From contig JAFDEK010000005.1 in NCBI GenBank assembly GCA_019310385.1, forward strand, positions 27,594 to 91,593: DNA of 64,000 bases. Reading direction: 5' to 3'. Position numbers and translations under genes: made by a program. Numbering within the stretch: the first letter of the stretch is position 1; every line of letters begins with the position of its first letter. This stretch comes from Deltaproteobacteria bacterium. Lineage in GTDB: Bacteria; Myxococcota_A; UBA9160; UBA4427. This document shows positions 1 to 64,000 of this stretch, one piece after another. The notes under the pieces are model-generated. The model was given only the letters and a program-made list of their open reading frames with translations. It was not told where the DNA came from and did no database searches.

Positions 1-11
1 GGAGGTGAAGC

Positions 12-446
12 ATGGTTTGGTGGCAGTGGATCGTTCTGGGCGTCCTCTTGCTCGGCGCCGAGATGCTGGTCGATGCGGAGTTCTACCTGGTCTTCCTCGG
101 GCTCTCCGCCGTAGTGGTCGGCACGATCGATGTACTCTGGCCCGGCAGCCCCATCTGGGCCGAGTGGCTCCTCTTCTCCGCGATCGCCATCGCGGCCCTG
201 CTGGTCTTCCGCGGCCGCTTCTATCAGAAGCTGCGAGGCGAGGCCCTGGAACGCAGCGAAGGCGTAGTCGGAGAAGTCGGGAGCGTCGAGGCCGACATCG
301 CGCCGGGCGCGGTCGGCCGGATCGAGCTGCGCGGAACGACCTGGAGCGCCCGCAACGTCGGCGAGCAGGTGCTTCGGCGCGGCGCCCGAGCTCGCGTCGA
401 CTCGACGTCAGGGCTCACCGTCGACGTCCGCACGGAAGAATCTTGA
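12..446 (+). CDS. NfeD-like membrane protein
   Basis: A 144-residue protein with two or three hydrophobic segments in residues 5-68 and a soluble beta-rich C-terminal part (about 75-144), the layout of short NfeD proteins (membrane anchor plus OB-fold). NfeD proteins pair with SPFH proteins in membrane microdomains. Here the SPFH gene follows 51 bp downstream on the same strand, which supports the call. The start is fixed by a GGAGG ribosome-binding site at the very first bases of the window, six bases before the ATG. The serine-protease domain of long NfeD forms is absent. Confidence 0.85.
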   Translation: MVWWQWIVLGVLLLGAEMLVDAEFYLVFLGLSAVVVGTIDVLWPGSPIWAEWLLFSAIAIAALLVFRGRFYQKLRGEALERSEGVVGEVGSVEADIAPGAVGRIELRGTTWSARNVGEQVLRRGARARVDSTSGLTVDVRTEES

Positions 447-497
447 TCGATCCGGCCGAGCAGGCCGGCACTTCGCAACCACTCGAGAGGAGAAGGC

Positions 498-1445
498 ATG
501 GATAACGTAGGATTCGTCGTCGCCCTGGTGATCGCCGCCCTGGTGATCGTCGTACTGGCCAAGACCGCCGTCATCGTCCCCCAGCAGAGCGCCTATGTGG
601 TCGAGAGACTCGGCCGATACAGCCGCACCTTGAAGGCGGGCTTTCACATTCTCGTCCCCTTCATGGAGCGTACCGCCTACCGGCACTCCCTGAAGGAGCA
701 TGCCGTCGATATCGAGGAGCAGGTCTGCATCACACGGGACAACGTCCAGGTGGGTGTCGACGGCGTCCTCTACCTTCAGGTGTTGGAGCCGGACCGAGCC
801 TCCTACGGAATCGGGGAGTACCGCTTCGCAATCGCCCAGCTCGCCCAGACCACTCTGCGTAGCGAGATCGGCAAGATCGATCTCGACCGCACCTTCCTCG
901 AGCGATCGGCGATCAACTCCAACATAGTCGAGGAGCTCGACAAGGCCTCGAGTCCGTGGGGCGTGAAGGTCCTGCGTTACGAGATCAAGAACATCAGCCC
1001 GCCCCCCGACGTGCTCGCCGCCATGGAGAAGCAGATGCGAGCAGAGCGCGAGAAGCGAGCGGTCGTGCTCAACTCGGAGGGCTTTCGCGACGCGGCAATC
1101 AACGAGGCCGAGGGCCAGAAGCAGAAGGTCATCAAGGCGTCGGAAGCCTCTCAGCAGCAGCAGATCAACGAGGCCAAGGGCCAGGCGGCCGCCATCCTCG
1201 CGATCGCGACCGCGACCGCCGAAGGACTGCGACAGGTCGCAGATGCCCTCAACACGGAGGGAGGCGACGCCGCCATGCGGCTGCGCATCGCCGAGCAGTA
1301 CATCGATCAGTTCGGCGCCATCGCCAAGGAAGGAAACACGCTGGTGGTCCCGGCCGATCTCTCCAACGTCGCCTCGATGGTGGCGCTTGCATCGAGAGTG
1401 GGCAGCGCCACGCTCTCGAAGGGGAACACGGCCGAGCCGTCATAA
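498..1445 (+). CDS. SPFH/band 7 domain protein (stomatin/QmcA-like)
   Basis: 315 residues: a single N-terminal membrane anchor (about 7-25), a band 7/SPFH domain (about 28-190) beginning with the VPQQSAYVVERLGRY region typical of the QmcA/stomatin-like subfamily, then an Ala/Glu/Gln-rich coiled coil (about 190-250) and a short C-terminal region. Such proteins form large membrane-attached oligomers that organise microdomains and modulate membrane proteases. The start has a good GAGGAGA ribosome-binding site. It forms a two-gene unit with the upstream nfeD-like gene. A perfect hairpin begins 15 bp after its stop codon. The exact subfamily name is not certain. Confidence 0.88.
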   Translation: MDNVGFVVALVIAALVIVVLAKTAVIVPQQSAYVVERLGRYSRTLKAGFHILVPFMERTAYRHSLKEHAVDIEEQVCITRDNVQVGVDGVLYLQVLEPDRASYGIGEYRFAIAQLAQTTLRSEIGKIDLDRTFLERSAINSNIVEELDKASSPWGVKVLRYEIKNISPPPDVLAAMEKQMRAEREKRAVVLNSEGFRDAAINEAEGQKQKVIKASEASQQQQINEAKGQAAAILAIATATAEGLRQVADALNTEGGDAAMRLRIAEQYIDQFGAIAKEGNTLVVPADLSNVASMVALASRVGSATLSKGNTAEPS

Positions 1446-1460
1446 GCATGAATCGAACGC

Positions 1461-1498
1461 CGAGTGCGCCTTCTCCGTGGGTCGAGAAGGCGCACTCG
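1461..1498 (+). terminator. Perfect 15-bp inverted repeat after the SPFH gene
   Basis: Bases 1461-1475 (CGAGTGCGCCTTCTC) are the exact reverse complement of 1484-1498, with an 8-base loop. No T-run follows, so this is a strong RNA hairpin that may end or attenuate transcription or protect the upstream message, not a classic intrinsic terminator. Its position argues against starting the next gene at the ATG at 1448. Confidence 0.55.
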
Positions 1499-1516
1499 CA
1501 ATCTTCCGGAGCTTCC

Positions 1517-1990
1517 ATGCAGTCCTACGAAGTACTCAGACAGGTCGTCGAGAGAGTGGGGGCCAAGCAGGTGGCCTCGGATCTCCGAGTCTCCAGCTCC
1601 CTCGTCTACAAGTGGTGTGCGGAGCCGCCCGAAGAAGAAGGCGACGATGGATCCGGGGCGCGGAATCCCCTGGACCGACTGATGAGCCTCTACGAGAGCA
1701 CGGACAACCGGCGGCCCATCGAGTGGCTCTGCGGGCAGGTGGGGGGCTTCTTCGTCGAGGCCGCGGAAGCCGGCGAAGCTCCCATCGACGCCACCTACAT
1801 CAAGCACACCCGGACGCTCCTCGCCGAGTTCTCCGACCTCCTGCAGATCCTCTCCGACTCCATCGCCCACGAGGGGCGCATCGACGGAGCCGAAGCCTTC
1901 GAGATTCGCCGCCAGTGGCGTCGCCTGCAGGGTCACGGAGAGGCCTTCGTCCAGGCCTGCGAGAGCGGGGACTTCGATCCCGAGCGCTGA
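1517..1990 (+). CDS. Small helix-turn-helix protein, CII-like
   Basis: 157 residues. The N-terminus (about 8-33) reads as a helix-turn-helix, VGAKQVASDLRVSSSLVYKW, followed by an acidic linker and a helical C-terminal half. The pattern resembles small phage regulatory CII-type proteins of the CP76 kind found as chromosomal genes, but I cannot assign a target. The start at 1517 is preferred because GGAG lies five bases upstream. The longer in-frame alternative (ATG at 1448) would read through the strong hairpin at 1461-1498. It is a single gene facing the methyltransferase gene on the other strand. Function unknown; DNA binding is inference. Confidence 0.6.
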   Translation: MQSYEVLRQVVERVGAKQVASDLRVSSSLVYKWCAEPPEEEGDDGSGARNPLDRLMSLYESTDNRRPIEWLCGQVGGFFVEAAEAGEAPIDATYIKHTRTLLAEFSDLLQILSDSIAHEGRIDGAEAFEIRRQWRRLQGHGEAFVQACESGDFDPER

Positions 1991-2040
1991 GGCGATGCAA
2001 CGCGGAGGCGCGAGCGACGCTCGCTTGCCTTTCCTCCAGC

Positions 2041-2796
2041 CTAGGCGCGGTTCCTCATGCGAAAGAGGAGCTTCGGACTCATCCACCGCAGCAGCGGCGC
2101 GAGGGGCGACTCGAGCATGAACTCCGCCAGCGCCAGGGACAGCCTGCCCTGGGGCCCGATGAGCAGGCCGTTGTACTGCCCTTCGCAGCGATCGAAGTGG
2201 CGCGAGAAGATCCGCTCGTACTTCCCGCGATAACAGCGGCTGGCGGCGGCCCACTCGTTCCGGTCGAGAACACACATGAGCAGCAGCAGCGGATTCAGGC
2301 AGTTGGGCTCGAATACGACGATGTCACCGCCGGGCTTCACCACCCGCGCGAGCTCGCGCAGCGCCGCGTCGAGATCGAAGACGTGATGCAGGAAGTCGAC
2401 GCACAGCGCCGCGTCGAAGTGGCCGTCGGGAAAGGCGAGTTGCGTGGAATCCTGTATCGCGATCGAGACACCCGACAAGCCATAGGCCTCGGCGCTCTGC
2501 CGCGCGAGGGCCGCGCTCTTCTCGCTGAGCTCCACCCCGGTGAGCTCCCCGCAGAGGGGAGCCAGCACGGGGTGATACATGCCCGTCCCGCAGCCCACGT
2601 CGATCACCTTCGCCGAGGGATCGAGGAGGTCGGCCAGGACGTCCCGGAAATAGCTGCGGAAGCTGGGAGATTGGATCGCCACCTCGGGCGAGAAGCGCTT
2701 CTCCATGCCCCATAGAGATCGTCCCTCCTCTCCCGAAGCCAGGGCATCGTAGAACTTCGACGTGGCCTCGGTGCTGAGCGGGGGAAACAATCGCAA
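2041..2796 (-). CDS. SAM-dependent class I methyltransferase
   Basis: About 251 residues. A Rossmann-type S-adenosylmethionine motif VIDVGCGTGMYHP lies near residues 64-76, followed by an acidic loop (GVELSEKS) and a FDAALCVDFLHHV motif, as in UbiE/COQ5-like methyltransferases (Methyltransf_11). The C-terminal third, with aromatic and hydrophobic residues, probably holds the substrate; the substrate is unknown. No ATG lies near the likely N-terminus. A TTG at 2796 preceded by AGGA is the best start, since upstream translation is low-complexity Arg/Ala-rich shadow. It lies downstream of engB on the same strand, separated from it by a probable terminator. Confidence 0.75.
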   Translation of the reverse strand: MRLFPPLSTEATSKFYDALASGEEGRSLWGMEKRFSPEVAIQSPSFRSYFRDVLADLLDPSAKVIDVGCGTGMYHPVLAPLCGELTGVELSEKSAALARQSAEAYGLSGVSIAIQDSTQLAFPDGHFDAALCVDFLHHVFDLDAALRELARVVKPGGDIVVFEPNCLNPLLLLMCVLDRNEWAAASRCYRGKYERIFSRHFDRCEGQYNGLLIGPQGRLSLALAEFMLESPLAPLLRWMSPKLLFRMRNRA

Positions 2797-2896
2797 CGGG
2801 CTTCCTGTAGTCTGATGTAGTCTGATGACCGGTTCGTGAGCAGGCTCGCGCCGGTGGAGTCGAACGCGATCGAACTCTAGCCCGGGCGGATGCAAC

Positions 2897-2918
2897 GAAA
2901 AAGCCGCGGCCGCCCGCG
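2897..2918 (-). terminator. Probable intrinsic terminator of engB
   Basis: Immediately after the engB stop codon the minus strand reads CGCGG-GCGG-CCGCG followed by GC and five T residues (2902-2898). The stem is short but entirely G/C and is followed by a T-run, which fits a Rho-independent terminator. Confidence 0.5.
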
Positions 2919-3524
2919 CTACTCCCCAGCTTCCGCGCTCAGCCGCCGATAGATCGCCCGCCACAGATCCTCCACCCCCTGCCCCGACTGCGACGAGGTC
3001 GCAACGAAATCCAGCGCCGGCCCGTCGAAGCTCTTCTTCAGCTTGCGCACTCGCTCGGCGCGGCGCATGGGCTTGAGCTTGTCGATCTTGGTGAGGGCCA
3101 CCAGGGCGGGGACTTCGCGTTCGGCGAGCCATTCGAGCAGCAGGGTCTCGTCGTCGGAGAAATCCCGACGCAGGTCCTGGAGCAGGATGGCGACACGCAG
3201 CGGCGGTCGGTCTTCCAGGTAGCTCTCCACCAGGTGCTGCCAGCTGGCGCGCTCCTTCTGGGAGACCTTGGCCCAGCCGTAGCCCGGCAGATCGGCGAGC
3301 AAGAGCTCGACGCTACCGACCTCGACGCGGAAGAAGGTGATGAGCCGTGTCTTGCCCGGCGTGCTGCTCGTGCGCGCGAGGCGCTTGCGGTGCACCAGGG
3401 CGTTGAGAAGGCTGGACTTGCCCACGTTGGAGCGTCCCAGGAAGGCCACCTCGAGCAGACCGGTCTCGGGGAATTGATCGGGCTTCGAGCAGGACTTGAG
3501 AAGCTCGGCGGCGCGTACCTTCAC
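2919..3524 (-). CDS. engB: Ribosome biogenesis GTPase EngB (YihA/YsxC)
   Basis: 201 residues, the usual family length. All G motifs are visible: G1 GRSNVGKSS, the switch region STPGKTRLITFF, G3 DLPGYGWAKV, G4 TKIDK and G5 SSQSGQG. EngB is an essential GTPase that assists late assembly of the large ribosomal subunit in the cytoplasm. The GTG start at 3524 overlaps the stop of the upstream aminotransferase as GTGA, indicating translational coupling; the longer open frame upstream is shadow sequence. The coupling to an amino-acid aminotransferase is probably housekeeping co-expression. Confidence 0.93.
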   Translation of the reverse strand: MKVRAAELLKSCSKPDQFPETGLLEVAFLGRSNVGKSSLLNALVHRKRLARTSSTPGKTRLITFFRVEVGSVELLLADLPGYGWAKVSQKERASWQHLVESYLEDRPPLRVAILLQDLRRDFSDDETLLLEWLAEREVPALVALTKIDKLKPMRRAERVRKLKKSFDGPALDFVATSSQSGQGVEDLWRAIYRRLSAEAGE

Positions 3525-4750
3525 GATGTCCCCGATGACGCGCCCGGCTCCCGCTCGGTGGCCGAAGCCGTCCCCGCGCAGCGCTCCTCGAGCTCCGGCA
3601 GGATCCGCCCCAGCGATTCCAGCGCCCGCTCGATGGTCTCCTCGGAGGCCGCATAGCAGAAGCGCAGCATGCCCTCCCCTGCCGCGCCGAAGTCCACGCC
3701 GGGCGTGGTGCCCACGTGGGCGCGCTCGAGCAGCTCGAAGGCCAGGGCCAGGGAGTCCGCGCCGAAGCGCCGGGCGTCGGCGAGCACGTAGAAGGCGCCC
3801 TCGGGCAGGCTGGGGATGCCGAAGCCGAGCCCGCGCAGGCCCTCGACGATGAGATCGCGGCGCTCTTGATAGGCGGCCCGCATCTCCTTCACCGCATCCC
3901 CGCCGTGCTCGAGGGCGGCGATCCCCGCGTGCTGAACGAAGCGGTTGGGCGAGATGAAGAGGTTCTGCCCCATGATCTGCAGCCGGCGCAGAGCCCACTC
4001 GGGGGCGATCGCGTAGCCGAGGCGGAAGCCCGTCATGGCGTAGCGCTTGGAGAAGCCGTCGAGCACGAAGGCCTCGTCGCTCACCTCGAGAGCCGAGGTC
4101 ACCTTCACATCGTCGTAGACCAGGCCGTCGTAAATCTCGTCGGAGATCAGCGGCAACCCCAGCTCGGCCAGCCCGCGCAGCGTCTCCGCGTGCTGCACCG
4201 CACCGGTGGGGTTCCCGGGCGAGCCCACCACGATGGCCCGGGTGCGGGGCGTGATGACCTCGCGTACGGCTTCGGCCTCGAGCTGGTAGCCCGCCCGGGC
4301 GTCGGTGGGCACGGTCACCGGCACGCCGCCGCAGTAGCGAATGAAGTTGGGGTAGCAGGGGTAGTGGGGCGTTCCGAGCACGACCTCGTCCCCGGGGTCG
4401 ACCAGCAGCGAGAACACCATGAGCATGGCCGGCGAGGTCCCGCTGCTCACGATCACCCGCTCGGGCGCGACCTCGACCCCGAAGCGCCGTCGGGTGTCCC
4501 GCGCGATGGCCTCGCGCAGCTCGATGAGGCCACGGCTGTCGCTGTAACGGGTCTCCCCGCCCACCAGAGCCTGCACGCAGGCATCCACCACCACCTTGGG
4601 GGCCCGGAACTCGGGCTCGCCGATCTCCAGGTGGGCGATCCGCGCTCCATCGCGCTCCATCGCGAAGGCACGCTCCATGATCTCCATCGCGAGGAAGGGC
4701 TGCATGGCATCGGCGCGCTCGGCGACGCGTTGGAACTCGGAAGCAGACAT
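3521..4750 (-). CDS. PLP-dependent class I/II aminotransferase (aspartate aminotransferase-like)
   Basis: About 409 residues. It has the class I aminotransferase layout: SSGTSPAML near residue 105, GSPGNPTGA, the acidic SDEIYDGLVY, and the Schiff-base lysine in GFSKRYAMTGFRLGY (about residue 234). It is likely to transaminate an amino acid with 2-oxoglutarate; the substrate is not determined. Two ATGs are possible, at 4768 and 4750. A TTGACA-17-TAATTC promoter (4786-4758) would start transcription at about 4750, so I choose 4750; the message would then be leaderless. The gene overlaps engB by four bases. Confidence 0.85.
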   Translation of the reverse strand: MSASEFQRVAERADAMQPFLAMEIMERAFAMERDGARIAHLEIGEPEFRAPKVVVDACVQALVGGETRYSDSRGLIELREAIARDTRRRFGVEVAPERVIVSSGTSPAMLMVFSLLVDPGDEVVLGTPHYPCYPNFIRYCGGVPVTVPTDARAGYQLEAEAVREVITPRTRAIVVGSPGNPTGAVQHAETLRGLAELGLPLISDEIYDGLVYDDVKVTSALEVSDEAFVLDGFSKRYAMTGFRLGYAIAPEWALRRLQIMGQNLFISPNRFVQHAGIAALEHGGDAVKEMRAAYQERRDLIVEGLRGLGFGIPSLPEGAFYVLADARRFGADSLALAFELLERAHVGTTPGVDFGAAGEGMLRFCYAASEETIERALESLGRILPELEERCAGTASATEREPGASSGTS

Positions 4751-4757
4751 GGGGGTC

Positions 4758-4786
4758 GAATTAGCCATGGAGCCCGGCCCTGTCAA
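4758..4786 (-). promoter_or_regulatory. Sigma-70-type promoter for the aminotransferase-engB unit
   Basis: On the minus strand TTGACA (4786-4781) is followed after exactly 17 bp by TAATTC (4763-4758). The predicted start of transcription falls on or next to the ATG at 4750, implying a leaderless transcript. Confidence 0.5.
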
Positions 4787-4841
4787 GCACAGAAAGCACG
4801 CAAGTTCCTGAATTGCCAGGACTTCTCCGACATTCGGCCTT

Positions 4842-4870
4842 TTGACAGGCTCGGGCCGCGGTGATAGGCT
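4842..4870 (+). promoter_or_regulatory. Sigma-70-type promoter of the ccm operon
   Basis: TTGACA (4842-4847) and TAGGCT (4865-4870) with a 17-bp spacer, about 120 bp upstream of ccmE. Divergent from the aminotransferase promoter; the two -35 boxes lie about 55 bp apart. Confidence 0.6.
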
Positions 4871-4991
4871 CCGAGCCCCGGCTCTGGCTACCAAGACGCC
4901 TGTGATGGCGGCTACCCAAGGGCCGCTCAGCCGCTCGAACCGCCACTCGAACAGCCACACGAACAGTCACAGAAACGCGAGAACCCCCGGC

Positions 4992-5438
4992 ATGTCCAAA
5001 GGTGCACAGATCGCAGTGGGCGCCATTCTGATCGGCGCCCTGCTCGCTTGGTACGGCTACACGAACCTCGATGCCGAATCCACCTTCCAGTACTACCAGA
5101 GCCTCGAGGAGTTCCTGGCCGCCGAGACACTGCCCGAGGGCAAGAGCCTGCGCGTCCACGGCTACGTGGCCCTCGAGTCCATCGAGCGGGATCTGGAGGG
5201 GCGCCAGGTGCGCTTCCGGGTCGTGAACGATCCCCCCCATGCGGCCGGTGACAAGAGCGGCCGCACCCTGGCCGTCCTCTACCGCAGCCTCGAGACTCCC
5301 GACCTGTTCAAGGACGGGGCAGAGGTCGTGGTCGAAGGCACCTTCGAGAGACAGGGCGACGAAGCCGTCTTCCTCGCCGACAACGTGCTCGCCAAATGCC
5401 CCTCGAAGTTCGAGGCCAACAAGCCCGGCGGCGCATGA
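4992..5438 (+). CDS. ccmE: Cytochrome c maturation haem chaperone CcmE, Cys-type
   Basis: 148 residues: an N-terminal membrane anchor (about 5-23) and a periplasmic OB-fold domain. CcmE takes haem from CcmABCD and passes it to CcmF for attachment to apocytochromes c. In the classical protein haem is bound by the His of a HxxxY motif. Here the motif is AKCPSKFEA: Cys136 takes the place of His and Phe140 that of Tyr. Cys-containing CcmE (CxxxY) is known from a variant System I in archaea and some bacteria, including sulfate reducers, which lack CcmH. The Phe at the last position departs further. The start at 4992 was chosen because upstream codons are low-complexity and not family-like. Confidence 0.92.
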   Translation: MSKGAQIAVGAILIGALLAWYGYTNLDAESTFQYYQSLEEFLAAETLPEGKSLRVHGYVALESIERDLEGRQVRFRVVNDPPHAAGDKSGRTLAVLYRSLETPDLFKDGAEVVVEGTFERQGDEAVFLADNVLAKCPSKFEANKPGGA

Positions 5439-5468
5439 ACCCGATCGCGCAAGACGCGGCGGGGCCGG

Positions 5469-7454
5469 ATGCGGGAGCCATGGGTGGCTGAGCTCGGACA
5501 GTATTCCCTGGTCTTCGCCCTTGTGGTCGCCGCCCTGGGCATGGCGGCGGGCTTATTCGGCGGCGTGACCCGGCGCGACGACTGGGCGCAGGTCGCCGAG
5601 CGCTCGGTCTGGGCCGTCTTCTTCTTCACCTCCGTGTCGATGCTGGCCCTCTTCCACGCACTCTGGGCCAACGACTTCAGCCTCGCCTACGTGGCCCAGC
5701 ACTCGGCCCGCAGCATGTCGAACGCCTATCGGCTCTCGGCGCTCTGGGGCGGTCAGGCCGGCTCGCTGCTGCTCTGGGGCTGGATGGTCTGCGCCTACGG
5801 CGCCGCCGCCTTGTGGACCAGCCGCAGAACGAACCGCAACCTGATCCCCTGGGTCGCCGTGACGATCCTCGGCAACGCGGCCTTCTTCCTGGTGCTGGTC
5901 AACTTCGTGACGCCGCCCTTCGAGCAGCTCCCCGCCGGCGAGATCCGCTCCGACGGGAATGGCCTCAACCCCCTGCTCCAGCACCCCATGATGACCATCC
6001 ATCCGGTGATGCTCTACATGGGCTTCACCGGCTTCGTCGTGCCCTTCGCCTTCGCGCTCGCGGCTCTGATTACCGGCGAGCTGGGGACCTCCTGGTTCCG
6101 CGTCACCCGGCGCTGGTCGCTGTTGGCCTGGACGGTGCTCGCCTGCGGCCTGATGCTCGGGGCGCGCTGGGCCTACGAGGTGCTGGGCTGGGGCGGCTAC
6201 TGGGCCTGGGATCCCGTGGAGAACGCGGCCTTCATGCCCTGGCTGGCCGCCACCGCCTATCTGCACTCGGTCATGATCCAGGAAAAGCGCGACATGCTGA
6301 AGACCTGGAACCTGGTGCTCATCGGCCTGACCTACATCCTCTGCCTCTTCGGCACCTTCCTCACCCGCAGCGGCATCGTGCAGTCGGTCCACGCCTTCAC
6401 GAACAGCGGCCTCTTCACCTACATCTTCTTCGGCTACGTGACCCTGGTGGCCGTGGTCTTCTTCGCCGCCCTCCTTTACCGACGCTCGGAGCTGCGCACC
6501 GACAATCGCCTCGAGTCCATGGTGTCGCGCGAAGCGGGCTTCCTGCTCAACAACTGGGTCTTCATGGCGATCCTCGTGGTGGTCTTCTGGGGCACCCTGC
6601 TGCCGGTCTTCTCCGAAGCCCTGAGCGGCAACCGGGTCACTGTCGGCCCCAAGTTCTTCAACTCCATGGCGGGGCCCCTGGCGCTCTTCCTGCTATTCCT
6701 CACCGGCGTGGGGCCGCTCATCGCCTGGCGACGGGCCACGGTGGCGGGCATTCGCCGGCAGTTCGTCGTGCCGGCGGCCGTGGGAGTCGTGGCCGGGCTC
6801 GTGCTGGGCGCCATCTTCTGGGGACGCATCGGTGTGTGGAGCCTTTCCTGCTGGGCGCTCTCGGCCTTCGTCGTCGCCACCATCGTCCAGGAATACTGGC
6901 GGGCCGTCGGCGCCCGCATGCGCGTACACGGTGAATCGACCGTGGCGGCCTTCGCGACCCTGCTGCGCAAGAACCAGCGGCGCTACGGGGGCTACATCGT
7001 CCATCTCGGCATCGTCTTCATCCTGGTCGGCATCTCGGGCGCAGCCTTCAACCAGGAGCGCCTCGACAACATCCACCCCGGCGAGTCCATGCGAATCCAC
7101 GACTGGGAGCTCAAGTACCTGAGCGCGGACGCCATCCCGGCCCAGCACTACGGGGGCGCCCGGGCGCGGGTGGCCCTCTATCGATCGGACGAGCCCAAGG
7201 CCCTCATGACCCCCGAGAAGCGGATGTACTGGCTCGAGCAGCAGCCGAACTCGATCCCGGCCATCTACTCGACCTGGCAGGAGGATGTCTACGTGGTCCT
7301 CTCGGCCGTGGAGCCCGACGGCTCGGCCACCCTCAAGGTCTACCGCAATCCCCTGGTGAACTGGATCTGGTTCGGCTGCGCGGTGTTCCTGCTCGGAAGC
7401 CTCTCGATCATGTGGCCCCACCCGGAACGCAAGGCGGAGCCGCCGCAAACATGA
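5469..7454 (+). CDS. ccmF: Cytochrome c haem lyase subunit CcmF
   Basis: 661 residues, full length, with about fifteen hydrophobic segments and the tryptophan-rich WWD signature GGYWAWDPVENAAFMPWL near residue 240, which holds haem at the periplasmic face. CcmF is the core of the haem ligation complex. A GTG at 5484, preceded by GGGAG, is an alternative start. The stop overlaps the next gene as ATGA. The usual partners CcmH and CcmI are absent from the operon, so the lyase may work without them or with the unknown protein encoded next. Confidence 0.95.
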   Translation: MREPWVAELGQYSLVFALVVAALGMAAGLFGGVTRRDDWAQVAERSVWAVFFFTSVSMLALFHALWANDFSLAYVAQHSARSMSNAYRLSALWGGQAGSLLLWGWMVCAYGAAALWTSRRTNRNLIPWVAVTILGNAAFFLVLVNFVTPPFEQLPAGEIRSDGNGLNPLLQHPMMTIHPVMLYMGFTGFVVPFAFALAALITGELGTSWFRVTRRWSLLAWTVLACGLMLGARWAYEVLGWGGYWAWDPVENAAFMPWLAATAYLHSVMIQEKRDMLKTWNLVLIGLTYILCLFGTFLTRSGIVQSVHAFTNSGLFTYIFFGYVTLVAVVFFAALLYRRSELRTDNRLESMVSREAGFLLNNWVFMAILVVVFWGTLLPVFSEALSGNRVTVGPKFFNSMAGPLALFLLFLTGVGPLIAWRRATVAGIRRQFVVPAAVGVVAGLVLGAIFWGRIGVWSLSCWALSAFVVATIVQEYWRAVGARMRVHGESTVAAFATLLRKNQRRYGGYIVHLGIVFILVGISGAAFNQERLDNIHPGESMRIHDWELKYLSADAIPAQHYGGARARVALYRSDEPKALMTPEKRMYWLEQQPNSIPAIYSTWQEDVYVVLSAVEPDGSATLKVYRNPLVNWIWFGCAVFLLGSLSIMWPHPERKAEPPQT

Positions 7455-9409
7455 GGCCCACACCGCTCGCTCGGGCGCGCGCGCTCGCCGCGCTCTTCCC
7501 ATGCGTCGTCTTTCCATGCGTGGTCTTCCCATGCGTCGTCGCCCTGTGCTGCCTGGCCTTCCTACTGACCGCGCCCGCAGGCGCCCAGCCGGTACACCCA
7601 GGGGCGCCGGGCTCCGTGCCGGATCTGCCGGCGGGTGCGGGCCGGATCCACGGCCGGGTCGTGCATCCCGAAGGCCCGTCCCGGGTCGCGGGGATCCAGA
7701 TCGCGCTCTACGCCCTCTCCCAGACGGGGCCCGGCCTGCGCGGCGCAACGGCGGACGCCGAGGGCGCCTTTCGCTTCGACGGGATCTCGAGCGATCCCCA
7801 GGTGGTCTACCTGCTGGGCGCCAGCTATCGCGACGTGCCCTTCGGCCAGCGGCTGGTCTTCGGCGAAGGAGAGAGCGAGCTCGAGGTGCTCGTCGAGGTC
7901 TCCGACCCGACCAGCGACCCGGCGGGCGTCTCGGTCCGCGAGTCCACCCTGCGCCTGGACTGGCTCGGCGCGAGCCTCGCCGTCGAGGAGACCCATGACC
8001 TGGTGATCGCCGGCTCGGCGGTGGTCTTCGTCCCCGACGAAGAGCGGGTGGGAGACGATGCACTCTTCCGCGTGGGTCTGCCCGCCGGAGCCAGCGAGGT
8101 CGACTTCAATACCGGTTCCTTCGGCGAGGGCTTCGAGCAGCGGGGCGACGACGTTCTCTATTGGGGCCCGCTCTACAAGGGGGACCAGCAGATCCGCTTT
8201 CGCTACGTCGTGCCACTCGCTGAAGGCCGCAGCGTTCTGAACCCGCGCCTGGCTCGGGGCACACAGCGAGTCACCGTGTTCGTCCCCAGCGAGGCGCCCG
8301 CGGTAGAGGGCAAGGGGATGAGCGCCGGCGAAGAGGTGGAGCTCGACGGCCGGCGCTACAGCAGCCTGCAGCGCGACCTCGCAGCGCGGCCTCTCGCCGG
8401 GGACGGCCGCCTCGAGCTGGTGGTCGCGCTGCCGGAGTCGCGCAACGATCCCTCGGCCCTGGGGATCACCCGGGCCGACATGTGGCTCGAGCTCGACGAT
8501 GCCTCCCTCGAGGTCTCCGCCGACCTGCAGCTCGAGGTCGAGGGCCCCCATCGCCTGGCCGGCACCCCCGAGGCCCCGCTGCTCCACCTCGAGCTGCCGC
8601 CCGGCGCCGAGTTCAGCGGGCTCTCGCCCGAAGCCCAACGCCTCGGTGCAGCCATCGGGAAGCAGGGGGGGCTCGACCTGCTGGGCCCCATCGCGCCGGG
8701 CGAGGCGCATATCGCCTTCGGCTATCGGCTTCCCGTCGAGCACGCGGCCGCGGTCACGGAGCTCGACCTCTCTTTCTCCGCGCCGGTGGATCAGCTCAAC
8801 GTGCTGATTGCCGACACGGGCATCGTCGTCGAAAACGACCGCCTCCACCGCCGCCGGCCCTTCCGCCAGGGAACGCGGATCTACCTGCACCGCGAAGCCT
8901 TCCAGGTCGAGCCCGGGGAGGTGATCGAGCTCAGCATGGTGCCCATTGCGCGCGGCGAGGGCTCCCGGCGTGTCTCCATAGTGGCGACCCTCGCTCTCGC
9001 GACCGGCTGCCTCTGGTTCATCTTCGCTCCCCTGGGAGTCGGACGGGCCCGTCGGGAGGGCGAGAGCGAGAGCGTCCCCTCCACCCTGAGCGAGCGCGAG
9101 GTGGTCTACGACCACATCCGCGATCTCGACGACGACCACGAAACCGGGAAGATCGACAACGACGCGTACGAGCGCATGCGGGGCGAGCTGCGTGCCCGGG
9201 CGATAGAGCTCCTGCGCGAGGAGCGCGAAGCGAGAGAGAGCGCCGGCGTCGAGCCCGCCGAGGGAGATCGAAGCGCGGAAGCCGCCGCCGACCGCTTCTG
9301 CCCCGCCTGCGGCGCCGCGCTGACCGAGGGCTGGCGCTTCTGCGCCGAGTGCGGCGGCGAGCTGCCCCAACCCACTGGCCAGTCGCCGGCCACGCAGTCC
9401 GCGGGGTGA
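7451..9409 (+). CDS. Membrane-anchored protein of the ccm operon with C-terminal zinc ribbon
   Basis: 652 residues. In order: a signal sequence that contains three copies of FPCVV (about 16-30), a carboxypeptidase-regulatory-like beta domain (about 55-150), a long beta-rich periplasmic region, one transmembrane helix (about 507-528), a charged helical hairpin with a DHETGKIDNDAYERM pattern, and a cytoplasmic zinc ribbon with Cys at about 617, 620, 631 and 634. The hairpin resembles the cytoplasmic helices seen in CcmH/CcmI-type proteins. Translation is coupled on both sides (ATGA with ccmF, GTGA with ccmA), so it is very probably part of the maturation machinery. It has no CxxC thiol motif in the periplasmic part. 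I do not recognise the family; the function is unknown. Confidence 0.75.
   Translation: MRPTPLARARALAALFPCVVFPCVVFPCVVALCCLAFLLTAPAGAQPVHPGAPGSVPDLPAGAGRIHGRVVHPEGPSRVAGIQIALYALSQTGPGLRGATADAEGAFRFDGISSDPQVVYLLGASYRDVPFGQRLVFGEGESELEVLVEVSDPTSDPAGVSVRESTLRLDWLGASLAVEETHDLVIAGSAVVFVPDEERVGDDALFRVGLPAGASEVDFNTGSFGEGFEQRGDDVLYWGPLYKGDQQIRFRYVVPLAEGRSVLNPRLARGTQRVTVFVPSEAPAVEGKGMSAGEEVELDGRRYSSLQRDLAARPLAGDGRLELVVALPESRNDPSALGITRADMWLELDDASLEVSADLQLEVEGPHRLAGTPEAPLLHLELPPGAEFSGLSPEAQRLGAAIGKQGGLDLLGPIAPGEAHIAFGYRLPVEHAAAVTELDLSFSAPVDQLNVLIADTGIVVENDRLHRRRPFRQGTRIYLHREAFQVEPGEVIELSMVPIARGEGSRRVSIVATLALATGCLWFIFAPLGVGRARREGESESVPSTLSEREVVYDHIRDLDDDHETGKIDNDAYERMRGELRARAIELLREEREARESAGVEPAEGDRSAEAAADRFCPACGAALTEGWRFCAECGGELPQPTGQSPATQSAG
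7496..7540 (+). repeat. Three 15-bp tandem repeats encoding FPCVV
   Basis: Units at 7496-7510, 7511-7525 and 7526-7540 differ at two positions only and encode FPCVV each time, extending the hydrophobic core of the signal sequence of the ccm-operon protein. Length changes would stay in frame. Confidence 0.85.
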
Positions 9410-10152
9410 GCGGGCTCGCGGTCGAAGCCCGCGGCCTCGAGAAGCGCTTCGGCGCGGTCGTGGCGCTGCGCGGGGTCGACCTCGCGCTCCCACGCGGCTC
9501 GGCCCTCGCGGTGCTGGGTCCCAATGGCGCGGGCAAGTCGACCCTGCTCAAGATCCTCGCGGGCCTCACTGCGCCCAGCCACGGCACGGTGCGCATGTAC
9601 GGACGAGACGGCCACTCGGGCTCTCCCCGCAAGGCCCGCGCCTGGGTGGGCTACGTGGGTCACGCCACCCTGCTCTATCCCGAGCTCACGGCCCGGGAGA
9701 ACCTGATCTTCGCCGCTCGGCTCTACGGTGTGAAGGATCCCGGCGACCGGGCCGACCACCTGCTCGAAGAGGAGGGCCTGACGGAGTTCAGCAGCCGGCG
9801 CGCCGGCGCCTATTCCAGGGGAATGTCACAGCGCCTCGCCATTGCCCGGGCGCTGGTCCACGACCCGGAGCTGGTGCTCCTCGACGAGCCTTTCACCGGC
9901 CTCGACCATCGCTCGACCGGACGCCTGGGGGAACGCCTGCGCGGCCTGCGCGATGAGGGCCGCAGCCTGGTCCTCATCACCCACGATCTGCGCCAGGCCA
10001 GTGAGCTCGCCGACGCCGCCCTCTTCATGGCCCGGGGGCGCGTGGTCCACCGCTCCGGCCAAGCCGGCGAGTTGACCGCCGCCGCCCTCGAGTCCACCTA
10101 CGTCGAGATCGCCGATCGCCCGGGGCCCGGGCCCCGGGGAGACGCGACATGA
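9406..10152 (+). CDS. ccmA: Haem exporter ATP-binding subunit CcmA
   Basis: 248 residues of an ABC ATPase: Walker A GPNGAGKST (38-46), signature YSRGMSQRLAIARAL, Walker B LVLLDEP, and the switch His in LITHDL. CcmA powers release of haem-loaded CcmE from the CcmCD-CcmB complex. GTG start overlapping the previous stop as GTGA; its own stop overlaps ccmB as ATGA. Confidence 0.93.
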   Translation: MSGLAVEARGLEKRFGAVVALRGVDLALPRGSALAVLGPNGAGKSTLLKILAGLTAPSHGTVRMYGRDGHSGSPRKARAWVGYVGHATLLYPELTARENLIFAARLYGVKDPGDRADHLLEEEGLTEFSSRRAGAYSRGMSQRLAIARALVHDPELVLLDEPFTGLDHRSTGRLGERLRGLRDEGRSLVLITHDLRQASELADAALFMARGRVVHRSGQAGELTAAALESTYVEIADRPGPGPRGDAT

Positions 10153-10814
10153 ATGTCGCCCTGGCCCTGGCGTGGAAGGACCTGGTGACCGAGTGGCGCT
10201 CCCGCGACCGGGTCATCGCCATGCTGCTCTTCTCGCTCCTGGTCGTGGTGGTCTTCCACTTCGCCCTGCCGGGAGGAACGACGACCGAGATTCGCAGCAA
10301 CGCGCCCGGGCTCCTGTGGGTCGCCTACGTGTTCGCGGCCATCATCGGTCTGAATCGCGCCTTTGCCCTCGAGCTCGAGAACGAGGCGCTCTCGGGGCTC
10401 GCCCTGGCGCCCGCGGAGCGGGGCTGGATCTTCCTCGGCAAAGCGGCGGCCAACTTCGTTCTCATCGGCGTCGTGCAGGGGGTTACCGCCGTGGTCTTCG
10501 CCGTGGCCTTCGACGTAGACCTGCTCTCCGTCGCAGCTCGCCTGGCCGGGGTCGTGGCCCTGGGGAATCTCGGTCTCTGCTGTGCGGGCACCCTCTTCTC
10601 CGCCATGTCGGTGCGCACGCGCTTCCGGGAGGTTCTGTTGCCGATCCTCCTGCTGCCCGCCCTCTTCCCCGTCCTGGCCGGAGCCGTGGAGGGCACCCGG
10701 AGCCTCCTCGTCGAGGGCAGCGTGGCCTTCGAGGCGATCCAGCTGCTACTCGTCGTAGACGGCATCTATCTGATAGTCTCGTTCCTCGGCTTCGAGTACA
10801 TCCTCGACGAGTGA
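10149..10814 (+). CDS. ccmB: Haem exporter permease CcmB
   Basis: 221 residues with six predicted membrane segments and the family-typical N-terminus ALAWKDLVTEWRSRDRV. It is the membrane subunit of the CcmAB transporter-like complex. ATGA overlap with ccmA; ccmC begins four bases after its stop. Confidence 0.92.
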   Translation: MNVALALAWKDLVTEWRSRDRVIAMLLFSLLVVVVFHFALPGGTTTEIRSNAPGLLWVAYVFAAIIGLNRAFALELENEALSGLALAPAERGWIFLGKAAANFVLIGVVQGVTAVVFAVAFDVDLLSVAARLAGVVALGNLGLCCAGTLFSAMSVRTRFREVLLPILLLPALFPVLAGAVEGTRSLLVEGSVAFEAIQLLLVVDGIYLIVSFLGFEYILDE

Positions 10815-10818
10815 TCCG

Positions 10819-11586
10819 GTGAAACCGCACATGACCTCTGCCGCCTCGAACGATTCCGCCACGGCCTCCGCCTGCCTCTCCCGGCTGGAGCGGAAGGTGT
10901 CCCGGCTGCGCGGTCCCCTGGGCTGGACGCTCGCCCTGTTGAGTCTGATCTACGCGTGGACAGTGATCAGCGCTCCCATCGACAGCGTGCAGGGCGTGAT
11001 CCAGAAGATCCTCTACGTCCACCCGCCCCTCGCCTACGGGGCCTACCTGGGCTTCGTCGTCACCGCCCTCAGCGGAGTGGTCTATCTATGGCGCGGCCGG
11101 GAGGACTTCGACCGCCTGGCGGTCGCCGGAGCCGAGGTGGGCGTCATCTTCTGCACCCTCATGCTCGTCACCGGCCCCATCTGGGCCCGGGGAACCTGGG
11201 GCAAGTGGTGGTCCTGGGATCCCCGCCTCACGGTGACCCTGCTGCTCTGGTTCATCTACCTCGCCTACATGCTGCTGCGCAGCTTCAGCGACGGCGGGCC
11301 GCGCACGGCCCGCTTCGCCTCGGTCTACGGGATCGTGGGCATTGTCCTGATTCCGCTCAATTACTACGTCATTGAAATCTTCGACAATCGCTCGATGCAC
11401 CCCGACAACCTGGAGCGCGGGAGTCTGGGCGCGGGGATGGGCCTGCCCTTCCTCATGGGCAACCTCACCTTCTTTGTGGCCTTCGTCTATCTGCTGTTGC
11501 TGCGCTGGGAGGTCGAGGCCCTACGCACCCAGGCCGCTCGGGAGCAGGCCGAGGAGCGGGCATTCGAGGGGGAGGGCCTCGCGTGA
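10819..11586 (+). CDS. ccmC: Haem-handling protein CcmC
   Basis: 255 residues with six membrane segments and the tryptophan-rich signature GTWGKWWSWDPRLTVTLLLW, which presents haem to CcmE. Two starts are possible: GTG at 10819, and ATG at 10831 with GGTGA eight bases upstream. The longer form is given. The first 25 residues are polar and poorly conserved in kind. The GTGA overlap with the tiny ccmD confirms the operon order. Confidence 0.93.
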   Translation: MKPHMTSAASNDSATASACLSRLERKVSRLRGPLGWTLALLSLIYAWTVISAPIDSVQGVIQKILYVHPPLAYGAYLGFVVTALSGVVYLWRGREDFDRLAVAGAEVGVIFCTLMLVTGPIWARGTWGKWWSWDPRLTVTLLLWFIYLAYMLLRSFSDGGPRTARFASVYGIVGIVLIPLNYYVIEIFDNRSMHPDNLERGSLGAGMGLPFLMGNLTFFVAFVYLLLLRWEVEALRTQAAREQAEERAFEGEGLA

Positions 11587-11699
11587 GCTACCTGATTGCG
11601 GCCTATGCGGTCACCCTGGTGAGCCTGGCCCTGTACGGTGTTCAGCTGGGGCTGGAGCAACGCAGCCTATCCCGGAAACGAAAATCAAATAGCGGTTGA
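11583..11699 (+). CDS. ccmD: CcmD, small membrane subunit of the CcmABCD complex
   Basis: A 38-residue frame starting with GTG inside the ccmC stop (GTGA). It has one hydrophobic segment (SYLIAAYAVTLVSLALYGVQ, about residues 2-21) followed by a basic tail RKRKS. That is the size, topology and position of CcmD, which stabilises CcmC and helps free holo-CcmE. Sequence conservation in this family is low, so the call rests on position, coupling and topology. Its last codons overlap the -35 box of a downstream promoter. Confidence 0.8.
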   Translation: MSYLIAAYAVTLVSLALYGVQLGLEQRSLSRKRKSNSG

Positions 11700-11725
11700 C
11701 AACGGACCTGCGCGCGCAGTATAAG
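11696..11725 (+). promoter_or_regulatory. Strong sigma-70-type promoter after ccmD
   Basis: A perfect TTGACA (11696-11701) and TATAAG (11720-11725) separated by 18 bp. It points into a stretch of more than 400 bp without a convincing gene, so it may drive a non-coding RNA or a very long leader. Confidence 0.6.
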
Positions 11726-11910
11726 GCAGAGCAAGACCTTAGAAGTCGGCAGTTGTTCGTCTATCATCCACTGAGCGGAGCATCGACCTCACATCCCTCC
11801 AGGGGCCACCAGGGGCGCTGGGAGGTCGTCTGACGGCGCTCCGAGAGCGGCGCTTCTCGCAGATCCAGCAGGTCCCTCGCGGCTCCGATCGGCTCTTGGG
11901 CGTCCAGCGG

Positions 11911-11970
11911 CGCGGATAGGCGCAGACAGGCGCAGGAATGCGCAGAATGGCGCAGAAAGTCGCGGAAGAA
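11911..11970 (+). repeat. Six tandem 10-bp units (CGCAGA-type)
   Basis: Consecutive decamers cgcggatagg, cgcagacagg, cgcaggaatg, cgcagaatgg, cgcagaaagt and cgcggaagaa share the core CGCRGA. The 10-bp period matches one DNA helical turn and cannot keep a reading frame, so it is not a protein repeat. Confidence 0.8.
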
Positions 11971-11975
11971 CGTCA

Positions 11976-12007
11976 GCTGTGACGAATTGGGACATCGCGC
12001 TGTGACG
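11976..12007 (+). promoter_or_regulatory. Two direct copies of GCTGTGACG, possible enhancer sites
   Basis: GCTGTGACG occurs at 11976-11984 and 11999-12007, each followed by an AT-containing stretch. They lie roughly 160-190 bp upstream of the sigma-54-type promoter, the usual distance for activator binding sites. The assignment is inference. Confidence 0.3.
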
Positions 12008-12168
12008 GATGTTGCACCTTCGGAACGCGGGCGGAAGTCGGCTACACAATAGTACCCGGACGGAAGACAGCTTGTCCTTCATGAAACACGCGAATTTGCG
12101 GCAACAAAACGGCAGGTCGCTGCGCAAGCACGCGCCGGATCGCGCATCCCGACGCCCCCCCGGTCGAA

Positions 12169-12184
12169 TGGCATGCGGCTTGCT
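12169..12184 (+). promoter_or_regulatory. Sigma-54 (-24/-12) promoter
   Basis: TGGCATGCGGCTTGCT matches the sigma-54 consensus TGGCACG-N4-TTGCW with one mismatch and exact spacing between the GG and GC elements. Transcription would start near 12195. The leader contains a 7-bp hairpin (TCCCCAC 12192-12198 with GTGGGGA 12211-12217). Confidence 0.6.
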
Positions 12185-12321
12185 TAGTTCATCCCCACAC
12201 CCCCAGAAAGGTGGGGACTGACACAGAAAGCGGTGAACGCCGTGGGCGCATGGACGCCGAGGCGGCATCGGACAACCAAGAACTCTCGGGGCCAGAAGAG
12301 GGTCGACACAGGATGGCCAGC

Positions 12322-12810
12322 ATGAAGCGCGGCGTAGGCTATTGCGAGAACACCGACTGCGAGGACTACGCCAAGGGCGTCTTCCTCCTCAATCACGGCG
12401 ACACCTTCTACTGCCCCCGCTGCCGGCAACTCGGCAAAGTCGAGAAGGAGCGGGGCTTCTACACGGGCAACTCCGACATCTTCAAGGAGGTTCGCGTCGA
12501 GTACAACTTCGACCCGATCAACGGCGTCTACCGCGAGATCGCCATCGTGCGCGACGAGAGCCTGTGGGGCCGCAACAACGTCTATACCCTCCAGTCGCCC
12601 CTGATCAAGACGGAGAAGCGCGCGCTGAAGGTCGCCGAGGCGATCCTCGCCAACCTGAACCGCTACCGCGGACTGCTCAACGGCGACGACATCCCGCGCA
12701 CCACCGAGATCATTCTCTCTTTCGACGACTCCTTCGAGGAGTTCTCGCGCAAGCTGAAGCAGCTGAGCAAGGAATGGGAGGCCAGTGGCCTCCGCGAGCA
12801 ACGCAGGTAA
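12322..12810 (+). CDS. Uncharacterised zinc-ribbon protein under a sigma-54-type promoter
   Basis: 162 residues. The N-terminus carries a zinc-binding Cys set, C8-x4-C13 and C31-x2-C34 (YCENTDCEDY and FYCPRCRQ). A conserved-looking middle follows (YNFDPINGVYREIAIVRDES), then an acidic/basic helical tail that may form a coiled coil. I do not recognise the family and no catalytic motif is evident. ATG at 12322 has AGGA eight bases upstream; ATG at 12313 and 12250 are poorer alternatives. The gene stands alone between a sigma-54-type promoter and a strong terminator hairpin, so it is a regulated single-gene unit. A nucleic-acid or ribosome-associated role is possible but unsupported. Confidence 0.7.
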   Translation: MKRGVGYCENTDCEDYAKGVFLLNHGDTFYCPRCRQLGKVEKERGFYTGNSDIFKEVRVEYNFDPINGVYREIAIVRDESLWGRNNVYTLQSPLIKTEKRALKVAEAILANLNRYRGLLNGDDIPRTTEIILSFDDSFEEFSRKLKQLSKEWEASGLREQRR

Positions 12811-12887
12811 GAACGTAGGCAGGAACGGCAGGAAAGAGCGGCCGCCAAGAGCGCCGCTCCTCGGCTCACCCCAAGGAGCCCTTCGAG

Positions 12888-13529
12888 CTACGAACCCCCA
12901 CCGGAGTCGGCACCGGTGGGGGTTTCTGCATCGCGGGGTCCCTCCGGCGCGGGGCGGCCGGCGCGGTTCTCGCTGAGCCGCATGCGCAGGTCGATGCCCA
13001 TGCCCGCCCGGATCGCCCGCAGGCCCTGGAACTCCTCGCGCCGAAGGGGCGGCGCCTCGCGCCCCGCCAGCGCGTCAGCCAGGGGCTCGCGGTACCAGGG
13101 GAAGAGAGTGTCGGGCAAGGCATCCGGCGCGAACCAGTCGAGCTCGAGCACCTCAGGGCCGACGCGGACACGCGAGCTCTCGCCGCAGGGCGAGCAGCAG
13201 TAGACCATGGCGGTGTGCGGGCGGAAGCCGCTGCGCACGTAGTCGCCCACGTGGCGCCCCACCCTGACCTCGAGGCCGGTCTCCTCGCGAATCTCCCGGA
13301 TCAGGGCCTCCTCGGGGCTCTCGCCCGGCTCGAGGGTGCCTCCGGGCAGCTCCCAGCCGCGCAGATCGCTGCGCACGCCGAGCAGCACGCGGCCCTCCCC
13401 CGAGAGCAGAACGGCCTGCAGGACCACCAGCGGGCGCTTCTCGCTGGTGCGCGGCGCAATCAGGCCCCACCAGGCGATGTGCAGATAGCTCGCGAAGGCC
13501 TCGAGCAGGCGCGCGGGAAGCCGCAGCAC
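12888..13529 (-). CDS. NUDIX hydrolase
   Basis: 213 residues. The Nudix box is intact: GGTLEPGESPEEALIREIRE followed by ETGLE (about residues 62-86). These enzymes hydrolyse nucleoside diphosphates linked to another group; the substrate is unknown. GTG start 4 bp after the hisG stop on the same strand, so it closes the hisI-hisG unit. The last dozen residues (TPTGADSGGGS) are encoded by the terminator hairpin of the convergent zinc-ribbon gene. Confidence 0.88.
   Translation of the reverse strand: MLRLPARLLEAFASYLHIAWWGLIAPRTSEKRPLVVLQAVLLSGEGRVLLGVRSDLRGWELPGGTLEPGESPEEALIREIREETGLEVRVGRHVGDYVRSGFRPHTAMVYCCSPCGESSRVRVGPEVLELDWFAPDALPDTLFPWYREPLADALAGREAPPLRREEFQGLRAIRAGMGIDLRMRLSENRAGRPAPEGPRDAETPTGADSGGGS
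12893..12925 (+). terminator. Strong hairpin terminator shared by convergent genes
   Basis: AACCCCCACCGG (12893-12904) pairs perfectly with CCGGTGGGGGTT (12913-12924) around an 8-base loop, ending in TTT on the plus strand. It lies 82 bp after the zinc-ribbon gene and inside the 3' end of the NUDIX frame, and could stop transcription from both sides. Confidence 0.65.
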
Positions 13530-13533
13530 CTGC

Positions 13534-14436
13534 TCAGCCGATGATCTTGTTGAGCGACGACTCGATGATGCCGCGAGCGCCGGCCTCCACCAGCTGCGGC
13601 ACGAGATCCCGTACCAGCTTCTCCTCGATGACCGTGCTCACGTCCACCCAGTTGTCGTCTGACAGGGTCGAGATGGTCGGGGTGTTGAGGGCCGGGAGCA
13701 GCGCCAATATCGCATCGAGGCGCTGACGAGGCACGTTCATGGCGAGGCCCACCCGACTGGCCGCTGCGATGGCGCCCTCGAGGAGCAGGACGACCCGCTC
13801 CATCTTGGCGCGGATCCACGGGTCCTCGAGGGAGCTCGCGTTGGCGACGAAGCGGGGGGTGCTCTCCTGCACCGTGTCGATGACCCGCAAGTTGTTGGCG
13901 CGCAGGCTCGAGCCCGTCTCGGTGACGTCGACGATGGCGTCGGCGAGCACGGGAGGCTTCACCTCGGTGGCACCCCAGGAGAACTCCACCTGGGCCTCGA
14001 TCCCGTGCTCCGCGAGGTAGCGATTGGTCAGCCCCACCACCTCGGTGGCGATCCGCTTGCCCTGGAGGTCCTCGGGCTTCTCGATTGCGGAGCCCTCCTT
14101 GACGGCGAGGACCCAGCGAACCGGGACGTAGTTGGGCCAGGGGGCGCACAAGTCCGCAAGCTCCTCGACCTGCCCACCGCTCTCGATCACCCAGTCGCGA
14201 CCCGTGATTCCGCAGTCCATCACGCCCTGCTCGACATAACGTGCCATCTCCTGGGGGCGCAGCAGGATGCACTCGATCTCGGGGTCGTCGACGGAGGGGT
14301 AGTAGTTGCGACTGGCAATGCGGATGTTGTAACCCGCCCGAGCGAAGAGCTTGACCGTGGTCTCCTGCAAGCTGCCCTTGGGCAGGCCCACCCTGAGCTT
14401 CGGCGTGCTGCGATCCATGTAGGATTCGTCGCTCAT
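13534..14436 (-). CDS. hisG: ATP phosphoribosyltransferase HisG, long form
   Basis: 300 residues, the long (HisG_L) form with a C-terminal ACT-like regulatory domain for histidine feedback. Recognisable elements are LRVGLPKGSLQE at the N-terminus, MDCGITGRDWV, and DIVDVTETGSSLRAN-like text (here DAIVDVTETGSSLRANNL) in the PRPP-binding region. It catalyses the first step of histidine synthesis, ATP plus PRPP to phosphoribosyl-ATP. The ATG overlaps the hisI stop as ATGA. As a long form it should not need HisZ. Confidence 0.95.
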   Translation of the reverse strand: MSDESYMDRSTPKLRVGLPKGSLQETTVKLFARAGYNIRIASRNYYPSVDDPEIECILLRPQEMARYVEQGVMDCGITGRDWVIESGGQVEELADLCAPWPNYVPVRWVLAVKEGSAIEKPEDLQGKRIATEVVGLTNRYLAEHGIEAQVEFSWGATEVKPPVLADAIVDVTETGSSLRANNLRVIDTVQESTPRFVANASSLEDPWIRAKMERVVLLLEGAIAAASRVGLAMNVPRQRLDAILALLPALNTPTISTLSDDNWVDVSTVIEEKLVRDLVPQLVEAGARGIIESSLNKIIG

Positions 14437-14819
14437 TTCTTGTAGACCTTCTCGGGATCGAAGACCTTCACGCCGACGTCCGCGTAGCCGTCGCCCTCGA
14501 CCTTGCGGAAGAAGCAGCTGCGCCGGCCGGTGTGGCAGGCCGCGCCGCCCACCTGCTCCACGCGAAAGAGCACCGCGTCCCCGTCGCAGTCGATGAAGAT
14601 CCCCTTCACCTTCTGGACGTTTCCGCTCTCCTCTCCCTTGTGCCAGAGCTTTCGCCGCGAACGGCTCCAGTAGACGACCTCGCCGCACTCGACGGTACGC
14701 CGGAAGGCCTCTTCGTTCATGTTGGCCACCATGAGGATCTCGCCGCTCGTGTCGTCCTGGGCGATGGCGGTGACGAGTCCTGCATTCTTGCTGAAGTCGA
14801 GCTCGTTGATCAGGTCCAT
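14433..14819 (-). CDS. hisI: Phosphoribosyl-AMP cyclohydrolase HisI
   Basis: 128 residues, a stand-alone cyclohydrolase without the HisE pyrophosphohydrolase part. The family motifs WSRSRRKLWHKGEESGN, IDCDGDAVLF and AACHTGRRSCFF supply the zinc and magnesium ligands. It catalyses the third step of histidine synthesis. It is followed by hisG with ATGA overlap. The other his genes are not in the window. Confidence 0.95.
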   Translation of the reverse strand: MDLINELDFSKNAGLVTAIAQDDTSGEILMVANMNEEAFRRTVECGEVVYWSRSRRKLWHKGEESGNVQKVKGIFIDCDGDAVLFRVEQVGGAACHTGRRSCFFRKVEGDGYADVGVKVFDPEKVYKK

Positions 14820-14963
14820 GGGGTGGCGGAGGCTACCGGGCGCAGGGCGCGGCCGCTAGCGGCTGCTGGCGGTCGGCCGAATCCAGCTCGGGGGATCCCC
14901 CTTGGGAGTTCGCCGAGCTGCGACGCGCCCTGACGGTCTCCCCCCCTCCACGGGCCGCATCGG

Positions 14964-16520
14964 CTAGGGCCCGCAGTCGATGCGATGGAGCTCGAAGTCC
15001 TCGGGATGGCTACAGACGTGCGCCGTGAACTCGGGCGTCTGCGTGATGTACCAGGCACGAAGGCAACGGTTGTCCGCGAGACGGATGAAGACGATGGGTC
15101 TTCGCTGCAGGTAGCGCCGGCCGCAGGCGCGAATGACCGGGTGCTCGAAGCGCAGCTGCACGCCCCGCTCGCGCAGGTGCGCGTCGGGCACACGCTTGGT
15201 GTGACCGCGGTACGCGTCTTGCGGCGCGGGCATCTCGCGAACGTAGGGCTCGCTGAGTCCCCACTCGTCCACGACGGGCAGGCCGGAGTCATAGGCGATG
15301 GTTCCAGCCAGCGTCGTCGCGATCAGCGTGTCCGGAGGCAGAACGCGCTTCAGGGTGCGGCCGATCTCCCGGCCCTCGTCGACGAGGCCGCCCATGTGGT
15401 CCAGGGACTGGATCGTCCAGCGGTCCTGGCGCGGCCAGCCCAGGGAGCACGCGATCACCAGGAGCGCCGCGACCGCGAGCGCGGGCCTCGGCCGCTGCTT
15501 CGCCAGATCTCCGACGAAGGCCGCCGCGGGCAGCAGCAGCAGCGGATACACGGACCACATGAAGCGGTACTCCATGAAGTCGCCACCGGCCTTTGCAACG
15601 TGCACGCAGTAGAGCCCGAAGACGCCGAGGCAATAGCGGGAGAACCAGCGTTGCGAAGACGAAGCCCCGCGCAGCGCGGCGAGCACCGCCAGCACGAGCA
15701 GAACGACGCTCTCGGGAATGGCCGTGACGAAGAGCCCCAGGTAGGAGAGACCGGCCTCCCAGTGGGATAGGTCGGCGCCCTTTGCGTAGTAGGTGTTGGG
15801 CAGCAGCGCGCCGTAGTAGCGGAGGCGAAAGAGCAGGTGGGCGGCGACCACGGCGGCGGGCACGAGGGTCCAGCGCGCGGCCTCGGCGAGGCCCTGGCGG
15901 GGGGCCGAGCCACGTGCCGCGCGCAGCCAGATCAGAAGGGGAATCACCACCAGCGCAAGGGCGCCTTCCGGGCGCGTCAGATAGGCGAGGCTCGCGAGCA
16001 CGGCCGACAGCCAGAGGCAGTCGCGGCGGACCCAGAGCCCGGCCCCGACCAGGAGCATCCCGAAGAACAGGGTCTCCATGCCGCTTCCCGCCAGCGCGGG
16101 AAGCCCCGGCCGCACGAGGGCGCCACCCGCCAGGACGGCGGCGAGGAGCGCGCCGAGCTCGAGCCGATCGACCTTGCGCACCAGGATCACAGCGAGTGCG
16201 CCGACGAGTACCACGTAAGAAGCGACGCCGAGGGTGCGGGTCACGACGACCGGATCGGCACCAACCGCAATGCCCGCGGCGGCGAAGAGGGTCCAGAGCA
16301 GGTTCGTATAGCCCTCGACGTAGACCCCCTCGGTGTAGACGAGGCCCTTGCCCGCCACCCAGTTGGCCGCGTAGCGATAGGAGATGAAGGCATCGTCGAG
16401 GAGGATTCGCACCGCGCTCCAGCGCCATAGCGCGAGCAGTGCGGCGACGGCGCCCGCGGCGACGAGGAGGAGTGTCCGCCGCCGCGCGGGTGATTCCGCT
16501 TCGCGGGAGGAAGAGCTCAC
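14964..16520 (-). CDS. Polytopic GT-C-like glycosyltransferase
   Basis: 518 residues with about ten hydrophobic segments. The first periplasmic loop after the N-terminal helix reads LDDAFISYRYAANWVAGKGL, followed by EGYTNLLWTLFAA. The acidic pair followed by an Ile-Tyr-Arg element and the EGYT-LW block is typical of GT-C arabinosyl/mannosyltransferases that use polyprenyl-phosphate sugars at the outer face of the membrane. A soluble C-terminal periplasmic part has several Cys residues (about 470-518) that may form disulfides. It starts 3 bp after the plsB-like gene and is probably co-transcribed. The transferred sugar is unknown. Confidence 0.7.
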   Translation of the reverse strand: MSSSSREAESPARRRTLLLVAAGAVAALLALWRWSAVRILLDDAFISYRYAANWVAGKGLVYTEGVYVEGYTNLLWTLFAAAGIAVGADPVVVTRTLGVASYVVLVGALAVILVRKVDRLELGALLAAVLAGGALVRPGLPALAGSGMETLFFGMLLVGAGLWVRRDCLWLSAVLASLAYLTRPEGALALVVIPLLIWLRAARGSAPRQGLAEAARWTLVPAAVVAAHLLFRLRYYGALLPNTYYAKGADLSHWEAGLSYLGLFVTAIPESVVLLVLAVLAALRGASSSQRWFSRYCLGVFGLYCVHVAKAGGDFMEYRFMWSVYPLLLLPAAAFVGDLAKQRPRPALAVAALLVIACSLGWPRQDRWTIQSLDHMGGLVDEGREIGRTLKRVLPPDTLIATTLAGTIAYDSGLPVVDEWGLSEPYVREMPAPQDAYRGHTKRVPDAHLRERGVQLRFEHPVIRACGRRYLQRRPIVFIRLADNRCLRAWYITQTPEFTAHVCSHPEDFELHRIDCGP

Positions 16521-16523
16521 GCT

Positions 16524-19232
16524 TCAGCTCTGCCGATCGCCCGCAAGCAGGGCCCGAAGCTCCGCGAGCGCCGCGGGATCCCCCGCTGCGCCGAATACGG
16601 TTTCCATGGCGACCGGCTTCTTCTTGCCCCGGCTCTTCTTGGGGCGCTGCTCCTGGCTCAGGATGCCCCGGCGTACCAGCAGCTGTAGGGCGTTGCCGAA
16701 GGTCGTGTCGTTGGAGGCCTCCGGCCGCTGGGCCTCACCGAGCAGCTCGGCGTGGCCGAACTGCTGCGTCGCCAGGGCGCAGAACTCCGTGCGGGTCACC
16801 GGCTCATCGAGAAGCTCGGCGGCGTCACAAGCGGCCTGGTAGGCTTCGATGGCACCCACGGTCTGCTGCTCGAGGATGGGGAAGATCTGCCTCCCCTCCT
16901 TGCTGGGAGTCAGCACCTCGCCGCTCCGCACCACCCAGCCCGAGCGTTCGAAGTAGTCGATGTAGCCCTCGCAATGGGCCGCGAGCACCTCGGCCCGGGG
17001 CGCGTAGAACTCCTGATAGAGGGCATCCTGCCAGGCCGCCAGATCCTCCCGCAGCTCGAGGGCGGTGGCCCCCCTGCGCAGCCTTCGCGCCATGAAGCTG
17101 GCCGCAGCCAGGAAGTGGGCGATGGAGTTGCGATACATGTCGAGGGCGCGACGGCGGGACTCCTCGAAGTAGAGGATCTCGCCCCGGGGCCCCGAGACCG
17201 ACGCGATCAGATCGCTGCGCAGCATGAAGGCGATGGAGTCCTGGAAGCCCGCGGACTCGTCGGCGAGCAGTGCGGGGGTGATGCGCACATCCTGGAGCCG
17301 CAGCAGCGCCACCACCTGCCGCATCCGTTCCACCATCTCCTCGCGCCGCAGCCCCCGGTGCGACGACCCGAGCAGCACACAGGCCGCAACGGAGGTCGCA
17401 TTGGCGACCATGGCCCAATTGATGCGCTCGACGATGCGCTGGCCCAGCTCCTCGACAAAGACGCGCCGCTCGGCCTCGAGCTGAACCCGCGGGCCCTCCT
17501 CCAAAGGCGCCAGACCCGACAGCTCGCGGAAACGCTCGCGCCGCTCCCCCAGCGAGTCCGAGAGCGAGATGGGCTCGCCGAAGCTCAAGTGAACGCTGCC
17601 GAAGCGGCTCTGCAGGTAGCGACGCGCGCGCACCAGGCCCAGCACGCTCTCCTCCTGCTTCTCCCCGCCCTGGAGCTCGTCCACCATGGAGCTCTCTTCC
17701 ACCAGGCGTTCGTAGGTGATGGCAATGGGTATGAAGAAGAGGTCCCGGCGGTGGCTCGCGATGAAGGCCTCGACGTCCCAGCCGAGCATCCCCAGGCGCG
17801 GCGCCATGGTCTTGCCCGTACGCGATCGGCCGCCCTCGATGAAGAACTCCTGGGTGAATCCTTCACGCACCAGGTAGGCGACGTAGGCCCGAAAGACCTC
17901 TTTGTAGAGGGGGTCCGCGAAGGAACGCCGCAGAAAGAAGGCGCCGGCACGGCGGAAGATGAAGCCAAAGGGCCCGAAAGCCATGTTCTCCCGCGCGGCG
18001 ATGTGGGGCGGCACGAGGTAGTTGCTGTAGAAGAGCCACGAGAGGATCACGAAGTCGAAGTAGGAGCGATGGCTCGGCAGCAGCACCACCGGGTGCCGCT
18101 TTGCGTACTCGGCGACCTTCGCGAGACCCTCGACGTCGATGGAGGCGAAGAGGCGGCGGAGCATCCAGCCCACCACACTGGCAAGCACGGCCAGGAAGGT
18201 GGAGTTCATGTTGGCGGCGATCTCGCGGAAGATCCGCTCGGCCTGAGCGCGAGCGCGCTCGGGCGAGGAACGCCGCTGCCCGGCCCGCTCTTCGATCGCG
18301 CCCACCACCTGGGGATCCGCGAGCACATCGCGCTGCACCCGGTGCAGCGCCCGGAGCGTCGGCCCTTCGACGACCTTCTCCTCGCGGTACAGGTAGATCA
18401 AGATCGAACGCCGCACCTTGCGCGCCACCTGGGAAGCACCCTCGCTCCGGTGCTCGCGGATGAAGTCCTGGAGGTCGATGGGCTCGCCGCTCTTCACCGA
18501 CAGGCTGCGGTAGGTCGCGAAGAAGGAGCTGACCTTGGCGAGATCCGAGGGCCGGGTCAGGGCGCCGTAGCTGAGGTTGAGGAAGCGACTCTCACTGCGC
18601 GGCCCCTTGCGCCAGAAGAGCGCCAGGGGAACCACTTGAACGGGCTCGTCCTCGTGGTTCCAGATCGCGCCCACGCTTTCCTCCAGGAGATCGAGCTCGG
18701 AGTGTCGCGGTTGCCGGCGCCGGCCACTCAGGAAGCTGCGCAAGCGCGCCGTGCGCAAGAAGAGGAAGAAGGAGCGCCCTTCCCGGGCCAGCTCGCGAAC
18801 CCGCTGGCGATCCTCTTCGTGCTCGCCCTCGAGCGTGCGCCCCCGCCGGCGCGTGAAGAAGATGCGGATCGCCTCCCAGAAGGGACGGTAGAAGGAGACG
18901 TCGAGGCCATTCGCGAAGCTCGAAAGGCGCAGCCCCTCCCGCATGAAGAGCGCGTTGAAGAGGAAATAGTCGAGCCGGCTCGAGTAGCGCATGACATAGA
19001 CCACCGCGCCCTGCTCCTCGAGCCCGCGCAGCCGCTCGACGGTCGCCGGCTCGAGCTCGAAGTGGCGAAAGAAGCGGTTCGCGAACCCGCGAAAGAGGAG
19101 ATTGAAGCGCGGGGTCATCGCCGAGCGGGGGGTGTTCTCCACCCCTTCGACCGCTCGCTGCGCGGTCTCGGCCTCGCTCGCGGCACCTGGCCGCTCCTCG
19201 TCCTGTCGGGGCTCGTGCGGGGTCGATGACAT
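16524..19232 (-). CDS. plsB: Glycerol-3-phosphate 1-O-acyltransferase, PlsB-type
   Basis: About 902 residues, longer than the 807 of the E. coli enzyme. The catalytic block contains the H-x4-D motif PSHRSYFDF (about residue 385), then AFGPFGFIFRRAGAFFLRR and the phosphate-binding FFIEGGRSRTGK, all characteristic of PlsB. It makes lysophosphatidic acid from glycerol-3-phosphate and acyl donors at the inner membrane. Near residues 76-90 the text VYVMRYSSRLDYFLF resembles a degenerate acyltransferase motif with Tyr replacing His. The ATG at 19232 follows AGG by six bases and is preferred over the GTG at 19250. It sits in a minus-strand operon with SDR, GNAT and biotinyl proteins. Confidence 0.9.
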   Translation of the reverse strand: MSSTPHEPRQDEERPGAASEAETAQRAVEGVENTPRSAMTPRFNLLFRGFANRFFRHFELEPATVERLRGLEEQGAVVYVMRYSSRLDYFLFNALFMREGLRLSSFANGLDVSFYRPFWEAIRIFFTRRRGRTLEGEHEEDRQRVRELAREGRSFFLFLRTARLRSFLSGRRRQPRHSELDLLEESVGAIWNHEDEPVQVVPLALFWRKGPRSESRFLNLSYGALTRPSDLAKVSSFFATYRSLSVKSGEPIDLQDFIREHRSEGASQVARKVRRSILIYLYREEKVVEGPTLRALHRVQRDVLADPQVVGAIEERAGQRRSSPERARAQAERIFREIAANMNSTFLAVLASVVGWMLRRLFASIDVEGLAKVAEYAKRHPVVLLPSHRSYFDFVILSWLFYSNYLVPPHIAARENMAFGPFGFIFRRAGAFFLRRSFADPLYKEVFRAYVAYLVREGFTQEFFIEGGRSRTGKTMAPRLGMLGWDVEAFIASHRRDLFFIPIAITYERLVEESSMVDELQGGEKQEESVLGLVRARRYLQSRFGSVHLSFGEPISLSDSLGERRERFRELSGLAPLEEGPRVQLEAERRVFVEELGQRIVERINWAMVANATSVAACVLLGSSHRGLRREEMVERMRQVVALLRLQDVRITPALLADESAGFQDSIAFMLRSDLIASVSGPRGEILYFEESRRRALDMYRNSIAHFLAAASFMARRLRRGATALELREDLAAWQDALYQEFYAPRAEVLAAHCEGYIDYFERSGWVVRSGEVLTPSKEGRQIFPILEQQTVGAIEAYQAACDAAELLDEPVTRTEFCALATQQFGHAELLGEAQRPEASNDTTFGNALQLLVRRGILSQEQRPKKSRGKKKPVAMETVFGAAGDPAALAELRALLAGDRQS

Positions 19233-19265
19233 CTCGAGCCTGTGTACCACTCGCCGCCGGTACGA

Positions 19266-20129
19266 TCAATCGGGCAGCAGGATCTCGCCGGAACTCATCC
19301 GCTCGGCGATCTCCTCGGGTGTCCAGAGTCCGCCTTCGCTCTCCTTGCTGATGCCCGTATGGGTCACGACCTTCATCTCGGCGATCCGGCCACCGCCTAC
19401 GAAGAAGGTCTTGCCCGTGAGCTGCGCTGCGAGATCGCTGGCGAGATAGACGACCAGGGGCGAGACGAGGCCCGGCGCATAGCGATCCCTGGCCTCGCTG
19501 CGGTCGAAGCCCGGAAGGTCCTCGGTCAGTCGACTCAAGGCGACCGGTGCCAGGATGTGGCAGCGGATGCCGTACTTCACGCCCTCCTGGGCCAGACAGC
19601 GCGTGAAGCCCGCGACCCCCGCTTTGGCGGCGCCGTAGTTGCACTGGCCGAAGTTGCCGTCGAGTCCCGACGTCGACGAGGTGTTGATGATGACGCCCCC
19701 CTGGCCGCGCTCCTTCATATGAACGAAGACCGGGTGCGTTACGCAGTAGGCGCCCTTGAGATGAACGGAGATGACCGAGTCCCACAGCTCCTCGCTGGTC
19801 TTCGCAAAGGACTTGTCCCGCAGGATGCCCGCGTTGTTGACCAGGACGTCGACCTGGTCGAAGGCCTCGAGAGCGCAATCCAGGATGCTGCGCCCGCCCT
19901 CCACCGTCGCCACGCTTGCATGGCTCGCCACCGCCTCGCCGCCGGCGGAGCGGATCTCCTCCACCACCGCGTCCGCCAGGCTGGGGTCCGCGCCGCTTCC
20001 GTCCCGGCTGCCGCCCAGGTCGTTGACGACGACCGCCGCGCCCTCGGCCGCCAGGGCCAGGGCATGCTCCCGGCCGATCCCGCCCCCGGCACCGGTCACA
20101 ATCGCAACTCTTCCGTCCAGCAATCCCAT
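19266..20129 (-). CDS. Short-chain dehydrogenase, MFE-2 hydroxyacyl-CoA dehydrogenase-like
   Basis: 287 residues. NAD(P)-binding TGAGGGIG near residues 12-19, VLVNNAGILRD, the catalytic Ser in NTSSTSG, and YGAAK with the catalytic Tyr and Lys. The acidic NDLGG after strand 2 and the family text HLKGAYCVT are typical of the 3-hydroxyacyl-CoA dehydrogenase domain of multifunctional enzyme 2. A role in acyl-CoA metabolism fits the adjacent plsB. Located 33 bp upstream of plsB on the same strand. Confidence 0.88.
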   Translation of the reverse strand: MGLLDGRVAIVTGAGGGIGREHALALAAEGAAVVVNDLGGSRDGSGADPSLADAVVEEIRSAGGEAVASHASVATVEGGRSILDCALEAFDQVDVLVNNAGILRDKSFAKTSEELWDSVISVHLKGAYCVTHPVFVHMKERGQGGVIINTSSTSGLDGNFGQCNYGAAKAGVAGFTRCLAQEGVKYGIRCHILAPVALSRLTEDLPGFDRSEARDRYAPGLVSPLVVYLASDLAAQLTGKTFFVGGGRIAEMKVVTHTGISKESEGGLWTPEEIAERMSSGEILLPD

Positions 20130-20154
20130 GCTTCGCCCCCGGCGTGCTCTTCAC

Positions 20155-21024
20155 TCAGGTGAACAAAATGGTCCGCAGCTCCGCGAAGGGACGAAAGCCC
20201 AGACCTCGATACAGCCCCAGGGCGGCCTCGTTGCCGTCCACCACCGCCAGCTGCACGTGCTCCGCGCCCTGGTCGAAGGCCTCGAGCGCCAGCCCGTACA
20301 TGCCCGCCGCGGCCAGGCCCCGGCGCCGCACTTCGGGCCAGGTGAAGACCCCCTGGATGAGCCAGCCCTCGCTCCTGCGCACGTCGGCGTAGCCCACGAA
20401 GACCACGCTACCCTTGCACTCGATGACGCGGGCCCGGCGCAGGCGCCCTCTCACCCACCGCCGGAAGCCCGCCGGGTCGCTCTCGGAGGGGTCCGGTCGT
20501 CCTTCGGCGCGCAGGCTGGAGCTCGCCGCATAGACCAGCGCGTCGAGATCACTGCGCTGGGCCGGGCGCAGCCGCGCGCGGGCGGGCGGCTTCACGTCGG
20601 CGAGATCGCCCGCCGTCACGAGGTAGCCCGTCTCGCTGCGGTCGATGAGGGCCTCGCGCCCCTGGCTCGCGAGGCGCTCCCAGAAGGGGGTGACCACGCT
20701 TTCCGGGCTCTTGATCAGCCCCGACTCGATGGAGGCCGCGTGGGGAACGAGGAGGTCGATGATTCGGCTGTCGAAACGGGAATCGAGAACGAGGCTGGGG
20801 CGCAATCCCGCGACCCCGACCACCTTCCCGCCTTCCCAGGCCACCAGCACCTGGGGACTGCCTTCGCCGAGGGGATGCATCTCGCCGACGCCCGCCGCCA
20901 TATCCATGAGCTGAAGGTTCGGGCGCGGATCCCTGGCCAGGCACTCGAGTACGGAGCTCCGCTCCCTGGGAGCCAGCAGTCGCAATTTCAAGGGCGATCG
21001 GCTCCGTCGCGGACGGTCAAGCAT
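20155..21024 (-). CDS. GNAT-family N-acetyltransferase
   Basis: 289 residues. The C-terminal half (about 150-289) has the acetyl-CoA-binding pattern RRRGLAAAGMYGLALEAF and the closing NEAALGLYRGLGFRPF of GNAT enzymes. The N-terminal half looks like a second, weaker acetyltransferase-type domain, as in tandem GNAT proteins. The substrate is unknown. It lies between the SDR and biotinyl-carrier genes with gaps of 25 and 4 bp, suggesting an operon. Confidence 0.85.
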   Translation of the reverse strand: MLDRPRRSRSPLKLRLLAPRERSSVLECLARDPRPNLQLMDMAAGVGEMHPLGEGSPQVLVAWEGGKVVGVAGLRPSLVLDSRFDSRIIDLLVPHAASIESGLIKSPESVVTPFWERLASQGREALIDRSETGYLVTAGDLADVKPPARARLRPAQRSDLDALVYAASSSLRAEGRPDPSESDPAGFRRWVRGRLRRARVIECKGSVVFVGYADVRRSEGWLIQGVFTWPEVRRRGLAAAGMYGLALEAFDQGAEHVQLAVVDGNEAALGLYRGLGFRPFAELRTILFT

Positions 21025-21028
21025 GATC

Positions 21029-21244
21029 TCAGTCGAGCACGACGAGGACGTCGCCTTCCTCGATGCTCTGTCCCTGCTCGACCCGGATCTCGGCGACCCG
21101 GCCGGCGGCCGGCGCCTCCACGGGAATCTCCATCTTCATGGACTCGACGACGACGAGCACATCCCCGGCCTCCACGCGCGCGCCCGGTGTTACATCGATG
21201 GACCACACGCTGCCCGAAATCTCCGACTCGACTTCCCTGGACAT
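21029..21244 (-). CDS. Stand-alone biotin/lipoyl carrier protein
   Basis: Only 71 residues, a single biotinyl domain with [14 protein letters not shown]; Lys37 in the MKM motif would carry biotin. Such mini-carriers serve acyl-CoA carboxylases or resemble Bacillus BLAP. No carboxylase subunit is in the window, so the partner is elsewhere. It is the first gene of the minus-strand operon that includes GNAT, SDR and plsB genes and is divergent from ffh. Confidence 0.9.
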
Positions 21245-21368
21245 CTTCCTCCGCCTCCCCGGCCCCGATTATCCACGAGAGACGGCCGCCACGGCAAGCC
21301 GGTTCCTGCTCCTTCCCAGGGCAGGTCCGATGATTGCTCGCTAGACTGCCGGGTCCCGGAGGATTCCC

Positions 21369-22904
21369 GTGCTCGAGACCGTAACCCAGGGCTTCAAGGC
21401 AGCCACCGAACGACTGCGCGGCGTACGCGAGCTCACCGAGGAGAGCATCGACGAGTCGCTGCGCGACGTCCGCATGTCCCTGCTCGAGGCGGACGTGGAC
21501 CTCACGGTCGCCAAGGACTTCCTGACGCGGGTCAAGGAACGAGCCCTCGGCGAGAAGGTCGAGACCCGCAGCCGGGATGCTCGGGGCCGCAAGGTCAAGG
21601 TCACCCCCGGGCAGCACTTCGTCGCCATCTGCGAGGAAGAGCTGGTCAACCTGATGGGGCCCGTCGACACCTCGCTCGTCAAGGAGCGAGGGGCCACCTC
21701 GATCATGCTCGTCGGCCTGCAGGGCGTCGGCAAGACCACCATCGCGGCGAAGCTCGCCAGCTACCTCAAGCGCCAGGGCCGCAGGCCTCTGCTCGTCGCG
21801 GCCGATATCTACCGCCCGGCAGCCGTCGATCAGCTGAAGACCCTCGGCGCCTCCATCGACGTCCCCGTCCACTCGGGCGAGGAGGGGGAAAAACCCCCGG
21901 AGATCTGCAAGCAGGCCCTGGCCAGGGCCCGGGGTGAGCAGCGCGACGCGATCATCTACGACACGGCCGGCCGCCTCGCCGTCGACAAAGAATTGATGGA
22001 GGAGCTGGAGGAGATCCGGCGCGAAGTCGCGCCCGCCAACACTCTCCTGGTCTGCGACGCCCTGATGGGCCGGGACGCCGTCAACGTCGCCAAGACCTTC
22101 AACGAGCAGCTGCCCATCGACGGCATCTGCATGACGAAGCTCGACGGCGACGCCCGCGGCGGCGCCGCCCTCGCGGTGAAGGCCGTCACGGGGGTGCCGA
22201 TCAAGTTCATCGGCACGGGAGAGTCCGTCGACCGCCTCGAGGAGTTCCGCCCGGAGGGTCTCGCGTCCCGCATCCTGGGCATGGGCGACATCGTCGGCTT
22301 GGTGAAGGACTTCGAAGAGGTCGTCGACGAGCAACAGGCCGAAGAAGACGCCGAGCGCATCCTGCGCGGGAAGTTCACCCTCGAAGATCTGGTCACCCAG
22401 CTCAAGACCATCCAGAAGATGGGCCCGCTCAAGGAGGTCTTCTCGAAGCTTCCCGGGATGGGGGGCATGGCGGAGCAGGTCGAGGAAACGGAGCTCGTCA
22501 AGGTCGAGGCCATGATCGGCTCCATGACGCTGGGCGAGCGGCGCCAGCCCGAGCTCATCGACAAGAGCCGCACCTCGAGAATCGCCCAGGGCAGCGGTCG
22601 CAAGCCCAAAGAGGTCACCGATCTGCTCAAGCGCTTCGATCAGATGCGCGAGATGATGACGATGCTGGGTCAGCAGAGCGGCCTGCTCGGAAAGGTGCCC
22701 GGCATGGGAAAGATGGCCGGCGCGGGCATGGGCGGCTTCCCTGGCATGGGGGGCATGGGCGGACTCGGCGGCCTCGATCCCACGGCCATGCTGGGCGGCG
22801 GAGCGGGCCGATCGGCCGCCCCGCGCAGCCGCGACGCCGATGCGCGGCGCAAGAACAAGCGCAAGCAGGCCAAGAAGTCGCGCAAGAAGGGACGCAAGAA
22901 CTGA
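21369..22904 (+). CDS. ffh: Signal recognition particle protein Ffh
   Basis: 511 residues: N domain, G domain with GLQGVGKTT (about 117-125), DTAGRL, TKLDGDARGG, and a methionine-rich M domain that binds SRP RNA and signal peptides, with long GMGG-rich stretches and a very basic tail (KNKRKQAKKSRKKGRKN). GTG start with a GGAGG site seven bases upstream. Ffh targets nascent membrane proteins to FtsY. The rpsP gene that often follows ffh is not present here. Confidence 0.95.
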   Translation: MLETVTQGFKAATERLRGVRELTEESIDESLRDVRMSLLEADVDLTVAKDFLTRVKERALGEKVETRSRDARGRKVKVTPGQHFVAICEEELVNLMGPVDTSLVKERGATSIMLVGLQGVGKTTIAAKLASYLKRQGRRPLLVAADIYRPAAVDQLKTLGASIDVPVHSGEEGEKPPEICKQALARARGEQRDAIIYDTAGRLAVDKELMEELEEIRREVAPANTLLVCDALMGRDAVNVAKTFNEQLPIDGICMTKLDGDARGGAALAVKAVTGVPIKFIGTGESVDRLEEFRPEGLASRILGMGDIVGLVKDFEEVVDEQQAEEDAERILRGKFTLEDLVTQLKTIQKMGPLKEVFSKLPGMGGMAEQVEETELVKVEAMIGSMTLGERRQPELIDKSRTSRIAQGSGRKPKEVTDLLKRFDQMREMMTMLGQQSGLLGKVPGMGKMAGAGMGGFPGMGGMGGLGGLDPTAMLGGGAGRSAAPRSRDADARRKNKRKQAKKSRKKGRKN

Positions 22905-23150
22905 TCTCGCAGTGCTGCGCCCAGGGGCTCCACGAACCTGGGACCCCAGGCAGCCGGGAGTCCATGCAGCTCCAGCTAGAGATCGTGGCGAGGAACATCG
23001 AGCGGCGCGGCGGACTCGAATCGGACAGTGATTCCGCCGGCAAGCCACAGCCAGGACATAGTTTCGTCGGGACCCACCCCCCCCCTGGGACCAGATACGA
23101 CAGAAGACCGCTCAGCTTTCGCGTTGTAGTTGCCGATCTCCGAGGTACCG

Positions 23151-25784
23151 ATGAAGCGATTCCAATCTCACTCGATTTTCTTAGCTCTGCTTCTCCTCAC
23201 AACGCTCCTCGCGGCCGCCCCGGCCGCGTTCGGCGCCGGCAGGGACGCGCTCTTTCCCCGACCGCCCGAGCTGCAGCCGGACGTCGACTTCTGGATTCGC
23301 GTCTACGCCGAGGTCGATACCAAGAGCGGGCTCATCCACGACTCCCGCCATCTCGGGGTCGTCTACGAGGTGATCCAGCTACCGCAGGGCTTGAGCCACC
23401 GGGGCCGGGAGCGCTACGTCGAGAAGGTCAAGAAGGGCTACAGGAGTACTCTCCTGCGGCTGGCCCAGGGCAAGCGAAGCGGGCTCAGCTCCGAGGAAGA
23501 ACGAGTCCTGGCGCTGTGGCCCGAGGGCGTCAGCAACAAGACCCTGAGCTCGGCCACCTCGCGGCTGCGCTTCCAGCTCGGCCAGGCCGACAAGTTCCGG
23601 GCGGGCGTGATCCGATCCGGCGCCTGGAAGGACTACATCGAAGGCGTCTTCGCAGAGCAGGGCCTGCCCATCGAGCTCGCCGCCCTGCCCCACGTGGAAT
23701 CCTCCTTTACTCCCCACGCCTACTCCCGGGTCGGCGCGGCGGGCCTCTGGCAGTTCACGCGCTCTACCGGGCGGCGCTTCATGCGGGTCGATCACGTCGT
23801 CGACGAGCGACTCGATCCCTTTCGCGCGACCGTGGCGGCCGCCAAGCTGATGAAGCAGAACCGGCAGGTCACGGGTAGCTGGCCCCTGGCGATCACCGCC
23901 TACAATCACGGCGCGGCGGGCATGCGCCGGGCCACCCGCAAGACGGGAACCCACGACATCGCGGTCATCGCGCGCAAGTACAAGAGCCGGACCTTCGGCT
24001 TCGCCTCCCGCAACTTCTACGTCGAATTCCTGGCCGCGCTGGAAGTGAGCATGAACTCCGAGCGCTACTTCGGTCGCCTGGTGCTCGACACACCCGTGAA
24101 GTACGAGAACTTCGAGCTCCCCTACTACACCAAGGCCAGCGCCCTGGCCGACGCCCTGGGCATCGATCGCGATACCTTCGAGGAGCACAACCCCGCCCTG
24201 CGCTCACCGGTCTGGCGCGGTGCCAAGTACGTGCCGCGCCGCTTCTCCCTGCGCGTGCCTCGGGACCTGCTGGCCACACCCATCGCGGGCATCATCGAGG
24301 GGCTGCCCGAAGGGCAGCGCTACGCGGCGCAGACCCGAGACCTCACCTACCGGGTGCGCCGGGGCGACACGCTCTCCTCCATCGCCACGCGCTTCCACGT
24401 GAGAGCCAGCGAGCTGGTCGCGCTCAACGGGCTGCGCAGCCGGCATCGGATCTACGTGGGGCAGAAGCTCAAGCTGCCCGATCGGGGGGGCAACTCCGGA
24501 AGCCCTGGCGCCGGCACGACCCGCACTGCGGCCCGGAGCAAGCCGCCCGAGGACGGCCTCTACACGGTGCGCCGGGGCGACAATCTGACCAGCATCGCCG
24601 ACCGCTTCGGGGTGAGCGAGCATTATCTCCTCAGCAACAACGACCTGCGCAGCCGTCACCGCATCTACGTCGGCCAGACCCTGCGCGTCGCGACTCTCGA
24701 CTCAGCCGCGGCGCCCGACACAGCCGCGGCGCCCGACACAGCCGCGGCGCCCGACACAGCCGCAGCGCCCAACACAGCCGCAGCGCCCAACACAGCCGCA
24801 GCGCCCAACACGGCCGCAGCGCCCAACACGCCCGAAACGACGACCGCCACCCTCGCGGACGCCGAGCCCGCGCTGAAGCCGGCCGCGAGAGAGTCGGCGG
24901 CAGCCGAGACGGCGGCTGAAGCCGTGCCCGCGAGTCCCGCAACCCTGGCCCGAGCCGAGCCCGCGGCCCCTGGACCCCTGACGCCGGCCGAGGCTATCGC
25001 TTCAACGCCCCCGGCCCCGGCCCCGGCGGAGGCTGCTACGCCCGCGACCCTCGAGCCAGCGGAGCCTTCGGCTCCCACCACCGTGGCGCTCAGCGAGCCT
25101 GCGGCTCTGGCGCTGCCGGCCAGCGCGCCGCCCGAGCCCGTCCCGCATCCTCCCAGCGCGTCGGCCATCGCCGCCGAGGCCCTGCCGGCGGGTGAGCAGG
25201 ACGCGCCGACTGATCCGGGCCCGGTCCTGGGCGAGCCCTCCTTCGAGCACGCAGAAGCGATCGAGCAAGCGGCCGAGGCCACCGGCCTGCTCGCCGACCC
25301 GAGCGACTACAGCGTGGCGCGCGACGGCACCATCGAGGTACAAGCGGCGGAGACCCTGGGGCACTACGCCGAGTGGCTCGACGTACGGGCGAGTCAACTG
25401 CGCGGCCTCAACGGAATACGCTACGGCGCGGCGATCGGCATCGGCCACCGCATCGAGCTCGACTTCAGCCGGGTCGACGCAACCGAGTTCGAGCGACGGC
25501 GCACCCAGTATCACCAGGAGCTCCAAGAGGACTTCTTCAGCCGCTACGAGATCGAAGGCACCAAGGTCCACGTGATCCGCCGCGGCGACTCGATCTGGGT
25601 GCTGGCCGAGCGCAAGTACCGGATTCCCATCTGGCTCTTGCGCCAGTACAACCCCGACGTCGACTTTGCCGCACTCCACGCGGGCACCGAGATCACCGTG
25701 CCCCGGCTGCGCACTCGCGGCGACTGGAGCTCCAGCTCCACCAAGGCGGCGACCGGCGATTCGACCGCCCCCGGCGCCAGCTAG
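23151..25784 (+). CDS. Membrane-bound lytic transglycosylase, MltD-like, with LysM domains
   Basis: 877 residues. A signal peptide (about 1-28), a lytic transglycosylase domain (catalytic Glu near 183 in [10 protein letters not shown], then [14 protein letters not shown] and [11 protein letters not shown]), LysM domains at about 399-443, 470-513 and 805-848, and a weaker LysM-like segment at about 745-790. Residues 518-790 are a Pro/Ala-rich linker starting with seven 6-residue repeats. It should cleave peptidoglycan glycan strands in the periplasm. ATG at 23151 has GAGG five bases upstream. It is longer than E. coli MltD (452) because of the linker and extra LysM domains. Confidence 0.9.
24703..24828 (+). 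repeat. Seven 18-bp tandem repeats in the LysM protein gene
   Basis: Seven consecutive 18-bp units from 24703. The first three are identical (type cagccgcggcgcccgaca), the next four differ by two or three bases and end in aaca. They encode [12 protein letters not shown] repeats in the flexible linker between LysM domains. Confidence 0.9.
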
Positions 25785-25813
25785 AACCAGCTGGAGACCG
25801 GAGAGTTCGGCGA

Positions 25814-26491
25814 TCAGACCTGGAACAGGGTCTCGTCCGGCAGGCGAATCGCGGTCAGGGGACCGCCGTAGACGGCACCGGTGTCGATGCCGATGCTGAA
25901 GGGCAGGTTCCAGCGAACCTCGAACTCCTCGCTCGGGGTGTGACCGTAGACGAGGGTCACCGGCAGGCTGTGGGGCAGCTCGCAGGTCGTGCGATTCCAC
26001 AGCATGTCCTCGACGCGGCAGCGACGCAGCGCGTAGTCCACGTCCTTCTCCTTGAGATCCGCCTTGCCGAGGCCGGCGTGGACGAAGAGGTAGTCTCCCT
26101 CCCGATGGTGGCGCTTGAGCTTCAACAGGAACTCCTCGTGGTCCTTGGGGAGCTTGAAGCTCTCGCGGTCCGGCCGCTCCCGGTCGAAGTAGCCATAGGT
26201 CGCCAGGGTGCGGTCGCCGCCGTTCATCAGGAAGGCGTCGCCCCCGAAGTAGGCCTCGTCGGTCCAGCCGAGGAAGTCCAGCAGCATGGACTCGTGGTTC
26301 CCGAGCAGGAACTCGCAGGGCCACTCGCGCTGCAGCGTCACGAGGCGCTCCACTACGCCGGAGGAGGCGGCTCCGCGGTCGACGTAGTCGCCCAGGAAGA
26401 CGAGGCGGTCCCCACGGCGCAAGGGCAGCGTGGTGAGCAGCTCCTCGAGCTTGTCGAGCTCACCGTGAATGTCACCGACGGCGTACAGCAT
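25814..26491 (-). CDS. Calcineurin-like metallophosphatase (ApaH/PrpE-like)
   Basis: 225 residues with the metal-binding motifs GDIHG (7-11), GDYVDRG and GNHES, and later His residues in LFVHAGLGK and VYGHTPSEEF. It belongs to the group of diadenosine tetraphosphatases and protein phosphatases; the length is shorter than ApaH and near PrpE. The exact substrate cannot be told. Last gene of a five-gene minus-strand run, 35 bp after rlmN. Confidence 0.85.
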   Translation of the reverse strand: MLYAVGDIHGELDKLEELLTTLPLRRGDRLVFLGDYVDRGAASSGVVERLVTLQREWPCEFLLGNHESMLLDFLGWTDEAYFGGDAFLMNGGDRTLATYGYFDRERPDRESFKLPKDHEEFLLKLKRHHREGDYLFVHAGLGKADLKEKDVDYALRRCRVEDMLWNRTTCELPHSLPVTLVYGHTPSEEFEVRWNLPFSIGIDTGAVYGGPLTAIRLPDETLFQV

Positions 26492-26526
26492 GCGTGGAAA
26501 GTTTCCCCCCTTCCTCCATCGGTTGT

Positions 26527-27669
26527 TCAGCCCTGGGACTTGACGACCCGACCACCCGGCTCCAGGGGCCCTCCAGACAGCGAGCGTGGCCCCGGCTCTT
26601 CGCTCTCGCCCCGCCCGCCCCGAGCCGCCAGCTGCCCGCAGGCCGCGTCGATGTCGTCGCCGCGGTTCTTGCGCAAGGTGACCCGCAGACCCGCCTCGTG
26701 CACGATCGCGGTGAAGCGTTCCATCACCTCCAGCTTCGGCGCCCGGTAGCCGGAGTCCGGATGCGCGTTCATCGGGATGGCGTTGACCTTCGAAGGGATT
26801 CCGCGAAGCAGCCCCACAAGGCGCCGCGCGTCCCCGGGCGTATCGTTGACCCCCTCGATCAGCGTGTACTCGAAGAAGACCGGCCGGCGGCGGTTGACCT
26901 GCTCTTCGTCGCGCAGGGCACCCAGCAGCTGCTCGAGGGGAAAGCGCCGGTTCAGTGGCACCAGCTCGTCACGAACCGCATTCGTAGTGGCGTGCAGGGA
27001 TACCGCGAGGTTGACGGGCGCCAGCTCGAGGAGCGGCCGGATCTTGGGTACCACGCCTGAGGTGGAGACGGTGATGCGCCGGGGCGCCATGGCAAAGGCC
27101 TTGGGATCGACGAGCAGTCGGATCGCCTCGCTCACCGCGGGCAGGTTGAGCAGCGGCTCCCCCATTCCCATGAACACCACGTTGCTGATGCGCTGGTCCG
27201 GCGCAAGGAACTCCCGGGCGCGGCACAGCTGGTCGACGATCTCCGCGGTGCTCAGATTGCGCGTGAACCCGAGAGCGCCGGTGGCACAGAACGAACACGC
27301 GAGGGGGCATCCCACCTGGGTCGAGACGCAGAGGGTCGTGCGCTGCTCTTCGGGGATGAGCACGGCCTCCACGACGGCCCCGTCGTGGGCGCGCAGGAGC
27401 AGCTTCAGCGTGCCGTCGACGGAGCGCGCGTGCCCCGCGACCTCGAGAGCGCTGCTGATCCATGAACCCGCGAGCTGCTCGCGCAGATCCATGGAGAGAT
27501 CCGTCATGTGGCGAGGATCTTCCACCCCGCGCTGATACAGCCACCCGGCAACCTGATCCGCGTGATAGCGCGCGATGCCGTCGCGGGCGAAGCGCTCGCG
27601 CAGGGCCGCCAGGGAGTGGTCCTTGAGGTTCTCCGTCTTGAGCCCTGTGGTCTTTGCTTCGACCTGCAT
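26527..27669 (-). CDS. rlmN: Dual-specificity RNA methyltransferase RlmN
   Basis: 380 residues. The radical-SAM Cys triad is in GCPLACSFCATG (about residues 120-131), the substrate-recognition FMGMGEPLLN follows, and the C-terminal catalytic Cys is in DAACGQLAARGG. RlmN makes 2-methyladenosine in 23S rRNA (A2503) and some tRNAs. ATG at 27669 has AGGA upstream; the longer frame upstream adds only Arg/Lys/Thr-rich text with an internal short duplication. It follows trmB, another RNA methyltransferase. Confidence 0.94.
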   Translation of the reverse strand: MQVEAKTTGLKTENLKDHSLAALRERFARDGIARYHADQVAGWLYQRGVEDPRHMTDLSMDLREQLAGSWISSALEVAGHARSVDGTLKLLLRAHDGAVVEAVLIPEEQRTTLCVSTQVGCPLACSFCATGALGFTRNLSTAEIVDQLCRAREFLAPDQRISNVVFMGMGEPLLNLPAVSEAIRLLVDPKAFAMAPRRITVSTSGVVPKIRPLLELAPVNLAVSLHATTNAVRDELVPLNRRFPLEQLLGALRDEEQVNRRRPVFFEYTLIEGVNDTPGDARRLVGLLRGIPSKVNAIPMNAHPDSGYRAPKLEVMERFTAIVHEAGLRVTLRKNRGDDIDAACGQLAARGGRGESEEPGPRSLSGGPLEPGGRVVKSQG

Positions 27670-27763
27670 CTCGTCCTTCGCCTGGGGCTTCGTTTGGAGC
27701 TTCGTTTGGGGCCTCGCGTGGCGTCTCGCCCGCACACCCACCCCGACCGCCGGCCGGGTCTCT

Positions 27764-28405
27764 TCAGCCGCGCCGGCGGTAATCGAAAAAATGTAGCGGT
27801 CGCCCCTCGGCCCGCCATTCCAGCTCGTATGCGGTCGTGAGCCGCCCGGGCACCTCGGTGACCCAGCCGCGCGGCGCGTACAGATTCTCTAGCAGCAGCT
27901 CGGCGCGCAGGCAGGCGTCGATCTGCTCCGCGTAGGGGGCGTCGTCCGTGGCGATGTGCAGGACACCTCCGGGAGCCAGGCCGAGCGCCGCGCCTTTCAC
28001 GAAGTCCGGCTGGATCACGCGACGCCCCGCGTGCGCCGCCTTGGGCCAGGGATCCGAGAAGTTGACCCAGATCTCGTGAACACTGCCGGGCTCGAGGAGA
28101 TCCTGCACCACGCTCTCGCCCCGACCCTCCACGAGACGCAGGTTGCGCAAATCGCTGCGCGCGAGACGGCGCGCCATCTTGAGCACGCGCTTGAACGACA
28201 CCTCGACACCGACGAATGCGGTTTCGGGACACTTCGCGGCGAGGTCGAGCAGGAACTCGCCGCGCCCGAAGCCAATCTCCACGACGAGCCGCCCGGGCGA
28301 CTCGAGCTCCGGCGCGAAAACCGCTCGCCAGTCCCGCTCGAAGAAGTCCGAGACACTGCGGCGCCAGTCGATCCCGGGGATGTCATATTTGAGAGTTCGC
28401 GACAT
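27764..28405 (-). CDS. trmB: tRNA (guanine-N7-)-methyltransferase TrmB
   Basis: 213 residues. SAM-binding VEIGFGRGEFLLDLA, the family motif NFSDPWPKAAHAGRRV, and the C-terminal TTAYELEWRAEGRP pattern are typical of TrmB, which methylates G46 in the variable loop of tRNA. It lies 29 bp after sppA and upstream of rlmN on the same strand. Confidence 0.94.
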   Translation of the reverse strand: MSRTLKYDIPGIDWRRSVSDFFERDWRAVFAPELESPGRLVVEIGFGRGEFLLDLAAKCPETAFVGVEVSFKRVLKMARRLARSDLRNLRLVEGRGESVVQDLLEPGSVHEIWVNFSDPWPKAAHAGRRVIQPDFVKGAALGLAPGGVLHIATDDAPYAEQIDACLRAELLLENLYAPRGWVTEVPGRLTTAYELEWRAEGRPLHFFDYRRRG

Positions 28406-28434
28406 TTCGAGTCCCGATCCAGAATGCGAATCAA

Positions 28435-30114
28435 TCAGTACTGAAGGAAGCGCCGGCCGAGCGCGTGCACCAAAGCTGCACCCGTGTCCCGGCTGCGCAA
28501 GAGCACGAGCCCGGTCAGCGCGCGCAGCCCGAGCAGCCGCGACTGGGCCGGGTGCAGGGACAGCGCCCAGGCTTCACCCTCCGCGAGGCCTGCGCGCCGC
28601 CGCACCTCGCACAGCGCCTCGAGGGGCCCGCCCAGTCCGTCCACCAGGCCCAGCGAGAGCGCGCGCAGGCCGCTCCAGACTCTCCCCTGGGCGGCGTGCT
28701 CGACGGCATCGAGGGAGAGCCCACGCCCCTGGGCGACCCGAGTGAGGAAGGTCTGGTAGACGGCCTCCATCTCCCGGCGCACGACCACACGCTCCTCGGC
28801 GGTGAAGCCACGATCGGTTGCGTGAAGACCCGCGTGGGCCCCCCGCTCCACCGCCTCGGTCGCGATGCCGAGGCGCCGGTAGAGGCCCGACAGATCGAGC
28901 TTCCCTCCCACGACGCCGATGGATCCCGTGAGCGTGCCCGCCTCGGCGAAGACCCGGTCCGCCGCAGCCGCCAGGTAGTAGCCCCCGGAGGCGGCCACGT
29001 CTCCCATGGAGACCACCAAGGGCTTCTCGCGGCAGAGCAGCTCCAGCTCCCGATGGAGTAGATCCGACGCCAGTGCGTCCCCACCCGGGCTATTGACACG
29101 CAGGACCACTCCCCGCACCGCGCGGTCCTCGCGCAGCTCCGCGCAGGTCGCCGCCAGGGCGGCGCTCGCGATCCCGCTCATGCCGGCGCCCCGATGAATG
29201 GCCCCCGACGCGATCACGTAGGCGACACGCGGACGCTCGCGCAGGAGCGGGCGCCAGCCAGGGTCCGCCACCTCACGCAGATAGTAGTCGCTCGCCTCGA
29301 CGAGCTGTGGCCGCCGGGGACCGGCATCCTCGCCGCCAGGGGCCTCCATGAGGGCGGGCAGCTCCGCCTCGAGCTGGTCGGCGTAGAGCAAGCCGTCGAT
29401 GAGGCCGGCCGCCACCGCATGGGCGCCGCTGAAGGGGCCCGTATCGACCGCCTCCTGCACGGCCTCGCTCGAGAGGCCGCGTCCCTGGGCGACCTTCTCG
29501 ACGAGCTCGTCGAAGACGTCAGCCTGCCAGGCCTCGAGCTGCTGCCGCTGCTCCTCCGACATGCTGTCGCGGGTCAGGAACTCGCCCGCGCTCTTGTAGC
29601 GGCCCACGTGCACGACTTCGGGCTTCACGTCGAGACGCTCGAGCAGGTCGCGCACGAAGAGTGCTTCGCTGCGCAGACCCACCAGCTCGAGGGCACCGCT
29701 CTCGGGCAGCCAGATGCGCTCCGCGGCAACCGCCACGACGTAGTCGGGGGTACCGAGCCGTTCCCCCCACGCGACCACGCGCTTGCCAGCTCGACGCAGT
29801 TCGCTCACGGCTCGATGCAGCGCGTGTACGCGGCTCCAGCCCGCGAGCCCACCCGAGAAGCGCAGCACGACGCCTGCGACGCGCTCGTCCTGCGCCGCGT
29901 GCTCGAGTACGCGTAGCACCTCGAGCAGCCCCAGGTCTGAGTGCGTGCCGCTGCGAGGAAAGAGCGGGGAGCGCTCACCGAGAGAGGCGCCGAGTCGCAG
30001 CGTCAGCCAGAGCCCACCGCGGCCGCCGTCGAGGCTTCCGGCCAGGCCGAGCCGTACCCAGCGAGCCCCGTTGGCGAGGAGCCCGCGCGCTACGCGAAGG
30101 GGCGCCGCGATCAC
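28435..30114 (-). CDS. sppA: Signal peptide peptidase SppA, long (67K) type
   Basis: 559 residues made of two tandem ClpP-like domains, as in E. coli SppA. The general-base Lys is in the N-terminal half (GRYKSAGE, about 172) and the nucleophile Ser in the C-terminal half (DVAASGGYYLA, about 375), followed by TLTGSIGVVGGK. It degrades cleaved signal peptides at the inner membrane. The N-terminal membrane anchor is weakly hydrophobic. GTG start. Thirty bases separate it from the upstream kinase-like gene. Confidence 0.9.
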   Translation of the reverse strand: MIAAPLRVARGLLANGARWVRLGLAGSLDGGRGGLWLTLRLGASLGERSPLFPRSGTHSDLGLLEVLRVLEHAAQDERVAGVVLRFSGGLAGWSRVHALHRAVSELRRAGKRVVAWGERLGTPDYVVAVAAERIWLPESGALELVGLRSEALFVRDLLERLDVKPEVVHVGRYKSAGEFLTRDSMSEEQRQQLEAWQADVFDELVEKVAQGRGLSSEAVQEAVDTGPFSGAHAVAAGLIDGLLYADQLEAELPALMEAPGGEDAGPRRPQLVEASDYYLREVADPGWRPLLRERPRVAYVIASGAIHRGAGMSGIASAALAATCAELREDRAVRGVVLRVNSPGGDALASDLLHRELELLCREKPLVVSMGDVAASGGYYLAAAADRVFAEAGTLTGSIGVVGGKLDLSGLYRRLGIATEAVERGAHAGLHATDRGFTAEERVVVRREMEAVYQTFLTRVAQGRGLSLDAVEHAAQGRVWSGLRALSLGLVDGLGGPLEALCEVRRRAGLAEGEAWALSLHPAQSRLLGLRALTGLVLLRSRDTGAALVHALGRRFLQY

Positions 30115-30144
30115 GGCCGAAGCGGCCCGTGATCTATCGCGTGC

Positions 30145-31350
30145 CTAGAGAAACTCGCTCTCATCGAAGCCCGCCTTGCGCAGCGTCTCCACCACGTGAC
30201 GCATCACCAGCAGCACGGAGCCGTCCACGGTGATGTTGTCGACGATGGGGACCTCGTACAGGTCCGCGAGCTCCATGAAGTGGTTCTGGATCTTCAGGAT
30301 CGACTCGAGATGCTCGACGTAGCGATCCCCGTCCCGGCGCGATTGCCGACGCCCGCGCTTCAGGAAGTGGCTGCGCAGGGACTCCTCGTCGAGGCGCGCG
30401 ACCACGAGATAGATCACGTGGGCGACGTCGGCGTAGCGTTCGAGGTCGATGAGCCCTGGCACGAGGGTCACACCGTCGAGCACCAGGCTCGCGTTCTCTT
30501 CGATGGCGCGGTCGATCATCGCGCGAACGCCGACCGAGACGACGGAAGCCTGGGCCATGAAGCCCTGCACCACAGGATCTTCGTCGCCATCGACCACGCC
30601 GGCCGGCGTAGCCAGGGCTTGGTGGGCCTCGAAAGAAGAGGCGTGGATGGCGGGGATCAGCTCGGGCGAGAGCATGATGCGCATCACCTGCCGGATCGCA
30701 TCCGTCGACAGCACGCGGCTGATCCCCAGGCGCCGCGCCACCTCGAGCGCGAGTGAGGTCTTGCCCGCTCCACTGGCGCCGCCGAGCAGGATGATCACCG
30801 GCTTCTCCGGCTCCTGGAACTTGCGCCAGACCAGGTAGCGGGCAGCCGTTTTGGGGCCGAAACGCTGGAGCAGCTTGTGGTAGGCCCCCATGCGCAGATC
30901 CCGACGCGCGATTCGCTGGGTGCCCTTGCGCAGGAGCTCGAGCTCGAGCTCCCGGGACACGTCGAAGGCGTCATTGGGCTCGATGGAGGCTGCGAGCAGG
31001 GATTGGGAGAGGGCTCCCTTGGAGAAGGGGGAGCAATCGTCCGGGCTACCGACCTTGATGCTCGGCGGCAGGGGGATGGGCGGCTGATGCTCGCCCAGGG
31101 CCTCGCTGCCCAGGATTTCCTCGACGGCCTTGGCAAGCTCGGCGCGCGGGACCACCCCCCGACCGCGAATTCGCACCCGGATCTCGTCGGCGGTGGCCAA
31201 GGCGTCCTCGAAGGCCACTCCCCGCGCCATCAGGGAGTGCACCATGATCCCGCGCATGAAGGGACGGCGGCCGCCTTCCTCCTCGATCCAGACCCTACCC
31301 TTCTCGCCTCCCCCGGAGGCGCGAGCCTTTTGCTGCTCGACATCTGCCAT
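30145..31350 (-). CDS. 2-phosphoglycerate kinase-like P-loop protein with ATP-cone
   Basis: 401 residues. An N-terminal ATP-cone-like region (about 25-110), then a P-loop kinase with GGASGAGKTSLA (about 189-200) and a Walker-B-like LVLDGVTLVPG. This arrangement is that of 2-phosphoglycerate kinase, known from methanogens that make cyclic 2,3-diphosphoglycerate. In bacteria relatives of unknown substrate occur. The gene heads the minus-strand run with sppA, trmB, rlmN and the phosphatase. No cyclic diphosphoglycerate synthetase is visible here, so the reaction is uncertain. Confidence 0.75.
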   Translation of the reverse strand: MADVEQQKARASGGGEKGRVWIEEEGGRRPFMRGIMVHSLMARGVAFEDALATADEIRVRIRGRGVVPRAELAKAVEEILGSEALGEHQPPIPLPPSIKVGSPDDCSPFSKGALSQSLLAASIEPNDAFDVSRELELELLRKGTQRIARRDLRMGAYHKLLQRFGPKTAARYLVWRKFQEPEKPVIILLGGASGAGKTSLALEVARRLGISRVLSTDAIRQVMRIMLSPELIPAIHASSFEAHQALATPAGVVDGDEDPVVQGFMAQASVVSVGVRAMIDRAIEENASLVLDGVTLVPGLIDLERYADVAHVIYLVVARLDEESLRSHFLKRGRRQSRRDGDRYVEHLESILKIQNHFMELADLYEVPIVDNITVDGSVLLVMRHVVETLRKAGFDESEFL

Positions 31351-31536
31351 GGCTCCAGCCTACCCCAGGGCCGGAAGGCCCGCGAACGAGCAGGCAGCGT
31401 GAGAAATATGTCAGAAAAGCCCCCCATTTCCCCAGACCGCTACAAAATCGTGAATTATTGGGTTGACTTCTGCTGGCGAAGGGTCTTAGCTGGTAGGTGG
31501 GACTCGTGGGTCAGCTGGGGGAAGTGGCGGTAGGCG

Positions 31537-32139
31537 ATGTCGGTAGACTCCACCGGAGACACTGGAACGAAGAGCGCGTCCCACGCGAAATCGACCGCTC
31601 CGATCGCCCGAGGCAGGGGCAGTGAGGGCAGGGGCAGTGAGGGCACGAACCCTGTGGGAATCGGCGGTGATGGCAGCGTGAGCGACCTCTATCGGACCAA
31701 GGAAGTCGTCGAAATCCTCCAGATCTCCCGGCGCCAGCTCCAGTACTGGGCGCAAACGGATCTCGTCGTCCCCTCGGTGAAGACCCGCGGCGGTCACCAT
31801 CGATACACCTTCGAGGACCTGGTGGCCCTGAAGGCGACCAAGCGCCTCATCGATTCGGGCGTCTCGGTACAGCGAATCCGCAACAGCATTCAGGGACTCA
31901 GGCAGCTTCTACCGAGCGTCGAGCGCCCTCTGTCGGATCTGGTGCTCGTCGCGACCGGCGACGTAGTTCTCGTCTTCATGGAGAGCACTGCGTTCGAAGC
32001 CGTGTCGGGCCAGGAGTGGGTGTTCGAGGTCGCGCACTTCCAGCGCGAAGTCGAATCCTGGAGAGATGCCACTCGCGCAGGAGGGCTGCGCAAGGCGCGG
32101 TCGGTTCGCCGCCCGCCGGACTGGGTGCAGACGGCCTAA
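31537..32139 (+). CDS. MerR-family transcriptional regulator
   Basis: 200 residues. A winged-helix MerR domain begins at about residue 50 (YRTKEVVEILQISRRQLQYW) and continues through GGHHRYTFEDLVALKATKRL. The C-terminal half is not a known metal-binding or effector domain. It lacks the Cys residues of metal sensors. The N-terminal 47 residues contain a duplicated RGRGSEG and may not be translated; GTG at 31678 is an alternative start that leaves the MerR domain intact. It lies 81 bp upstream of the ParA-CBM gene on the same strand and is likely co-expressed with it or controls it. Confidence 0.82.
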   Translation: MSVDSTGDTGTKSASHAKSTAPIARGRGSEGRGSEGTNPVGIGGDGSVSDLYRTKEVVEILQISRRQLQYWAQTDLVVPSVKTRGGHHRYTFEDLVALKATKRLIDSGVSVQRIRNSIQGLRQLLPSVERPLSDLVLVATGDVVLVFMESTAFEAVSGQEWVFEVAHFQREVESWRDATRAGGLRKARSVRRPPDWVQTA

Positions 32140-32220
32140 GAGAAGCGAAGGCTCGAGGCCGCGGACGCCAAGGGACGGCGGACCGGAATCTCGCCGCAGA
32201 CGCCACAGGGGGGGGGCGCC

Positions 32221-33309
32221 GTGCGAACAATTGCCATCGTGAACCAGAAAGGTGGATGTGGGAAGACCACCACCTGCGTGAATCTGGGCGGTGCCCTCGC
32301 CGCAGATGGCGCCCGGGTTCTGGTGATCGATCTCGATCCCCAGGCGCATTCCACTCTGGCCCTCGGAATCGATCCCGAAGAACTCGACGAGAATCTCTAC
32401 GAGGTGCTGGCCGAGCCCGATGGCGCGGCGCAGCTGGAGCGGGTCGTCGTGGGCATCCTCGAGGGCCTCGACCTGGGCCCCTCGAGCATCGTGCTCTCGG
32501 CGCTGGAGCAGAAGCTGGCCGGTGAGCGCCACGATGCCCGAACCGAGCGCCTCAGCATGGCCCTCCGCGGTCTCTCGGTGAACTACGACTACGCCCTGAT
32601 CGACTGCCCCCCCAACGTCGGCCTGCTGACCTTCAACGCGCTGCGCGCCGCCCAGGAGGTGATCATTCCCCTCGAGACGAGCTTCTTCGCCATCGATGGC
32701 GTTCAGAAGCTGCTCGAGACCATCGGGCTGCTCTCGGAGCGCATCGGACACGACCTGACGGTGCGCATCCTCCCGACCCTCTACGACGGACGCACCCGCT
32801 TCGCACGCGAGACCCTCGGCGAGATCCGGGAGCTGTTCGGGGACATGTGCTTCGACAGCGTGATCCGGCAGAACGTCAAGCTACGCGAGGCCGCCCGTAA
32901 GGGCGTCCCGATCAACCGCTACGCCGCCTCGGCCAACGGAACGCGGGACTACGCCGCCCTGGCCCTCGAACTCGCGGCCAGCGCGCCGGAGCTGGTAACC
33001 CACGATGACGTCGCCCCCGAAGACCCGAGCCGGCCCGAATCGCGGGAGGTGGTGGTCCGCTTCCGCGACGCCGGCGCCGGAGAAGTGCGCATCGCCGGCG
33101 ACTTCAATGGCTGGGTGCCCGACAAGGGCGTACGTTCCCTCATCGAGTCCGAGGGTCAGTCGCGAGTATGGACGAAGGTCCTGCGGCTGAGCCCCGGAAC
33201 CTATGAATACCGCTACGTGGTGGATGGCGAATGGTGTTCCGACCCGGAAAACCCACAGTCGGTCCCGGGACCGGCGGGCGCGACCAACTCCGTACTCGTG
33301 GTGCGCTGA
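32221..33309 (+). CDS. ParA-type ATPase fused to a glycogen-binding (CBM48/AMPK-type) domain
   Basis: 362 residues. Residues 1 to about 255 are a complete ParA/Soj ATPase: deviant Walker A QKGGCGKTT with signature Lys10 and catalytic Lys15, DLDPQAHST, and DCPPNVGLLTFNAL. From about 272 to the end comes an E-set beta-sandwich: VRIAGDFNGWVPDKG, LSPGTYEYRYVVDGEW and a final ATNSVLVV. The two Trp residues and the Asn sit where AMPK/CBM48 domains contact alpha-glucan. ParA proteins are dimerising ATPases that position cargo. The fusion suggests positioning of, or sensing by, glycogen-like polymer, which is inference. No ParB follows. GTG start after a G-rich site. Confidence 0.88.
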   Translation: MRTIAIVNQKGGCGKTTTCVNLGGALAADGARVLVIDLDPQAHSTLALGIDPEELDENLYEVLAEPDGAAQLERVVVGILEGLDLGPSSIVLSALEQKLAGERHDARTERLSMALRGLSVNYDYALIDCPPNVGLLTFNALRAAQEVIIPLETSFFAIDGVQKLLETIGLLSERIGHDLTVRILPTLYDGRTRFARETLGEIRELFGDMCFDSVIRQNVKLREAARKGVPINRYAASANGTRDYAALALELAASAPELVTHDDVAPEDPSRPESREVVVRFRDAGAGEVRIAGDFNGWVPDKGVRSLIESEGQSRVWTKVLRLSPGTYEYRYVVDGEWCSDPENPQSVPGPAGATNSVLVVR

Positions 33310-33355
33310 TCGAAAGGTGATCGGGCATCGGCCGCCCGCGCGGTCCCTCTTCTGA

Positions 33356-33381
33356 GGGTCGGGTTCTGGGGTCGGGTTCTG
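33356..33381 (+). repeat. Two 13-bp direct repeats in the intergenic region
   Basis: GGGTCGGGTTCTG occurs at 33356-33368 and again immediately at 33369-33381, followed by a partial third copy (GGATCGGGA). It lies in the 133-bp gap between the ParA-CBM gene and the FlhG-like gene and could be a regulatory site. Confidence 0.7.
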
Positions 33382-33442
33382 GGATCGGGAGTCGATCACA
33401 GTCGAATTCCTGGTTGGAATCAAGCCGTCGCTGGAGAGAGAA

Positions 33443-34261
33443 TTGCCGCGCGACCTATCCGACGTACTGCACTACTTCATGCCCGAGGCCGAGCCGGAGC
33501 AGAGAGGCGACGCCGGCAAGGCGCGCAGCTCCCCAGCTCCAGCCGGAGAGCTTGCAACGCCCGCCCTGCCCGCGGCCTTGCCTCTGGTCGCTGTGCCCAT
33601 CGGGGACCGCGATGTGGTGCGGGCGGCCTTCACCTGGAACCTGGTAGTCGAGATCGCCCGCCTCGGCGGCAAGGCCAGCCTGGTCGTCGCCGGCGAGAGT
33701 CAGCGCTCTCCCCTCTTCCCCGCGAGCGGCATCGGCGCCATGGGGGCAGAGGTGATCCGCGTCCGAGCGGATAGCCTGGAAGAGCTCCAGCGAGCCGCCC
33801 TCGAAACGGCGGCCAGCCGCGCGACCACGGCCGCGGAGGGGGGCGTCGTCTTCGTCCGCATCGCACCCACCTGGCTGCGCGAGGCGCGGCGCGGCGCCGA
33901 GCTGCTGCGCTGGGCGCTGCTCTTCTCCTCCTCGGATCCGCGCGACCTGCTGGAGACCTACGGGATGGCCAAGCTGATCCTGGCCGGCAACTCCCGCGCC
34001 CACATCGGCGTCACGGTCCACGGCGCCCGCTCTCTGGGCGAGGCCGAGGAGTCCTTCGGGCGGCTCTCCGCCAGTGCCCGACGCCACCTCGATCACGAGC
34101 TTCAGAGCTACGGACTGATCGTGGATGACCTGGACGTCTACCGCGCGATCGTGGCCCAGCGCGCCATCGGTCTCGCTCATCCCCAATCGCCCGCCGCACG
34201 CGCTCTCCGCGACATCGCCAGGATGCTGGCGGACCACGCCCGCCACCCCACCCTTGCCTGA
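33443..34261 (+). CDS. MinD/FlhG-like pseudo-ATPase
   Basis: 272 residues. After a Pro/Ala-rich N-terminus, residues 48-84 line up with the start of a MinD/FlhG ATPase, but the P-loop reads GDRDVVRAA (54-62) where GKGGVGKTT is expected: both lysines and the Thr are lost. The rest keeps the FlhG pattern: strands around VVFVRI, a SSDPRDLLETYGMAKLI helix, GARSLGEAEESFGRL, and the end motif HPQSPAARALRDIA. It should therefore keep the fold without ATP hydrolysis. TTG start with GGAG six bases upstream. It follows the ParA-CBM gene and overlaps the next gene by eight bases. No flagellar genes are nearby. Confidence 0.65.
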   Translation: MPRDLSDVLHYFMPEAEPEQRGDAGKARSSPAPAGELATPALPAALPLVAVPIGDRDVVRAAFTWNLVVEIARLGGKASLVVAGESQRSPLFPASGIGAMGAEVIRVRADSLEELQRAALETAASRATTAAEGGVVFVRIAPTWLREARRGAELLRWALLFSSSDPRDLLETYGMAKLILAGNSRAHIGVTVHGARSLGEAEESFGRLSASARRHLDHELQSYGLIVDDLDVYRAIVAQRAIGLAHPQSPAARALRDIARMLADHARHPTLA

Positions 34262-34856
34262 GTTCACCTACCTCCCACCGCCCCCGCCCAGCGAAGTTCG
34301 GAAATTCGTTCGCCAGCGCATGAGCCTCCTGGAGCCCGCGACCCGGATTATCGCCGAGGATCTCCTCGGCGAGGGCGCCCGCGTGGACCTCGTCGCGGTC
34401 GACCACCAGGGTCAGGCCGTGCTGGTGTTGATCGGGGAGGAGGGCGAGGACCGTGCCCTTCTCACCCGCGCTCTGGCCCAGTGCGCCTGGGCGAGGTCCC
34501 GGATCGGAGACTGGCTGAAGCTTGCTCCGCAGCTCGACCTCGAGGCCGAAGCTGGCGTGCGAGGGATCATCCTGAGCCCCAGCTATCACTCCGACACCCT
34601 GCTGGCCGCGTCGAGCCTCGAAGTGCCCAGGATCAGCCCGGTGGTCTATCGCTGCATCGGCGACGAATCGCGCACACAGCTGCTCCTCGAGGCGACGGCA
34701 CCCCCCGCCGGCTGGCCGGGCGATGCGCTCTCCCGCTCCCTTGGCGAAGCGGTGCCTCCCTTCCGGAGCGGGCTCCGGGAGTCCGATCTGAGACTCAGCC
34801 CCGAGGAGCGCCGGGAGCTCCTGGCCCCCAAGCCGCCCGACCTCACCCATCGCTGA
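34254..34856 (+). CDS. Degenerate PD-(D/E)XK nuclease-like protein
   Basis: 200 residues. The middle resembles RecB-like/DUF91-type nuclease folds: a leading EPATRIIAEDLL helix, VDLVAVDHQGQAVLVLIG and then a LLTRALAQCAWAR helix. The Asp (45) is present, but the E-x-K expected at 59-61 is L-I-G, so catalytic activity is doubtful. TTG start at 34254 overlaps the upstream stop by eight bases; ATG at 34320 is an alternative. Translational coupling to the pseudo-MinD gene indicates a joint function. Fold assignment is by eye and uncertain. Confidence 0.5.
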   Translation: MPEFTYLPPPPPSEVRKFVRQRMSLLEPATRIIAEDLLGEGARVDLVAVDHQGQAVLVLIGEEGEDRALLTRALAQCAWARSRIGDWLKLAPQLDLEAEAGVRGIILSPSYHSDTLLAASSLEVPRISPVVYRCIGDESRTQLLLEATAPPAGWPGDALSRSLGEAVPPFRSGLRESDLRLSPEERRELLAPKPPDLTHR

Positions 34857-35071
34857 GAGCGCGGCTCCAAGCACCAGGTGCCATCTCACGCCCCCCCCCA
34901 GCGCCCCGCGGGGCCGCGTCAGAAAAATCCGCTCCTCGCGTAAAAATTCCGACACCTTTTCAATCGAAACACCACTTCCCAAGTGGAGAGTGCCGCAGTG
35001 CCAGGTCCCGAGCCGCAGAGAAGGGCTCGATACGGACACGAGGAGATGCTGCAAGGCGCTGTTCGAGCTGG
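34857..35071 (+). other. Intergenic region with AT-rich blocks and a small palindrome
   Basis: A 215-bp gap upstream of the sigma factor gene. It contains two A-rich blocks (near 34921 and 34941) and the inverted repeat CCACTT-CCC-AAGTGG (34972-34986), a possible operator. I see no good -35/-10 pair. Confidence 0.4.
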
Positions 35072-35725
35072 ATGAAGGGGGTGCTGGAATTGGCTGCTGG
35101 GAGCGCTGCGCCGGACGCGACACCGGACGCACCAACCGACGTTCTACCGGATGTTCTGCCGGACGTTTTGCCGGATGTTCTGCCGGATGAAGTTCTCGTA
35201 GATCAGGTACGCCTGGGAAACCGGGGAGCCTTCGATCTTCTGTATCAGCGCTATTTCAAGCGCATCTACTACTTCGTCGACCGGCGTCTCGACAACCGGG
35301 CGGACACCGAGGAGACGGTGCAGGAGGTGTTCTGCAACGTTTTTACCTCCATCGACGGCTACCGGGGCGAGGCCCCCTTCGCCGCCTGGGTGTTCGGCCT
35401 CACGCGCAGGACCATTGCCACCCGTTTCAAGAAGAAGCGCGCCCCGACGGTGCCGCTGACTGAGGAGGGCGGCGAGCCCTACTCCGCCGACAATTCCGGC
35501 ACCTCGAATCACCCTTCTCCCCTCGAGTCCTACGAGTACCGGGAGCGCGTAACCAACATGGAGACGATGCTCCGCGAGCGTCTGAATCCAGAGCAGCAGA
35601 CCCTCTTCCACTTGCATCACATCGAGGATCGCTCCATCAGCGATATTGCCCGCACCCTCGACAAGAGCGAGAACGCGGTGAAATCGAATCTCTACCGAAC
35701 GCGCAAGATCCTGCTCGCGCGTTAG
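35072..35725 (+). CDS. ECF-type RNA polymerase sigma factor
   Basis: 217 residues. Region 2 begins at about residue 38 (VRLGNRGAFDLLYQRYFKRI, then DTEETVQEVFCNVF) and region 4 at about 165 (LNPEQQTLFHLHHIEDRSIS, then NAVKSNLYRTRKILLA). There is no region 3 domain, as in ECF sigma factors. Ahead of region 2 lies an acidic extension with four DVLP repeats that is not part of the fold. No anti-sigma factor is recognisable next door. ATG at 35072 is the best start, though no strong ribosome-binding site is seen. Confidence 0.85.
   Translation: MKGVLELAAGSAAPDATPDAPTDVLPDVLPDVLPDVLPDEVLVDQVRLGNRGAFDLLYQRYFKRIYYFVDRRLDNRADTEETVQEVFCNVFTSIDGYRGEAPFAAWVFGLTRRTIATRFKKKRAPTVPLTEEGGEPYSADNSGTSNHPSPLESYEYRERVTNMETMLRERLNPEQQTLFHLHHIEDRSISDIARTLDKSENAVKSNLYRTRKILLAR
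35138..35185 (+). repeat. Four 12-bp tandem repeats encoding DVLP
   Basis: Units gacgttctaccg, gatgttctgccg, gacgttttgccg and gatgttctgccg, each encoding DVLP, in the N-terminal extension of the sigma factor. Unit gain or loss would keep the frame. Confidence 0.9.
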
Positions 35726-35736
35726 ACTTCGGCGCC

Positions 35737-36534
35737 ATGCGCGCGCAGAGCTTCTTCTCGAGCGATCCCTCAGAGGATCTCGCTCTCTTTACGCGGCCGC
35801 TGCCTACACCCGACTGCCTGAGCGGAGCCGTCTGCCAGGGCTTCGAATTCAGCTCGAGGGGAGACCGCGTCACCGGGCGCCTGCTGCGTCCCACGTCCGA
35901 CGAGGGTCCCCTGCCGCTGATCCTGCTGCAGCACGCCGCCGGCACCTGGCGGTCTGCGAGCCCCCTCGACACCCTGACGGCCCGCTGGCTGGAGTCCGGG
36001 GCCGCCGTCGCCTCCGTCGAGCTTCCCCTCCACGGCGAACGGGCGAGCGCCAAGCTGAGCGAGCGCCTGCTGGGGGCGCTGGGAAGCGATGCGGCACCGG
36101 CCGTTTCGGCGCCCGCCGAGCTGGACCCGATCGCCCGCCTGCTGCGCATCGAATTCACGCGACAAGCCGTTGCGGACCTGCAGCGCGGCCTCGACGCCGT
36201 CGCTCGCATCAGCACCCTCGATTCACGACGCGTCGCCTTCGCGGGCTTCGGCGTGGGCGCAACGGTGGGAACCTTGTTCAGCGCCCTCGACCCCAGACCC
36301 GCCGCGGTGGTGCTCGCCCCCCCGGCCGACCGGGCCGCGCCGACCGAGGTCGCCCCTGCGCGTTACGTAGGCGAAATCGCCCCGCGGCCCCTCCTCGTGC
36401 TGGACACGGGAGGAACGCCGGAGACCGGCGCGAAGGCGCTCTTCGACGCGGCCGGCGAGCCCAGGACCCTCGAGTCCGGCGACGCCGCGAACTCCGAGGC
36501 GCTGCTCCGCTTCCTATCCACCCACCTCGCCTGA
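35737..36534 (+). CDS. Alpha/beta hydrolase-like protein lacking the nucleophile
   Basis: 265 residues with the pattern of a dienelactone hydrolase-like fold: LPLILLQHAAG (oxyanion loop region), a helical cap, and FAGFGVGATVG where the nucleophile elbow GxSxG should be. Gly172 occupies the serine position. A later Asp lies in LLVLDTGG and no clear catalytic His is seen. It may be a non-enzymatic binding protein. It begins 11 bp after the sigma factor stop, so the two are probably co-transcribed, and its 3' end overlaps the convergent EI24 gene by 21 bp. Confidence 0.65.
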   Translation: MRAQSFFSSDPSEDLALFTRPLPTPDCLSGAVCQGFEFSSRGDRVTGRLLRPTSDEGPLPLILLQHAAGTWRSASPLDTLTARWLESGAAVASVELPLHGERASAKLSERLLGALGSDAAPAVSAPAELDPIARLLRIEFTRQAVADLQRGLDAVARISTLDSRRVAFAGFGVGATVGTLFSALDPRPAAVVLAPPADRAAPTEVAPARYVGEIAPRPLLVLDTGGTPETGAKALFDAAGEPRTLESGDAANSEALLRFLSTHLA

Positions 36535-37386
36535 CGCCGGGGGGGGCGCCGGGATGGGATCCGAGATGGGATCCGAGATGGGATAGCGGAGTACGAGTAG
36601 GGTGCCGGCCGTGACGAGGCAGGGGAGCATGAGCAGGTTGAGGCCCGGCACGAGGCCCGTGAGGAAGGCGGTGCCACCGAAGCCCGCCATGACGGGGAGA
36701 TGCTCTCGCAGCCAGCTGCGCCGCGTGTGAAAGGGAATGTGGCGGCGATCGAGGGCGTAGCCCGCGTAATCGAGGGGCAAGAAGAGGGCGGTCAGGCAGA
36801 GGAGCAGCGGCGGGGCGACGAGCTGACCGCCGGGGATGAGCAGGCCTGCGGCGAAGATCAGCAGCCACAGGGCCCCGAAGAAGGCGATACGCCGGGACTC
36901 GTTGACGAGGGAGCGCCCGGCCTCTGCGAAGACGGCCGCAAGGCCGCTGTCCCCGGAATCGAAGAACTCCCCGCTCGCGATGCGCTCGACCCGCTGGGAG
37001 AGAACGTCGAGAAAGGGCGACGACAGCAGGTTGGCGATCAGAAAGGCCAGGACCAGGCAGACTCCCGAGAAGAGCGCGAAGAGGAGAAAACCGAAGACGA
37101 AGAGCAGCAGCTTGCCTGGCCCCACCCAGAGCCAGGCATACCAGGCCCCCGCCTCGAGGACGGGCAGCCAGCCGGTCAAGAGGAGCCGGATCGCTTCGTA
37201 GTATTCGACGATGAGCACCAGGGTGGTGGCGAGGGCGGCGAAGGTGAAGGCCACGGGAACCGCCGCCAGAAGCCACAGCCCCCGATCCGCCGCCAGGACC
37301 CGCATCCCGTCGAGCACCAGGCCCACACCCGCCGCAGCACCCTTCACCACGCCCCGAGGAGGGCCGTCCCGACGCGACTCGCTCAT
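36514..37386 (-). CDS. EI24/CysZ-like membrane protein
   Basis: 290 residues with about six hydrophobic segments, including the family-typical LIANLLSSPFLDVLSQRVE and a LPLDYAGYALDRRHIPF stretch. EI24-domain proteins include the sulfate transporter CysZ. The substrate here is not known. The C-terminus carries a duplicated ISDP motif. Convergent with, and overlapping, the hydrolase-like gene. Confidence 0.8.
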   Translation of the reverse strand: MSESRRDGPPRGVVKGAAAGVGLVLDGMRVLAADRGLWLLAAVPVAFTFAALATTLVLIVEYYEAIRLLLTGWLPVLEAGAWYAWLWVGPGKLLLFVFGFLLFALFSGVCLVLAFLIANLLSSPFLDVLSQRVERIASGEFFDSGDSGLAAVFAEAGRSLVNESRRIAFFGALWLLIFAAGLLIPGGQLVAPPLLLCLTALFLPLDYAGYALDRRHIPFHTRRSWLREHLPVMAGFGGTAFLTGLVPGLNLLMLPCLVTAGTLLVLRYPISDPISDPIPAPPPASGEVGG

Positions 37387-37596
37387 GGTCGGGAACTCTA
37401 TGGCTTCCCGCAGGGTCCGACAATCGCGATCCGCCGTCCGGGATCCGCCATCGACGCAGAGCCGGGCGAGTGGTAGTCAAAGGGGCCACACGGATCTGCC
37501 GGCACACGGCCCGGCCTCCGGACCGCCCTGCAGAACATCGCCTCGAGAAACACGCCCCACGAACCCGGGATGCCGCCACATCGGGAGTTGCCAGCC

Positions 37597-38655
37597 GTGA
37601 ATTCACCGCGCCTTCTCGTCATCGCGGTCGCCCTTGCGACTGCCGCCCTCGCCTGCTCGTCAGCAGGCCCCAAGGACCCGGCCACCGCGCCCTCCACTGG
37701 TGGACCCGTCGTCGCGCAGGTGGGCGACCGGAGCGTCACCCAGCAGGAGCTCGACGAGTGGATCAAGAATGCCTGGTTCGCCGAGCAGACCCGCGGCGGC
37801 GATCCCGCCAAGGTCTACGAGCTGCGCTCCGGCGGGCTCGATGTGATGGTGGGCGAGATCGCGGTGGAGGAGGAGGCGGCCCGTCGCGGAATCAGCCCCG
37901 AGGAGCTGATCGCCCTGGAGACCGAATCCCTGGGCCCGGTGACCGACGAGGAGATCGATCTCTTCTACGAGCGGAACAAGGCGCAGATCCGCCCCCAGGA
38001 CAGCCTCGAGAAGCTTCACCCCCAGATCCGAAACTTCCTCGAAGAGGACCGCCCCACCCGGGCCACTGCAGTCGTGCTCGAGTCCTCCCAGGTGCGGATC
38101 CACCTCCGGCCGCCGCGAGTTGCCATCTCCGCCGAAGGCCATGCGCGGGGCCCCGAGAGCGCCCGGGTCATCATCATCGAGTTCAGCGACTACCAGTGTC
38201 CCTACTGCGCCCGTGCCGAGCCCATCATCGCCGACGTAATGGCCCGCTATCCCGAGGACGTGCGTTTCGTCTACCGCCACCTCCCCCTCGCCATGCATCC
38301 GGAGGCCCGGGGCGCCTCGGAGGCGGCAGTCTGCGCCGAAGAGCAGGGGCGCTTCTGGGACTACCACGCGCTCCTCTTCGCGAATCAGCGCGCCCTGACG
38401 CCCGAGGACCTCGCTACCTATGCGACCCAGCTGGGCCTCGACATGACGGCCTTCGAAGCCTGCTTGCACAGCGAGTCGACTGCCGAGCGCGTGGGCTTGG
38501 ATATGGCGGAGGCTCAGCGGGCGGGGGTCACGGGCACGCCGGCCTTCTTCGTCAATGGCGTCCCCTTCCACGGGGCGAGGCCCACGGCGGAGTTCGTCGA
38601 GATCATCGAGCGCGAGCTGCAGCGCGATACGGCCGAGCCGGCGCCCGAAGGCTGA
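37597..38655 (+). CDS. Probable lipoprotein with DsbA-like thioredoxin domain
   Basis: 352 residues. A signal peptide ending in a possible lipobox (ALAC, Cys20), then a helical SurA/PpiC-like N-terminal region (about 38-150), then a DsbA-family thioredoxin domain with active site CPYC (201-204) in EFSDYQCPYCARAE and the cis-Pro loop VTGTPAFFVNG. It probably acts as a thiol oxidoreductase or disulfide isomerase at the membrane face of the periplasm. GTG start at 37597 with GGGAG upstream; ATG at 37570 is an alternative. The combination of chaperone-like and thiol domains is notable. Confidence 0.85.
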   Translation: MNSPRLLVIAVALATAALACSSAGPKDPATAPSTGGPVVAQVGDRSVTQQELDEWIKNAWFAEQTRGGDPAKVYELRSGGLDVMVGEIAVEEEAARRGISPEELIALETESLGPVTDEEIDLFYERNKAQIRPQDSLEKLHPQIRNFLEEDRPTRATAVVLESSQVRIHLRPPRVAISAEGHARGPESARVIIIEFSDYQCPYCARAEPIIADVMARYPEDVRFVYRHLPLAMHPEARGASEAAVCAEEQGRFWDYHALLFANQRALTPEDLATYATQLGLDMTAFEACLHSESTAERVGLDMAEAQRAGVTGTPAFFVNGVPFHGARPTAEFVEIIERELQRDTAEPAPEG

Positions 38656-38657
38656 AG

Positions 38658-38705
38658 CCACTTCGGCCGCCCAGCAAGCCCCCACTTCGGCCGCCCAGCA
38701 AGCCC
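38658..38705 (+). repeat. Perfect 24-bp tandem duplication
   Basis: Two identical 24-bp units (38658-38681 and 38682-38705), each beginning ccacttcggccg, between the convergent DsbA-like and phosphomannomutase genes. Non-coding. Confidence 0.9.
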
Positions 38706-38721
38706 TACGTCGACCGCCCCG

Positions 38722-40062
38722 TCAGCCGGCGGCCTCCATGCGCGCCAGGAGGCGATCCCGTTCCTCGATCATGCGCTCCTCACTGCCCGCCTCCAGGTTG
38801 AGGCGCAGCACGGGCTCGGTGTTCGAGGGACGCAGATTGAACCACCAGTCCTCGTAGCGCACGAGAAGCCCGTCTAGATTCGAGACCTCGGGAGCGCCCA
38901 CGTGCTCGGCCTGGATCTCCGCCAGCAGGGCCCCGGTATCCGAGACCCGGCGATTGATCTCCCCACTCGCGTGGTAGCGACGCAGGGGTGCCACGATCCG
39001 CGAGAGCGGCTGCTTCTCCGCGGCGAGCAGGTCCAGCACGGCTACGAATGCGGCGGTTCCGTCATCGGCCATCAGCTCGGGCGAAAAGCGGAAGTAGAGG
39101 TGACCGGAGAGCTCCCCGGCGAAGACGGCGCCCGTCTCCCGCATCTGGGCCTTGACGAAGGAGTGCCCGACGCGGCACATGAGCGCGACGCCGCCCGCCT
39201 TCTCGACCTCTTCGGCCACCACACGACTCGAACGCAGGTCGTAGAGCACCGTCCCGCCCGGATGCCGACGCAGCTGATCTCGCGCGAGGATTCCCGTCAT
39301 GAGGTCCGAGGAGATGGGCTCCCCCTCATCGTCGACAAAGACTGCGCGGTCCCCGTCACCGTCGAAGCCGACACCGAAATCGGCGCCGCTGCGTAGCACC
39401 GCGTCGCGCAGGTCTTGCAGATTCTCGACCTTGAGCGGATCGGCTTCGTGGTTGGGGAAGCTGCCGTCGGGCTCGAAGTAGAGGCGCTCCACCGTCAGGG
39501 GAAGCCGCTCGAGGAGCTTCTCGAGGGCGACACTCGCCATCCCATTGCCGCAGTCGATGGCCACCCTGAGCTCGGGACATCTGCCGCCCACAGTGAGCAC
39601 GTGGTCCACGTATCCGTCGACCACGTCGACCGCGCTGCGTCCCCCGCGCCGGGCCGCGGGCTCGAGACCGGCGCGCTCGCTGGAAAGGGCCTCGATCTCC
39701 TTGAGGCCGCTCGCCTCGCCGATGGGAATGGCGTGCTCCCGACAGATCTTGAAACCGTTGTACTCACCCGGATTATGGGAGGCGGTGACCATGACCCCGC
39801 CTCCGGCGCCAAGCTCCTCCACCGCGTAGTAGAGCATGGGGGTCGAGATCAGCCCCAGATCCACCACCGCGGCGCCCTCGTCATTGATGCCGCGGATCAA
39901 CGCGTCGCTCAGCTCGGGCGAGTGGGTGCGCGCATCGCGGCCCACCGCGATGGCCTCTGCTGCGAGAAAATGCGCGGAGCCGCGCCCGATCGCGTACGCG
40001 AGATCCGCGTCCAGCTGGTCGGGCACGATGCCCCGAATGTCGTATGCCTTGAAGATCGCCAT
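38722..40062 (-). CDS. Phosphomannomutase/phosphoglucomutase
   Basis: 446 residues of the alpha-D-phosphohexomutase family. The phosphoserine loop is TASHNPGEYNG (about residue 97), the metal loop FDGDGDRAVF, the sugar-binding loop GELSGHLYF and the phosphate-binding loop RPSNTEPVLRL. It interconverts hexose 1- and 6-phosphates for nucleotide-sugar and envelope polysaccharide synthesis. ATG at 40062 gives the canonical N-terminus FKAYDIRGIVP; upstream codons are not conserved in kind. Confidence 0.94.
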   Translation of the reverse strand: MAIFKAYDIRGIVPDQLDADLAYAIGRGSAHFLAAEAIAVGRDARTHSPELSDALIRGINDEGAAVVDLGLISTPMLYYAVEELGAGGGVMVTASHNPGEYNGFKICREHAIPIGEASGLKEIEALSSERAGLEPAARRGGRSAVDVVDGYVDHVLTVGGRCPELRVAIDCGNGMASVALEKLLERLPLTVERLYFEPDGSFPNHEADPLKVENLQDLRDAVLRSGADFGVGFDGDGDRAVFVDDEGEPISSDLMTGILARDQLRRHPGGTVLYDLRSSRVVAEEVEKAGGVALMCRVGHSFVKAQMRETGAVFAGELSGHLYFRFSPELMADDGTAAFVAVLDLLAAEKQPLSRIVAPLRRYHASGEINRRVSDTGALLAEIQAEHVGAPEVSNLDGLLVRYEDWWFNLRPSNTEPVLRLNLEAGSEERMIEERDRLLARMEAAG

Positions 40063-40189
40063 GGCGCGGATACTACCGCTGGGGCCGCGTCCGGTCACCG
40101 CTTGACCCGGTCCGGCCCCAGCGGCACCATTGGGCACGGGCAAAGGACTCGGGCCATGGGCTCGACCCAATGAGCCCACGGAGAGTCAC

Positions 40190-40399
40190 ATGTTCGGATT
40201 GGGTCCCCTCGAGCTCGGCATCATCCTCGCCATCGTCGTCGTCCTTTTCGGCGCTAGGCGGCTACCGGAGATCGGCTCGGGCATGGGGAAGGCCATCAAG
40301 AACTTCAAGGCCGGCATCTCGGGCAAGGACGAAATCGACGTCACGCCCGAGAAAGAGCAGGTGGACGAGCAAGCGAACGAGGGGAAGAGCGAGCCCTGA
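40190..40399 (+). CDS. tatA: Sec-independent translocase subunit TatA
   Basis: 69 residues. An N-terminal membrane helix (FGLGPLELGIILAIVVVLFG), the hinge FGARRLPEIGSGMGKA and an amphipathic helix followed by an acidic tail: a typical TatA/E. TatA forms the protein-conducting part of the twin-arginine pathway. ATG at 40190 has GGAG six bases upstream. It stands alone; tatB and tatC are not in the window. Confidence 0.94.
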   Translation: MFGLGPLELGIILAIVVVLFGARRLPEIGSGMGKAIKNFKAGISGKDEIDVTPEKEQVDEQANEGKSEP

Positions 40400-40401
40400 G
40401 C

Positions 40402-41877
40402 TCACTCGAGGGCCAGCGGCTCCTCGACCCCCTGCCCGCCCTCCGCCCCGGCCGGCGCCGCGCTGAGTTCGGGTAGCGGCGCCGCGCGCACCTCGAAGGA
40501 CGCCGCCTCGTCTGGCACCGCGTCGAAGAGCGCCACGAAGGGCAGCTGCTGGCCAGCGCCGATGGGCGTCGAGACGAAGTCCCGAGCGGCTCGAGCCCGG
40601 GCCCGCTGCATCGCCGCGCCGGTGAGCTCTCGCAGCTCGGCCTCCCCCAGCGCCCCCCCCGCCTGCACAGGCGGAAGTGCCAGGGGCTGCCCGGCGGCAT
40701 CCAACAGGACCACCTCGAGAGTGCCTTCGGGCCGGACCGCCTGCCGGCCGGGGTTCACGAGCGTGCCCCGAACCGCATAGCGCGTCTCTCCCCATGCGCT
40801 GTCGATCCAGTGTCCCGCGATGCCGTCAGTCCTGAGCTCACCCAGCCGAAGCTGCGTCGGAGCGGTCTGGGCCAAGGGCAGCGCAAGGATGAGCCCCTGG
40901 ATCGCGCCGGCGGCGAACAGGCCCGCGGTGAGGAGCCATCCGACGCCGTGCCCCAGGCGCTGCCCGAGACTGTGCCGGACCCCACTCGTGAGGGGCGTCT
41001 CGGCGGCCTCCGCGGGCTCGGCGGCCTGCTGGTCATCGACCTGGAGGACGCGCCGGGAAGTCAGCTGAATTCGACCGACCGCCGTCTTCCCGCGCGAAGA
41101 GGAATCGTCCGTCAAGAAGTTCCAGTCCTCGGGATCTTCAGTGTCCGATTCGCCCAGGAGGTCCGAGAAGGCGGACTGCTCCCCCGCATCGGCGGCCGCA
41201 GGCTGCTCGGGATCAGCGAGGGACGAGAAGTCCGACGGGCTTCCGAAGACATCCGACTCGTCGCTCGCGGTGTCGGCCTCCGACGCCACCGCACTGCGCT
41301 CGCTCGCCAGCGCTCGCGTCGAGTCGGCAGGCGGCGCCGCGGGGGCAGAGACCGGCTCCGCCGGGTCGGGCGGCTGCATCTCGGGCGCGCTGGGTGAGTC
41401 GTCGGGCTCGTCGAGGAAGTCCGGATCCGGAGTCTCGTTACCGCCGAGGCCGGGTATCGTGTCGAACTCGTCTTCGGCAAGACGGATCGAATCGTAGTCC
41501 GAGGAGTCGCCGATCTCCCCTTCGCTCGCTGCGTCCGCACCCTCGGAGTCGGGAGGATCCTCGTTGAACTCCCAGTCCTCTTCGTCCTCCCCGAAATCGA
41601 AGTCTTCATCTTCGTCTTCGGCTTCGGCTTCGGCCAGATCCGGCACCGCCTCGGGATCCGCGATGGTGTTCTCCACCACGTCCTCAACGACGTCCTCAAC
41701 GACGTCCTCAGCCACGTCCTCCACGACGTCCTGGACGGCATCGGCCGGCGTGACCGACGGGGGCCGCAAGAAGAAGGCCTCCTTGCAGCGCGAGCAGCGG
41801 ACGCGGATCCCGCTCTCGGGCACCCTGGCATCATCCAGTTGGAAGCGGGTTCCACACTTTCCACATTCGACGATCAC
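40402..41877 (-). CDS. MJ0042-type zinc-finger membrane protein (DUF3426-like)
   Basis: 491 residues. N-terminal zinc ribbon with Cys5, Cys8, Cys28 and Cys31, then a long very acidic low-complexity region (about 40-285) with VVED repeats, one membrane helix (about 310-335) and a C-terminal periplasmic domain of the DUF3426 kind. GTG start at 41877 with GGGGG upstream; ATG at 41910 is an alternative. In other bacteria such proteins accompany regulators or gliding and cell-envelope functions, but the role here is unknown. The stop is 3 bp from the convergent tatA stop. Confidence 0.8.
   Translation of the reverse strand: MIVECGKCGTRFQLDDARVPESGIRVRCSRCKEAFFLRPPSVTPADAVQDVVEDVAEDVVEDVVEDVVENTIADPEAVPDLAEAEAEDEDEDFDFGEDEEDWEFNEDPPDSEGADAASEGEIGDSSDYDSIRLAEDEFDTIPGLGGNETPDPDFLDEPDDSPSAPEMQPPDPAEPVSAPAAPPADSTRALASERSAVASEADTASDESDVFGSPSDFSSLADPEQPAAADAGEQSAFSDLLGESDTEDPEDWNFLTDDSSSRGKTAVGRIQLTSRRVLQVDDQQAAEPAEAAETPLTSGVRHSLGQRLGHGVGWLLTAGLFAAGAIQGLILALPLAQTAPTQLRLGELRTDGIAGHWIDSAWGETRYAVRGTLVNPGRQAVRPEGTLEVVLLDAAGQPLALPPVQAGGALGEAELRELTGAAMQRARARAARDFVSTPIGAGQQLPFVALFDAVPDEAASFEVRAAPLPELSAAPAGAEGGQGVEEPLALE
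41676..41735 (-). repeat. Five 12-bp tandem repeats encoding VVED/VAED
   Basis: Five consecutive 12-bp units of type cgacgtcctcaa (plus strand), coding on the minus strand for acidic VVED-type repeats in the low-complexity region of the zinc-finger membrane protein. Confidence 0.85.
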
Positions 41878-42093
41878 GGGCGCCCCCGGGTCCAGGCAGC
41901 TGCGGATCACCCGCCGGCGCCTGTGCTAGCGTCGAGAGGCGAAACCGCTGGTTCGCTTGGCTGTTTCGGCCCTCCCCGGGCGTGTCTTGAGGGCAGCGCG
42001 CCGCGGCGGGAGGAGTTCGGCGCCCATCCTCCGGACAACGCGGGCGGAGCCCTTCGCCGCCGGCGCCCGAGCAGCATTTCCGGAAGGTCTCTC

Positions 42094-43122
42094 ATGACGC
42101 TGCAACCCGACGGCTCGCTGCTGGAGCGCAGGCTGGTGATCGTCACCGGCAAGGGGGGTACGGGGAAGACGACCGTGTCGGCCGCCCTGGCCCTGATGGC
42201 GGCGCGCGACGGGCGGCGCGTGGCGGTGGCCGAGGTGGGTCGGGACGAGCACCTGCGAGCGCTCCTGGCTCCAGGATCCCCGCCCGTAGGCTACGCGGGC
42301 CGCGAGCTGCAGCCCGGGCTCACGGTGTTCCACATCGACCCCTTCGAGGCGCTGGCAGAGTACTTGGGCCTCCAGATCGGGATGCGCGGACTGGTCAATC
42401 GCGGCCTGCGCAACCCGGTCTTCCGCCAGCTCATGGAGGGGTCGCCCGGCTGGCGCGAGCTCATCACCCTGGGAAAGATCTGGCATCTCCAGCAGCTCGA
42501 GGACGCCCGCGGCAAGCGGCTCTACGACCTGGTCGTGGTGGACGCCCCGGCCACCGGCCACGGAGTCACCTTCCTCGACGTTCCGCGCGTGGTCCGCTCG
42601 GCGGTTCGCGCCGGGCCCCTGAGCCGCCACTCGGGTCTGGTGGAGACCATGATCCTCGACCAGGCGAACTCGCTCCTCCTCCCGGTAGCGCTGGCGGAGG
42701 AGCTTCCCGCCCGGGAGACCGCCACACTGGTGTCGCGAGTGCGCGACGAGATCGGCATGGCAATCGACCGGGTCGTGGTGAACGCCGTGGCCCGCGCTCC
42801 CTTCCCGCCCGAGATGTCGGACCTCCCCGCGAAGCTCGCCGCCCTTCCGCCGGAGACCCCGACCGGAGGCCTGCCCCCGGTCGCCGTGCTGGCCGAGTGC
42901 GCCAGCGTGCGCAGGTCGCGCTACGAACTCAATCGCGACTACGTCGGACAGATCGCCCGCGATTGTTCCTTGCCCGTGGTCCAGCTGCCCAACATCACCG
43001 GAGGCATCTCCGGCCCCGACGACCTGCTGCAGCTCGGTCGTGAATTGCTCGCGCCGCCGCGCCGGGGCGAAGACGCGGAGGCAACGACGGCACCTGGCGA
43101 AGCCCGGGAGCAGGCCTCATGA
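42094..43122 (+). CDS. ArsA/Get3-like ATPase, first of a tandem pair
   Basis: 342 residues. Deviant Walker A VTGKGGTGKTTVSAA with signature Lys20, a VVVDAPATGHG switch region and typical ArsA helical inserts. Proteins of this group handle tail-anchored or membrane proteins (Get3) or arsenite (ArsA). The arsenite-binding Cys triad is not seen. ATG at 42094 has GGAAGG upstream. It overlaps the next ATPase as ATGA, indicating a heterodimer. Comparable neighbouring pairs occur in mycobacteria (Rv3679/Rv3680). Confidence 0.85.
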   Translation: MTLQPDGSLLERRLVIVTGKGGTGKTTVSAALALMAARDGRRVAVAEVGRDEHLRALLAPGSPPVGYAGRELQPGLTVFHIDPFEALAEYLGLQIGMRGLVNRGLRNPVFRQLMEGSPGWRELITLGKIWHLQQLEDARGKRLYDLVVVDAPATGHGVTFLDVPRVVRSAVRAGPLSRHSGLVETMILDQANSLLLPVALAEELPARETATLVSRVRDEIGMAIDRVVVNAVARAPFPPEMSDLPAKLAALPPETPTGGLPPVAVLAECASVRRSRYELNRDYVGQIARDCSLPVVQLPNITGGISGPDDLLQLGRELLAPPRRGEDAEATTAPGEAREQAS

Positions 43123-44369
43123 GCCAGGCGACTCCGAGCGAGGCACTGCTGGGCGACCGGCGGATCGTGGTGTGCGTCGGAACGGGCGGCGTAGGCAAGA
43201 CCACGGTGGCGGCCGCCATCGCCCTCGAGGCCGCCTGCCGCGGCAAGCGGAGCCTGGTCCTGACCATCGACCCGGCGCGGCGCCTCGCCGACGCCCTCGG
43301 CCTGGAGGGGCTCGACAACGAGCCTCGGGAGATCTCCGTCGCCCTCGACGGCACGCCCGTCGAGGGCAAGCTCTTCGCCATGATGCTCGACATGAAGAGC
43401 ACCTTCGACGATCTGGTGAACCGCTTCACCGACGACGCACAGGCCCGCGAGCGCATCCTCGCCAACCCCATCTACCAGCACCTCTCCGACGCCCTCGCGG
43501 GCAGCGCCGAGTACGCCGCCATGGAGAAGGTCTTCGAGCTCTCCGAGAATCGCGACTTCGACTTCATCGTCGTCGACACCCCGCCCTCTCAGCACGCCCT
43601 CGACTTCCTCGACGCGCCCCGGCGAATGGTGGAGTTCCTCGACAGCCGCCTCGTGCAACTGCTCCTGCACCCGGCCATGTCGGCGGGACGGCTCGGCTTC
43701 CGTCTCTTCCAGCGGCCGGCCCAGGGCGCCTTCCACCTGCTCGAGCGAATCACCGGAATCGGCTTCCTCGAAGATCTCTCCGAGTTCCTCATGGCCATCG
43801 AGGGGATGTCAGAGGGATTCAAGGACCGCGCCATACGCGTGCGCGCGCGACTGCTCGGCTCCAGCTCGGCCTTCGTCCTGGTGGCCGGGCCAAGCCCCGA
43901 GGCAACTCGCAACGCCAACCTCTTCCTCGCACATCTGGACGCCTCCCGGGTCCCCCTGGTCGGCGTGGTGGTCAACCGCACGCACCTGTGGCCCGGGAAG
44001 GGCCCTCCACCCCAAGAGCTCGACCCCGCGAGCGCGAGCCCCGAAGACCTCGCCCTGCTGGCGGGCGCGCTGGCCGTGGCGGCGGGAGACGCCGACCCGG
44101 CGGCCCACGAGCCCGAAGCCCGGGCCGCGGTGGCCGCCGCGAGCGACTACGCCGCCCAGGTGCGTATGGACATCACGAGCAGCGAGCCCCTGCGAGCCGA
44201 TGCCGTCCAAAACGGCCGTTTCTTCCGGCGCGTGCCCGAGCTGCCCCTCGATGTTCACGATCTCGCGGGACTCGCCCAGATTAGGCGGTATCTTTTCCGG
44301 GACGACGGGTCGGCGGCCGAGCTCGAGGGGGGTGAGGACCTCGCCAGCACCCATAGCGAGGTATCCTGA
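43119..44369 (+). CDS. ArsA/Get3-like ATPase, second of a tandem pair
   Basis: 416 residues. The Walker A reads VGTGGVGKTTVAAA: Thr22 takes the place of the signature lysine, though the catalytic Lys27 is present. DPARRLADALGL, VVDTPPSQHALDFLDAP and a Get3-like helical domain follow. The altered P-loop suggests an asymmetric heterodimer with the first ATPase, in which only one subunit supplies the trans-acting lysine. The stop overlaps the next start as TGATG. Confidence 0.85.
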   Translation: MSQATPSEALLGDRRIVVCVGTGGVGKTTVAAAIALEAACRGKRSLVLTIDPARRLADALGLEGLDNEPREISVALDGTPVEGKLFAMMLDMKSTFDDLVNRFTDDAQARERILANPIYQHLSDALAGSAEYAAMEKVFELSENRDFDFIVVDTPPSQHALDFLDAPRRMVEFLDSRLVQLLLHPAMSAGRLGFRLFQRPAQGAFHLLERITGIGFLEDLSEFLMAIEGMSEGFKDRAIRVRARLLGSSSAFVLVAGPSPEATRNANLFLAHLDASRVPLVGVVVNRTHLWPGKGPPPQELDPASASPEDLALLAGALAVAAGDADPAAHEPEARAAVAAASDYAAQVRMDITSSEPLRADAVQNGRFFRRVPELPLDVHDLAGLAQIRRYLFRDDGSAAELEGGEDLASTHSEVS

Positions 44370-44959
44370 TGCCCTCTGGTAGCCGGCACGGCGGGTCGAG
44401 GCGAGGTTTCGAGGGCGATTCCGTCACCCAGGCGCTCGAGCGCGCCCGCGCACACGCGCGCCTAGCCGTCTCCGAGGGCGTCCGCGCGGCGCGCGCGCTC
44501 TTGGATGCCTCGTCGCTCAGCCTGGGGGGCGAGCGGCCCGAGGCCTTCGCGTCCCTGGGACGTGCGGCGAAGATGCTCGACGATCTTTCGGCCGGCCTCG
44601 CGGGCGACGGCCTCCAGCTCAGCCTGCCGGTATTCGATGCGGTCCTCACCGCCCTCGACGTCGAGATCGGACGCTGGGAGAATCGCTCCCAGTCGGATCC
44701 CGATGCCCGGGCGGTGTTGCGCGCCTTTCTCGGACTGCGAGAGATCTTGTGGGAGTTCGGCATGCGGCGGGCCGGAGGCGAGGCCAACACGAGCTCCGAC
44801 GAATCGCCGGAGGCCGACCTTGGGGCCGGCCGCGAAGCGAATCCGGGACGCTCGGATGCGCCCCAGCGTTCGCGCGTCGAACGGCGCCCGGGCACCGCTG
44901 ATTCCGAGCGGCGCAAGAGTGCCATCCCACGCGTGCAACACATCAAGATCCAGGGCTGA
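44369..44959 (+). CDS. Uncharacterised helical protein coupled to the ArsA-like pair
   Basis: 196 residues, with an alpha-helical Ala/Arg/Leu-rich part (about 18-135) and a polar, probably disordered C-terminus ending in basic PRVQHIKIQG. No signal peptide, membrane helix or known motif is recognisable. Translation is coupled to the second ATPase (TGATG), so it may be a partner or client-recruiting subunit of the ATPase pair. Function unknown. Confidence 0.65.
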   Translation: MPSGSRHGGSRRGFEGDSVTQALERARAHARLAVSEGVRAARALLDASSLSLGGERPEAFASLGRAAKMLDDLSAGLAGDGLQLSLPVFDAVLTALDVEIGRWENRSQSDPDARAVLRAFLGLREILWEFGMRRAGGEANTSSDESPEADLGAGREANPGRSDAPQRSRVERRPGTADSERRKSAIPRVQHIKIQG

Positions 44960-44985
44960 CACCCCCTGAAGCACCGTGCTAGCGT
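44956..44985 (+). promoter_or_regulatory. Possible sigma-70-type promoter of the PhaR-type regulator
   Basis: CTGACA (44956-44961) and TAGCGT (44980-44985) with 18 bp between them, ending 35 bp before the start codon. The -35 box overlaps the stop of the preceding gene. Confidence 0.4.
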
Positions 44986-45020
44986 GTGCTCGCGCCCCCA
45001 GCCAATCGAGTCTCCCAAAA

Positions 45021-45782
45021 ATGCCGATCCTGATCAAGCGCTACGCGAATCGTAAGCTCTACAACACCAAGACGAGTCGCTACATCACCCTCAAGGGGAT
45101 CGCCGGGCTTCTCGACGAGGGCGAAGAGGTTCGCGTCATCGACAACGAGACCGGCGAGGACATCACCTCCGTCGCGCTCTCGCAGATTCTCGTCGACAAC
45201 GAGCGCACCAATACCCCGTCCTCCCAGGGGCTCCTCTCTCAGATCATGGAGCGCGGCGGTGACGCCCTCTATGACGCCCTGAAGAAGGGGATGGGAGATG
45301 CCACAGACCGCTTCGGCGACCTGGAGGATCGCTTCCGGCGCATGGTCCACGTCGAGGACGAGCGGCAAGACCAGCCGCGGGACCCGGGCGCGGAGGCTGG
45401 AGCAAAGCGTGACGAGGGCGAGCGCAAGAAGCTGAGCGACTGGATCGCCTATACGGCGCCCGACCTCGACCTGAAGATGGAGAAGGCGGTGGAGCGGGTC
45501 TTCCGACTGCTCGACCTGCCACGCCGCTCGGACGTAGAGGCCCTCAACAGCAATCTAGAGCGGGTCGCCGCGGCGGTGGAGACCCTCCAGCAGGCCTTCG
45601 CCCAACACGAGGCAAACGCCCCGGCCCCTGTGACGCCAACGGCTGCCGCTACCCGCCGCGCCTCCAATACCACGCCCACTCCCAAGCCCAGTCCCACGCC
45701 CACTCCCACGCCCACGCCCACTTCCAAGCCCAAGCCCGCGACTCCCGCCGAAGAGCTCGCCGAGGGCTCCCAGAGTCAATAG
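45021..45782 (+). CDS. PhaR-type polyhydroxyalkanoate regulator
   Basis: 253 residues. The N-terminal PHB/PHA accumulation DNA-binding domain is clear: KRYANRKLYNTKTSRYITL, then VIDNETGEDIT and LSQILVDNER. A helical region follows, with phasin-like heptads (about 95-215), and then a Pro/Thr/Lys-rich tail of PTP repeats. PhaR binds DNA and nascent PHA granules and represses phasin genes. ATG at 45021 gives the canonical N-terminus MPILIKRY. No PHA synthase is in the window. Confidence 0.87.
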   Translation: MPILIKRYANRKLYNTKTSRYITLKGIAGLLDEGEEVRVIDNETGEDITSVALSQILVDNERTNTPSSQGLLSQIMERGGDALYDALKKGMGDATDRFGDLEDRFRRMVHVEDERQDQPRDPGAEAGAKRDEGERKKLSDWIAYTAPDLDLKMEKAVERVFRLLDLPRRSDVEALNSNLERVAAAVETLQQAFAQHEANAPAPVTPTAAATRRASNTTPTPKPSPTPTPTPTPTSKPKPATPAEELAEGSQSQ

Positions 45783-45844
45783 GCACCGCGACGCCCTTGC
45801 GCACCGCGACGCCCTTGCGCACCGCGACGCCCTTGCGCACCGCG
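45783..45844 (+). repeat. Intergenic minisatellite, 3.4 copies of an 18-bp unit
   Basis: Three identical copies of gcaccgcgacgcccttgc (45783-45836) plus the first eight bases of a fourth, beginning right after the phaR-type stop codon and ending 46 bp before the deacetylase start. Non-coding in the sense of the neighbouring genes. Confidence 0.9.
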
Positions 45845-45890
45845 GGTGCCGGTTCGATGCCCGCTCGCTGTTCGGATACCATTCACCTTC

Positions 45891-46961
45891 ATGGACCTCG
45901 GCAGACCGATCCTGGTCAGCGAAGATGCCCGATTTCGCGAGCACGTCGCGCCTCGAGGCCACCCCGAGTGTCCCGAGCGGCTCCTGGCGGTGGAAGAGGC
46001 CCTCGCGAGCTTCCAGAGCCAGCACGCCGGAGCCCTGGAGCGCATCGCCCTGCGCCCGGCCGACGAGAGTGAGATCCTGCGCGTCCATCGTGCCGAGCAC
46101 CTGCAGAGCGTGGAGGCGGCGGTGCTGCGCGCCCCGGCCCAGCTGGACCCGGACACCTTCGTTTCACCGGAAAGCGGCGCGGTAGCCCGGCTCGCCGCTG
46201 GGAGCATCGTCGATCTGGCGCTGCGCGTCGCGAGCAGCGAAGGCGTCGCGGGCTTCGGGGCCGTGCGGCCGCCCGGTCATCACGCGGAGAGCGGACGCGC
46301 CATGGGCTTCTGTCTCTTCAACAACGTCGCCATTGCAGCGCGAGCGCTTCAGCACGAACAGGGCATCGGCAAGCTCTTGATCCTCGACTGGGACGTCCAC
46401 CACGGCAACGGCACCCAGCACTCCTTCGAGGACGACCCGTCGATTCTCTATGTCTCCACCCACCAGTTTCCCTTCTATCCGGGAACCGGGAACTTCGGCG
46501 AGGCCGGAACCGGCGCGGGCCTGGGATCCACGGTGAACGTCCCACTCCCGGCCGGGAGTGGCGACCTGGAATATCTGGGGGCATTTCAACGCATTCTTGT
46601 GCCCGTAGCCGAGTGCTTTCGACCGGAGATGATCCTGGTCTCGTGCGGCTTCGACGCCCACGACGACGACCCCCTCGCCTCCATGCGGGTGAGCCGTCAG
46701 GGCTACCTGGACATGACCCGGATCGTCCGCAACCTGGCCGAGCGCCTCTGCGAGGGGCGCCTCTGCTTCGTCCTGGAGGGGGGATATTCCCCCACCGGAC
46801 TGCGTGAGGGCACTCTGGCGGTGCTGGAGGGACTGCGGGAGGACCCGAGCGGGCTCCCGTCATCGACCCCGGAGATGCCAGCCGGTAGCCCGCTGCGCGG
46901 GGTGGTCGACCAAGTGGTCCGTGTGCACGGGAGCCGCTACCCCGGCCTGGGCGCCGCCTAG
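45891..46961 (+). CDS. Histone deacetylase family protein (class II-like)
   Basis: 356 residues. The catalytic elements are complete: VRPPGHHAE (paired His), the zinc ligands in LDWDVHHGNGTQ (Asp and His) and SCGFDAHDDDP (Asp), and the C-terminal LEGGYSPTGL with its Gly-Gly-Tyr. Bacterial members deacetylate acetyl-lysine or acetylpolyamines. The substrate is not known. ATG at 45891 matches the family start. Single gene between the 18-bp repeat and the dcw cluster. Confidence 0.9.
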   Translation: MDLGRPILVSEDARFREHVAPRGHPECPERLLAVEEALASFQSQHAGALERIALRPADESEILRVHRAEHLQSVEAAVLRAPAQLDPDTFVSPESGAVARLAAGSIVDLALRVASSEGVAGFGAVRPPGHHAESGRAMGFCLFNNVAIAARALQHEQGIGKLLILDWDVHHGNGTQHSFEDDPSILYVSTHQFPFYPGTGNFGEAGTGAGLGSTVNVPLPAGSGDLEYLGAFQRILVPVAECFRPEMILVSCGFDAHDDDPLASMRVSRQGYLDMTRIVRNLAERLCEGRLCFVLEGGYSPTGLREGTLAVLEGLREDPSGLPSSTPEMPAGSPLRGVVDQVVRVHGSRYPGLGAA

Positions 46962-47185
46962 GGCCTAGCAGCCTGACGCGGGACCGCGCGAGCGCTCTGG
47001 CTTCCAGCGCCATGGGCTCCCATCCCACCCCCCTCCAGACCGGCTCCAGGCGCCTTTCAGCAGGCGAATGGGGCCTTGGCTCGCGATTTGCGGACAGCTC
47101 TTGTCGTGGGCACCCACTCAATCGTACAAGCATGGGCTTCGATTGTTCGATTCGAGCGCGCAGGTGTGACTTATTTCATGACGCT

Positions 47186-47241
47186 GTGGCACAAAGTGGC
47201 ATCAGGGCCTATGAAAGTATGGTCAAGTGGCATAAAGTGGG
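47186..47241 (+). promoter_or_regulatory. Two groups of MraZ boxes upstream of mraZ
   Basis: GTGGC-ACAAA-GTGGC at 47186-47200 and GTATG-GTCAA-GTGGC-ATAAA-GTGGG at 47217-47241. Each motif is spaced exactly 10 bp from the next within a group, which fits known MraZ binding (GTGGG-N5 repeats or AAAGTG-N3). The groups are offset by 31 bp. Autorepression of the dcw cluster by MraZ is the expected role. The 360-bp region upstream of mraZ holds no other gene. Confidence 0.7.
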
Positions 47242-47321
47242 AAGCGTTGATCGAGGGGGTCGCAAGGCGGAGACCGAGATCCCATTGGGATCGATGCCGC
47301 ACGAGGAGCTCTGACCACTCC

Positions 47322-47762
47322 ATGTTTCGAGGCCGGCACGACCACACGATTGACAAGAAGGGGCGCGTCAGCATTCCCGCGGCCTTTCGGACGATTCTGG
47401 CAAGGAGCGAGCAGGCACCAATCATCACGAACGACAAGGATCATCTCACGCTCCACCGCTTCGAGGATTGGGAAGTGTTCGAACAAGACCTGAAGGCAAA
47501 GTCGAAGCTCCGACCGAACGTCGCGAAGTATACCCGCGTTGTGATCGGCGAAGCCATGGACTGCCCGATCGACAGCCAGGGTCGCATCCTCATCCCGCCC
47601 AGACTCCGCAAGCGAGCCGACCTGGATGGCAAGGCGACGATCGCGGGAACGATCGACAAGATCGAGATCTGGAACACGGAGCGCTACGAGGCAGACATTT
47701 CCGACACTCTGGACCACCTCGACGAAGTTCAAGTTTCGGTGGACCAGAGTCCGGCAGCTTAG
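47322..47762 (+). CDS. mraZ: Transcriptional regulator MraZ
   Basis: 146 residues made of two SpoVT/AbrB-like halves: MFRGRHDHTIDKKGRVSIP at the start and CPIDSQGRILIPPRLRKRA in the second half. MraZ forms ring oligomers that bind the repeats upstream of the dcw cluster and control division and wall genes. ATG at 47322 gives the canonical N-terminus. The predicted binding sites lie 80-136 bp upstream of the start codon. Confidence 0.95.
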   Translation: MFRGRHDHTIDKKGRVSIPAAFRTILARSEQAPIITNDKDHLTLHRFEDWEVFEQDLKAKSKLRPNVAKYTRVVIGEAMDCPIDSQGRILIPPRLRKRADLDGKATIAGTIDKIEIWNTERYEADISDTLDHLDEVQVSVDQSPAA

Positions 47763-47782
47763 GGAGTTTACCAGGGGGAGAA

Positions 47783-47801
47783 GGAAGAGCTGAGCTCTTC
47801 C
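47783..47801 (+). repeat. 9-bp perfect palindrome after mraZ
   Basis: GGAAGAGCT-G-AGCTCTTCC at 47783-47801, within the 210-bp gap between mraZ and rsmH. It could be an operator or an RNA hairpin separating mraZ expression from the rest. No T-run follows. Confidence 0.6.
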
Positions 47802-47972
47802 GTGAGAGAAGCTGGGGTGTTCTGGACTGCACTCAAGCGACAGCGACGTGGTTCCTGGGGGGTACTCGTCGATGTCGCCGCAATCCAGGGCCCCCAGCTC
47901 TCCCGCGCCCCGCGGCGCAGAGCTCGGCGAACCCAGTCGCGCGGTCGCGAAAGCAGGAGGCGGACCGCTCTC

Positions 47973-48959
47973 GTGGCGAATGAATTCGATCACCAGCCTG
48001 TCCTGCTCGATGAATCCGTCACTCAGCTCGCAGTGCAGCCTGGCTCCGTGGTGGTCGACGGCACCCTCGGAGGCGGCGGTCACGCCGCCGCAGTCCTGGA
48101 GCGAAGCGCTCCCGACGGAATCCTGATCGGACTCGACCTCGATGCCGAGGCCCTGGCGGCCGCGGCGCGGCACCTGGCGCCCTTCGGCGACCGCGTTCGT
48201 CTCGTCCACGAGTCCTTCCGGAACCTCGACCGGGCGGTGGCCTCCCTCGAGATCGACGGCGTCGACGCCGTCTTCCTGGACCTGGGCGTCTCCTCCCACC
48301 AGCTCGACACTCCCGCTCGCGGCTTCCGCTTTGCGTCGGCCGAAGCGCAAGCAACTCCCCTCGACATGCGCATGAACCCCGAGCAGGGGGTAACGGCGGC
48401 CGAGCTCCTGAGCCGCGCCTCGGCGACGGAGCTCCAGGAGTGCTTCCAGAACTACGGGGAGCTCCCGGGCTCGCGGCGTCTGGCAGCCGCAATCGTCGAA
48501 TCCCGGCGCGAGGCGCCCCTGCGCACCACTGCGGACCTGCTGCGGGTGATCCGTGAGGCTCGCATCGGCGGAGGCCGACGTCACAATCCCGCCACCCTGG
48601 TCTTCCAGGCCCTGCGCATCGCGGTGAACGACGAGCTCGGCGCCCTGCGCGAGGGTCTCGACGCGGCCATCCGCGTCCTGCGACCGGGGGGACGCCTGGT
48701 CGTCATCGCGTACCACTCCCTCGAAGATCGCCTCGTGAAGCGGCAGCTGCGGACGGCCGCCCGAGGCTGCACCTGCCCGCCGCGTATGCCCGTCTGTGTG
48801 TGCGGAGGGCGCGTGACCCTGCGCGTGCTGACCCGGCGGCCGCTGCGGCCGAGCGAGGAGGAGATTCACGACAACCCCCGCGCCCGCTCGGCACGCCTGC
48901 GGGCCGCCGAGCGCGTCGGGGATGACGCTTCGGACGTGGGGAGGGGGAGGGCCGCATGA
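47973..48959 (+). CDS. rsmH: 16S rRNA (cytosine-1402-N4)-methyltransferase RsmH (MraW)
   Basis: 328 residues. The family motifs FDHQPVLLDESV, VVDGTLGGGGHA (SAM binding), FLDLGVSSHQLD, RHNPATLVFQALRI and VIAYHSLEDRLVK are all present. It methylates C1402 of 16S rRNA. The GTG start at 47973 is chosen since the next conserved residue follows within three codons; AGGAGG is 12 bases upstream, slightly far. The stop overlaps ftsL as ATGA. Confidence 0.94.
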   Translation: MANEFDHQPVLLDESVTQLAVQPGSVVVDGTLGGGGHAAAVLERSAPDGILIGLDLDAEALAAAARHLAPFGDRVRLVHESFRNLDRAVASLEIDGVDAVFLDLGVSSHQLDTPARGFRFASAEAQATPLDMRMNPEQGVTAAELLSRASATELQECFQNYGELPGSRRLAAAIVESRREAPLRTTADLLRVIREARIGGGRRHNPATLVFQALRIAVNDELGALREGLDAAIRVLRPGGRLVVIAYHSLEDRLVKRQLRTAARGCTCPPRMPVCVCGGRVTLRVLTRRPLRPSEEEIHDNPRARSARLRAAERVGDDASDVGRGRAA

Positions 48960-49384
48960 GCCGATCCAGCGCAAGCGCTCAGCCGAGCCGACGGCTCCAG
49001 CTGCTGCACCTGCTCGAGACCCTGGCCGGGCCTTCCAAGCAGCGCGACGCCGCTCGCTGCCGCGACCTGGTCGGCATCGACGTCGCCGACGGCCGCCTGC
49101 ATGCGCGCCCCACCTTCTTCCTCCCGCTGCTGATCGCGATCCTGGTCGCCGCGCTCTTCATCGTGGGGCTCCGCAGCGAGCTGACCGCCATGCGTTACGC
49201 GATTCCCGAGGCCCTCGCCCAGGAGGAGCAGCTGCGCGCGGAGAAGCGCGCATTGACCGTGGAGATGCGGCGCCTGCGCGACCCGGGCCTGCTGGCAGCC
49301 CGCGCCCGGGAGATGGGCTTCGTGCGCCCGGAGCACATAATCGACCTCCCGGCCGCCGCCGGCCGCGGGGAGACGCAGCCGTGA
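48956..49384 (+). CDS. ftsL: Cell division protein FtsL
   Basis: 142 residues: a cytoplasmic N-terminus of about 50 residues, one membrane helix (FFLPLLIAILVAALFIVGLR, about 54-73) and a periplasmic helical coiled coil (about 75-120) ending in ARAREMGFVRPEHII. This is the topology and position of FtsL, which bridges FtsQ/FtsB to the FtsWI synthase. The sequence is poorly conserved, so position and coupling carry weight: ATGA with rsmH, GTGA with ftsI. Confidence 0.85.
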   Translation: MSRSSASAQPSRRLQLLHLLETLAGPSKQRDAARCRDLVGIDVADGRLHARPTFFLPLLIAILVAALFIVGLRSELTAMRYAIPEALAQEEQLRAEKRALTVEMRRLRDPGLLAARAREMGFVRPEHIIDLPAAAGRGETQP

Positions 49385-51525
49385 GGGGGGCCGCCCTGAA
49401 AGAACCTGCGCGCCGCATCGGGGCACTGCGCTCGCTGCTGATCGGGGTCGTCCTGATCCTGGCCGCGCGCGCCAGCCAGCTCACGATGCTCGACCAGCGG
49501 GCCGAGACCCGGGGCGACGGACAGGTCCACACCACGATGGTGCTGGCGGCGACTCGGGGGCTGATCGTCGACCGCAAGGGCACCGAGCTCTCGGTCACCG
49601 TTCACGCGCCCTCGGTCTACGTGAGCCCCGGTGAGATCGAGAAGGCCGATCAGACCTTGAAGAAGCTCGCCCTGGCCCTCGGCCTCGACCAACGCAAGCT
49701 CGCCGAGCGCCTCAGCGGCCGCGACAACTTCACCTTCGTTGCGCGCTGGGTGAGCGAAGAGACCGCCCGGCGCGTCGCGGTGCTGGACCTGCCGGGTGTG
49801 GGAATCGTGCGCGAGCCCCGGCGCACCTTCCCGGCAGGCGAGCTGGCCGGGCCCCTCCTCGGCTTCGCCAATATCGACGGACTGGGCGTGCGCGGGATCG
49901 AGCAGCAGGAGGACGCCTGGCTGCGCGGAACCCGTCACAGGGTGCCGGTGGAGCGGGACGCTCGCGGGCGACTGCTCACCCACGCGATCGTCACGCCACG
50001 GGACGCCGCCGGGGGCGACGTGGCGCTCACCATCGACGCCGCGCTCCAGGCCGAAGCCGAGAGCGCCCTCCGCGAAGCCGTGAAGCGCTCCGGCGCCAAG
50101 GGCGGCGTGGTGATCAGCATGAAGCCTCGAAGCGGCGAGATCCTCACCCTCGCCGAGGCTCCCGGCTTCGATCCCAATGACTTTCGCCACATCGACTACG
50201 AGACCACACGCTGCCGCTCCTTCGTGGACGCCGTCGAGCCGGGCTCCACCTTCAAGGCCTTCCTGGTGGCCGGCGCTCTCGAGGCCGGCGCGATCTCGCC
50301 GGGGCAGCTCATCGACACCGGCGACGGGACCCTGCAGCTTCCGGGCAAGATCGTGCGCGATCACCATCCCTACGGCGTCCTGGACCCGGCCGGCGCCCTG
50401 CGCGTCTCGAGCAACATCGCGGCGGTGAAGATGGCGCATCTGCTGGGCCGCGAGGCCCACCACCAGACCCTCCGGAGCTTCGGCTTCGGCGCCCAGACGG
50501 CGAGCGGCTTCCCCTTCGAATCCACGGGACTGCTCCGCCCCTGGGCGGACTGGCAGCCGGTTGATCACGCCACCGTGGCCTTCGGCCAGGGCGTGAGCGT
50601 CACTGCCATTCAGCTCGCAGCGGCCACTGCAAGCCTTGCCGCGGGCGGCGAGTGGCACACGCCCCGTCTCGTCCATGCCCGCCGACGGGCCACCGGCCGC
50701 TGGCAGAAGACGGGTCCCGGCGCATCGCGCCAGGTGGTGTCGCAGCAGACCGCCGCCACGGTCCTCGCCATGATGGAGGGCGTCGTGAGCGCCGAGGGCA
50801 CCGGACGCCTCGCCGGTCTCGCCGGACTGCGTGTGGCGGGCAAGACCGGGACCGCGCAGAAGTTCGACCCGAAGACCGGCACCTACTCGAACGACCGTTA
50901 CCTGGCCTGGTTCGTGGGAGCCGTTCCCGCCGAGGACCCGAAGCTGGTGATCGTGGTCGCCCTCGACGAGCCCCAGGGACCGGCACACGGCGGGGGCGAC
51001 GTGGCGGCTCCCCTCTTCGCACGAGTCGCTGCCTCCCAGCTGGCCGACATGGGTATCGTCACGAAGCCGCAGCCGATCCCGGCAGCGCGACGCAAGCCCG
51101 TGCTCCACCTCGAGGCTCGTCCCGCGCAGCCCGCCGCGAAGCCCCGGGGCGAGCTTCGCCGGCCCGCGAAGACCCCTCCGACGACGAAGGCCAAGCCGCC
51201 GGCGGCCTTGGCTGCGGTAGAGGCTGCGGTGAAGCCCACGAAGCCGCCCGCCGAGCAGCAAAGCCGCGAGAGCCTGGCCGCAAAGCCCCCCGCCGAGCGG
51301 CAAGGCCGCGAGAGCCAGGCGGGGCGGCCGGTCGTGATTCCGGACTTCCGTGGCGAAACCATCGCGGCCGCGAGACAGCTTGCAGCCCGGGACGCCCTGA
51401 GGATCGAGATCCACGGGAACGGTCTCGCTGTGGCCCAAGACCCCACGCCGGGCACGGTGGTGTCGGGATCCGACAAGCACGTTCGGGTCCGCTTCAGCTT
51501 CGACCGCGCGGGCAAGAACAGTTAG
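49381..51525 (+). CDS. ftsI: Peptidoglycan transpeptidase FtsI (PBP3) with PASTA tail
   Basis: 714 residues: one membrane anchor (about 17-32), dimerisation domain, transpeptidase domain with SxxK in EPGSTFKAF (about 290), SxN in SSNIAA (about 343) and KTGT in AGKTGTAQ (about 487), then a Pro/Lys/Ala-rich linker with a KPPAE duplication and one PASTA domain (about 650-710). It cross-links septal peptidoglycan with FtsW. PASTA-tailed division PBPs are best known from Firmicutes (SpoVD, PBP2x). GTG start overlapping the ftsL stop. Confidence 0.94.
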   Translation: MRGAALKEPARRIGALRSLLIGVVLILAARASQLTMLDQRAETRGDGQVHTTMVLAATRGLIVDRKGTELSVTVHAPSVYVSPGEIEKADQTLKKLALALGLDQRKLAERLSGRDNFTFVARWVSEETARRVAVLDLPGVGIVREPRRTFPAGELAGPLLGFANIDGLGVRGIEQQEDAWLRGTRHRVPVERDARGRLLTHAIVTPRDAAGGDVALTIDAALQAEAESALREAVKRSGAKGGVVISMKPRSGEILTLAEAPGFDPNDFRHIDYETTRCRSFVDAVEPGSTFKAFLVAGALEAGAISPGQLIDTGDGTLQLPGKIVRDHHPYGVLDPAGALRVSSNIAAVKMAHLLGREAHHQTLRSFGFGAQTASGFPFESTGLLRPWADWQPVDHATVAFGQGVSVTAIQLAAATASLAAGGEWHTPRLVHARRRATGRWQKTGPGASRQVVSQQTAATVLAMMEGVVSAEGTGRLAGLAGLRVAGKTGTAQKFDPKTGTYSNDRYLAWFVGAVPAEDPKLVIVVALDEPQGPAHGGGDVAAPLFARVAASQLADMGIVTKPQPIPAARRKPVLHLEARPAQPAAKPRGELRRPAKTPPTTKAKPPAALAAVEAAVKPTKPPAEQQSRESLAAKPPAERQGRESQAGRPVVIPDFRGETIAAARQLAARDALRIEIHGNGLAVAQDPTPGTVVSGSDKHVRVRFSFDRAGKNS

Positions 51526-51609
51526 CGGGTAGCTCCAGGGCTGCCCGAGCACTCGAAAGGACTCGACTCTCGAGCGTTTTCGTCGAGCGAGGATCGAGAA
51601 AAGGAAGGC

Positions 51610-53169
51610 ATGCGACTCTCGGCACTGCTGACATCGCTCCCGCCCGAGCTGGCGGCCAAGGAGTGGCTGCGTCCGGATCCCGCCGACGATCCGGTGATCC
51701 GCGGCATTACCTACGACTCCCGGGGTGTCGCACCGGGCGACCTCTTCGTCGCCCTGCGCGGCTCGGTGAGCGACGGCCACGATTACCTCGACGGCGCCCT
51801 GCGCCTGGGCGCCGCGGCGCTGCTCGTGGAGGAGATACCGCCCGCGGAGCTGATCGGCCGCAGCTCCGTCGTGGTCGTGCCGGATTCGCGCCGGGCCATG
51901 GCCCCCATCGCGCGCCGCTTCTTCGGCGAGCCGGCGGGCGAGCTCACCCTGGTAGGGATCACCGGTACCAACGGCAAGACGAGCACGAGCTATCTGGTGG
52001 AATCCATCCTCGCACGCGCCGGGATGCGTACGGGCCTCGTGGGCACCGTCGAGGTGCGTTACGCCGGCGAGCACCGGCCCGCAATCAACACCACGCCCGA
52101 GAGCCTCGACCTGCAGCGCGTCCTGCGCACCATGTGCAACCACAACGTGGAGGCCATGGTGATGGAGGTCTCCTCCCACGGCCTCGAGCTCGGCCGGGTG
52201 AGCGGATGCCGCTTCGCGGTGGCGGCCATCACCAACCTCACTCAGGACCATCTCGATTTTCACGGCAGCATGGACGCCTACCTGCGGTCCAAGGCCCTGC
52301 TCTTCCGCGACTACCTCGCGCCCGGCGCAGCGGCCGTGATCAACGTCGACGACGACTCCCACGAGCGCTTCCAGGCAGCCGCGGCCGAGAGCAGCGCCCG
52401 CGTGATCCGCACCACGCGGGACCCGGGACGTGAGGCCGAGGTCCGTATCGTGGAAGCCGAGGTCGGGATCTCGGGCAGCCGGCTGATCGCCGCCCTGCCT
52501 TCGGGCGAGATCGAGCTCGAGCTGCCTCTGGTCGGCGACTTCAATCTCGAGAACCTCGTGGTCGCCCTGGGCATCTGCGAGGCCCTCGGCATCGATCACG
52601 AGAGCATCCGCACGGGCGTCGCGCACTGTCCCCAGGTGCCCGGCCGCATGGAGGTGATCGGCGCGGAGCGGGAGGATCTTCCGACGGTGATCGTCGACTA
52701 TGCCCACACGCCCGATGCCGTGGACAAGCTGCTGCGCGCGGTGCGGCCCCTGTGCCGCGGCCGTCTCGTAACGGTCTTCGGCTGTGGCGGTGACCGCGAT
52801 CGCGCGAAGCGGCCCCTCATGGCCGAGGCCGTCGCCCGCCACTCGGACCGCATCCTCGCAACCAGCGACAACCCGCGCACCGAGGACCCCGTGGCGATCC
52901 TGCACGACGTCGAGGCGGGCCTCGCCAGCCTCAATCGGGTCGATCCCGAAACCCTCGACGACCACGAGGGGTCTTACAGCGTGGTGCCCGATCGTCGCGA
53001 GGCCATCGAGCTCGCCGTCGGCATGGCCAGACCCGAGGACACGGTGGTATTGGCCGGCAAGGGTCACGAGGACTATCAGATCATCGGCCGCGACAAGCTC
53101 CCCTTCGACGACCGCAGCGAGGCGCGCCGCGTCCTCGCCGCCGCCCTCGCCGAGAAGGAGAGCAAATGA
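51610..53169 (+). CDS. murE: UDP-MurNAc-tripeptide synthetase MurE
   Basis: 519 residues. Mur ligase ATP-binding ITGTNGKTSTSYL, a carbamylated-Lys region, and DNPRTEDP near residue 420, the motif that marks selection of meso-diaminopimelate over lysine. It adds the third amino acid to UDP-MurNAc-dipeptide in the cytoplasm. It lies 84 bp after ftsI, with the stop overlapping murF as ATGA. Confidence 0.95.
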   Translation: MRLSALLTSLPPELAAKEWLRPDPADDPVIRGITYDSRGVAPGDLFVALRGSVSDGHDYLDGALRLGAAALLVEEIPPAELIGRSSVVVVPDSRRAMAPIARRFFGEPAGELTLVGITGTNGKTSTSYLVESILARAGMRTGLVGTVEVRYAGEHRPAINTTPESLDLQRVLRTMCNHNVEAMVMEVSSHGLELGRVSGCRFAVAAITNLTQDHLDFHGSMDAYLRSKALLFRDYLAPGAAAVINVDDDSHERFQAAAAESSARVIRTTRDPGREAEVRIVEAEVGISGSRLIAALPSGEIELELPLVGDFNLENLVVALGICEALGIDHESIRTGVAHCPQVPGRMEVIGAEREDLPTVIVDYAHTPDAVDKLLRAVRPLCRGRLVTVFGCGGDRDRAKRPLMAEAVARHSDRILATSDNPRTEDPVAILHDVEAGLASLNRVDPETLDDHEGSYSVVPDRREAIELAVGMARPEDTVVLAGKGHEDYQIIGRDKLPFDDRSEARRVLAAALAEKESK

Positions 53170-54569
53170 GCGAGGCCTTCACCACGTCCGAGATCGTCGA
53201 CTGGACCGGGGGCGAGCTGCTTGCGGGAGACGGCGGCGAGCGCTTCCGCGGCGTCTCCATCGACACCCGCAGCATCGCGGCCGGGGATCTCTTCATCGCC
53301 ATCGCAGGCCCGAACTTCGACGCCCACCGCTTCCTCGACCAGGCCCTGGACGCGGGCGCCGGCGGCCTCGTCGTGGAAGCCGGCCGCGGCAGCCTGTCCG
53401 CGGCGGCCCGGGAGCTGCCCTGTGTCGCGGTTCCCGACACGACCCGCGCCCTGGGCGACCTGGCCCGGGGCCATCGCTCCCGCTTCGCTGGACCCGTCGT
53501 CGCGCTCACGGGAAGCAGCGGCAAGACGACCACCAAGGAGATGTGTGCAGCCGTGCTCAGCGTCTCGGCACCCTGCCTCAAGACCGAGGGCAACCTCAAC
53601 AACGACTTCGGCCTGCCCCTCACCCTCTTGCGCCGGGAGGCGGAGCACCGGCGTGTGGTCGTCGAGCTCGGCATGAACCACCGCGGCGAGATCGCGCGTC
53701 TGGCCGAGATCGCCCAGCCCGACGTGGCCGTGCTGACCAACATCGGCAGCGCCCACATCGAGCATCTGGGCAGCACCGAGGAGATCGCGGCCGAGAAGGG
53801 CGACCTCTTCGCGGCCCTCGACGCCCGGGGCGTCGCGGTGGCAAACCGGGACGACCCGCTGGTGAGCGAGCAGGCAAAGCGCTGCCGCGGCCGGGTCCTC
53901 GGCTACGGTCGCTCGCCCGAAGCCGACGTGCGCGGCGAGGAGGTGCGCTACCTCGACGAGGGCGCCTATGCGTTCCAGCTCGCAACCGCGTCGGATCGAG
54001 TGGAAGTAGAGGTCGCCGGATTGGGCGAGACCACCGTGATCAACGCGCTGGCGGCGGCGGCGACCGGGGTCGCCTGCGGCCTCGAGCTCGCCGAGGTGGC
54101 CCGGGGCCTGGCGGCCTACCGCCCGCCGGGCGGCCGCATGACCCGGCGCGAGCTATCGGGCGGCGCGACACTCATCGACGACACCTACAACGCCAACCCC
54201 CAGTCCATGCAGGCCGCCCTCGAGAGCCTCGCGCGCCTCAAGGGCAGAGGGCGAGCCACCGCGGTGCTCGGTGACATGGGCGAGCTGGGAGACAGCGGCG
54301 AGGCAGCTCATGTCGCCACGGGCGCACGGGCGGGCGAGCTGGGGGTCGACTTCCTGGTTGCCCTCGGCAAGAACGCCAGCGCCTACGCCAAGGGCGCCCG
54401 AGACGCGGGCATGGCGAGCGCACGCATCCACCTCGCCCGGGACCACGCCGAGGCCGGCCGCATCGCGCGAGACCTCGCCGGTCCCGAGGATTGGATTCTC
54501 GTGAAGGGATCCCGGGCCGCGCGTATGGAGCGCGTCGTCGAACTACTCGCCGCCGAGGAGACCGCTTAG
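53166..54569 (+). CDS. murF: UDP-MurNAc-pentapeptide synthetase MurF
   Basis: 467 residues. [15 protein letters not shown] is the ATP-binding loop; [13 protein letters not shown] and [10 protein letters not shown] are MurF-specific; the C-terminal domain begins with [11 protein letters not shown]. It joins D-Ala-D-Ala to the tripeptide. ATGA overlap with murE; mraY begins after a single base. Confidence 0.95.
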
Positions 54570-54570
54570 C

Positions 54571-55644
54571 ATGCTCTACCACCTGCTCTATCCCATGGCC
54601 GACCAGTTCGGAGTCCTCAACGTCGTCCGCTACATCACCTTCCGGACTGCGGCGGCCACCCTGACCGCCCTCTTCATCTCCTTCTTGCTCGGCCCCTGGA
54701 TCATCCGGCGCCTCGCGGCACTGCGGGTCGGCCAGCCGATCCGCGAGATCGGCCCCGACCACCAGGCCAAGGCCGGCACCCCGACCATGGGCGGCCTGAT
54801 GATTCTCGCCTCGCTGGGGGTGGCGGTACTGCTGTGGAGCGAGCTCGACAACCGCTTCGTGTGGATCCTGCTGGGCCTCACCGCCGGCTACGGAGTGCTG
54901 GGATTCATCGACGACTACAAGAAAGTCACCCAGGGACACAGCGGCGGCGTCTCGGTACGCGTGAAGCTGATCTGGCAGGTCGCCTTTGCGCTCATCGTTG
55001 CCGTGGCGATCTACACCGATCCGGCCTTCGACAAGGAGCTCGCGGTTCCCTTCTTCAAGAACTTCACCCCCAATCTCGGCGTCTTCTACATCCCGCTCGC
55101 GGCCTTCATCATCGTGGCGGCGAGCAACGCGGTGAACCTCACCGACGGCCTCGACGGCCTCGCCATCGGCCCGGTCATGATCGCGGCCGGGACCTTCCTG
55201 CTGCTCTCCTACGCGGCGGGGCACTCGGAGATCTCCGAGTACCTGGCCATCAAGTACGTCCCGGGCGCGGGTCAGCTCGCCATCTTCTGCGGCGCGTTGG
55301 TGGGCGGCGGCCTGGGCTTCCTGTGGTTCAACGCATCCCCGGCCGAGCTCTTCATGGGGGACGTGGGCTCCCTGGCACTGGGTGGCGCCCTCGGCACCAT
55401 CGCGATCTTGATTCGACAGGAGATCCTGCTCGCCGTCGTGGGCGGCATCTTCGTCGTGGAGGCCCTCTCGGTGATCATCCAGGTGGCCTCCTTCAAACTG
55501 CGTGGCAAGCGCGTCTTCTTGATGGCGCCCATCCACCACCACTACGAACAGCTCGGCTGGCCGGAGCAGAAGATCGTGGTCCGCTTCTGGATCATCTCGA
55601 TCATCCTCGCCCTGGTCTCGCTGTCCTCGTTGAAGCTGCGCTGA
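54571..55644 (+). CDS. mraY: Phospho-MurNAc-pentapeptide translocase MraY
   Basis: 357 residues with ten membrane segments. The signatures [35 protein letters not shown] and [11 protein letters not shown] give the active-site Asp and His residues. It transfers phospho-MurNAc-pentapeptide to undecaprenyl phosphate, forming lipid I at the inner face of the membrane. Confidence 0.96.
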
Positions 55645-55691
55645 AGGTGCCGGGCGAGGCGGCCGTGAAAAGGGAGGTCGAAGGAGAGGCG

Positions 55692-57137
55692 ATGGAGCTC
55701 GCGGGCAAGCGGGTTCTGGTGATCGGTCTGGGCCACTCGGGGCGCTCGGCGGCACGCTTCTGTGCCCTGCGCGGAGCCCGGGTGGTGGCCGCCGACGCTC
55801 GCTCGCTCGGCGAGCTCGGCGAGTTCGCGGAGCTCGGCGACGACGTAGAGGTCTGCGCCGGAGGCCCCCTACCCGACCCCGCCGACTTCGACCTGGTCGT
55901 GCCCAGCCCGGGCGTCCCGCGTGAGCAATACGCGGCGCGCGCGACCTGCGTCCGGGGTGACATCGAGCTGGCCGGACTCGCGCTGCAGGTCCCCATCATC
56001 GCGGTCACGGGCACCAACGGAAAGTCGACCACGGTGGTCCTCATCGAGGCCATGCTGCGGGCCTGCGGCCTGCGCGCCATGGCGGCGGGCAACCTGGGAC
56101 GTCCCGCCCTCGACCTGGTGGGCGAAGCCCTGGACGTCGCCGTGCTCGAGGTCTCCTCCTTCCAGCTCGAGGCGGTGGAGCGCTTCCGGCCCCGGGTCGC
56201 GCTGATCCTCAACCTGAGCCCCGATCATCTCGACCGCCACGGCGACTTCGCATCCTACGTGGACGCCAAGCGCGCGATCTTCCGCAACCAGGAAGGGGAA
56301 GACGTCACGGTGCTCAACCAGGACGACCCCACCGTTCGCGAGCTCGCTGCCCAGGTGCGTGGCCGCGTTCTGCTCTTCAGCCGCCGGGCCCCGCTCGTGG
56401 AAGGCGTCTGCCTCGACGGAGGCGCCGTGCTGGTGCGGCAGGGCGGCGAGAGCCGGCGCCTCTCTCTGGACGGGCTCCAGCTTGCTGGCAACCACAATCT
56501 CGAAAACGTGCTGGCCGCCCTGGCGGCGGTGCAGGGACTCGGCGCCGACCCAGGCCAGGCGGTGAAGGCCCTCGTGGACTTCCGCGGTCTGGCCCACCGC
56601 TGCGAGCCCGTCGCAAATGTGGGCGGCGTCCTCTTCATCAACGACTCCAAGGCGACCAACGTGGGAGCGGCCGTGAGCTCCCTGGAAGGTTTCTCCCAGC
56701 CACTCGTGTGGATCGCCGGAGGACGAGACAAGGGACTCGACTTCGCCCCCCTGGCCGATGCAGCGGAAGGCCGGGTCAAGACCGCGCTCCTGCTCGGCGA
56801 AGCGGCCCCCCAGCTCGAAACCGCTCTGGCGGGCCGCGTCGCCGTCGAGCGAGTGGCGAGCCTGGAAGCCGCAGTAGAGCGCGCGGCGGAGCTGGCTGTC
56901 CCAGGCGATCTCGTCCTGCTCTCGCCCGCCTGCGCGAGCTTCGATCAGTTCACGAGCTTCGAACAACGCGGAGAGCGCTTCCGCGCCGCCGTGACCTCGC
57001 TCGCGCACCGAGCCAGTAGTGACGCCGCAGCGGCAGCGCCTGCGGCCGCAGCGCCCGCAGCGCCCGCAGCGCGAAGCGCTGCAAAAGGTAAAGAGTCTGC
57101 ACCCTCCCTCCCCCGCAACCCCAAGGACTCCGAATGA
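55692..57137 (+). CDS. murD: UDP-MurNAc-L-Ala:D-Glu ligase MurD
   Basis: 481 residues. ATG at 55692 follows AAGGAGAGG, an excellent ribosome-binding site. VTGTNGKSTTVVLI is the ATP loop, LNLSPDHLDRH and FINDSKATN are MurD-typical. It adds D-glutamate to UDP-MurNAc-L-Ala. The last 40 residues are an Ala-rich, low-complexity tail with short repeats not seen in most MurD proteins. The stop overlaps ftsW as ATGA. Confidence 0.94.
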   Translation: MELAGKRVLVIGLGHSGRSAARFCALRGARVVAADARSLGELGEFAELGDDVEVCAGGPLPDPADFDLVVPSPGVPREQYAARATCVRGDIELAGLALQVPIIAVTGTNGKSTTVVLIEAMLRACGLRAMAAGNLGRPALDLVGEALDVAVLEVSSFQLEAVERFRPRVALILNLSPDHLDRHGDFASYVDAKRAIFRNQEGEDVTVLNQDDPTVRELAAQVRGRVLLFSRRAPLVEGVCLDGGAVLVRQGGESRRLSLDGLQLAGNHNLENVLAALAAVQGLGADPGQAVKALVDFRGLAHRCEPVANVGGVLFINDSKATNVGAAVSSLEGFSQPLVWIAGGRDKGLDFAPLADAAEGRVKTALLLGEAAPQLETALAGRVAVERVASLEAAVERAAELAVPGDLVLLSPACASFDQFTSFEQRGERFRAAVTSLAHRASSDAAAAAPAAAAPAAPAARSAAKGKESAPSLPRNPKDSE

Positions 57138-58348
57138 CCCCCCCCGCACGCCAAACCGCCCGCACCCCCGAGCGCAACACCCGCCGTCGTCGCGCCGACG
57201 CCCAGGCTCTCCAGCACCCCGCTGAATCCGGGATCCACGGGCTCGACGGCGGCCTGGTCGTCTCGGCGGGCGTCCTCATCACCCTCGGCGTGGTGATGAG
57301 CTACAGCACGACGGCGCCCCTGGCCCTGGGCGATCGCATCCCGCCGCTCTTCCTGAACCACCTCGCGGCCCTGAGCCTGGGCCTGTGCGCCGCCTTCGTG
57401 GCTGCGCTCCTCCCGATCGTAGCCTGGCACCGTCTGGCCCTTCCCCTGTGGCTGATCGGTGTCGTGCTGCTGATCATCACCGCGCTGCTGGGCGTCGAGG
57501 TCAACGGGGCCCGGCGCTGGGTCGACCTGCCCGGCCTCCCCTTCCGCTTCCAGCCGGTGGAGCTCGCGAAGTGCGCAACCCTGCTCGCCGTGGCGACCGT
57601 CGTCGCTCCCCGGGACGGACACAGCGAACTCTCGCGCGGGCAGATCTGGCTTGCCGGGGGCCTCACCCTGCCTCCCGTCGCGCTGCTCCTGCTCCAGCCA
57701 GATCTGGGCAATGCCGTGCTGCTCGCCTTGCTCGTGGTCCTGATGCTCATCGTGGCCGGCATACGGCTGCGCGCGCTGGTGCTGCCCGCGGTCCTGGCGG
57801 CCATCGGCATCGCCAGCTACCTCGCCCGCAATCCCTACGCCATGCGCCGGGTCACCAGCTTCTGGGATCCCTGGAAGGATGCCCAGGGAGCCGGCTTCCA
57901 GCTCGTTCAGTCCTTCGTAGCCTTCAGCCAGGGCGGGCTGTCGGGAGAGGGGCTCGGCAACGGCCGCCAGAAGCTCTTCTACCTGCCCGAGGCCCACACC
58001 GACTTCGTGCTCTCGCTGGTCGCCGAGGAGCTGGGCCTGATCGGGGTGCTGGTCGTGCTCTGTGCCTTCACCGCCCTGCTGGTCGCCGGCACACGCATCG
58101 CACGCCGGGCCCGGGCCCGCTTCACCCTGCTCCTCGCCTTTGCTGCGACGACCCTCCTCACCGTGCCTGCCATGGTGAACGCCGGTGTCGTCATGGGCCT
58201 GCTCCCCACCAAGGGCCTCACCCTGCCCTTCCTCTCCTACGGCGGAAGCTCCCTGGTGATGTGCTGCGCGGTACTGGGACTGCTGCTCGGTATCGCCCGG
58301 CGCAGCGCGCCGGACGCGAGCGCGCGCCCTGCACCGGGGAGGGCGTGA
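57134..58348 (+). CDS. ftsW: Septal peptidoglycan polymerase FtsW
   Basis: 404 residues of the SEDS family with about ten membrane segments. The N-terminal 40 residues are basic and cytoplasmic. Typical stretches are GARRWVDLPG, FQPVELAK, LLLLQPDLGNAVLL and the C-terminal GLTLPFLSYGGSS. It polymerises lipid II at the septum with FtsI. Overlaps murD (ATGA) and murG (TGATG). Confidence 0.95.
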   Translation: MTPPARQTARTPERNTRRRRADAQALQHPAESGIHGLDGGLVVSAGVLITLGVVMSYSTTAPLALGDRIPPLFLNHLAALSLGLCAAFVAALLPIVAWHRLALPLWLIGVVLLIITALLGVEVNGARRWVDLPGLPFRFQPVELAKCATLLAVATVVAPRDGHSELSRGQIWLAGGLTLPPVALLLLQPDLGNAVLLALLVVLMLIVAGIRLRALVLPAVLAAIGIASYLARNPYAMRRVTSFWDPWKDAQGAGFQLVQSFVAFSQGGLSGEGLGNGRQKLFYLPEAHTDFVLSLVAEELGLIGVLVVLCAFTALLVAGTRIARRARARFTLLLAFAATTLLTVPAMVNAGVVMGLLPTKGLTLPFLSYGGSSLVMCCAVLGLLLGIARRSAPDASARPAPGRA

Positions 58349-59520
58349 TGCAACGCAGCTGGGTCATCGCCGGCGGCGGAACCGGGGGGCATGTAACCCC
58401 CGCCCTGGCCCTGGGCGAAGAGCTGCAGCGCCGCGGTGAGAAGGTGCTCTTCATCGGCTCCGAGCGCGGCCTCGAGGCGCAGCTCGTTCCCGAGAGCGGC
58501 TTCGAGCTCGTCGCCCTGCCGAGCCAGCAGGTGATGGGCCGCAGCATCGCAGGGCGCCTGCGCGGCGCGCTCGGCATCCTGGCCAGCGTGGGGCGGGCGC
58601 GGACCGAGCTGAAGCGCTGCCGCGCGAACGCCGTGCTCTCGGTCGGAGGCTACGCCGCCATGCCCGCGGCCCTGGCCGCCTTGACCCGACGCACGCCCCT
58701 CTTCCTCGTCGAGCCCAACGCCGTACCCGGACGGGTCAACCGGCTGTGCGCCCGCTTCGCGCGCCGGGTCTTCGTGGGCTTCGAAGCCGCCGCCAAAGCC
58801 CTCGGCGGCGCCGCGAAGCGCAGCGAGTGCACCGGAGTGCCCCTGCGCGCTGCGCTGGTCGAGTCCTTTGCCGTCGCCGGGCCCGGGGCAGCGAAAGATG
58901 CAGAGCCGCGGCCGGGGCGAGTCCCGCGCCGCAAGCCCCACGCTCCCTTCCGCCTGCTCGTCTTCGGCGGCAGCCAGGGGGCCCGCCAGATCAACCACGC
59001 CATGATGCGAGCCGCGCCCCACCTCGCCGGGCTCGGCATCGAGATCTTTCATCAGGCCGGTGAGGCGGATCGCGAGGCGGTCCTCGGCGCCTATGCAGAC
59101 GCCGGGCTGCCCGTCGAGGTCGTAGCCTTCGAGCGCAACATGCCCGCGCGCTACGCCTGGGCGGACATCGCGGTGTGTCGCGCGGGGGCCCTCACCGTGG
59201 CCGAGCTCGCCCTGTCGGGGCTTCCCGCGCTGCTCGTCCCCTACCCCTACGCGGCGGACGATCACCAGGCCGCCAACGCCCGGGAGCTCGAGCGCGCTGG
59301 GGCCGCGCGCCGCCTCGAGGGTCTCGAGGACAGCGACGAGAGCGGGGCCCGTCTCGCCGGGATCCTCGCCGAGCTCTTCGCGGCGCCCGAGCGCCTGGTC
59401 GCCATGGGCGAGGCCGCGAGCTCCCTGGCCCGCCCCGGCGCGGCGGCCCGCATCATCGACCTGTGCACCCAGAGCCTCTCCGAAGATGGGGAGCCGGGCG
59501 CGGCGAAGGAGGCCGGATGA
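58348..59520 (+). CDS. murG: UDP-GlcNAc transferase MurG
   Basis: 390 residues of the GT-B fold. [14 protein letters not shown] near the N-terminus, [24 protein letters not shown] for UDP binding and [19 protein letters not shown] toward the C-terminus. It converts lipid I to lipid II. A basic insert (about 190-205) sits between the domains. Start coupled to ftsW, stop coupled to murC. Confidence 0.95.
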
Positions 59521-60911
59521 TCCGCAAGATCCGGAGAATCCACTTCGTGGGCGTGGGCGGCATCGGGATGTGCGGCCTCGCGGAGCTCCTCCACGACCAG
59601 GGCTACGGGGTGACGGGCTCGGACCTGCGCGCCGGCGCCACGACCGAGCGCCTGAGCGGGCTCGGAATCCACGTCTCCATCGGGCACGAGGCCGGCCACG
59701 TCGGCGATGCCGATGTCGTCGTCTACTCCTCGGCGGTAAGTCCCCGGAACCCCGAGATCGAAGAGGCCGGGCGCCGCGAGATCCCAGTGATTCCCCGCGC
59801 CGAGATGCTCGCCGAGATGATGCGTCTCAAGGACGGCATCGCGGTGGCGGGAACTCACGGCAAGACGACCACCACCTCCCTGGTGGCCCACATCCTGGGC
59901 GAGGCGGGCCTCGACCCCACGGCCATCATCGGAGGCCGCGTTCTGGCTCCCGAGCGCGACGCCACGGGCGCCCGCCTGGGAACCGGAGAGGTCCTCGTCG
60001 CCGAGGCGGACGAGAGCGACGGCTCCTTCCTGCGTCTCGCTCCGGTGTCGGTCGTGGTGACCAACATCGACGCCGATCACCTCGACCACTACGGCAGCTT
60101 CGAGGCCCTGGAGCAGGCCTTCGTGGACTTCGTCAACCGCATCCCCTTCTGGGGCGTCGCGGTGCTGTGCCTCGACCACCCGGGCGTCCAGAACATCCTG
60201 CCGCGGCTCACGCGCCGGCTCTTCACTTATGGCTTCACCCACCAGGCCGACCTGGTCGCCGAGGAGGTCGTGGCCAACGAGCAGGGCATGCGCTTCGTGG
60301 TTCGGCTGCGCGGCGAGCTGCTGGGGCCCGTCGAGATCGCCCTCCCCGGCCGACACAACGTCGCCAACGCCCTCGCGGCCATCGCCGTCGCGCTCGAGCT
60401 GGAAGTCCCCTGGACCCGAGCCGCCGCGGCCGTCGCGAGCTTCGCCGGTGTCGAGCGGCGCTTCGAGCACAAGGGGAGCGCGGCCGGCGTGCGCGTCGTC
60501 GACGACTATGGCCACCACCCGGCCGAGGTACGCGCGACTTTGGCAGCCGCTCGCGAGGCTCATCGCGGGCGCATCGTGACCGTGTTCCAGCCCCACCGCT
60601 ACACGCGCACCCGGGACTGCTTCGAGGAGTTCGCCACGGCGTTCAACGACGCGGACCTGCTGCTGGTGACCGAGGTCTATGCCGCGGGCGAGGAGGCCAT
60701 CCCGGGAGCATCGGGCGAGCTCCTGGCCGAGGCCATCCGCGCCCACGGACACCGCAACGTGCGTTTCGTACCGGGCCTCGACGAGCTCGCCGGCGACCTG
60801 CCCGGCGAGCTGCAGAAGGGCGATCTCGTCCTCACCCTGGGCGCCGGGGACGTCTGCACCCTGGGCCCGCGGCTGCTGGAAGCGCTGGGCGCGGGGAGGG
60901 GGGCGCTGTGA
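59517..60911 (+). CDS. murC: UDP-MurNAc:L-Ala ligase MurC
   Basis: 464 residues. [17 protein letters not shown] at the N-terminus, ATP loop [23 protein letters not shown] and [10 protein letters not shown], all diagnostic for MurC. It attaches L-alanine to UDP-MurNAc. ATGA overlap with murG and GTGA overlap with murB. Confidence 0.95.
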
Positions 60912-61825
60912 TCAAACGCGAAGCTCGCAGCGCTCTCGAGGAGGTCCTGGGAGACCACGTCCGCTTCGGCGTCTCCATGGCAAAACACACCTCGTTGCGC
61001 GTCGGGGGACGCGCGGACGCCATCGCGAGCCCCGCCAGCCCCGCGGAGCTGGCCGGCGCCCTGCGCGTTTGCCACAGCCACGGACTGCGACACACGGTGC
61101 TGGGCAAGGGCTTCAACACCCTCGTGCGCGACGAAGGCATCGACGGCCTCGTGCTGCTGCTCGGCGGGCTGCGCGAACTCGAGGAGCGACCGGGTCTCCT
61201 CTTGCGCGCCGGGGCGGGAGTCTCCCACAGCCAGATCACGCGCTTCTGTGTCGAGCGGGGCTTCGCGGGCCTCGAGTTCGCCGCAGGTATTCCGGGCACG
61301 GTGGGCGGCTGGGTCGCCATGAACGCCGGCATCGGCTCCCGCGAGGCCAAGGACGTGGTGCGTGAGATCGAAGTCGTGAGTCCCACCGGAAGGCGGCGCC
61401 GGCACCTGCGGCGCGCCTCGCTCCACTTCCGCTACCGCGCCCTGCGCGGCCTGGCCCCGGGCTCGGTGGTGGTGTCGGCCCTCTTCGCGGTGGGCCTCGC
61501 CGACCGCGAGGCCGTGCGTGCGGAGGTCGCCCTCAAGCTGGCCGCGCGAGCCCGCACCCAGCCCCTCAACATCCCCTCCTGCGGCTCCGTCTTCAAGAAC
61601 CCGACCGGCGACTTCGCGGGACGCCTCATCGAGGCCGCGGGGCTGAAGGGCCTGCAGGTCGGCGGCGCCCAGATCTCACCGGTTCACGCGAACTTCATCG
61701 CCAACACGGGTGGCGCGAGCGCGGCCGACGTCCTCGCCTTGATCGAGCAGGCGCGGGATCGCGTAGAGCGCGAGAGCGGAGTCCGCCTCGAGACCGAGGT
61801 GAAGATCCTGGGGAGGGCGGCCTGA
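60908..61825 (+). CDS. murB: UDP-N-acetylenolpyruvoylglucosamine reductase MurB
   Basis: 305 residues, the short (type II) form. FAD-binding [31 protein letters not shown], and the catalytic Ser in [10 protein letters not shown]. It reduces the enolpyruvyl group to make UDP-MurNAc. GTG start overlapping murC; the stop overlaps ftsQ as TGATG. Confidence 0.95.
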
Positions 61826-62826
61826 TGGCGCGCGAGCGAAGAACGCGGCGCGGCAGCGCCTCCCGATCGAGCCCGGTCACGTGGGTGCGAGCGCCCAAAG
61901 CCCGGGCCGAGAAGAGCGTGCGCAGCGCGGGCGACCGGGCCTGGCAGCGCTCGAAGCGCGGCGAGCAACGACGCGGAGAGCGGGCCCGCTCGCACCTCGA
62001 CCGAATTCGTTCTCGCAGCGGCCGGCGCTCGCTCGATCACCTTCGCTTCGTGCTGGGCGGGGCCTTCGCCTGCTCCCTGGCGGCCGGCGCCTGGCTCGCG
62101 ATGCCCGTAGTCGCGGCGCTCGAGAGCGGGTGGGTCTCCGAGCCCTTCCTGCTGGACGCCATCTCGGTACAGGGCAACCACCGGCTCGAAGCCAGCAGCG
62201 TCGCAGTTGCCACGGGTGTCGCAAAGGGAAGCCCCTTCGAGGATGTGCGCAGCGAAGCGGTGGAGGCCGCCCTGCTCGCCCATCCCTGGATCCGCTCCGC
62301 CGAGGCCCTGCGGCTCCCGACGGGACGGCTGCTGGTGAAGATCGACGAGCACGAGCCGCGCGCGGCCCTCCGCTTGCAGAATGCACCGCGCGACAATGCA
62401 CGCTGGCGCCTGGTCGACGCCAGCGGCGTGCCCTTCGCCCCGGCGGAGCCCGGCGACGTCGCAACGCTTCCGCACTTGCGCGGCACGAGCACCATCGCGC
62501 AGAGCGGGCAGGAGAGCCCGGAGCTGGCACGTGGCGTGGCGGTGCTGGAGAGCCTCTCCCGGCTCGCCGCTCGCGCGGGCGAAGACGCCGCGGGGCTGGC
62601 CGGGGCCGAGCTGGCCCTGCCCGAAGCAAACTCGTCCCGGGGCTGGGTGCTGCACATGGGCGACCCGCAGCGGGAGGTGATTCTCGGCGAGAGTGGCCTC
62701 GACCAGCGCCTCGAGCATCTGGCGCTCCTGCTCGACGCCGAGCCCGAGGCGCTCGGGGCCGCGAGAGAGATCGATCTACGCTTCGCAGACCGTGCTGTTC
62801 TGCGGAGTACCTCCACCTCTCGGTGA
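61825..62826 (+). CDS. ftsQ: Cell division protein FtsQ
   Basis: 333 residues: a long basic cytoplasmic N-terminus (about 1-72), one membrane helix (about 73-97) and a periplasmic part starting with a POTRA domain (LLDAISVQGNHRLEASSVAV to the HPWIRSAEALRLPTG region), then a beta domain. FtsQ recruits FtsB/FtsL to the septum. The gene ddl, often between murB and ftsQ, is absent. The C-terminal tail is Ser/Thr/Arg-rich. Confidence 0.88.
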   Translation: MARERRTRRGSASRSSPVTWVRAPKARAEKSVRSAGDRAWQRSKRGEQRRGERARSHLDRIRSRSGRRSLDHLRFVLGGAFACSLAAGAWLAMPVVAALESGWVSEPFLLDAISVQGNHRLEASSVAVATGVAKGSPFEDVRSEAVEAALLAHPWIRSAEALRLPTGRLLVKIDEHEPRAALRLQNAPRDNARWRLVDASGVPFAPAEPGDVATLPHLRGTSTIAQSGQESPELARGVAVLESLSRLAARAGEDAAGLAGAELALPEANSSRGWVLHMGDPQREVILGESGLDQRLEHLALLLDAEPEALGAAREIDLRFADRAVLRSTSTSR

Positions 62827-62932
62827 GGTGGGGGGAAAGTGGCGGAGCGGCGTGGATTCGCCGCCTCGTCCGAATGGGAACGACTGGGAGACCGGCGTTC
62901 CTTACCTTTGGGGGGTGAGAACATGGCACGCA

Positions 62933-64000
62933 AGGACGACCTGATCGTCGGGTTGGACATCGGCACCACGAAGATCTGCGCCATCGTCGCAGAGCGGACC
63001 GAGAACGGAGTCGACATCGTCGGCATCGGGACCCACCCGTCGCGCGGCCTGCGCAAAGGGGTGGTGATCGACATCGACGCCACGGTGGGCTCCATCAAAC
63101 GCGCCGTCGAGGAGGCGGAGCTGATGGCCGACTGCGAGATCGCATCGGTCTACGCCGGGATCGCGGGTGGACACATCCGCGGCATGAACTCCCACGGCGT
63201 CGTGGCGGTGAAGGATCGGGAGGTGCGCGACAGCGACGTAAAGCGCGTCATCGATGCCGCGAAGGCAGTCGCGATCCCCATGGACCGCGAGGTGATCCAT
63301 GTGATCCCTCAGGAGTTCATCATCGATGACCAGGATGGCATTCGCGAGCCCCTGGGCATGAGCGGCGTGCGCCTCGAGGCCAAGATCCACATCGTGACAG
63401 CCGCCGTGACGAGCGCCCAGAACATCGTCAAGTGCTGCAACAAGGCGGGCCTCGACGTGATCGACATCGTGCTCGAGCCCCTGGCCTCGGCCCAGGCGGT
63501 GCTGGCCGCCGACGAGCGGGACCTGGGCGTGTGCATGATCGACATCGGGGGCGGCACCACGGACATCGCGGTGTTCGCGGACGGGTCCATCAAGAACACC
63601 GCCGTGCTCGGGCTCGGCGGCTATCACCTCACCAACGACATCGCCGTAGGGCTGCGAACCCCCTTCGAGGAGGCGGAGCGGATCAAGAAGAGCTTCGGGG
63701 TCGCATCGGCGCGCTACCTGGGCAGCGATGACGTGATCACGGTGCCGAGCGTGGGTGGGCGACGGCCCCGGGAGGTTTCGCGCAAGATCCTGTGCGAGGT
63801 CATCGAGCCCCGGGCCGAGGAGATCCTCTCCCTGGCCCGCGGCGAGATCATCAAGGCCGGCCTCGCCGACCGGATTCCCTCGGGCGTAGTGCTCACAGGT
63901 GGCGCGTCGGCGCTGACGGGCATCGCGGAGCTCACCGAGGAGATCTTCGAGTCTCCGGTGCGCCTGGGAACCCCGATCAACATCGGGGGACTGCAGGATG
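62933..64000 (+). CDS. ftsA: Cell division protein FtsA (3' end beyond the window)
   Basis: The first 356 codons are present, with no stop before the window edge. Actin-like fold: LIVGLDIGTTKICAIVAE (phosphate 1), DIGGGTTDIAVF (phosphate 2) and VVLTGGASALTGI (adenosine motif), with the FtsA-specific 1C domain text YAGIAGGHIRGMNSHG. FtsA anchors FtsZ to the membrane; the C-terminal amphipathic helix is beyond the edge. ATG at 62933 has GGGGGTGA upstream. ftsZ is expected next. Confidence 0.95.

Follow-up and report, generated by a model that had tools for sequence, protein, structure and literature searches.

What does a small protein do that one bacterial class keeps almost unchanged, and why should its gene be read from a promoter of the sigma-54 type? 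These are the questions raised by a locus in the 64,000-nucleotide stretch of a deltaproteobacterial contig that was analysed here (the window, to which all positions refer). A sequence-only reading had proposed there a -24/-12 promoter in front of a single gene for a zinc-ribbon protein. The regulation is by now well supported; the function is what we infer.

The gene and its neighbours

The gene (P0001) occupies positions 12313–12810 of the forward strand, from ATG 12313 to the TAA at 12808–12810, and encodes 165 residues. The start is placed at ATG 12313 because the relatives share the motif MxxM[KR]RGVGYC, while the sequence before it is not shared; the 162 residues assigned earlier were three too few. 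A putative ribosome-binding site, GAGGG, lies at 12298–12302 (forward strand) within the predicted leader.

The next gene downstream, a Nudix gene (PF00293), is convergent. The zinc-ribbon gene therefore forms a single-gene unit, as the sequence-only reading had held. Its description as an isolated sigma-54 regulon unit has to be corrected: in most relatives the gene ends a cytochrome c maturation cluster, and phages carry it too. Upstream lies a ccmC-type gene (PF01578), followed by a short ccmD-like frame. Among 69 loci, a ccmB-type ORF is found upstream in 65 and a ccmC-type one in 63. Gene order is kept among the relatives, and the bacterial neighbours are ccm and his genes, not translation genes (the names his and ccmB were assigned by reading of the sequences).

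The ccmD-like frame (11583–11699), likewise labelled by reading, overlaps the ccmC stop and encodes 38 residues with one membrane span; the ccm cluster probably runs to ccmD. Further upstream, before a ccmA-type gene, the frame at 7412–9409 also ends in a zinc ribbon (PF13248 at cut-off), which is unrelated to the gene studied here.

Distribution and conservation

A single-sequence search found the protein in 83 of 97 relatives, i.e., in 83 of 90 members of one uncultured Myxococcota class and in none of the seven genomes outside it. With a completeness of 90% or more and a contamination of 5% or less required, 41 of 47 genomes have it, the misses being five genomes outside the class and one inside. 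A profile that included distant paralogues returned the same 83 among 377 Myxococcota genomes and nothing from the 287 outside the class. A scan of 84,980 species genomes, which reaches close relatives only, yielded 72 loci; the record labels include Myxococcota, Deltaproteobacteria, Proteobacteria and, in one case (L112), Spirochaeta. Most genomes of the class have a single copy. Five genomes of family f12 (G079, G081, G083, G086 and G087) have extra copies at 30–44% identity (L114–L118), which are shorter and without the C-terminal helix; in G083 another copy has 67%, and in G087 the main one is at 65%.

The conservation is extreme. Compared with the window, the zinc-ribbon protein has a median identity of 93.9% (69 loci). 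The medians for its neighbours at the same loci are 63.8% for ccmC (62 loci), 63.1% for ccmB (63), 69.9% for hisG (45), 68.8% for hisI (34) and 53.3% for the Nudix protein (44). Even the ribosomal protein uS12 is outdone: in 26 of 27 paired genomes the zinc-ribbon protein is the more identical one, with medians of 95% versus 83%, the two queries being taken from two genomes of the same family. A relative's uS12 had to serve as query because none was found in the window's own incomplete genome. The paired genomes belong to other families of the order and have full-length matches to both proteins; G051, G061 and G076, with partial ones, were dropped. At four-fold degenerate sites the median identity is no more than 56% (68 loci); the divergence is thus ancient, and what selection preserves is the protein. 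On the same ground, and because gene order is kept, recent horizontal spread was rejected as the source of the high identity.

A protein that evolves more slowly than uS12, is confined to one class and belongs to no named family must be in contact with a part of the cell that hardly varies. That the protein helps cytochrome c maturation, or zinc or haem handling, and is expressed with the upstream ccm cluster would explain the steady company of ccmB- and ccmC-type genes. However, a promoter and an enhancer of its own separate the gene from the ccm genes, CcmB and CcmC reach only 63–64% identity as compared to 94%, neither signal peptide nor membrane span is evident in the protein, and no ccm genes were seen in the 7–17 kb read around the phage copies described below. 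We consider such a role very unlikely.

The sigma-54 promoter

The promoter at 12169–12184 (forward strand) reads TGGCATG-CGGC-TTGCT (TGGCATGCGGCTTGCT), and its assignment rests on the sequence and on conservation in relatives. The correct spacing claimed for TGGCATG-N4-TTGCT was confirmed: the -24 GG and the -12 GC are ten bases apart (GG-N10-GC), as in sigma-54 promoters with sites for enhancer-binding proteins. PMC12316311 gives the consensus as TGGCAC-N5-7-TTGCT. Transcription is predicted to start around 12195, 12 nt past the -12 C, which would leave an untranslated leader of 12195–12312 on the same strand. The pattern TGGCAYRN4TTGCW has 11 matches in the window's own 4.93-Mb assembly, as compared to 0 for the reversed pattern. 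The genome has one sigma-54 (RpoN) gene (a single PF04552 match, E 2e-61) and about 18 AAA+ activators among 26 PF00158 matches.

Conservation of the promoter in relatives had been named beforehand as a point on which the proposal would stand or fall. The site is kept upstream of the orthologues in 62 of 71 distinct regions; the reversed sequence gives 1 of 71 and the opposite strand 0 of 71. Counted by locus, 89 of 98 have a site scoring at least 10.5 of 12.5 within 500 bp, where mononucleotide shuffles let expect about 1.75 of 98. These 98 are the loci with at least 300 bp upstream; they include same-genome duplicates, hence the 71 distinct regions. L076 with its short flank, loci cut inside the gene and loci without the start motif were left out of the count.

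Could the pattern be a chance match or the site of another protein? In nine of the distinct regions no site reaches the threshold (L068, L071, L089, L094, L095, L102, L106, L109 and L110; near-misses are seen in L068, L071, L095 and L102), and in family f12 the -12 GC reads GG or GA. Nevertheless, we hold this explanation to be extremely improbable in view of the two controls, the phased enhancer upstream, the presence of RpoN and a textbook information profile, in which neither the -24 GG nor the -13 G varies and the remaining bases of the two elements, except the last, carry 1.2–1.9 bits. As to f12, the -12 element there is TTGG or TTGA, several of the main copies being preceded by such an altered element; YGGCACG-N4-TTG[GA] stands 51–70 bp upstream of each of the five distant paralogues.

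A scan for sigma-70 promoters listed none at the locus. A sigma-70-like pair that the rules of the scan exclude, TTGACA-N18-TATAAG, is seen at 11696–11725, directly at the stop of the ccmD-like frame and about 590 bp before the gene; it might drive a small RNA or basal transcription of the gene.

Enhancer elements

The upstream enhancer of the sequence-only reading stands, if in another form. Two repeats, GCTGTGACG at 11976–11984 and 11999–12007, had been proposed. The latter lies within a conserved element, UAS1; the former was rejected, as its place is not conserved. In its stead, a different element, UAS2, begins at 12033, and the enhancer is a bipartite pair. In the window UAS1 starts 170 bp and UAS2 136 bp upstream of the sigma-54 site, and enhancer elements of sigma-54 systems likewise lie 130–200 bp upstream, on the same side of the helix.

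UAS1 (11999–12020, forward strand; GCTGTGACGGATGTTGCACCTT, class consensus GCTGCGANRAAANTTGCGNAGC) was the sole strong quasi-palindrome to emerge from an unbiased EM motif search of 62 regions from -260 to the promoter, with a log-likelihood of 287 versus at best 91 in shuffled regions. In 59 of the 62 a match exceeds the 90th percentile of the shuffled maxima, a figure that is flattered because the matrix was trained on the same regions. With a score of 10.6 the window's own copy lies above this percentile of the shuffled regions, 8.0, and is weaker than most of its relatives.

The positions of UAS1 played no part in the training of the matrix. Across genomes the element starts at about -160, -170, -181/-182, -191 and -201/-202 and rarely between; among 43 sites at -210 to -155 the exceptions are two (-206 and -166). 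These 43 sites follow a period of 10.5 bp (R 0.66), which was matched by none of 20,000 random draws, though such draws overstate independence because the genomes are related. Shifts by whole helical turns between lineages are a prediction of DNA looping, and this is how the enhancer would act.

UAS2 (12033–12050, forward strand; GGAAGTCGGCTACACAAT, class consensus GGWAGNCNGCTTCCCAA) is a second palindrome, with an EM log-likelihood of 209 versus 78 after shuffling in 45 regions between UAS1 and promoter. It usually starts at -135 to -138, and its distance from the start of UAS1 is mostly 33–34 or about 45 bp. The window is not among these 45 regions, and its own copy was read by eye. To our knowledge, UAS1 and UAS2 match no site known by name. 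A second, weak UAS1 match at 11947–11968 (-222) is in phase and finds no support in relatives. Just upstream of the enhancer, GCGCAG occurs in four close copies at 11915–11962, one of them inside this weak match.

The search for other targets returned little above control. In 17 genomes there were 18 enhancer matches, nine at the zinc-ribbon gene (one each in nine genomes) and nine elsewhere, the latter against four in the reversed control; a compound UAS1-UAS2 pattern had 46 matches in 89 genomes, five at the gene and 41 elsewhere, with a control of 26. No clear second target came out of either search, and the activator may therefore be dedicated to the zinc-ribbon gene. In showing no clear second target, and in elements that are not known to match a named site, the locus differs from the familiar sigma-54 promoters with enhancers. 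A compound pattern from TTGCG to the promoter matches the gene in many relatives; in the window's own genome it hits another place only, because UAS1 of the window reads TTGCA. All in all, control by sigma-54 through a looping enhancer appears close to settled, as far as sequence comparison can take it.

Palindromes similar to GACACAATTTGTGTC or GGAAAANNTTTTCCC stand upstream of further strong sigma-54 sites in the class (G053:C24, G065:C119, G067:C391, G035:C367, G052:C32, G018:C123, G010:C86 and G014:C25, G018:C246, G004:C9). They are probably enhancers of two further activators.

Leader and 3' end

The leader was said to contain a hairpin. It does, yet the fold is nothing special: its z-score is -0.54, and 59 of 200 shuffles fold as well. 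A search of 11580–12960 against Rfam gave no match up to E 1, thus no known RNA leader element. The "strong terminator" behind the gene deserves the adjective for its 13-bp hairpin (12892–12925; fold z -3.93), which overlaps the 3' end of the convergent Nudix gene, but not for its T-run, which is weak (TTTCT only); the terminator scan did not list this terminator-like hairpin.

The zinc ribbon

Residues 11–37 (12343–12423, forward strand) form a putative four-cysteine zinc ribbon, Cys11-x4-Cys16 and Cys34-x2-Cys37. In an alignment of host, phage and paralogous proteins none of the four cysteines varies (20 of 20). The zinc site of the sequence-only reading is borne out, and zinc binding can be presumed. 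The claim that the protein has no known family also survived: neither Pfam nor NCBIfam nor PHROGs offered a family at cut-off or with a clear E-value. The PHROGs matches were weak and were rejected, as was Phage-tail_3 (PF13550), listed for three of 21 members and below cut-off (19.1 versus 23 bits in the one shown).

When a profile built from bacterial, paralogous and phage copies was run against the PDB, 26 distinct sequences were found at E ≤ 1, and all are eS31/S27ae. Being one family, they are not independent matches. The best E-value is 0.0013 with the profile and 4.1e-4 with phmmer, and about 30 residues are covered. What is shared with this small-subunit protein of archaea and eukaryotes is a stretch G[VI]FLxNHxDxxYCxxC with the four zinc cysteines; our protein, in contrast, is bacterial, has C-x4-C as its first pair and about 125 further residues without counterpart. 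The Pfam model of S27 (PF01599) stays below cut-off (16.8 versus 22.3 bits; best E 0.0012 among 21 members), and the protein is therefore said to resemble eS31 and is not filed as a member. AlphaFold reached a pLDDT of 50 for the whole protein and 70 for residues 52–122, which is no usable model; the alignment behind these predictions had no phage sequences and would have been deeper with them. Foldseek found no match at E ≤ 0.001 for either, and the models are too poor for a fold comparison with eS31. The protein is not named in the titles and abstract openings of the open-access literature searched.

Copies in phages

A profile search of IMG/VR disclosed relatives at 62–68% identity on six contigs of 184–298 kb; a seventh viral contig, of 33 kb, carries one at 46%, and two further scans added none. 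L223 and L224 are near-duplicates and look like the same phage. In the parts that were read, two contigs have phage structural or replication genes: terminase, portal, tail sheath and DNA polymerase on G379 and a major head protein on G381. The part read of G377 showed a Dda-like helicase. The phage copies cluster in a tree with a support of 0.80; their link to the f12 copies has only 0.35. The host is probably a bacterium of this class. Neither a search of 50,697 INPHARED records with a phage copy as query nor a plasmid search gave a match. In the six phage loci scanned there was no sigma-54 site scoring at least 9.5 within 400 bp.

The company of the phage copies is different from that of the bacterial gene. 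In L225 the zinc-ribbon gene shares its last 19 nt with a gene for IF-1 (PF01176, E 1.5e-16); in L227 the IF-1 gene is one small frame away (E 6.1e-17). IF-1 occurs on five of the six large contigs; how much this counts depends on how common IF-1 is in phages of this size. L225, L226 and L227 are surrounded by tRNA arrays with 28, 19 and 16 tRNA calls, respectively, in 10–16 kb; L228 and L255 have no tRNAs nearby. The same three loci have a tRNA-Met(CAT) 333–491 bp upstream, the acceptor C1 of which stands opposite U72. C1 facing U72 is a trait of initiator tRNAs. The contig of L226 also has an M24 peptidase gene of the methionine-aminopeptidase type.

Translation genes are no novelty in huge phages. 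According to PMC7162821, they carry IF1, IF3, S1, S4, S21, L7/L12 and tRNAs, and it was proposed that they redirect initiation with IF1, IF3 and small-subunit proteins (PMC7162821). Contigs of roughly 200–300 kb with structural genes, IF-1 and tRNA arrays around the zinc-ribbon gene conform to this picture; the translation proteins given in the passages cited do not include the zinc-ribbon protein, which has no annotated family.

What the protein may do

Three hints point to the small ribosomal subunit: the constraint above that of uS12, the copies in phage translation modules and the resemblance of the zinc ribbon to eS31. They are of different kinds, and each alone is weak. From them we prefer to see in the protein a lineage-specific factor of the small subunit that works in translation initiation and is deployed by sigma-54, a reading that we consider about equally apt to prove right or wrong. 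The class-wide core gene would be transcribed from its sigma-54 promoter when an AAA+ activator binds UAS1; UAS2 may bind the same activator or a second protein. The bound activator would loop out the intervening DNA and open the promoter. The product might then bind the small subunit near the site where IF-1 and the initiator tRNA act, and tune or guard initiation for as long as the activator's signal is on. Jumbo phages would keep a copy of their own in a translation module, together with initiator-like tRNA-Met, IF-1 and many tRNAs, to steer the ribosomes of the host. Against this reading speak the weakness of the eS31 match, the lack of a fold match, the two phage loci with no tRNAs close by, the near-identity of L223 and L224, the bacterial neighbourhood of ccm and his rather than translation genes, and the habit of tRNA-rich regions of jumbo phages to collect many genes.

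The protein could also be a genuine additional part of the small subunit, or a fourth initiation factor, that exists in a single bacterial class and the phages of that class only. We regard this as conceivable and somewhat doubtful, and the same holds for the scheme that goes with it: a constraint above that of uS12, a sigma-54 switch, an eS31-like ribbon and phage copies that lie by IF-1 and initiator-like tRNA and capture initiation.

Zinc ribbons are common in transcription proteins, and transcription, too, is taken over by jumbo phages. A transcription factor specific to the lineage, which binds RNA polymerase or DNA and contacts the polymerase with its ribbon, would equally explain the phage carriage and the extreme conservation of a class-wide, mostly single-copy protein. 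RbpA, which binds RNA polymerase or DNA in Actinobacteria, comes to mind as a small factor that is likewise restricted to one lineage, nearly always present there and strongly conserved. The parallel with RbpA is one of analogy, however, and the phage context points to the ribosome: the identified neighbours are mostly translation genes (IF-1, tRNAs, tmRNA, M24 peptidase), and the only family matched in the PDB is a small-subunit ribosomal protein. A transcription factor is thus unlikely in our view.

We judge similarly low the chance of a ribosome-associated stress or hibernation factor that is made under sigma-54 upon starvation and parks or protects the small subunit. It shares the ribosome evidence with the initiation reading, and control by an apparently dedicated enhancer fits a protein made on demand. 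Phages, however, want active ribosomes, and the direct neighbour in phages, IF-1, is an initiation factor.

If the nearly invariant partner of the protein is the ribosome, as our preferred initiation reading would have it, bacteria have more translation factors than those listed so far, and in an entire class initiation is under the control of sigma-54. The phage copies present the matter as a small, testable module. On the phage contig of L227 a tmRNA (L251, 785–1147) with the tag ADNNYALAA lies close to the zinc-ribbon gene.

Follow-up and report, generated by a model that had tools for sequence, protein, structure and literature searches.

As a general rule, the N-terminus with which a partner acts on its ParA/MinD ATPase is disordered and positively charged, and many ParA-family ATPases are termed orphans, their partner being not known (PMC10241942). 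In the ParB of M. xanthus the ParA-binding motif comprises residues 11–19, of which L11, L15, L18 and I19 bind ParA and R13 is needed for activation (PMC12462528). In AMPK, W100, K126, W133, L146 and T148 each contribute to the binding of glycogen by the β subunit, and mutation of L146/T148 lowers binding (PMC2642990).

The locus described here encodes a ParA ATPase fused to an AMPK-beta/CBM48-type domain, here called ParA-CBM, followed by a candidate partner. It lies in the window, by which is meant the whole stretch of DNA analysed (64,000 nucleotides). No account of such a fusion was found in the open-access literature, subscription papers being outside the scope of the search. The features of the locus are as follows.

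30145-31350, reverse strand: gene with an ATP-cone and a P-loop kinase-like domain, divergent from the operon
31463-31491, forward strand: probable operon promoter (TTGACT, 17-base spacer, TTAGCT), inside a conserved TTGGGTTGACTT element
31537-32139, forward strand: MerR-type HTH protein, upstream of ParA-CBM
32221-33309, forward strand: ParA-CBM, GTG start, 362 residues (ParA ATPase 1–254, linker 255–272, AMPK-beta/CBM48-type domain 273–361)
33037-33306, forward strand: CBM part of ParA-CBM, with W298, R331, W338 and N356 kept and the equivalents of L146/T148 variable
33443-34261, forward strand: candidate partner gene, a predicted FlhG/FleN-fold (MinD family) pseudo-ATPase with no P-loop and a ParB-like N-terminal motif
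34254-34856, forward strand: fourth gene of the operon, 200 residues; its TTG start overlaps the stop of the partner

Residues 1–180 of ParA-CBM match AAA_31 above the Pfam cut-off (HMMER, E = 1.2e-49), and Foldseek finds that the ParA part resembles Soj/ParA structures, with E-values to 1.2e-25. The lysines of the deviant Walker A motif (KGGxGKTT; K10 and K15), the Walker A' residues D37 and D39 and the Walker B residue D128 are invariant in 49/49 orthologues, and the basic residues R191, R193, R216, K220 and R222 are conserved in the same alignment. An earlier, sequence-only reading had described an intact deviant Walker A with both lysines, which the alignment bears out; its idea of an intracellular positioning ATPase also holds up as a predicted role.

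The C-terminal domain matches AMPK1_CBM (PF16561) at residues 277–361, scoring 43.9 bits against a gathering cut-off of 26.8 (HMMER). The nearest solved sequences are the AMPK beta CBMs (PDB sequence search; AMPK beta-2 CBM, E = 1.8e-8), and AlphaFold predicts a ParA fold, a disordered linker at 258–270 and an all-beta domain at 275–361 with pLDDT of about 80–91. Four of the AMPK-beta glucan contacts are kept, namely W298 (equivalent to W100), R331 (K126, with Lys replaced by Arg), W338 (W133) and N356 (N150), while the equivalents of L146 and T148 are not conserved in the orthologues. The Trp of DFNGW and the Trp of DGEW are invariant (49/49), and the Asn is present in 45/49. Judged from this conservation, the Trp/Arg/Trp/Asn ligand face is under selection. 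The sequence-only reading had proposed a ParA fused to an alpha-glucan-binding-type domain, and on this Pfam, the PDB match and AlphaFold agree. It had named two grounds for doubt, a fold unlike that of a CBM and homologues without the Trp residues; neither appeared on comparison with AMPK beta and among the orthologues. Its more specific claim, of a glycogen-binding E-set domain with Trp, Trp and Asn contacts, stands for the type of domain and for these three residues, but does not extend to the two contacts that have been lost.

The fusion is due neither to chance nor to mis-assembly, because full-length orthologues are present throughout the order. Among 284 genomes sampled across the phylum, 52 match at E <= 1e-60, these being 52/60 of one class and 0/224 outside it, at a cut too strict to register fusions outside the class that have diverged further. 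One of the 52 (G026) has no CBM, and the fusion is thus the norm in this class (about 51/60 sampled genomes). The named loci of the class are from Myxococcota/Deltaproteobacteria MAGs and include isolate UBA9160, and the class is therefore probably GTDB UBA9160. A CBM profile search found ParA-CBM in at least 13/246 Nitrospirota genomes, and about 108/198 Phycisphaerae genomes have a strong CBM match in an open reading frame of at least 366 residues, the ParA P-loop being in the same frame in 28 of the 30 Phycisphaerae loci fetched. A scan ahead of this wider sampling likewise showed ParA-CBM in both Nitrospirota and Phycisphaerales. The combination of ParA and AMPK1_CBM, which the earlier reading had thought worth seeking elsewhere, therefore occurs in the Myxococcota class, Nitrospirota and Phycisphaerae.

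A maximum-likelihood tree of ParA domains was calculated, in which Soj and further ParAs from genomes of similar kinds served as the comparison set. The CBM-type ParAs of the three phyla, together with two CBM-less orthologues, form one clade (support 100/99), separate from the comparison set and outside the Soj clade. Because the ParA halves group in this way, ParA-CBM is probably a single ancient fusion family with at least two losses of the CBM; transfer of the fusion between phyla may be an alternative to pure single descent. An origin from a plasmid or phage was considered and rejected: no similar CBM was found in phages, and there was one weak, unannotated match in a large Vibrio plasmid record.

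Several further loci are worth recording. ParA orthologues at L169 (G025) and L170 (G026) have a low-complexity tail in place of the CBM, and offer a comparison, made by nature, from which the contribution of the CBM could be judged; in G025 the CBM is gone, yet the ParA and partner genes remain together. One genome has a second copy of the ParA-CBM operon (L183, G011:C75). Short proteins of Elusimicrobia type (L096-L100 and L102) have a hydrophobic N-terminal stretch and a terminal CBM with the sequence DVRIAGDFNKW, without a ParA.

The gene order in Myxococcota is the divergent kinase-like gene, MerR, ParA-CBM, partner and small protein, some loci being without MerR. Nitrospirota loci have MerR, ParA-CBM and partner, and in some cases the small protein. 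The MerR-type protein, kept in most loci of both phyla, probably regulates the operon. Upstream of it in 26 loci is a conserved element (31438-31491 in the window) that reads CAAAAT...TTGGGTTGACTT, with TTAGCT 17 bases on, and is a probable promoter/operator. The divergent gene adjoins the operon in nearly all Myxococcota loci and looks like a relative of 2-phosphoglycerate kinase. The fourth operon gene is conserved in Myxococcota and Nitrospirota, and searches with it gave neither a known family nor a structure match. A gene for an ECF sigma factor occupies 34481-35725; its N-terminus, as predicted, has a short tandem repeat (DVLPDVLPDVLPD), with repeats near 35120-35190. Analysis with PADLOC gave only weak matches to generic ParA/HTH profiles, and a defence system was rejected.

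The candidate partner was overlooked in the sequence-only reading. It has no Pfam match, and a direct profile comparison with ParA-CBM gave no match either, so that FlhG structures were required in order to place it. Its profile matches FlhG/FleN structures (E = 1.2e-13 to PDB 4rz2), and its predicted structure (pLDDT 89) matches the same FlhG (Foldseek E = 1.3e-13, TM 0.66-0.69). The P-loop is degenerate: GKGGVGKS of FlhG is aligned to xxRDVVRA, and the aligned columns have no common lysine. On its sequence, the partner is a pseudo-ATPase that has lost the P-loop. The neighbour in Phycisphaerae is homologous to it (hhalign E = 7.4e-10) and also matches FlhG (E = 1.6e-4). A homologous partner is found downstream of ParA-CBM in all three phyla, and in most Phycisphaerae loci, there being no adjacent partner at 3 of the 13 examined. 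This repeated pairing suggests that ParA-CBM and its partner make up a positioning system, to which the CBM would add a ligand arm. The observation that no ParB lies nearby was literally right, but the next gene encodes a strong candidate partner, which may do the job of ParB.

The N-terminus of the partner has low confidence in the model (pLDDT about 56-58) and is taken as disordered. In the window, its first nine residues are M-P-R-D-L-S-D-V-L, and the consensus is M-x-[RK]-x-L-x-x-V-L, with R/K3 in 52/57 sequences, L5 in 53/57, V/I8 in 54/57 and L/I9 in 50/57. When the short peptide is set by eye against M. xanthus ParB, M1-R/K3-L5-V/I8-L/I9 falls on L11-R13-L15-L18-I19, with equal spacing. 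The ParB of the window genome itself reads ALGKGLGALIP. The partner reads RLGRGLEDIS in Nitrospirota and SGRGLEEVF in one other Myxococcota lineage (L186), and for this reason the ParB-like form may be ancestral; Phycisphaerae partners are without the central Arg.

Starting from the fusion and its common descent, the synteny, the loss of the partner P-loop and the N-terminal motif, all of them observed, we hypothesise that ParA-CBM and its pseudo-FlhG partner form an uncharacterised positioning system of the ParA/MinD family, with a peptide-triggered ATPase and the CBM as an extra arm, and we regard this as somewhat better than an even chance. ParA-CBM would bind ATP, dimerise and bind the nucleoid, as its intact motifs and conserved basic residues suggest. 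The disordered N-terminal peptide of the partner, with its central Arg and hydrophobic flanks, would dock on the ParA dimer and trigger ATP hydrolysis, as the N-terminus of ParB does. The folded, ATPase-dead domain would carry the link to the cargo, or be that link, and the CBM on its flexible linker would be an additional docking or sensing arm. In most bearers this arm would have a ligand other than storage glycogen, which could be a different glycan, a small sugar or a protein. What the system does is most likely to position a cargo on the nucleoid. A bolder form of the hypothesis, held only tentatively, is that the system is ancient and undescribed and is shared by three phyla. In it, an FlhG-like protein with a dead ATPase would stand in for ParB by means of a ParB-type activating peptide, and the ligand arm of ParA would make the movement of cargo respond to a carbohydrate signal. 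Because the pair is conserved across these phyla, a partner can be named and the activating residue predicted, and lineages that have been little studied thereby offer two proteins on which the model can be tested.

There are other ways of reading the CBM. It is possible, though we lean against it, that the E-set fold was kept as a protein-docking module, whose ligand is for example the partner or the cargo. The CBM is about as conserved as the ATPase (mean identity 66% against 70%, and 14% for the linker), which is unusual for a mere sugar anchor, and two glucan contacts are lost; however, conservation of the four classical sugar contacts is not predicted by a protein-binding role. Less likely again is a sensor of soluble sugar, in which maltodextrin or another small glycan gates the ParA cycle and reports carbon status. 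Across the three phyla the aromatic/Arg/Asn face does not vary, though the polymer enzymes are often absent, and AMPK is a precedent for allostery (PMC2642990), but the operon has no sugar-related gene.

The sequence-only reading had suggested that storage granules are positioned or inherited, or that glycogen controls the ATPase; that is, the CBM binds storage glycogen, which ParA distributes or which tunes the ATPase. The AMPK-type domain, above the Pfam cut-off and with its four contacts, is compatible with this. A search of 55 genomes covered glycogen synthase (PF08323, GT5), branching enzyme (TIGR01515, GlgB), phosphorylase (PF00343, GT35) and GH57 (PF03065). At least one family occurs in 12/42 fusion-bearing genomes of the class, and such enzymes are present in the tested Nitrospirota and Phycisphaerae genomes. 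However, none of the four was found in the window genome (G000, 88% complete) or in the other 30 of the 42 bearers, several of which are 94-98% complete, while 3 of the 9 class genomes without the fusion (G025, G032 and G039) have branching enzyme. Fusion and alpha-glucan enzymes show no association among these 42 bearers and 9 non-bearers (Fisher p = 1.0). The operon contains no glycogen gene, and the CBM has not kept L146/T148, at which mutation weakens the hold of AMPK on glycogen (PMC2642990). Storage glycogen is thus an unlikely ligand here, and we give the suggestion little credence. A glucan-binding-type domain in cells mostly without the searched glycogen enzymes poses a sharp question as to its ligand.

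Control of flagellar number by a pair acting like FlhF/FlhG is very improbable: the partner has the FlhG fold and one Phycisphaerae locus adjoins genes that look flagellar, but the operon has no flagellar gene, the partner lacks the ATP site used by FlhG, and FlhA (PF00771) is absent from the window genome and about 30/42 bearers, which already goes most of the way to refuting the idea, so that flagella do not explain the FlhG-like partner.

The preferred ParA/pseudo-FlhG system may finally be set beside those already described. With AMPK beta and CBM48 it shares the fold and four glucan contacts, and differs in the loss of L146 and T148, in the fusion to ParA, and in its cellular setting. FlhG/FleN, which are MinD-like ATPases, resemble the partner in fold and C-terminal half; the partner differs in its lost P-loop and its N-terminus, and flagella are usually absent in bearers. 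ParABS (Soj/Spo0J) shares the ParA fold and motifs, and the peptide in register with the ParA-binding motif of ParB. The system is not classed as ParABS, because no gene with a ParB/Srx domain is adjacent, the neighbour being FlhG-like, and because its ParA is outside the Soj clade; it has in addition the CBM, and the ParB-like gene of the window genome sits with Soj on another contig. McdAB, PomXYZ, ParC/ParP and other protein-cargo ParA/MinD systems likewise have a ParA with an adjacent partner whose N-terminus is disordered and charged (PMC10241942). They differ from ParA-CBM in that its partner is a dead protein of MinD/FlhG fold. We know of no other ParA with such a partner, and if an ATPase does pair here with an inactive member of its own superfamily, ParA partners can be made in a way that is new.
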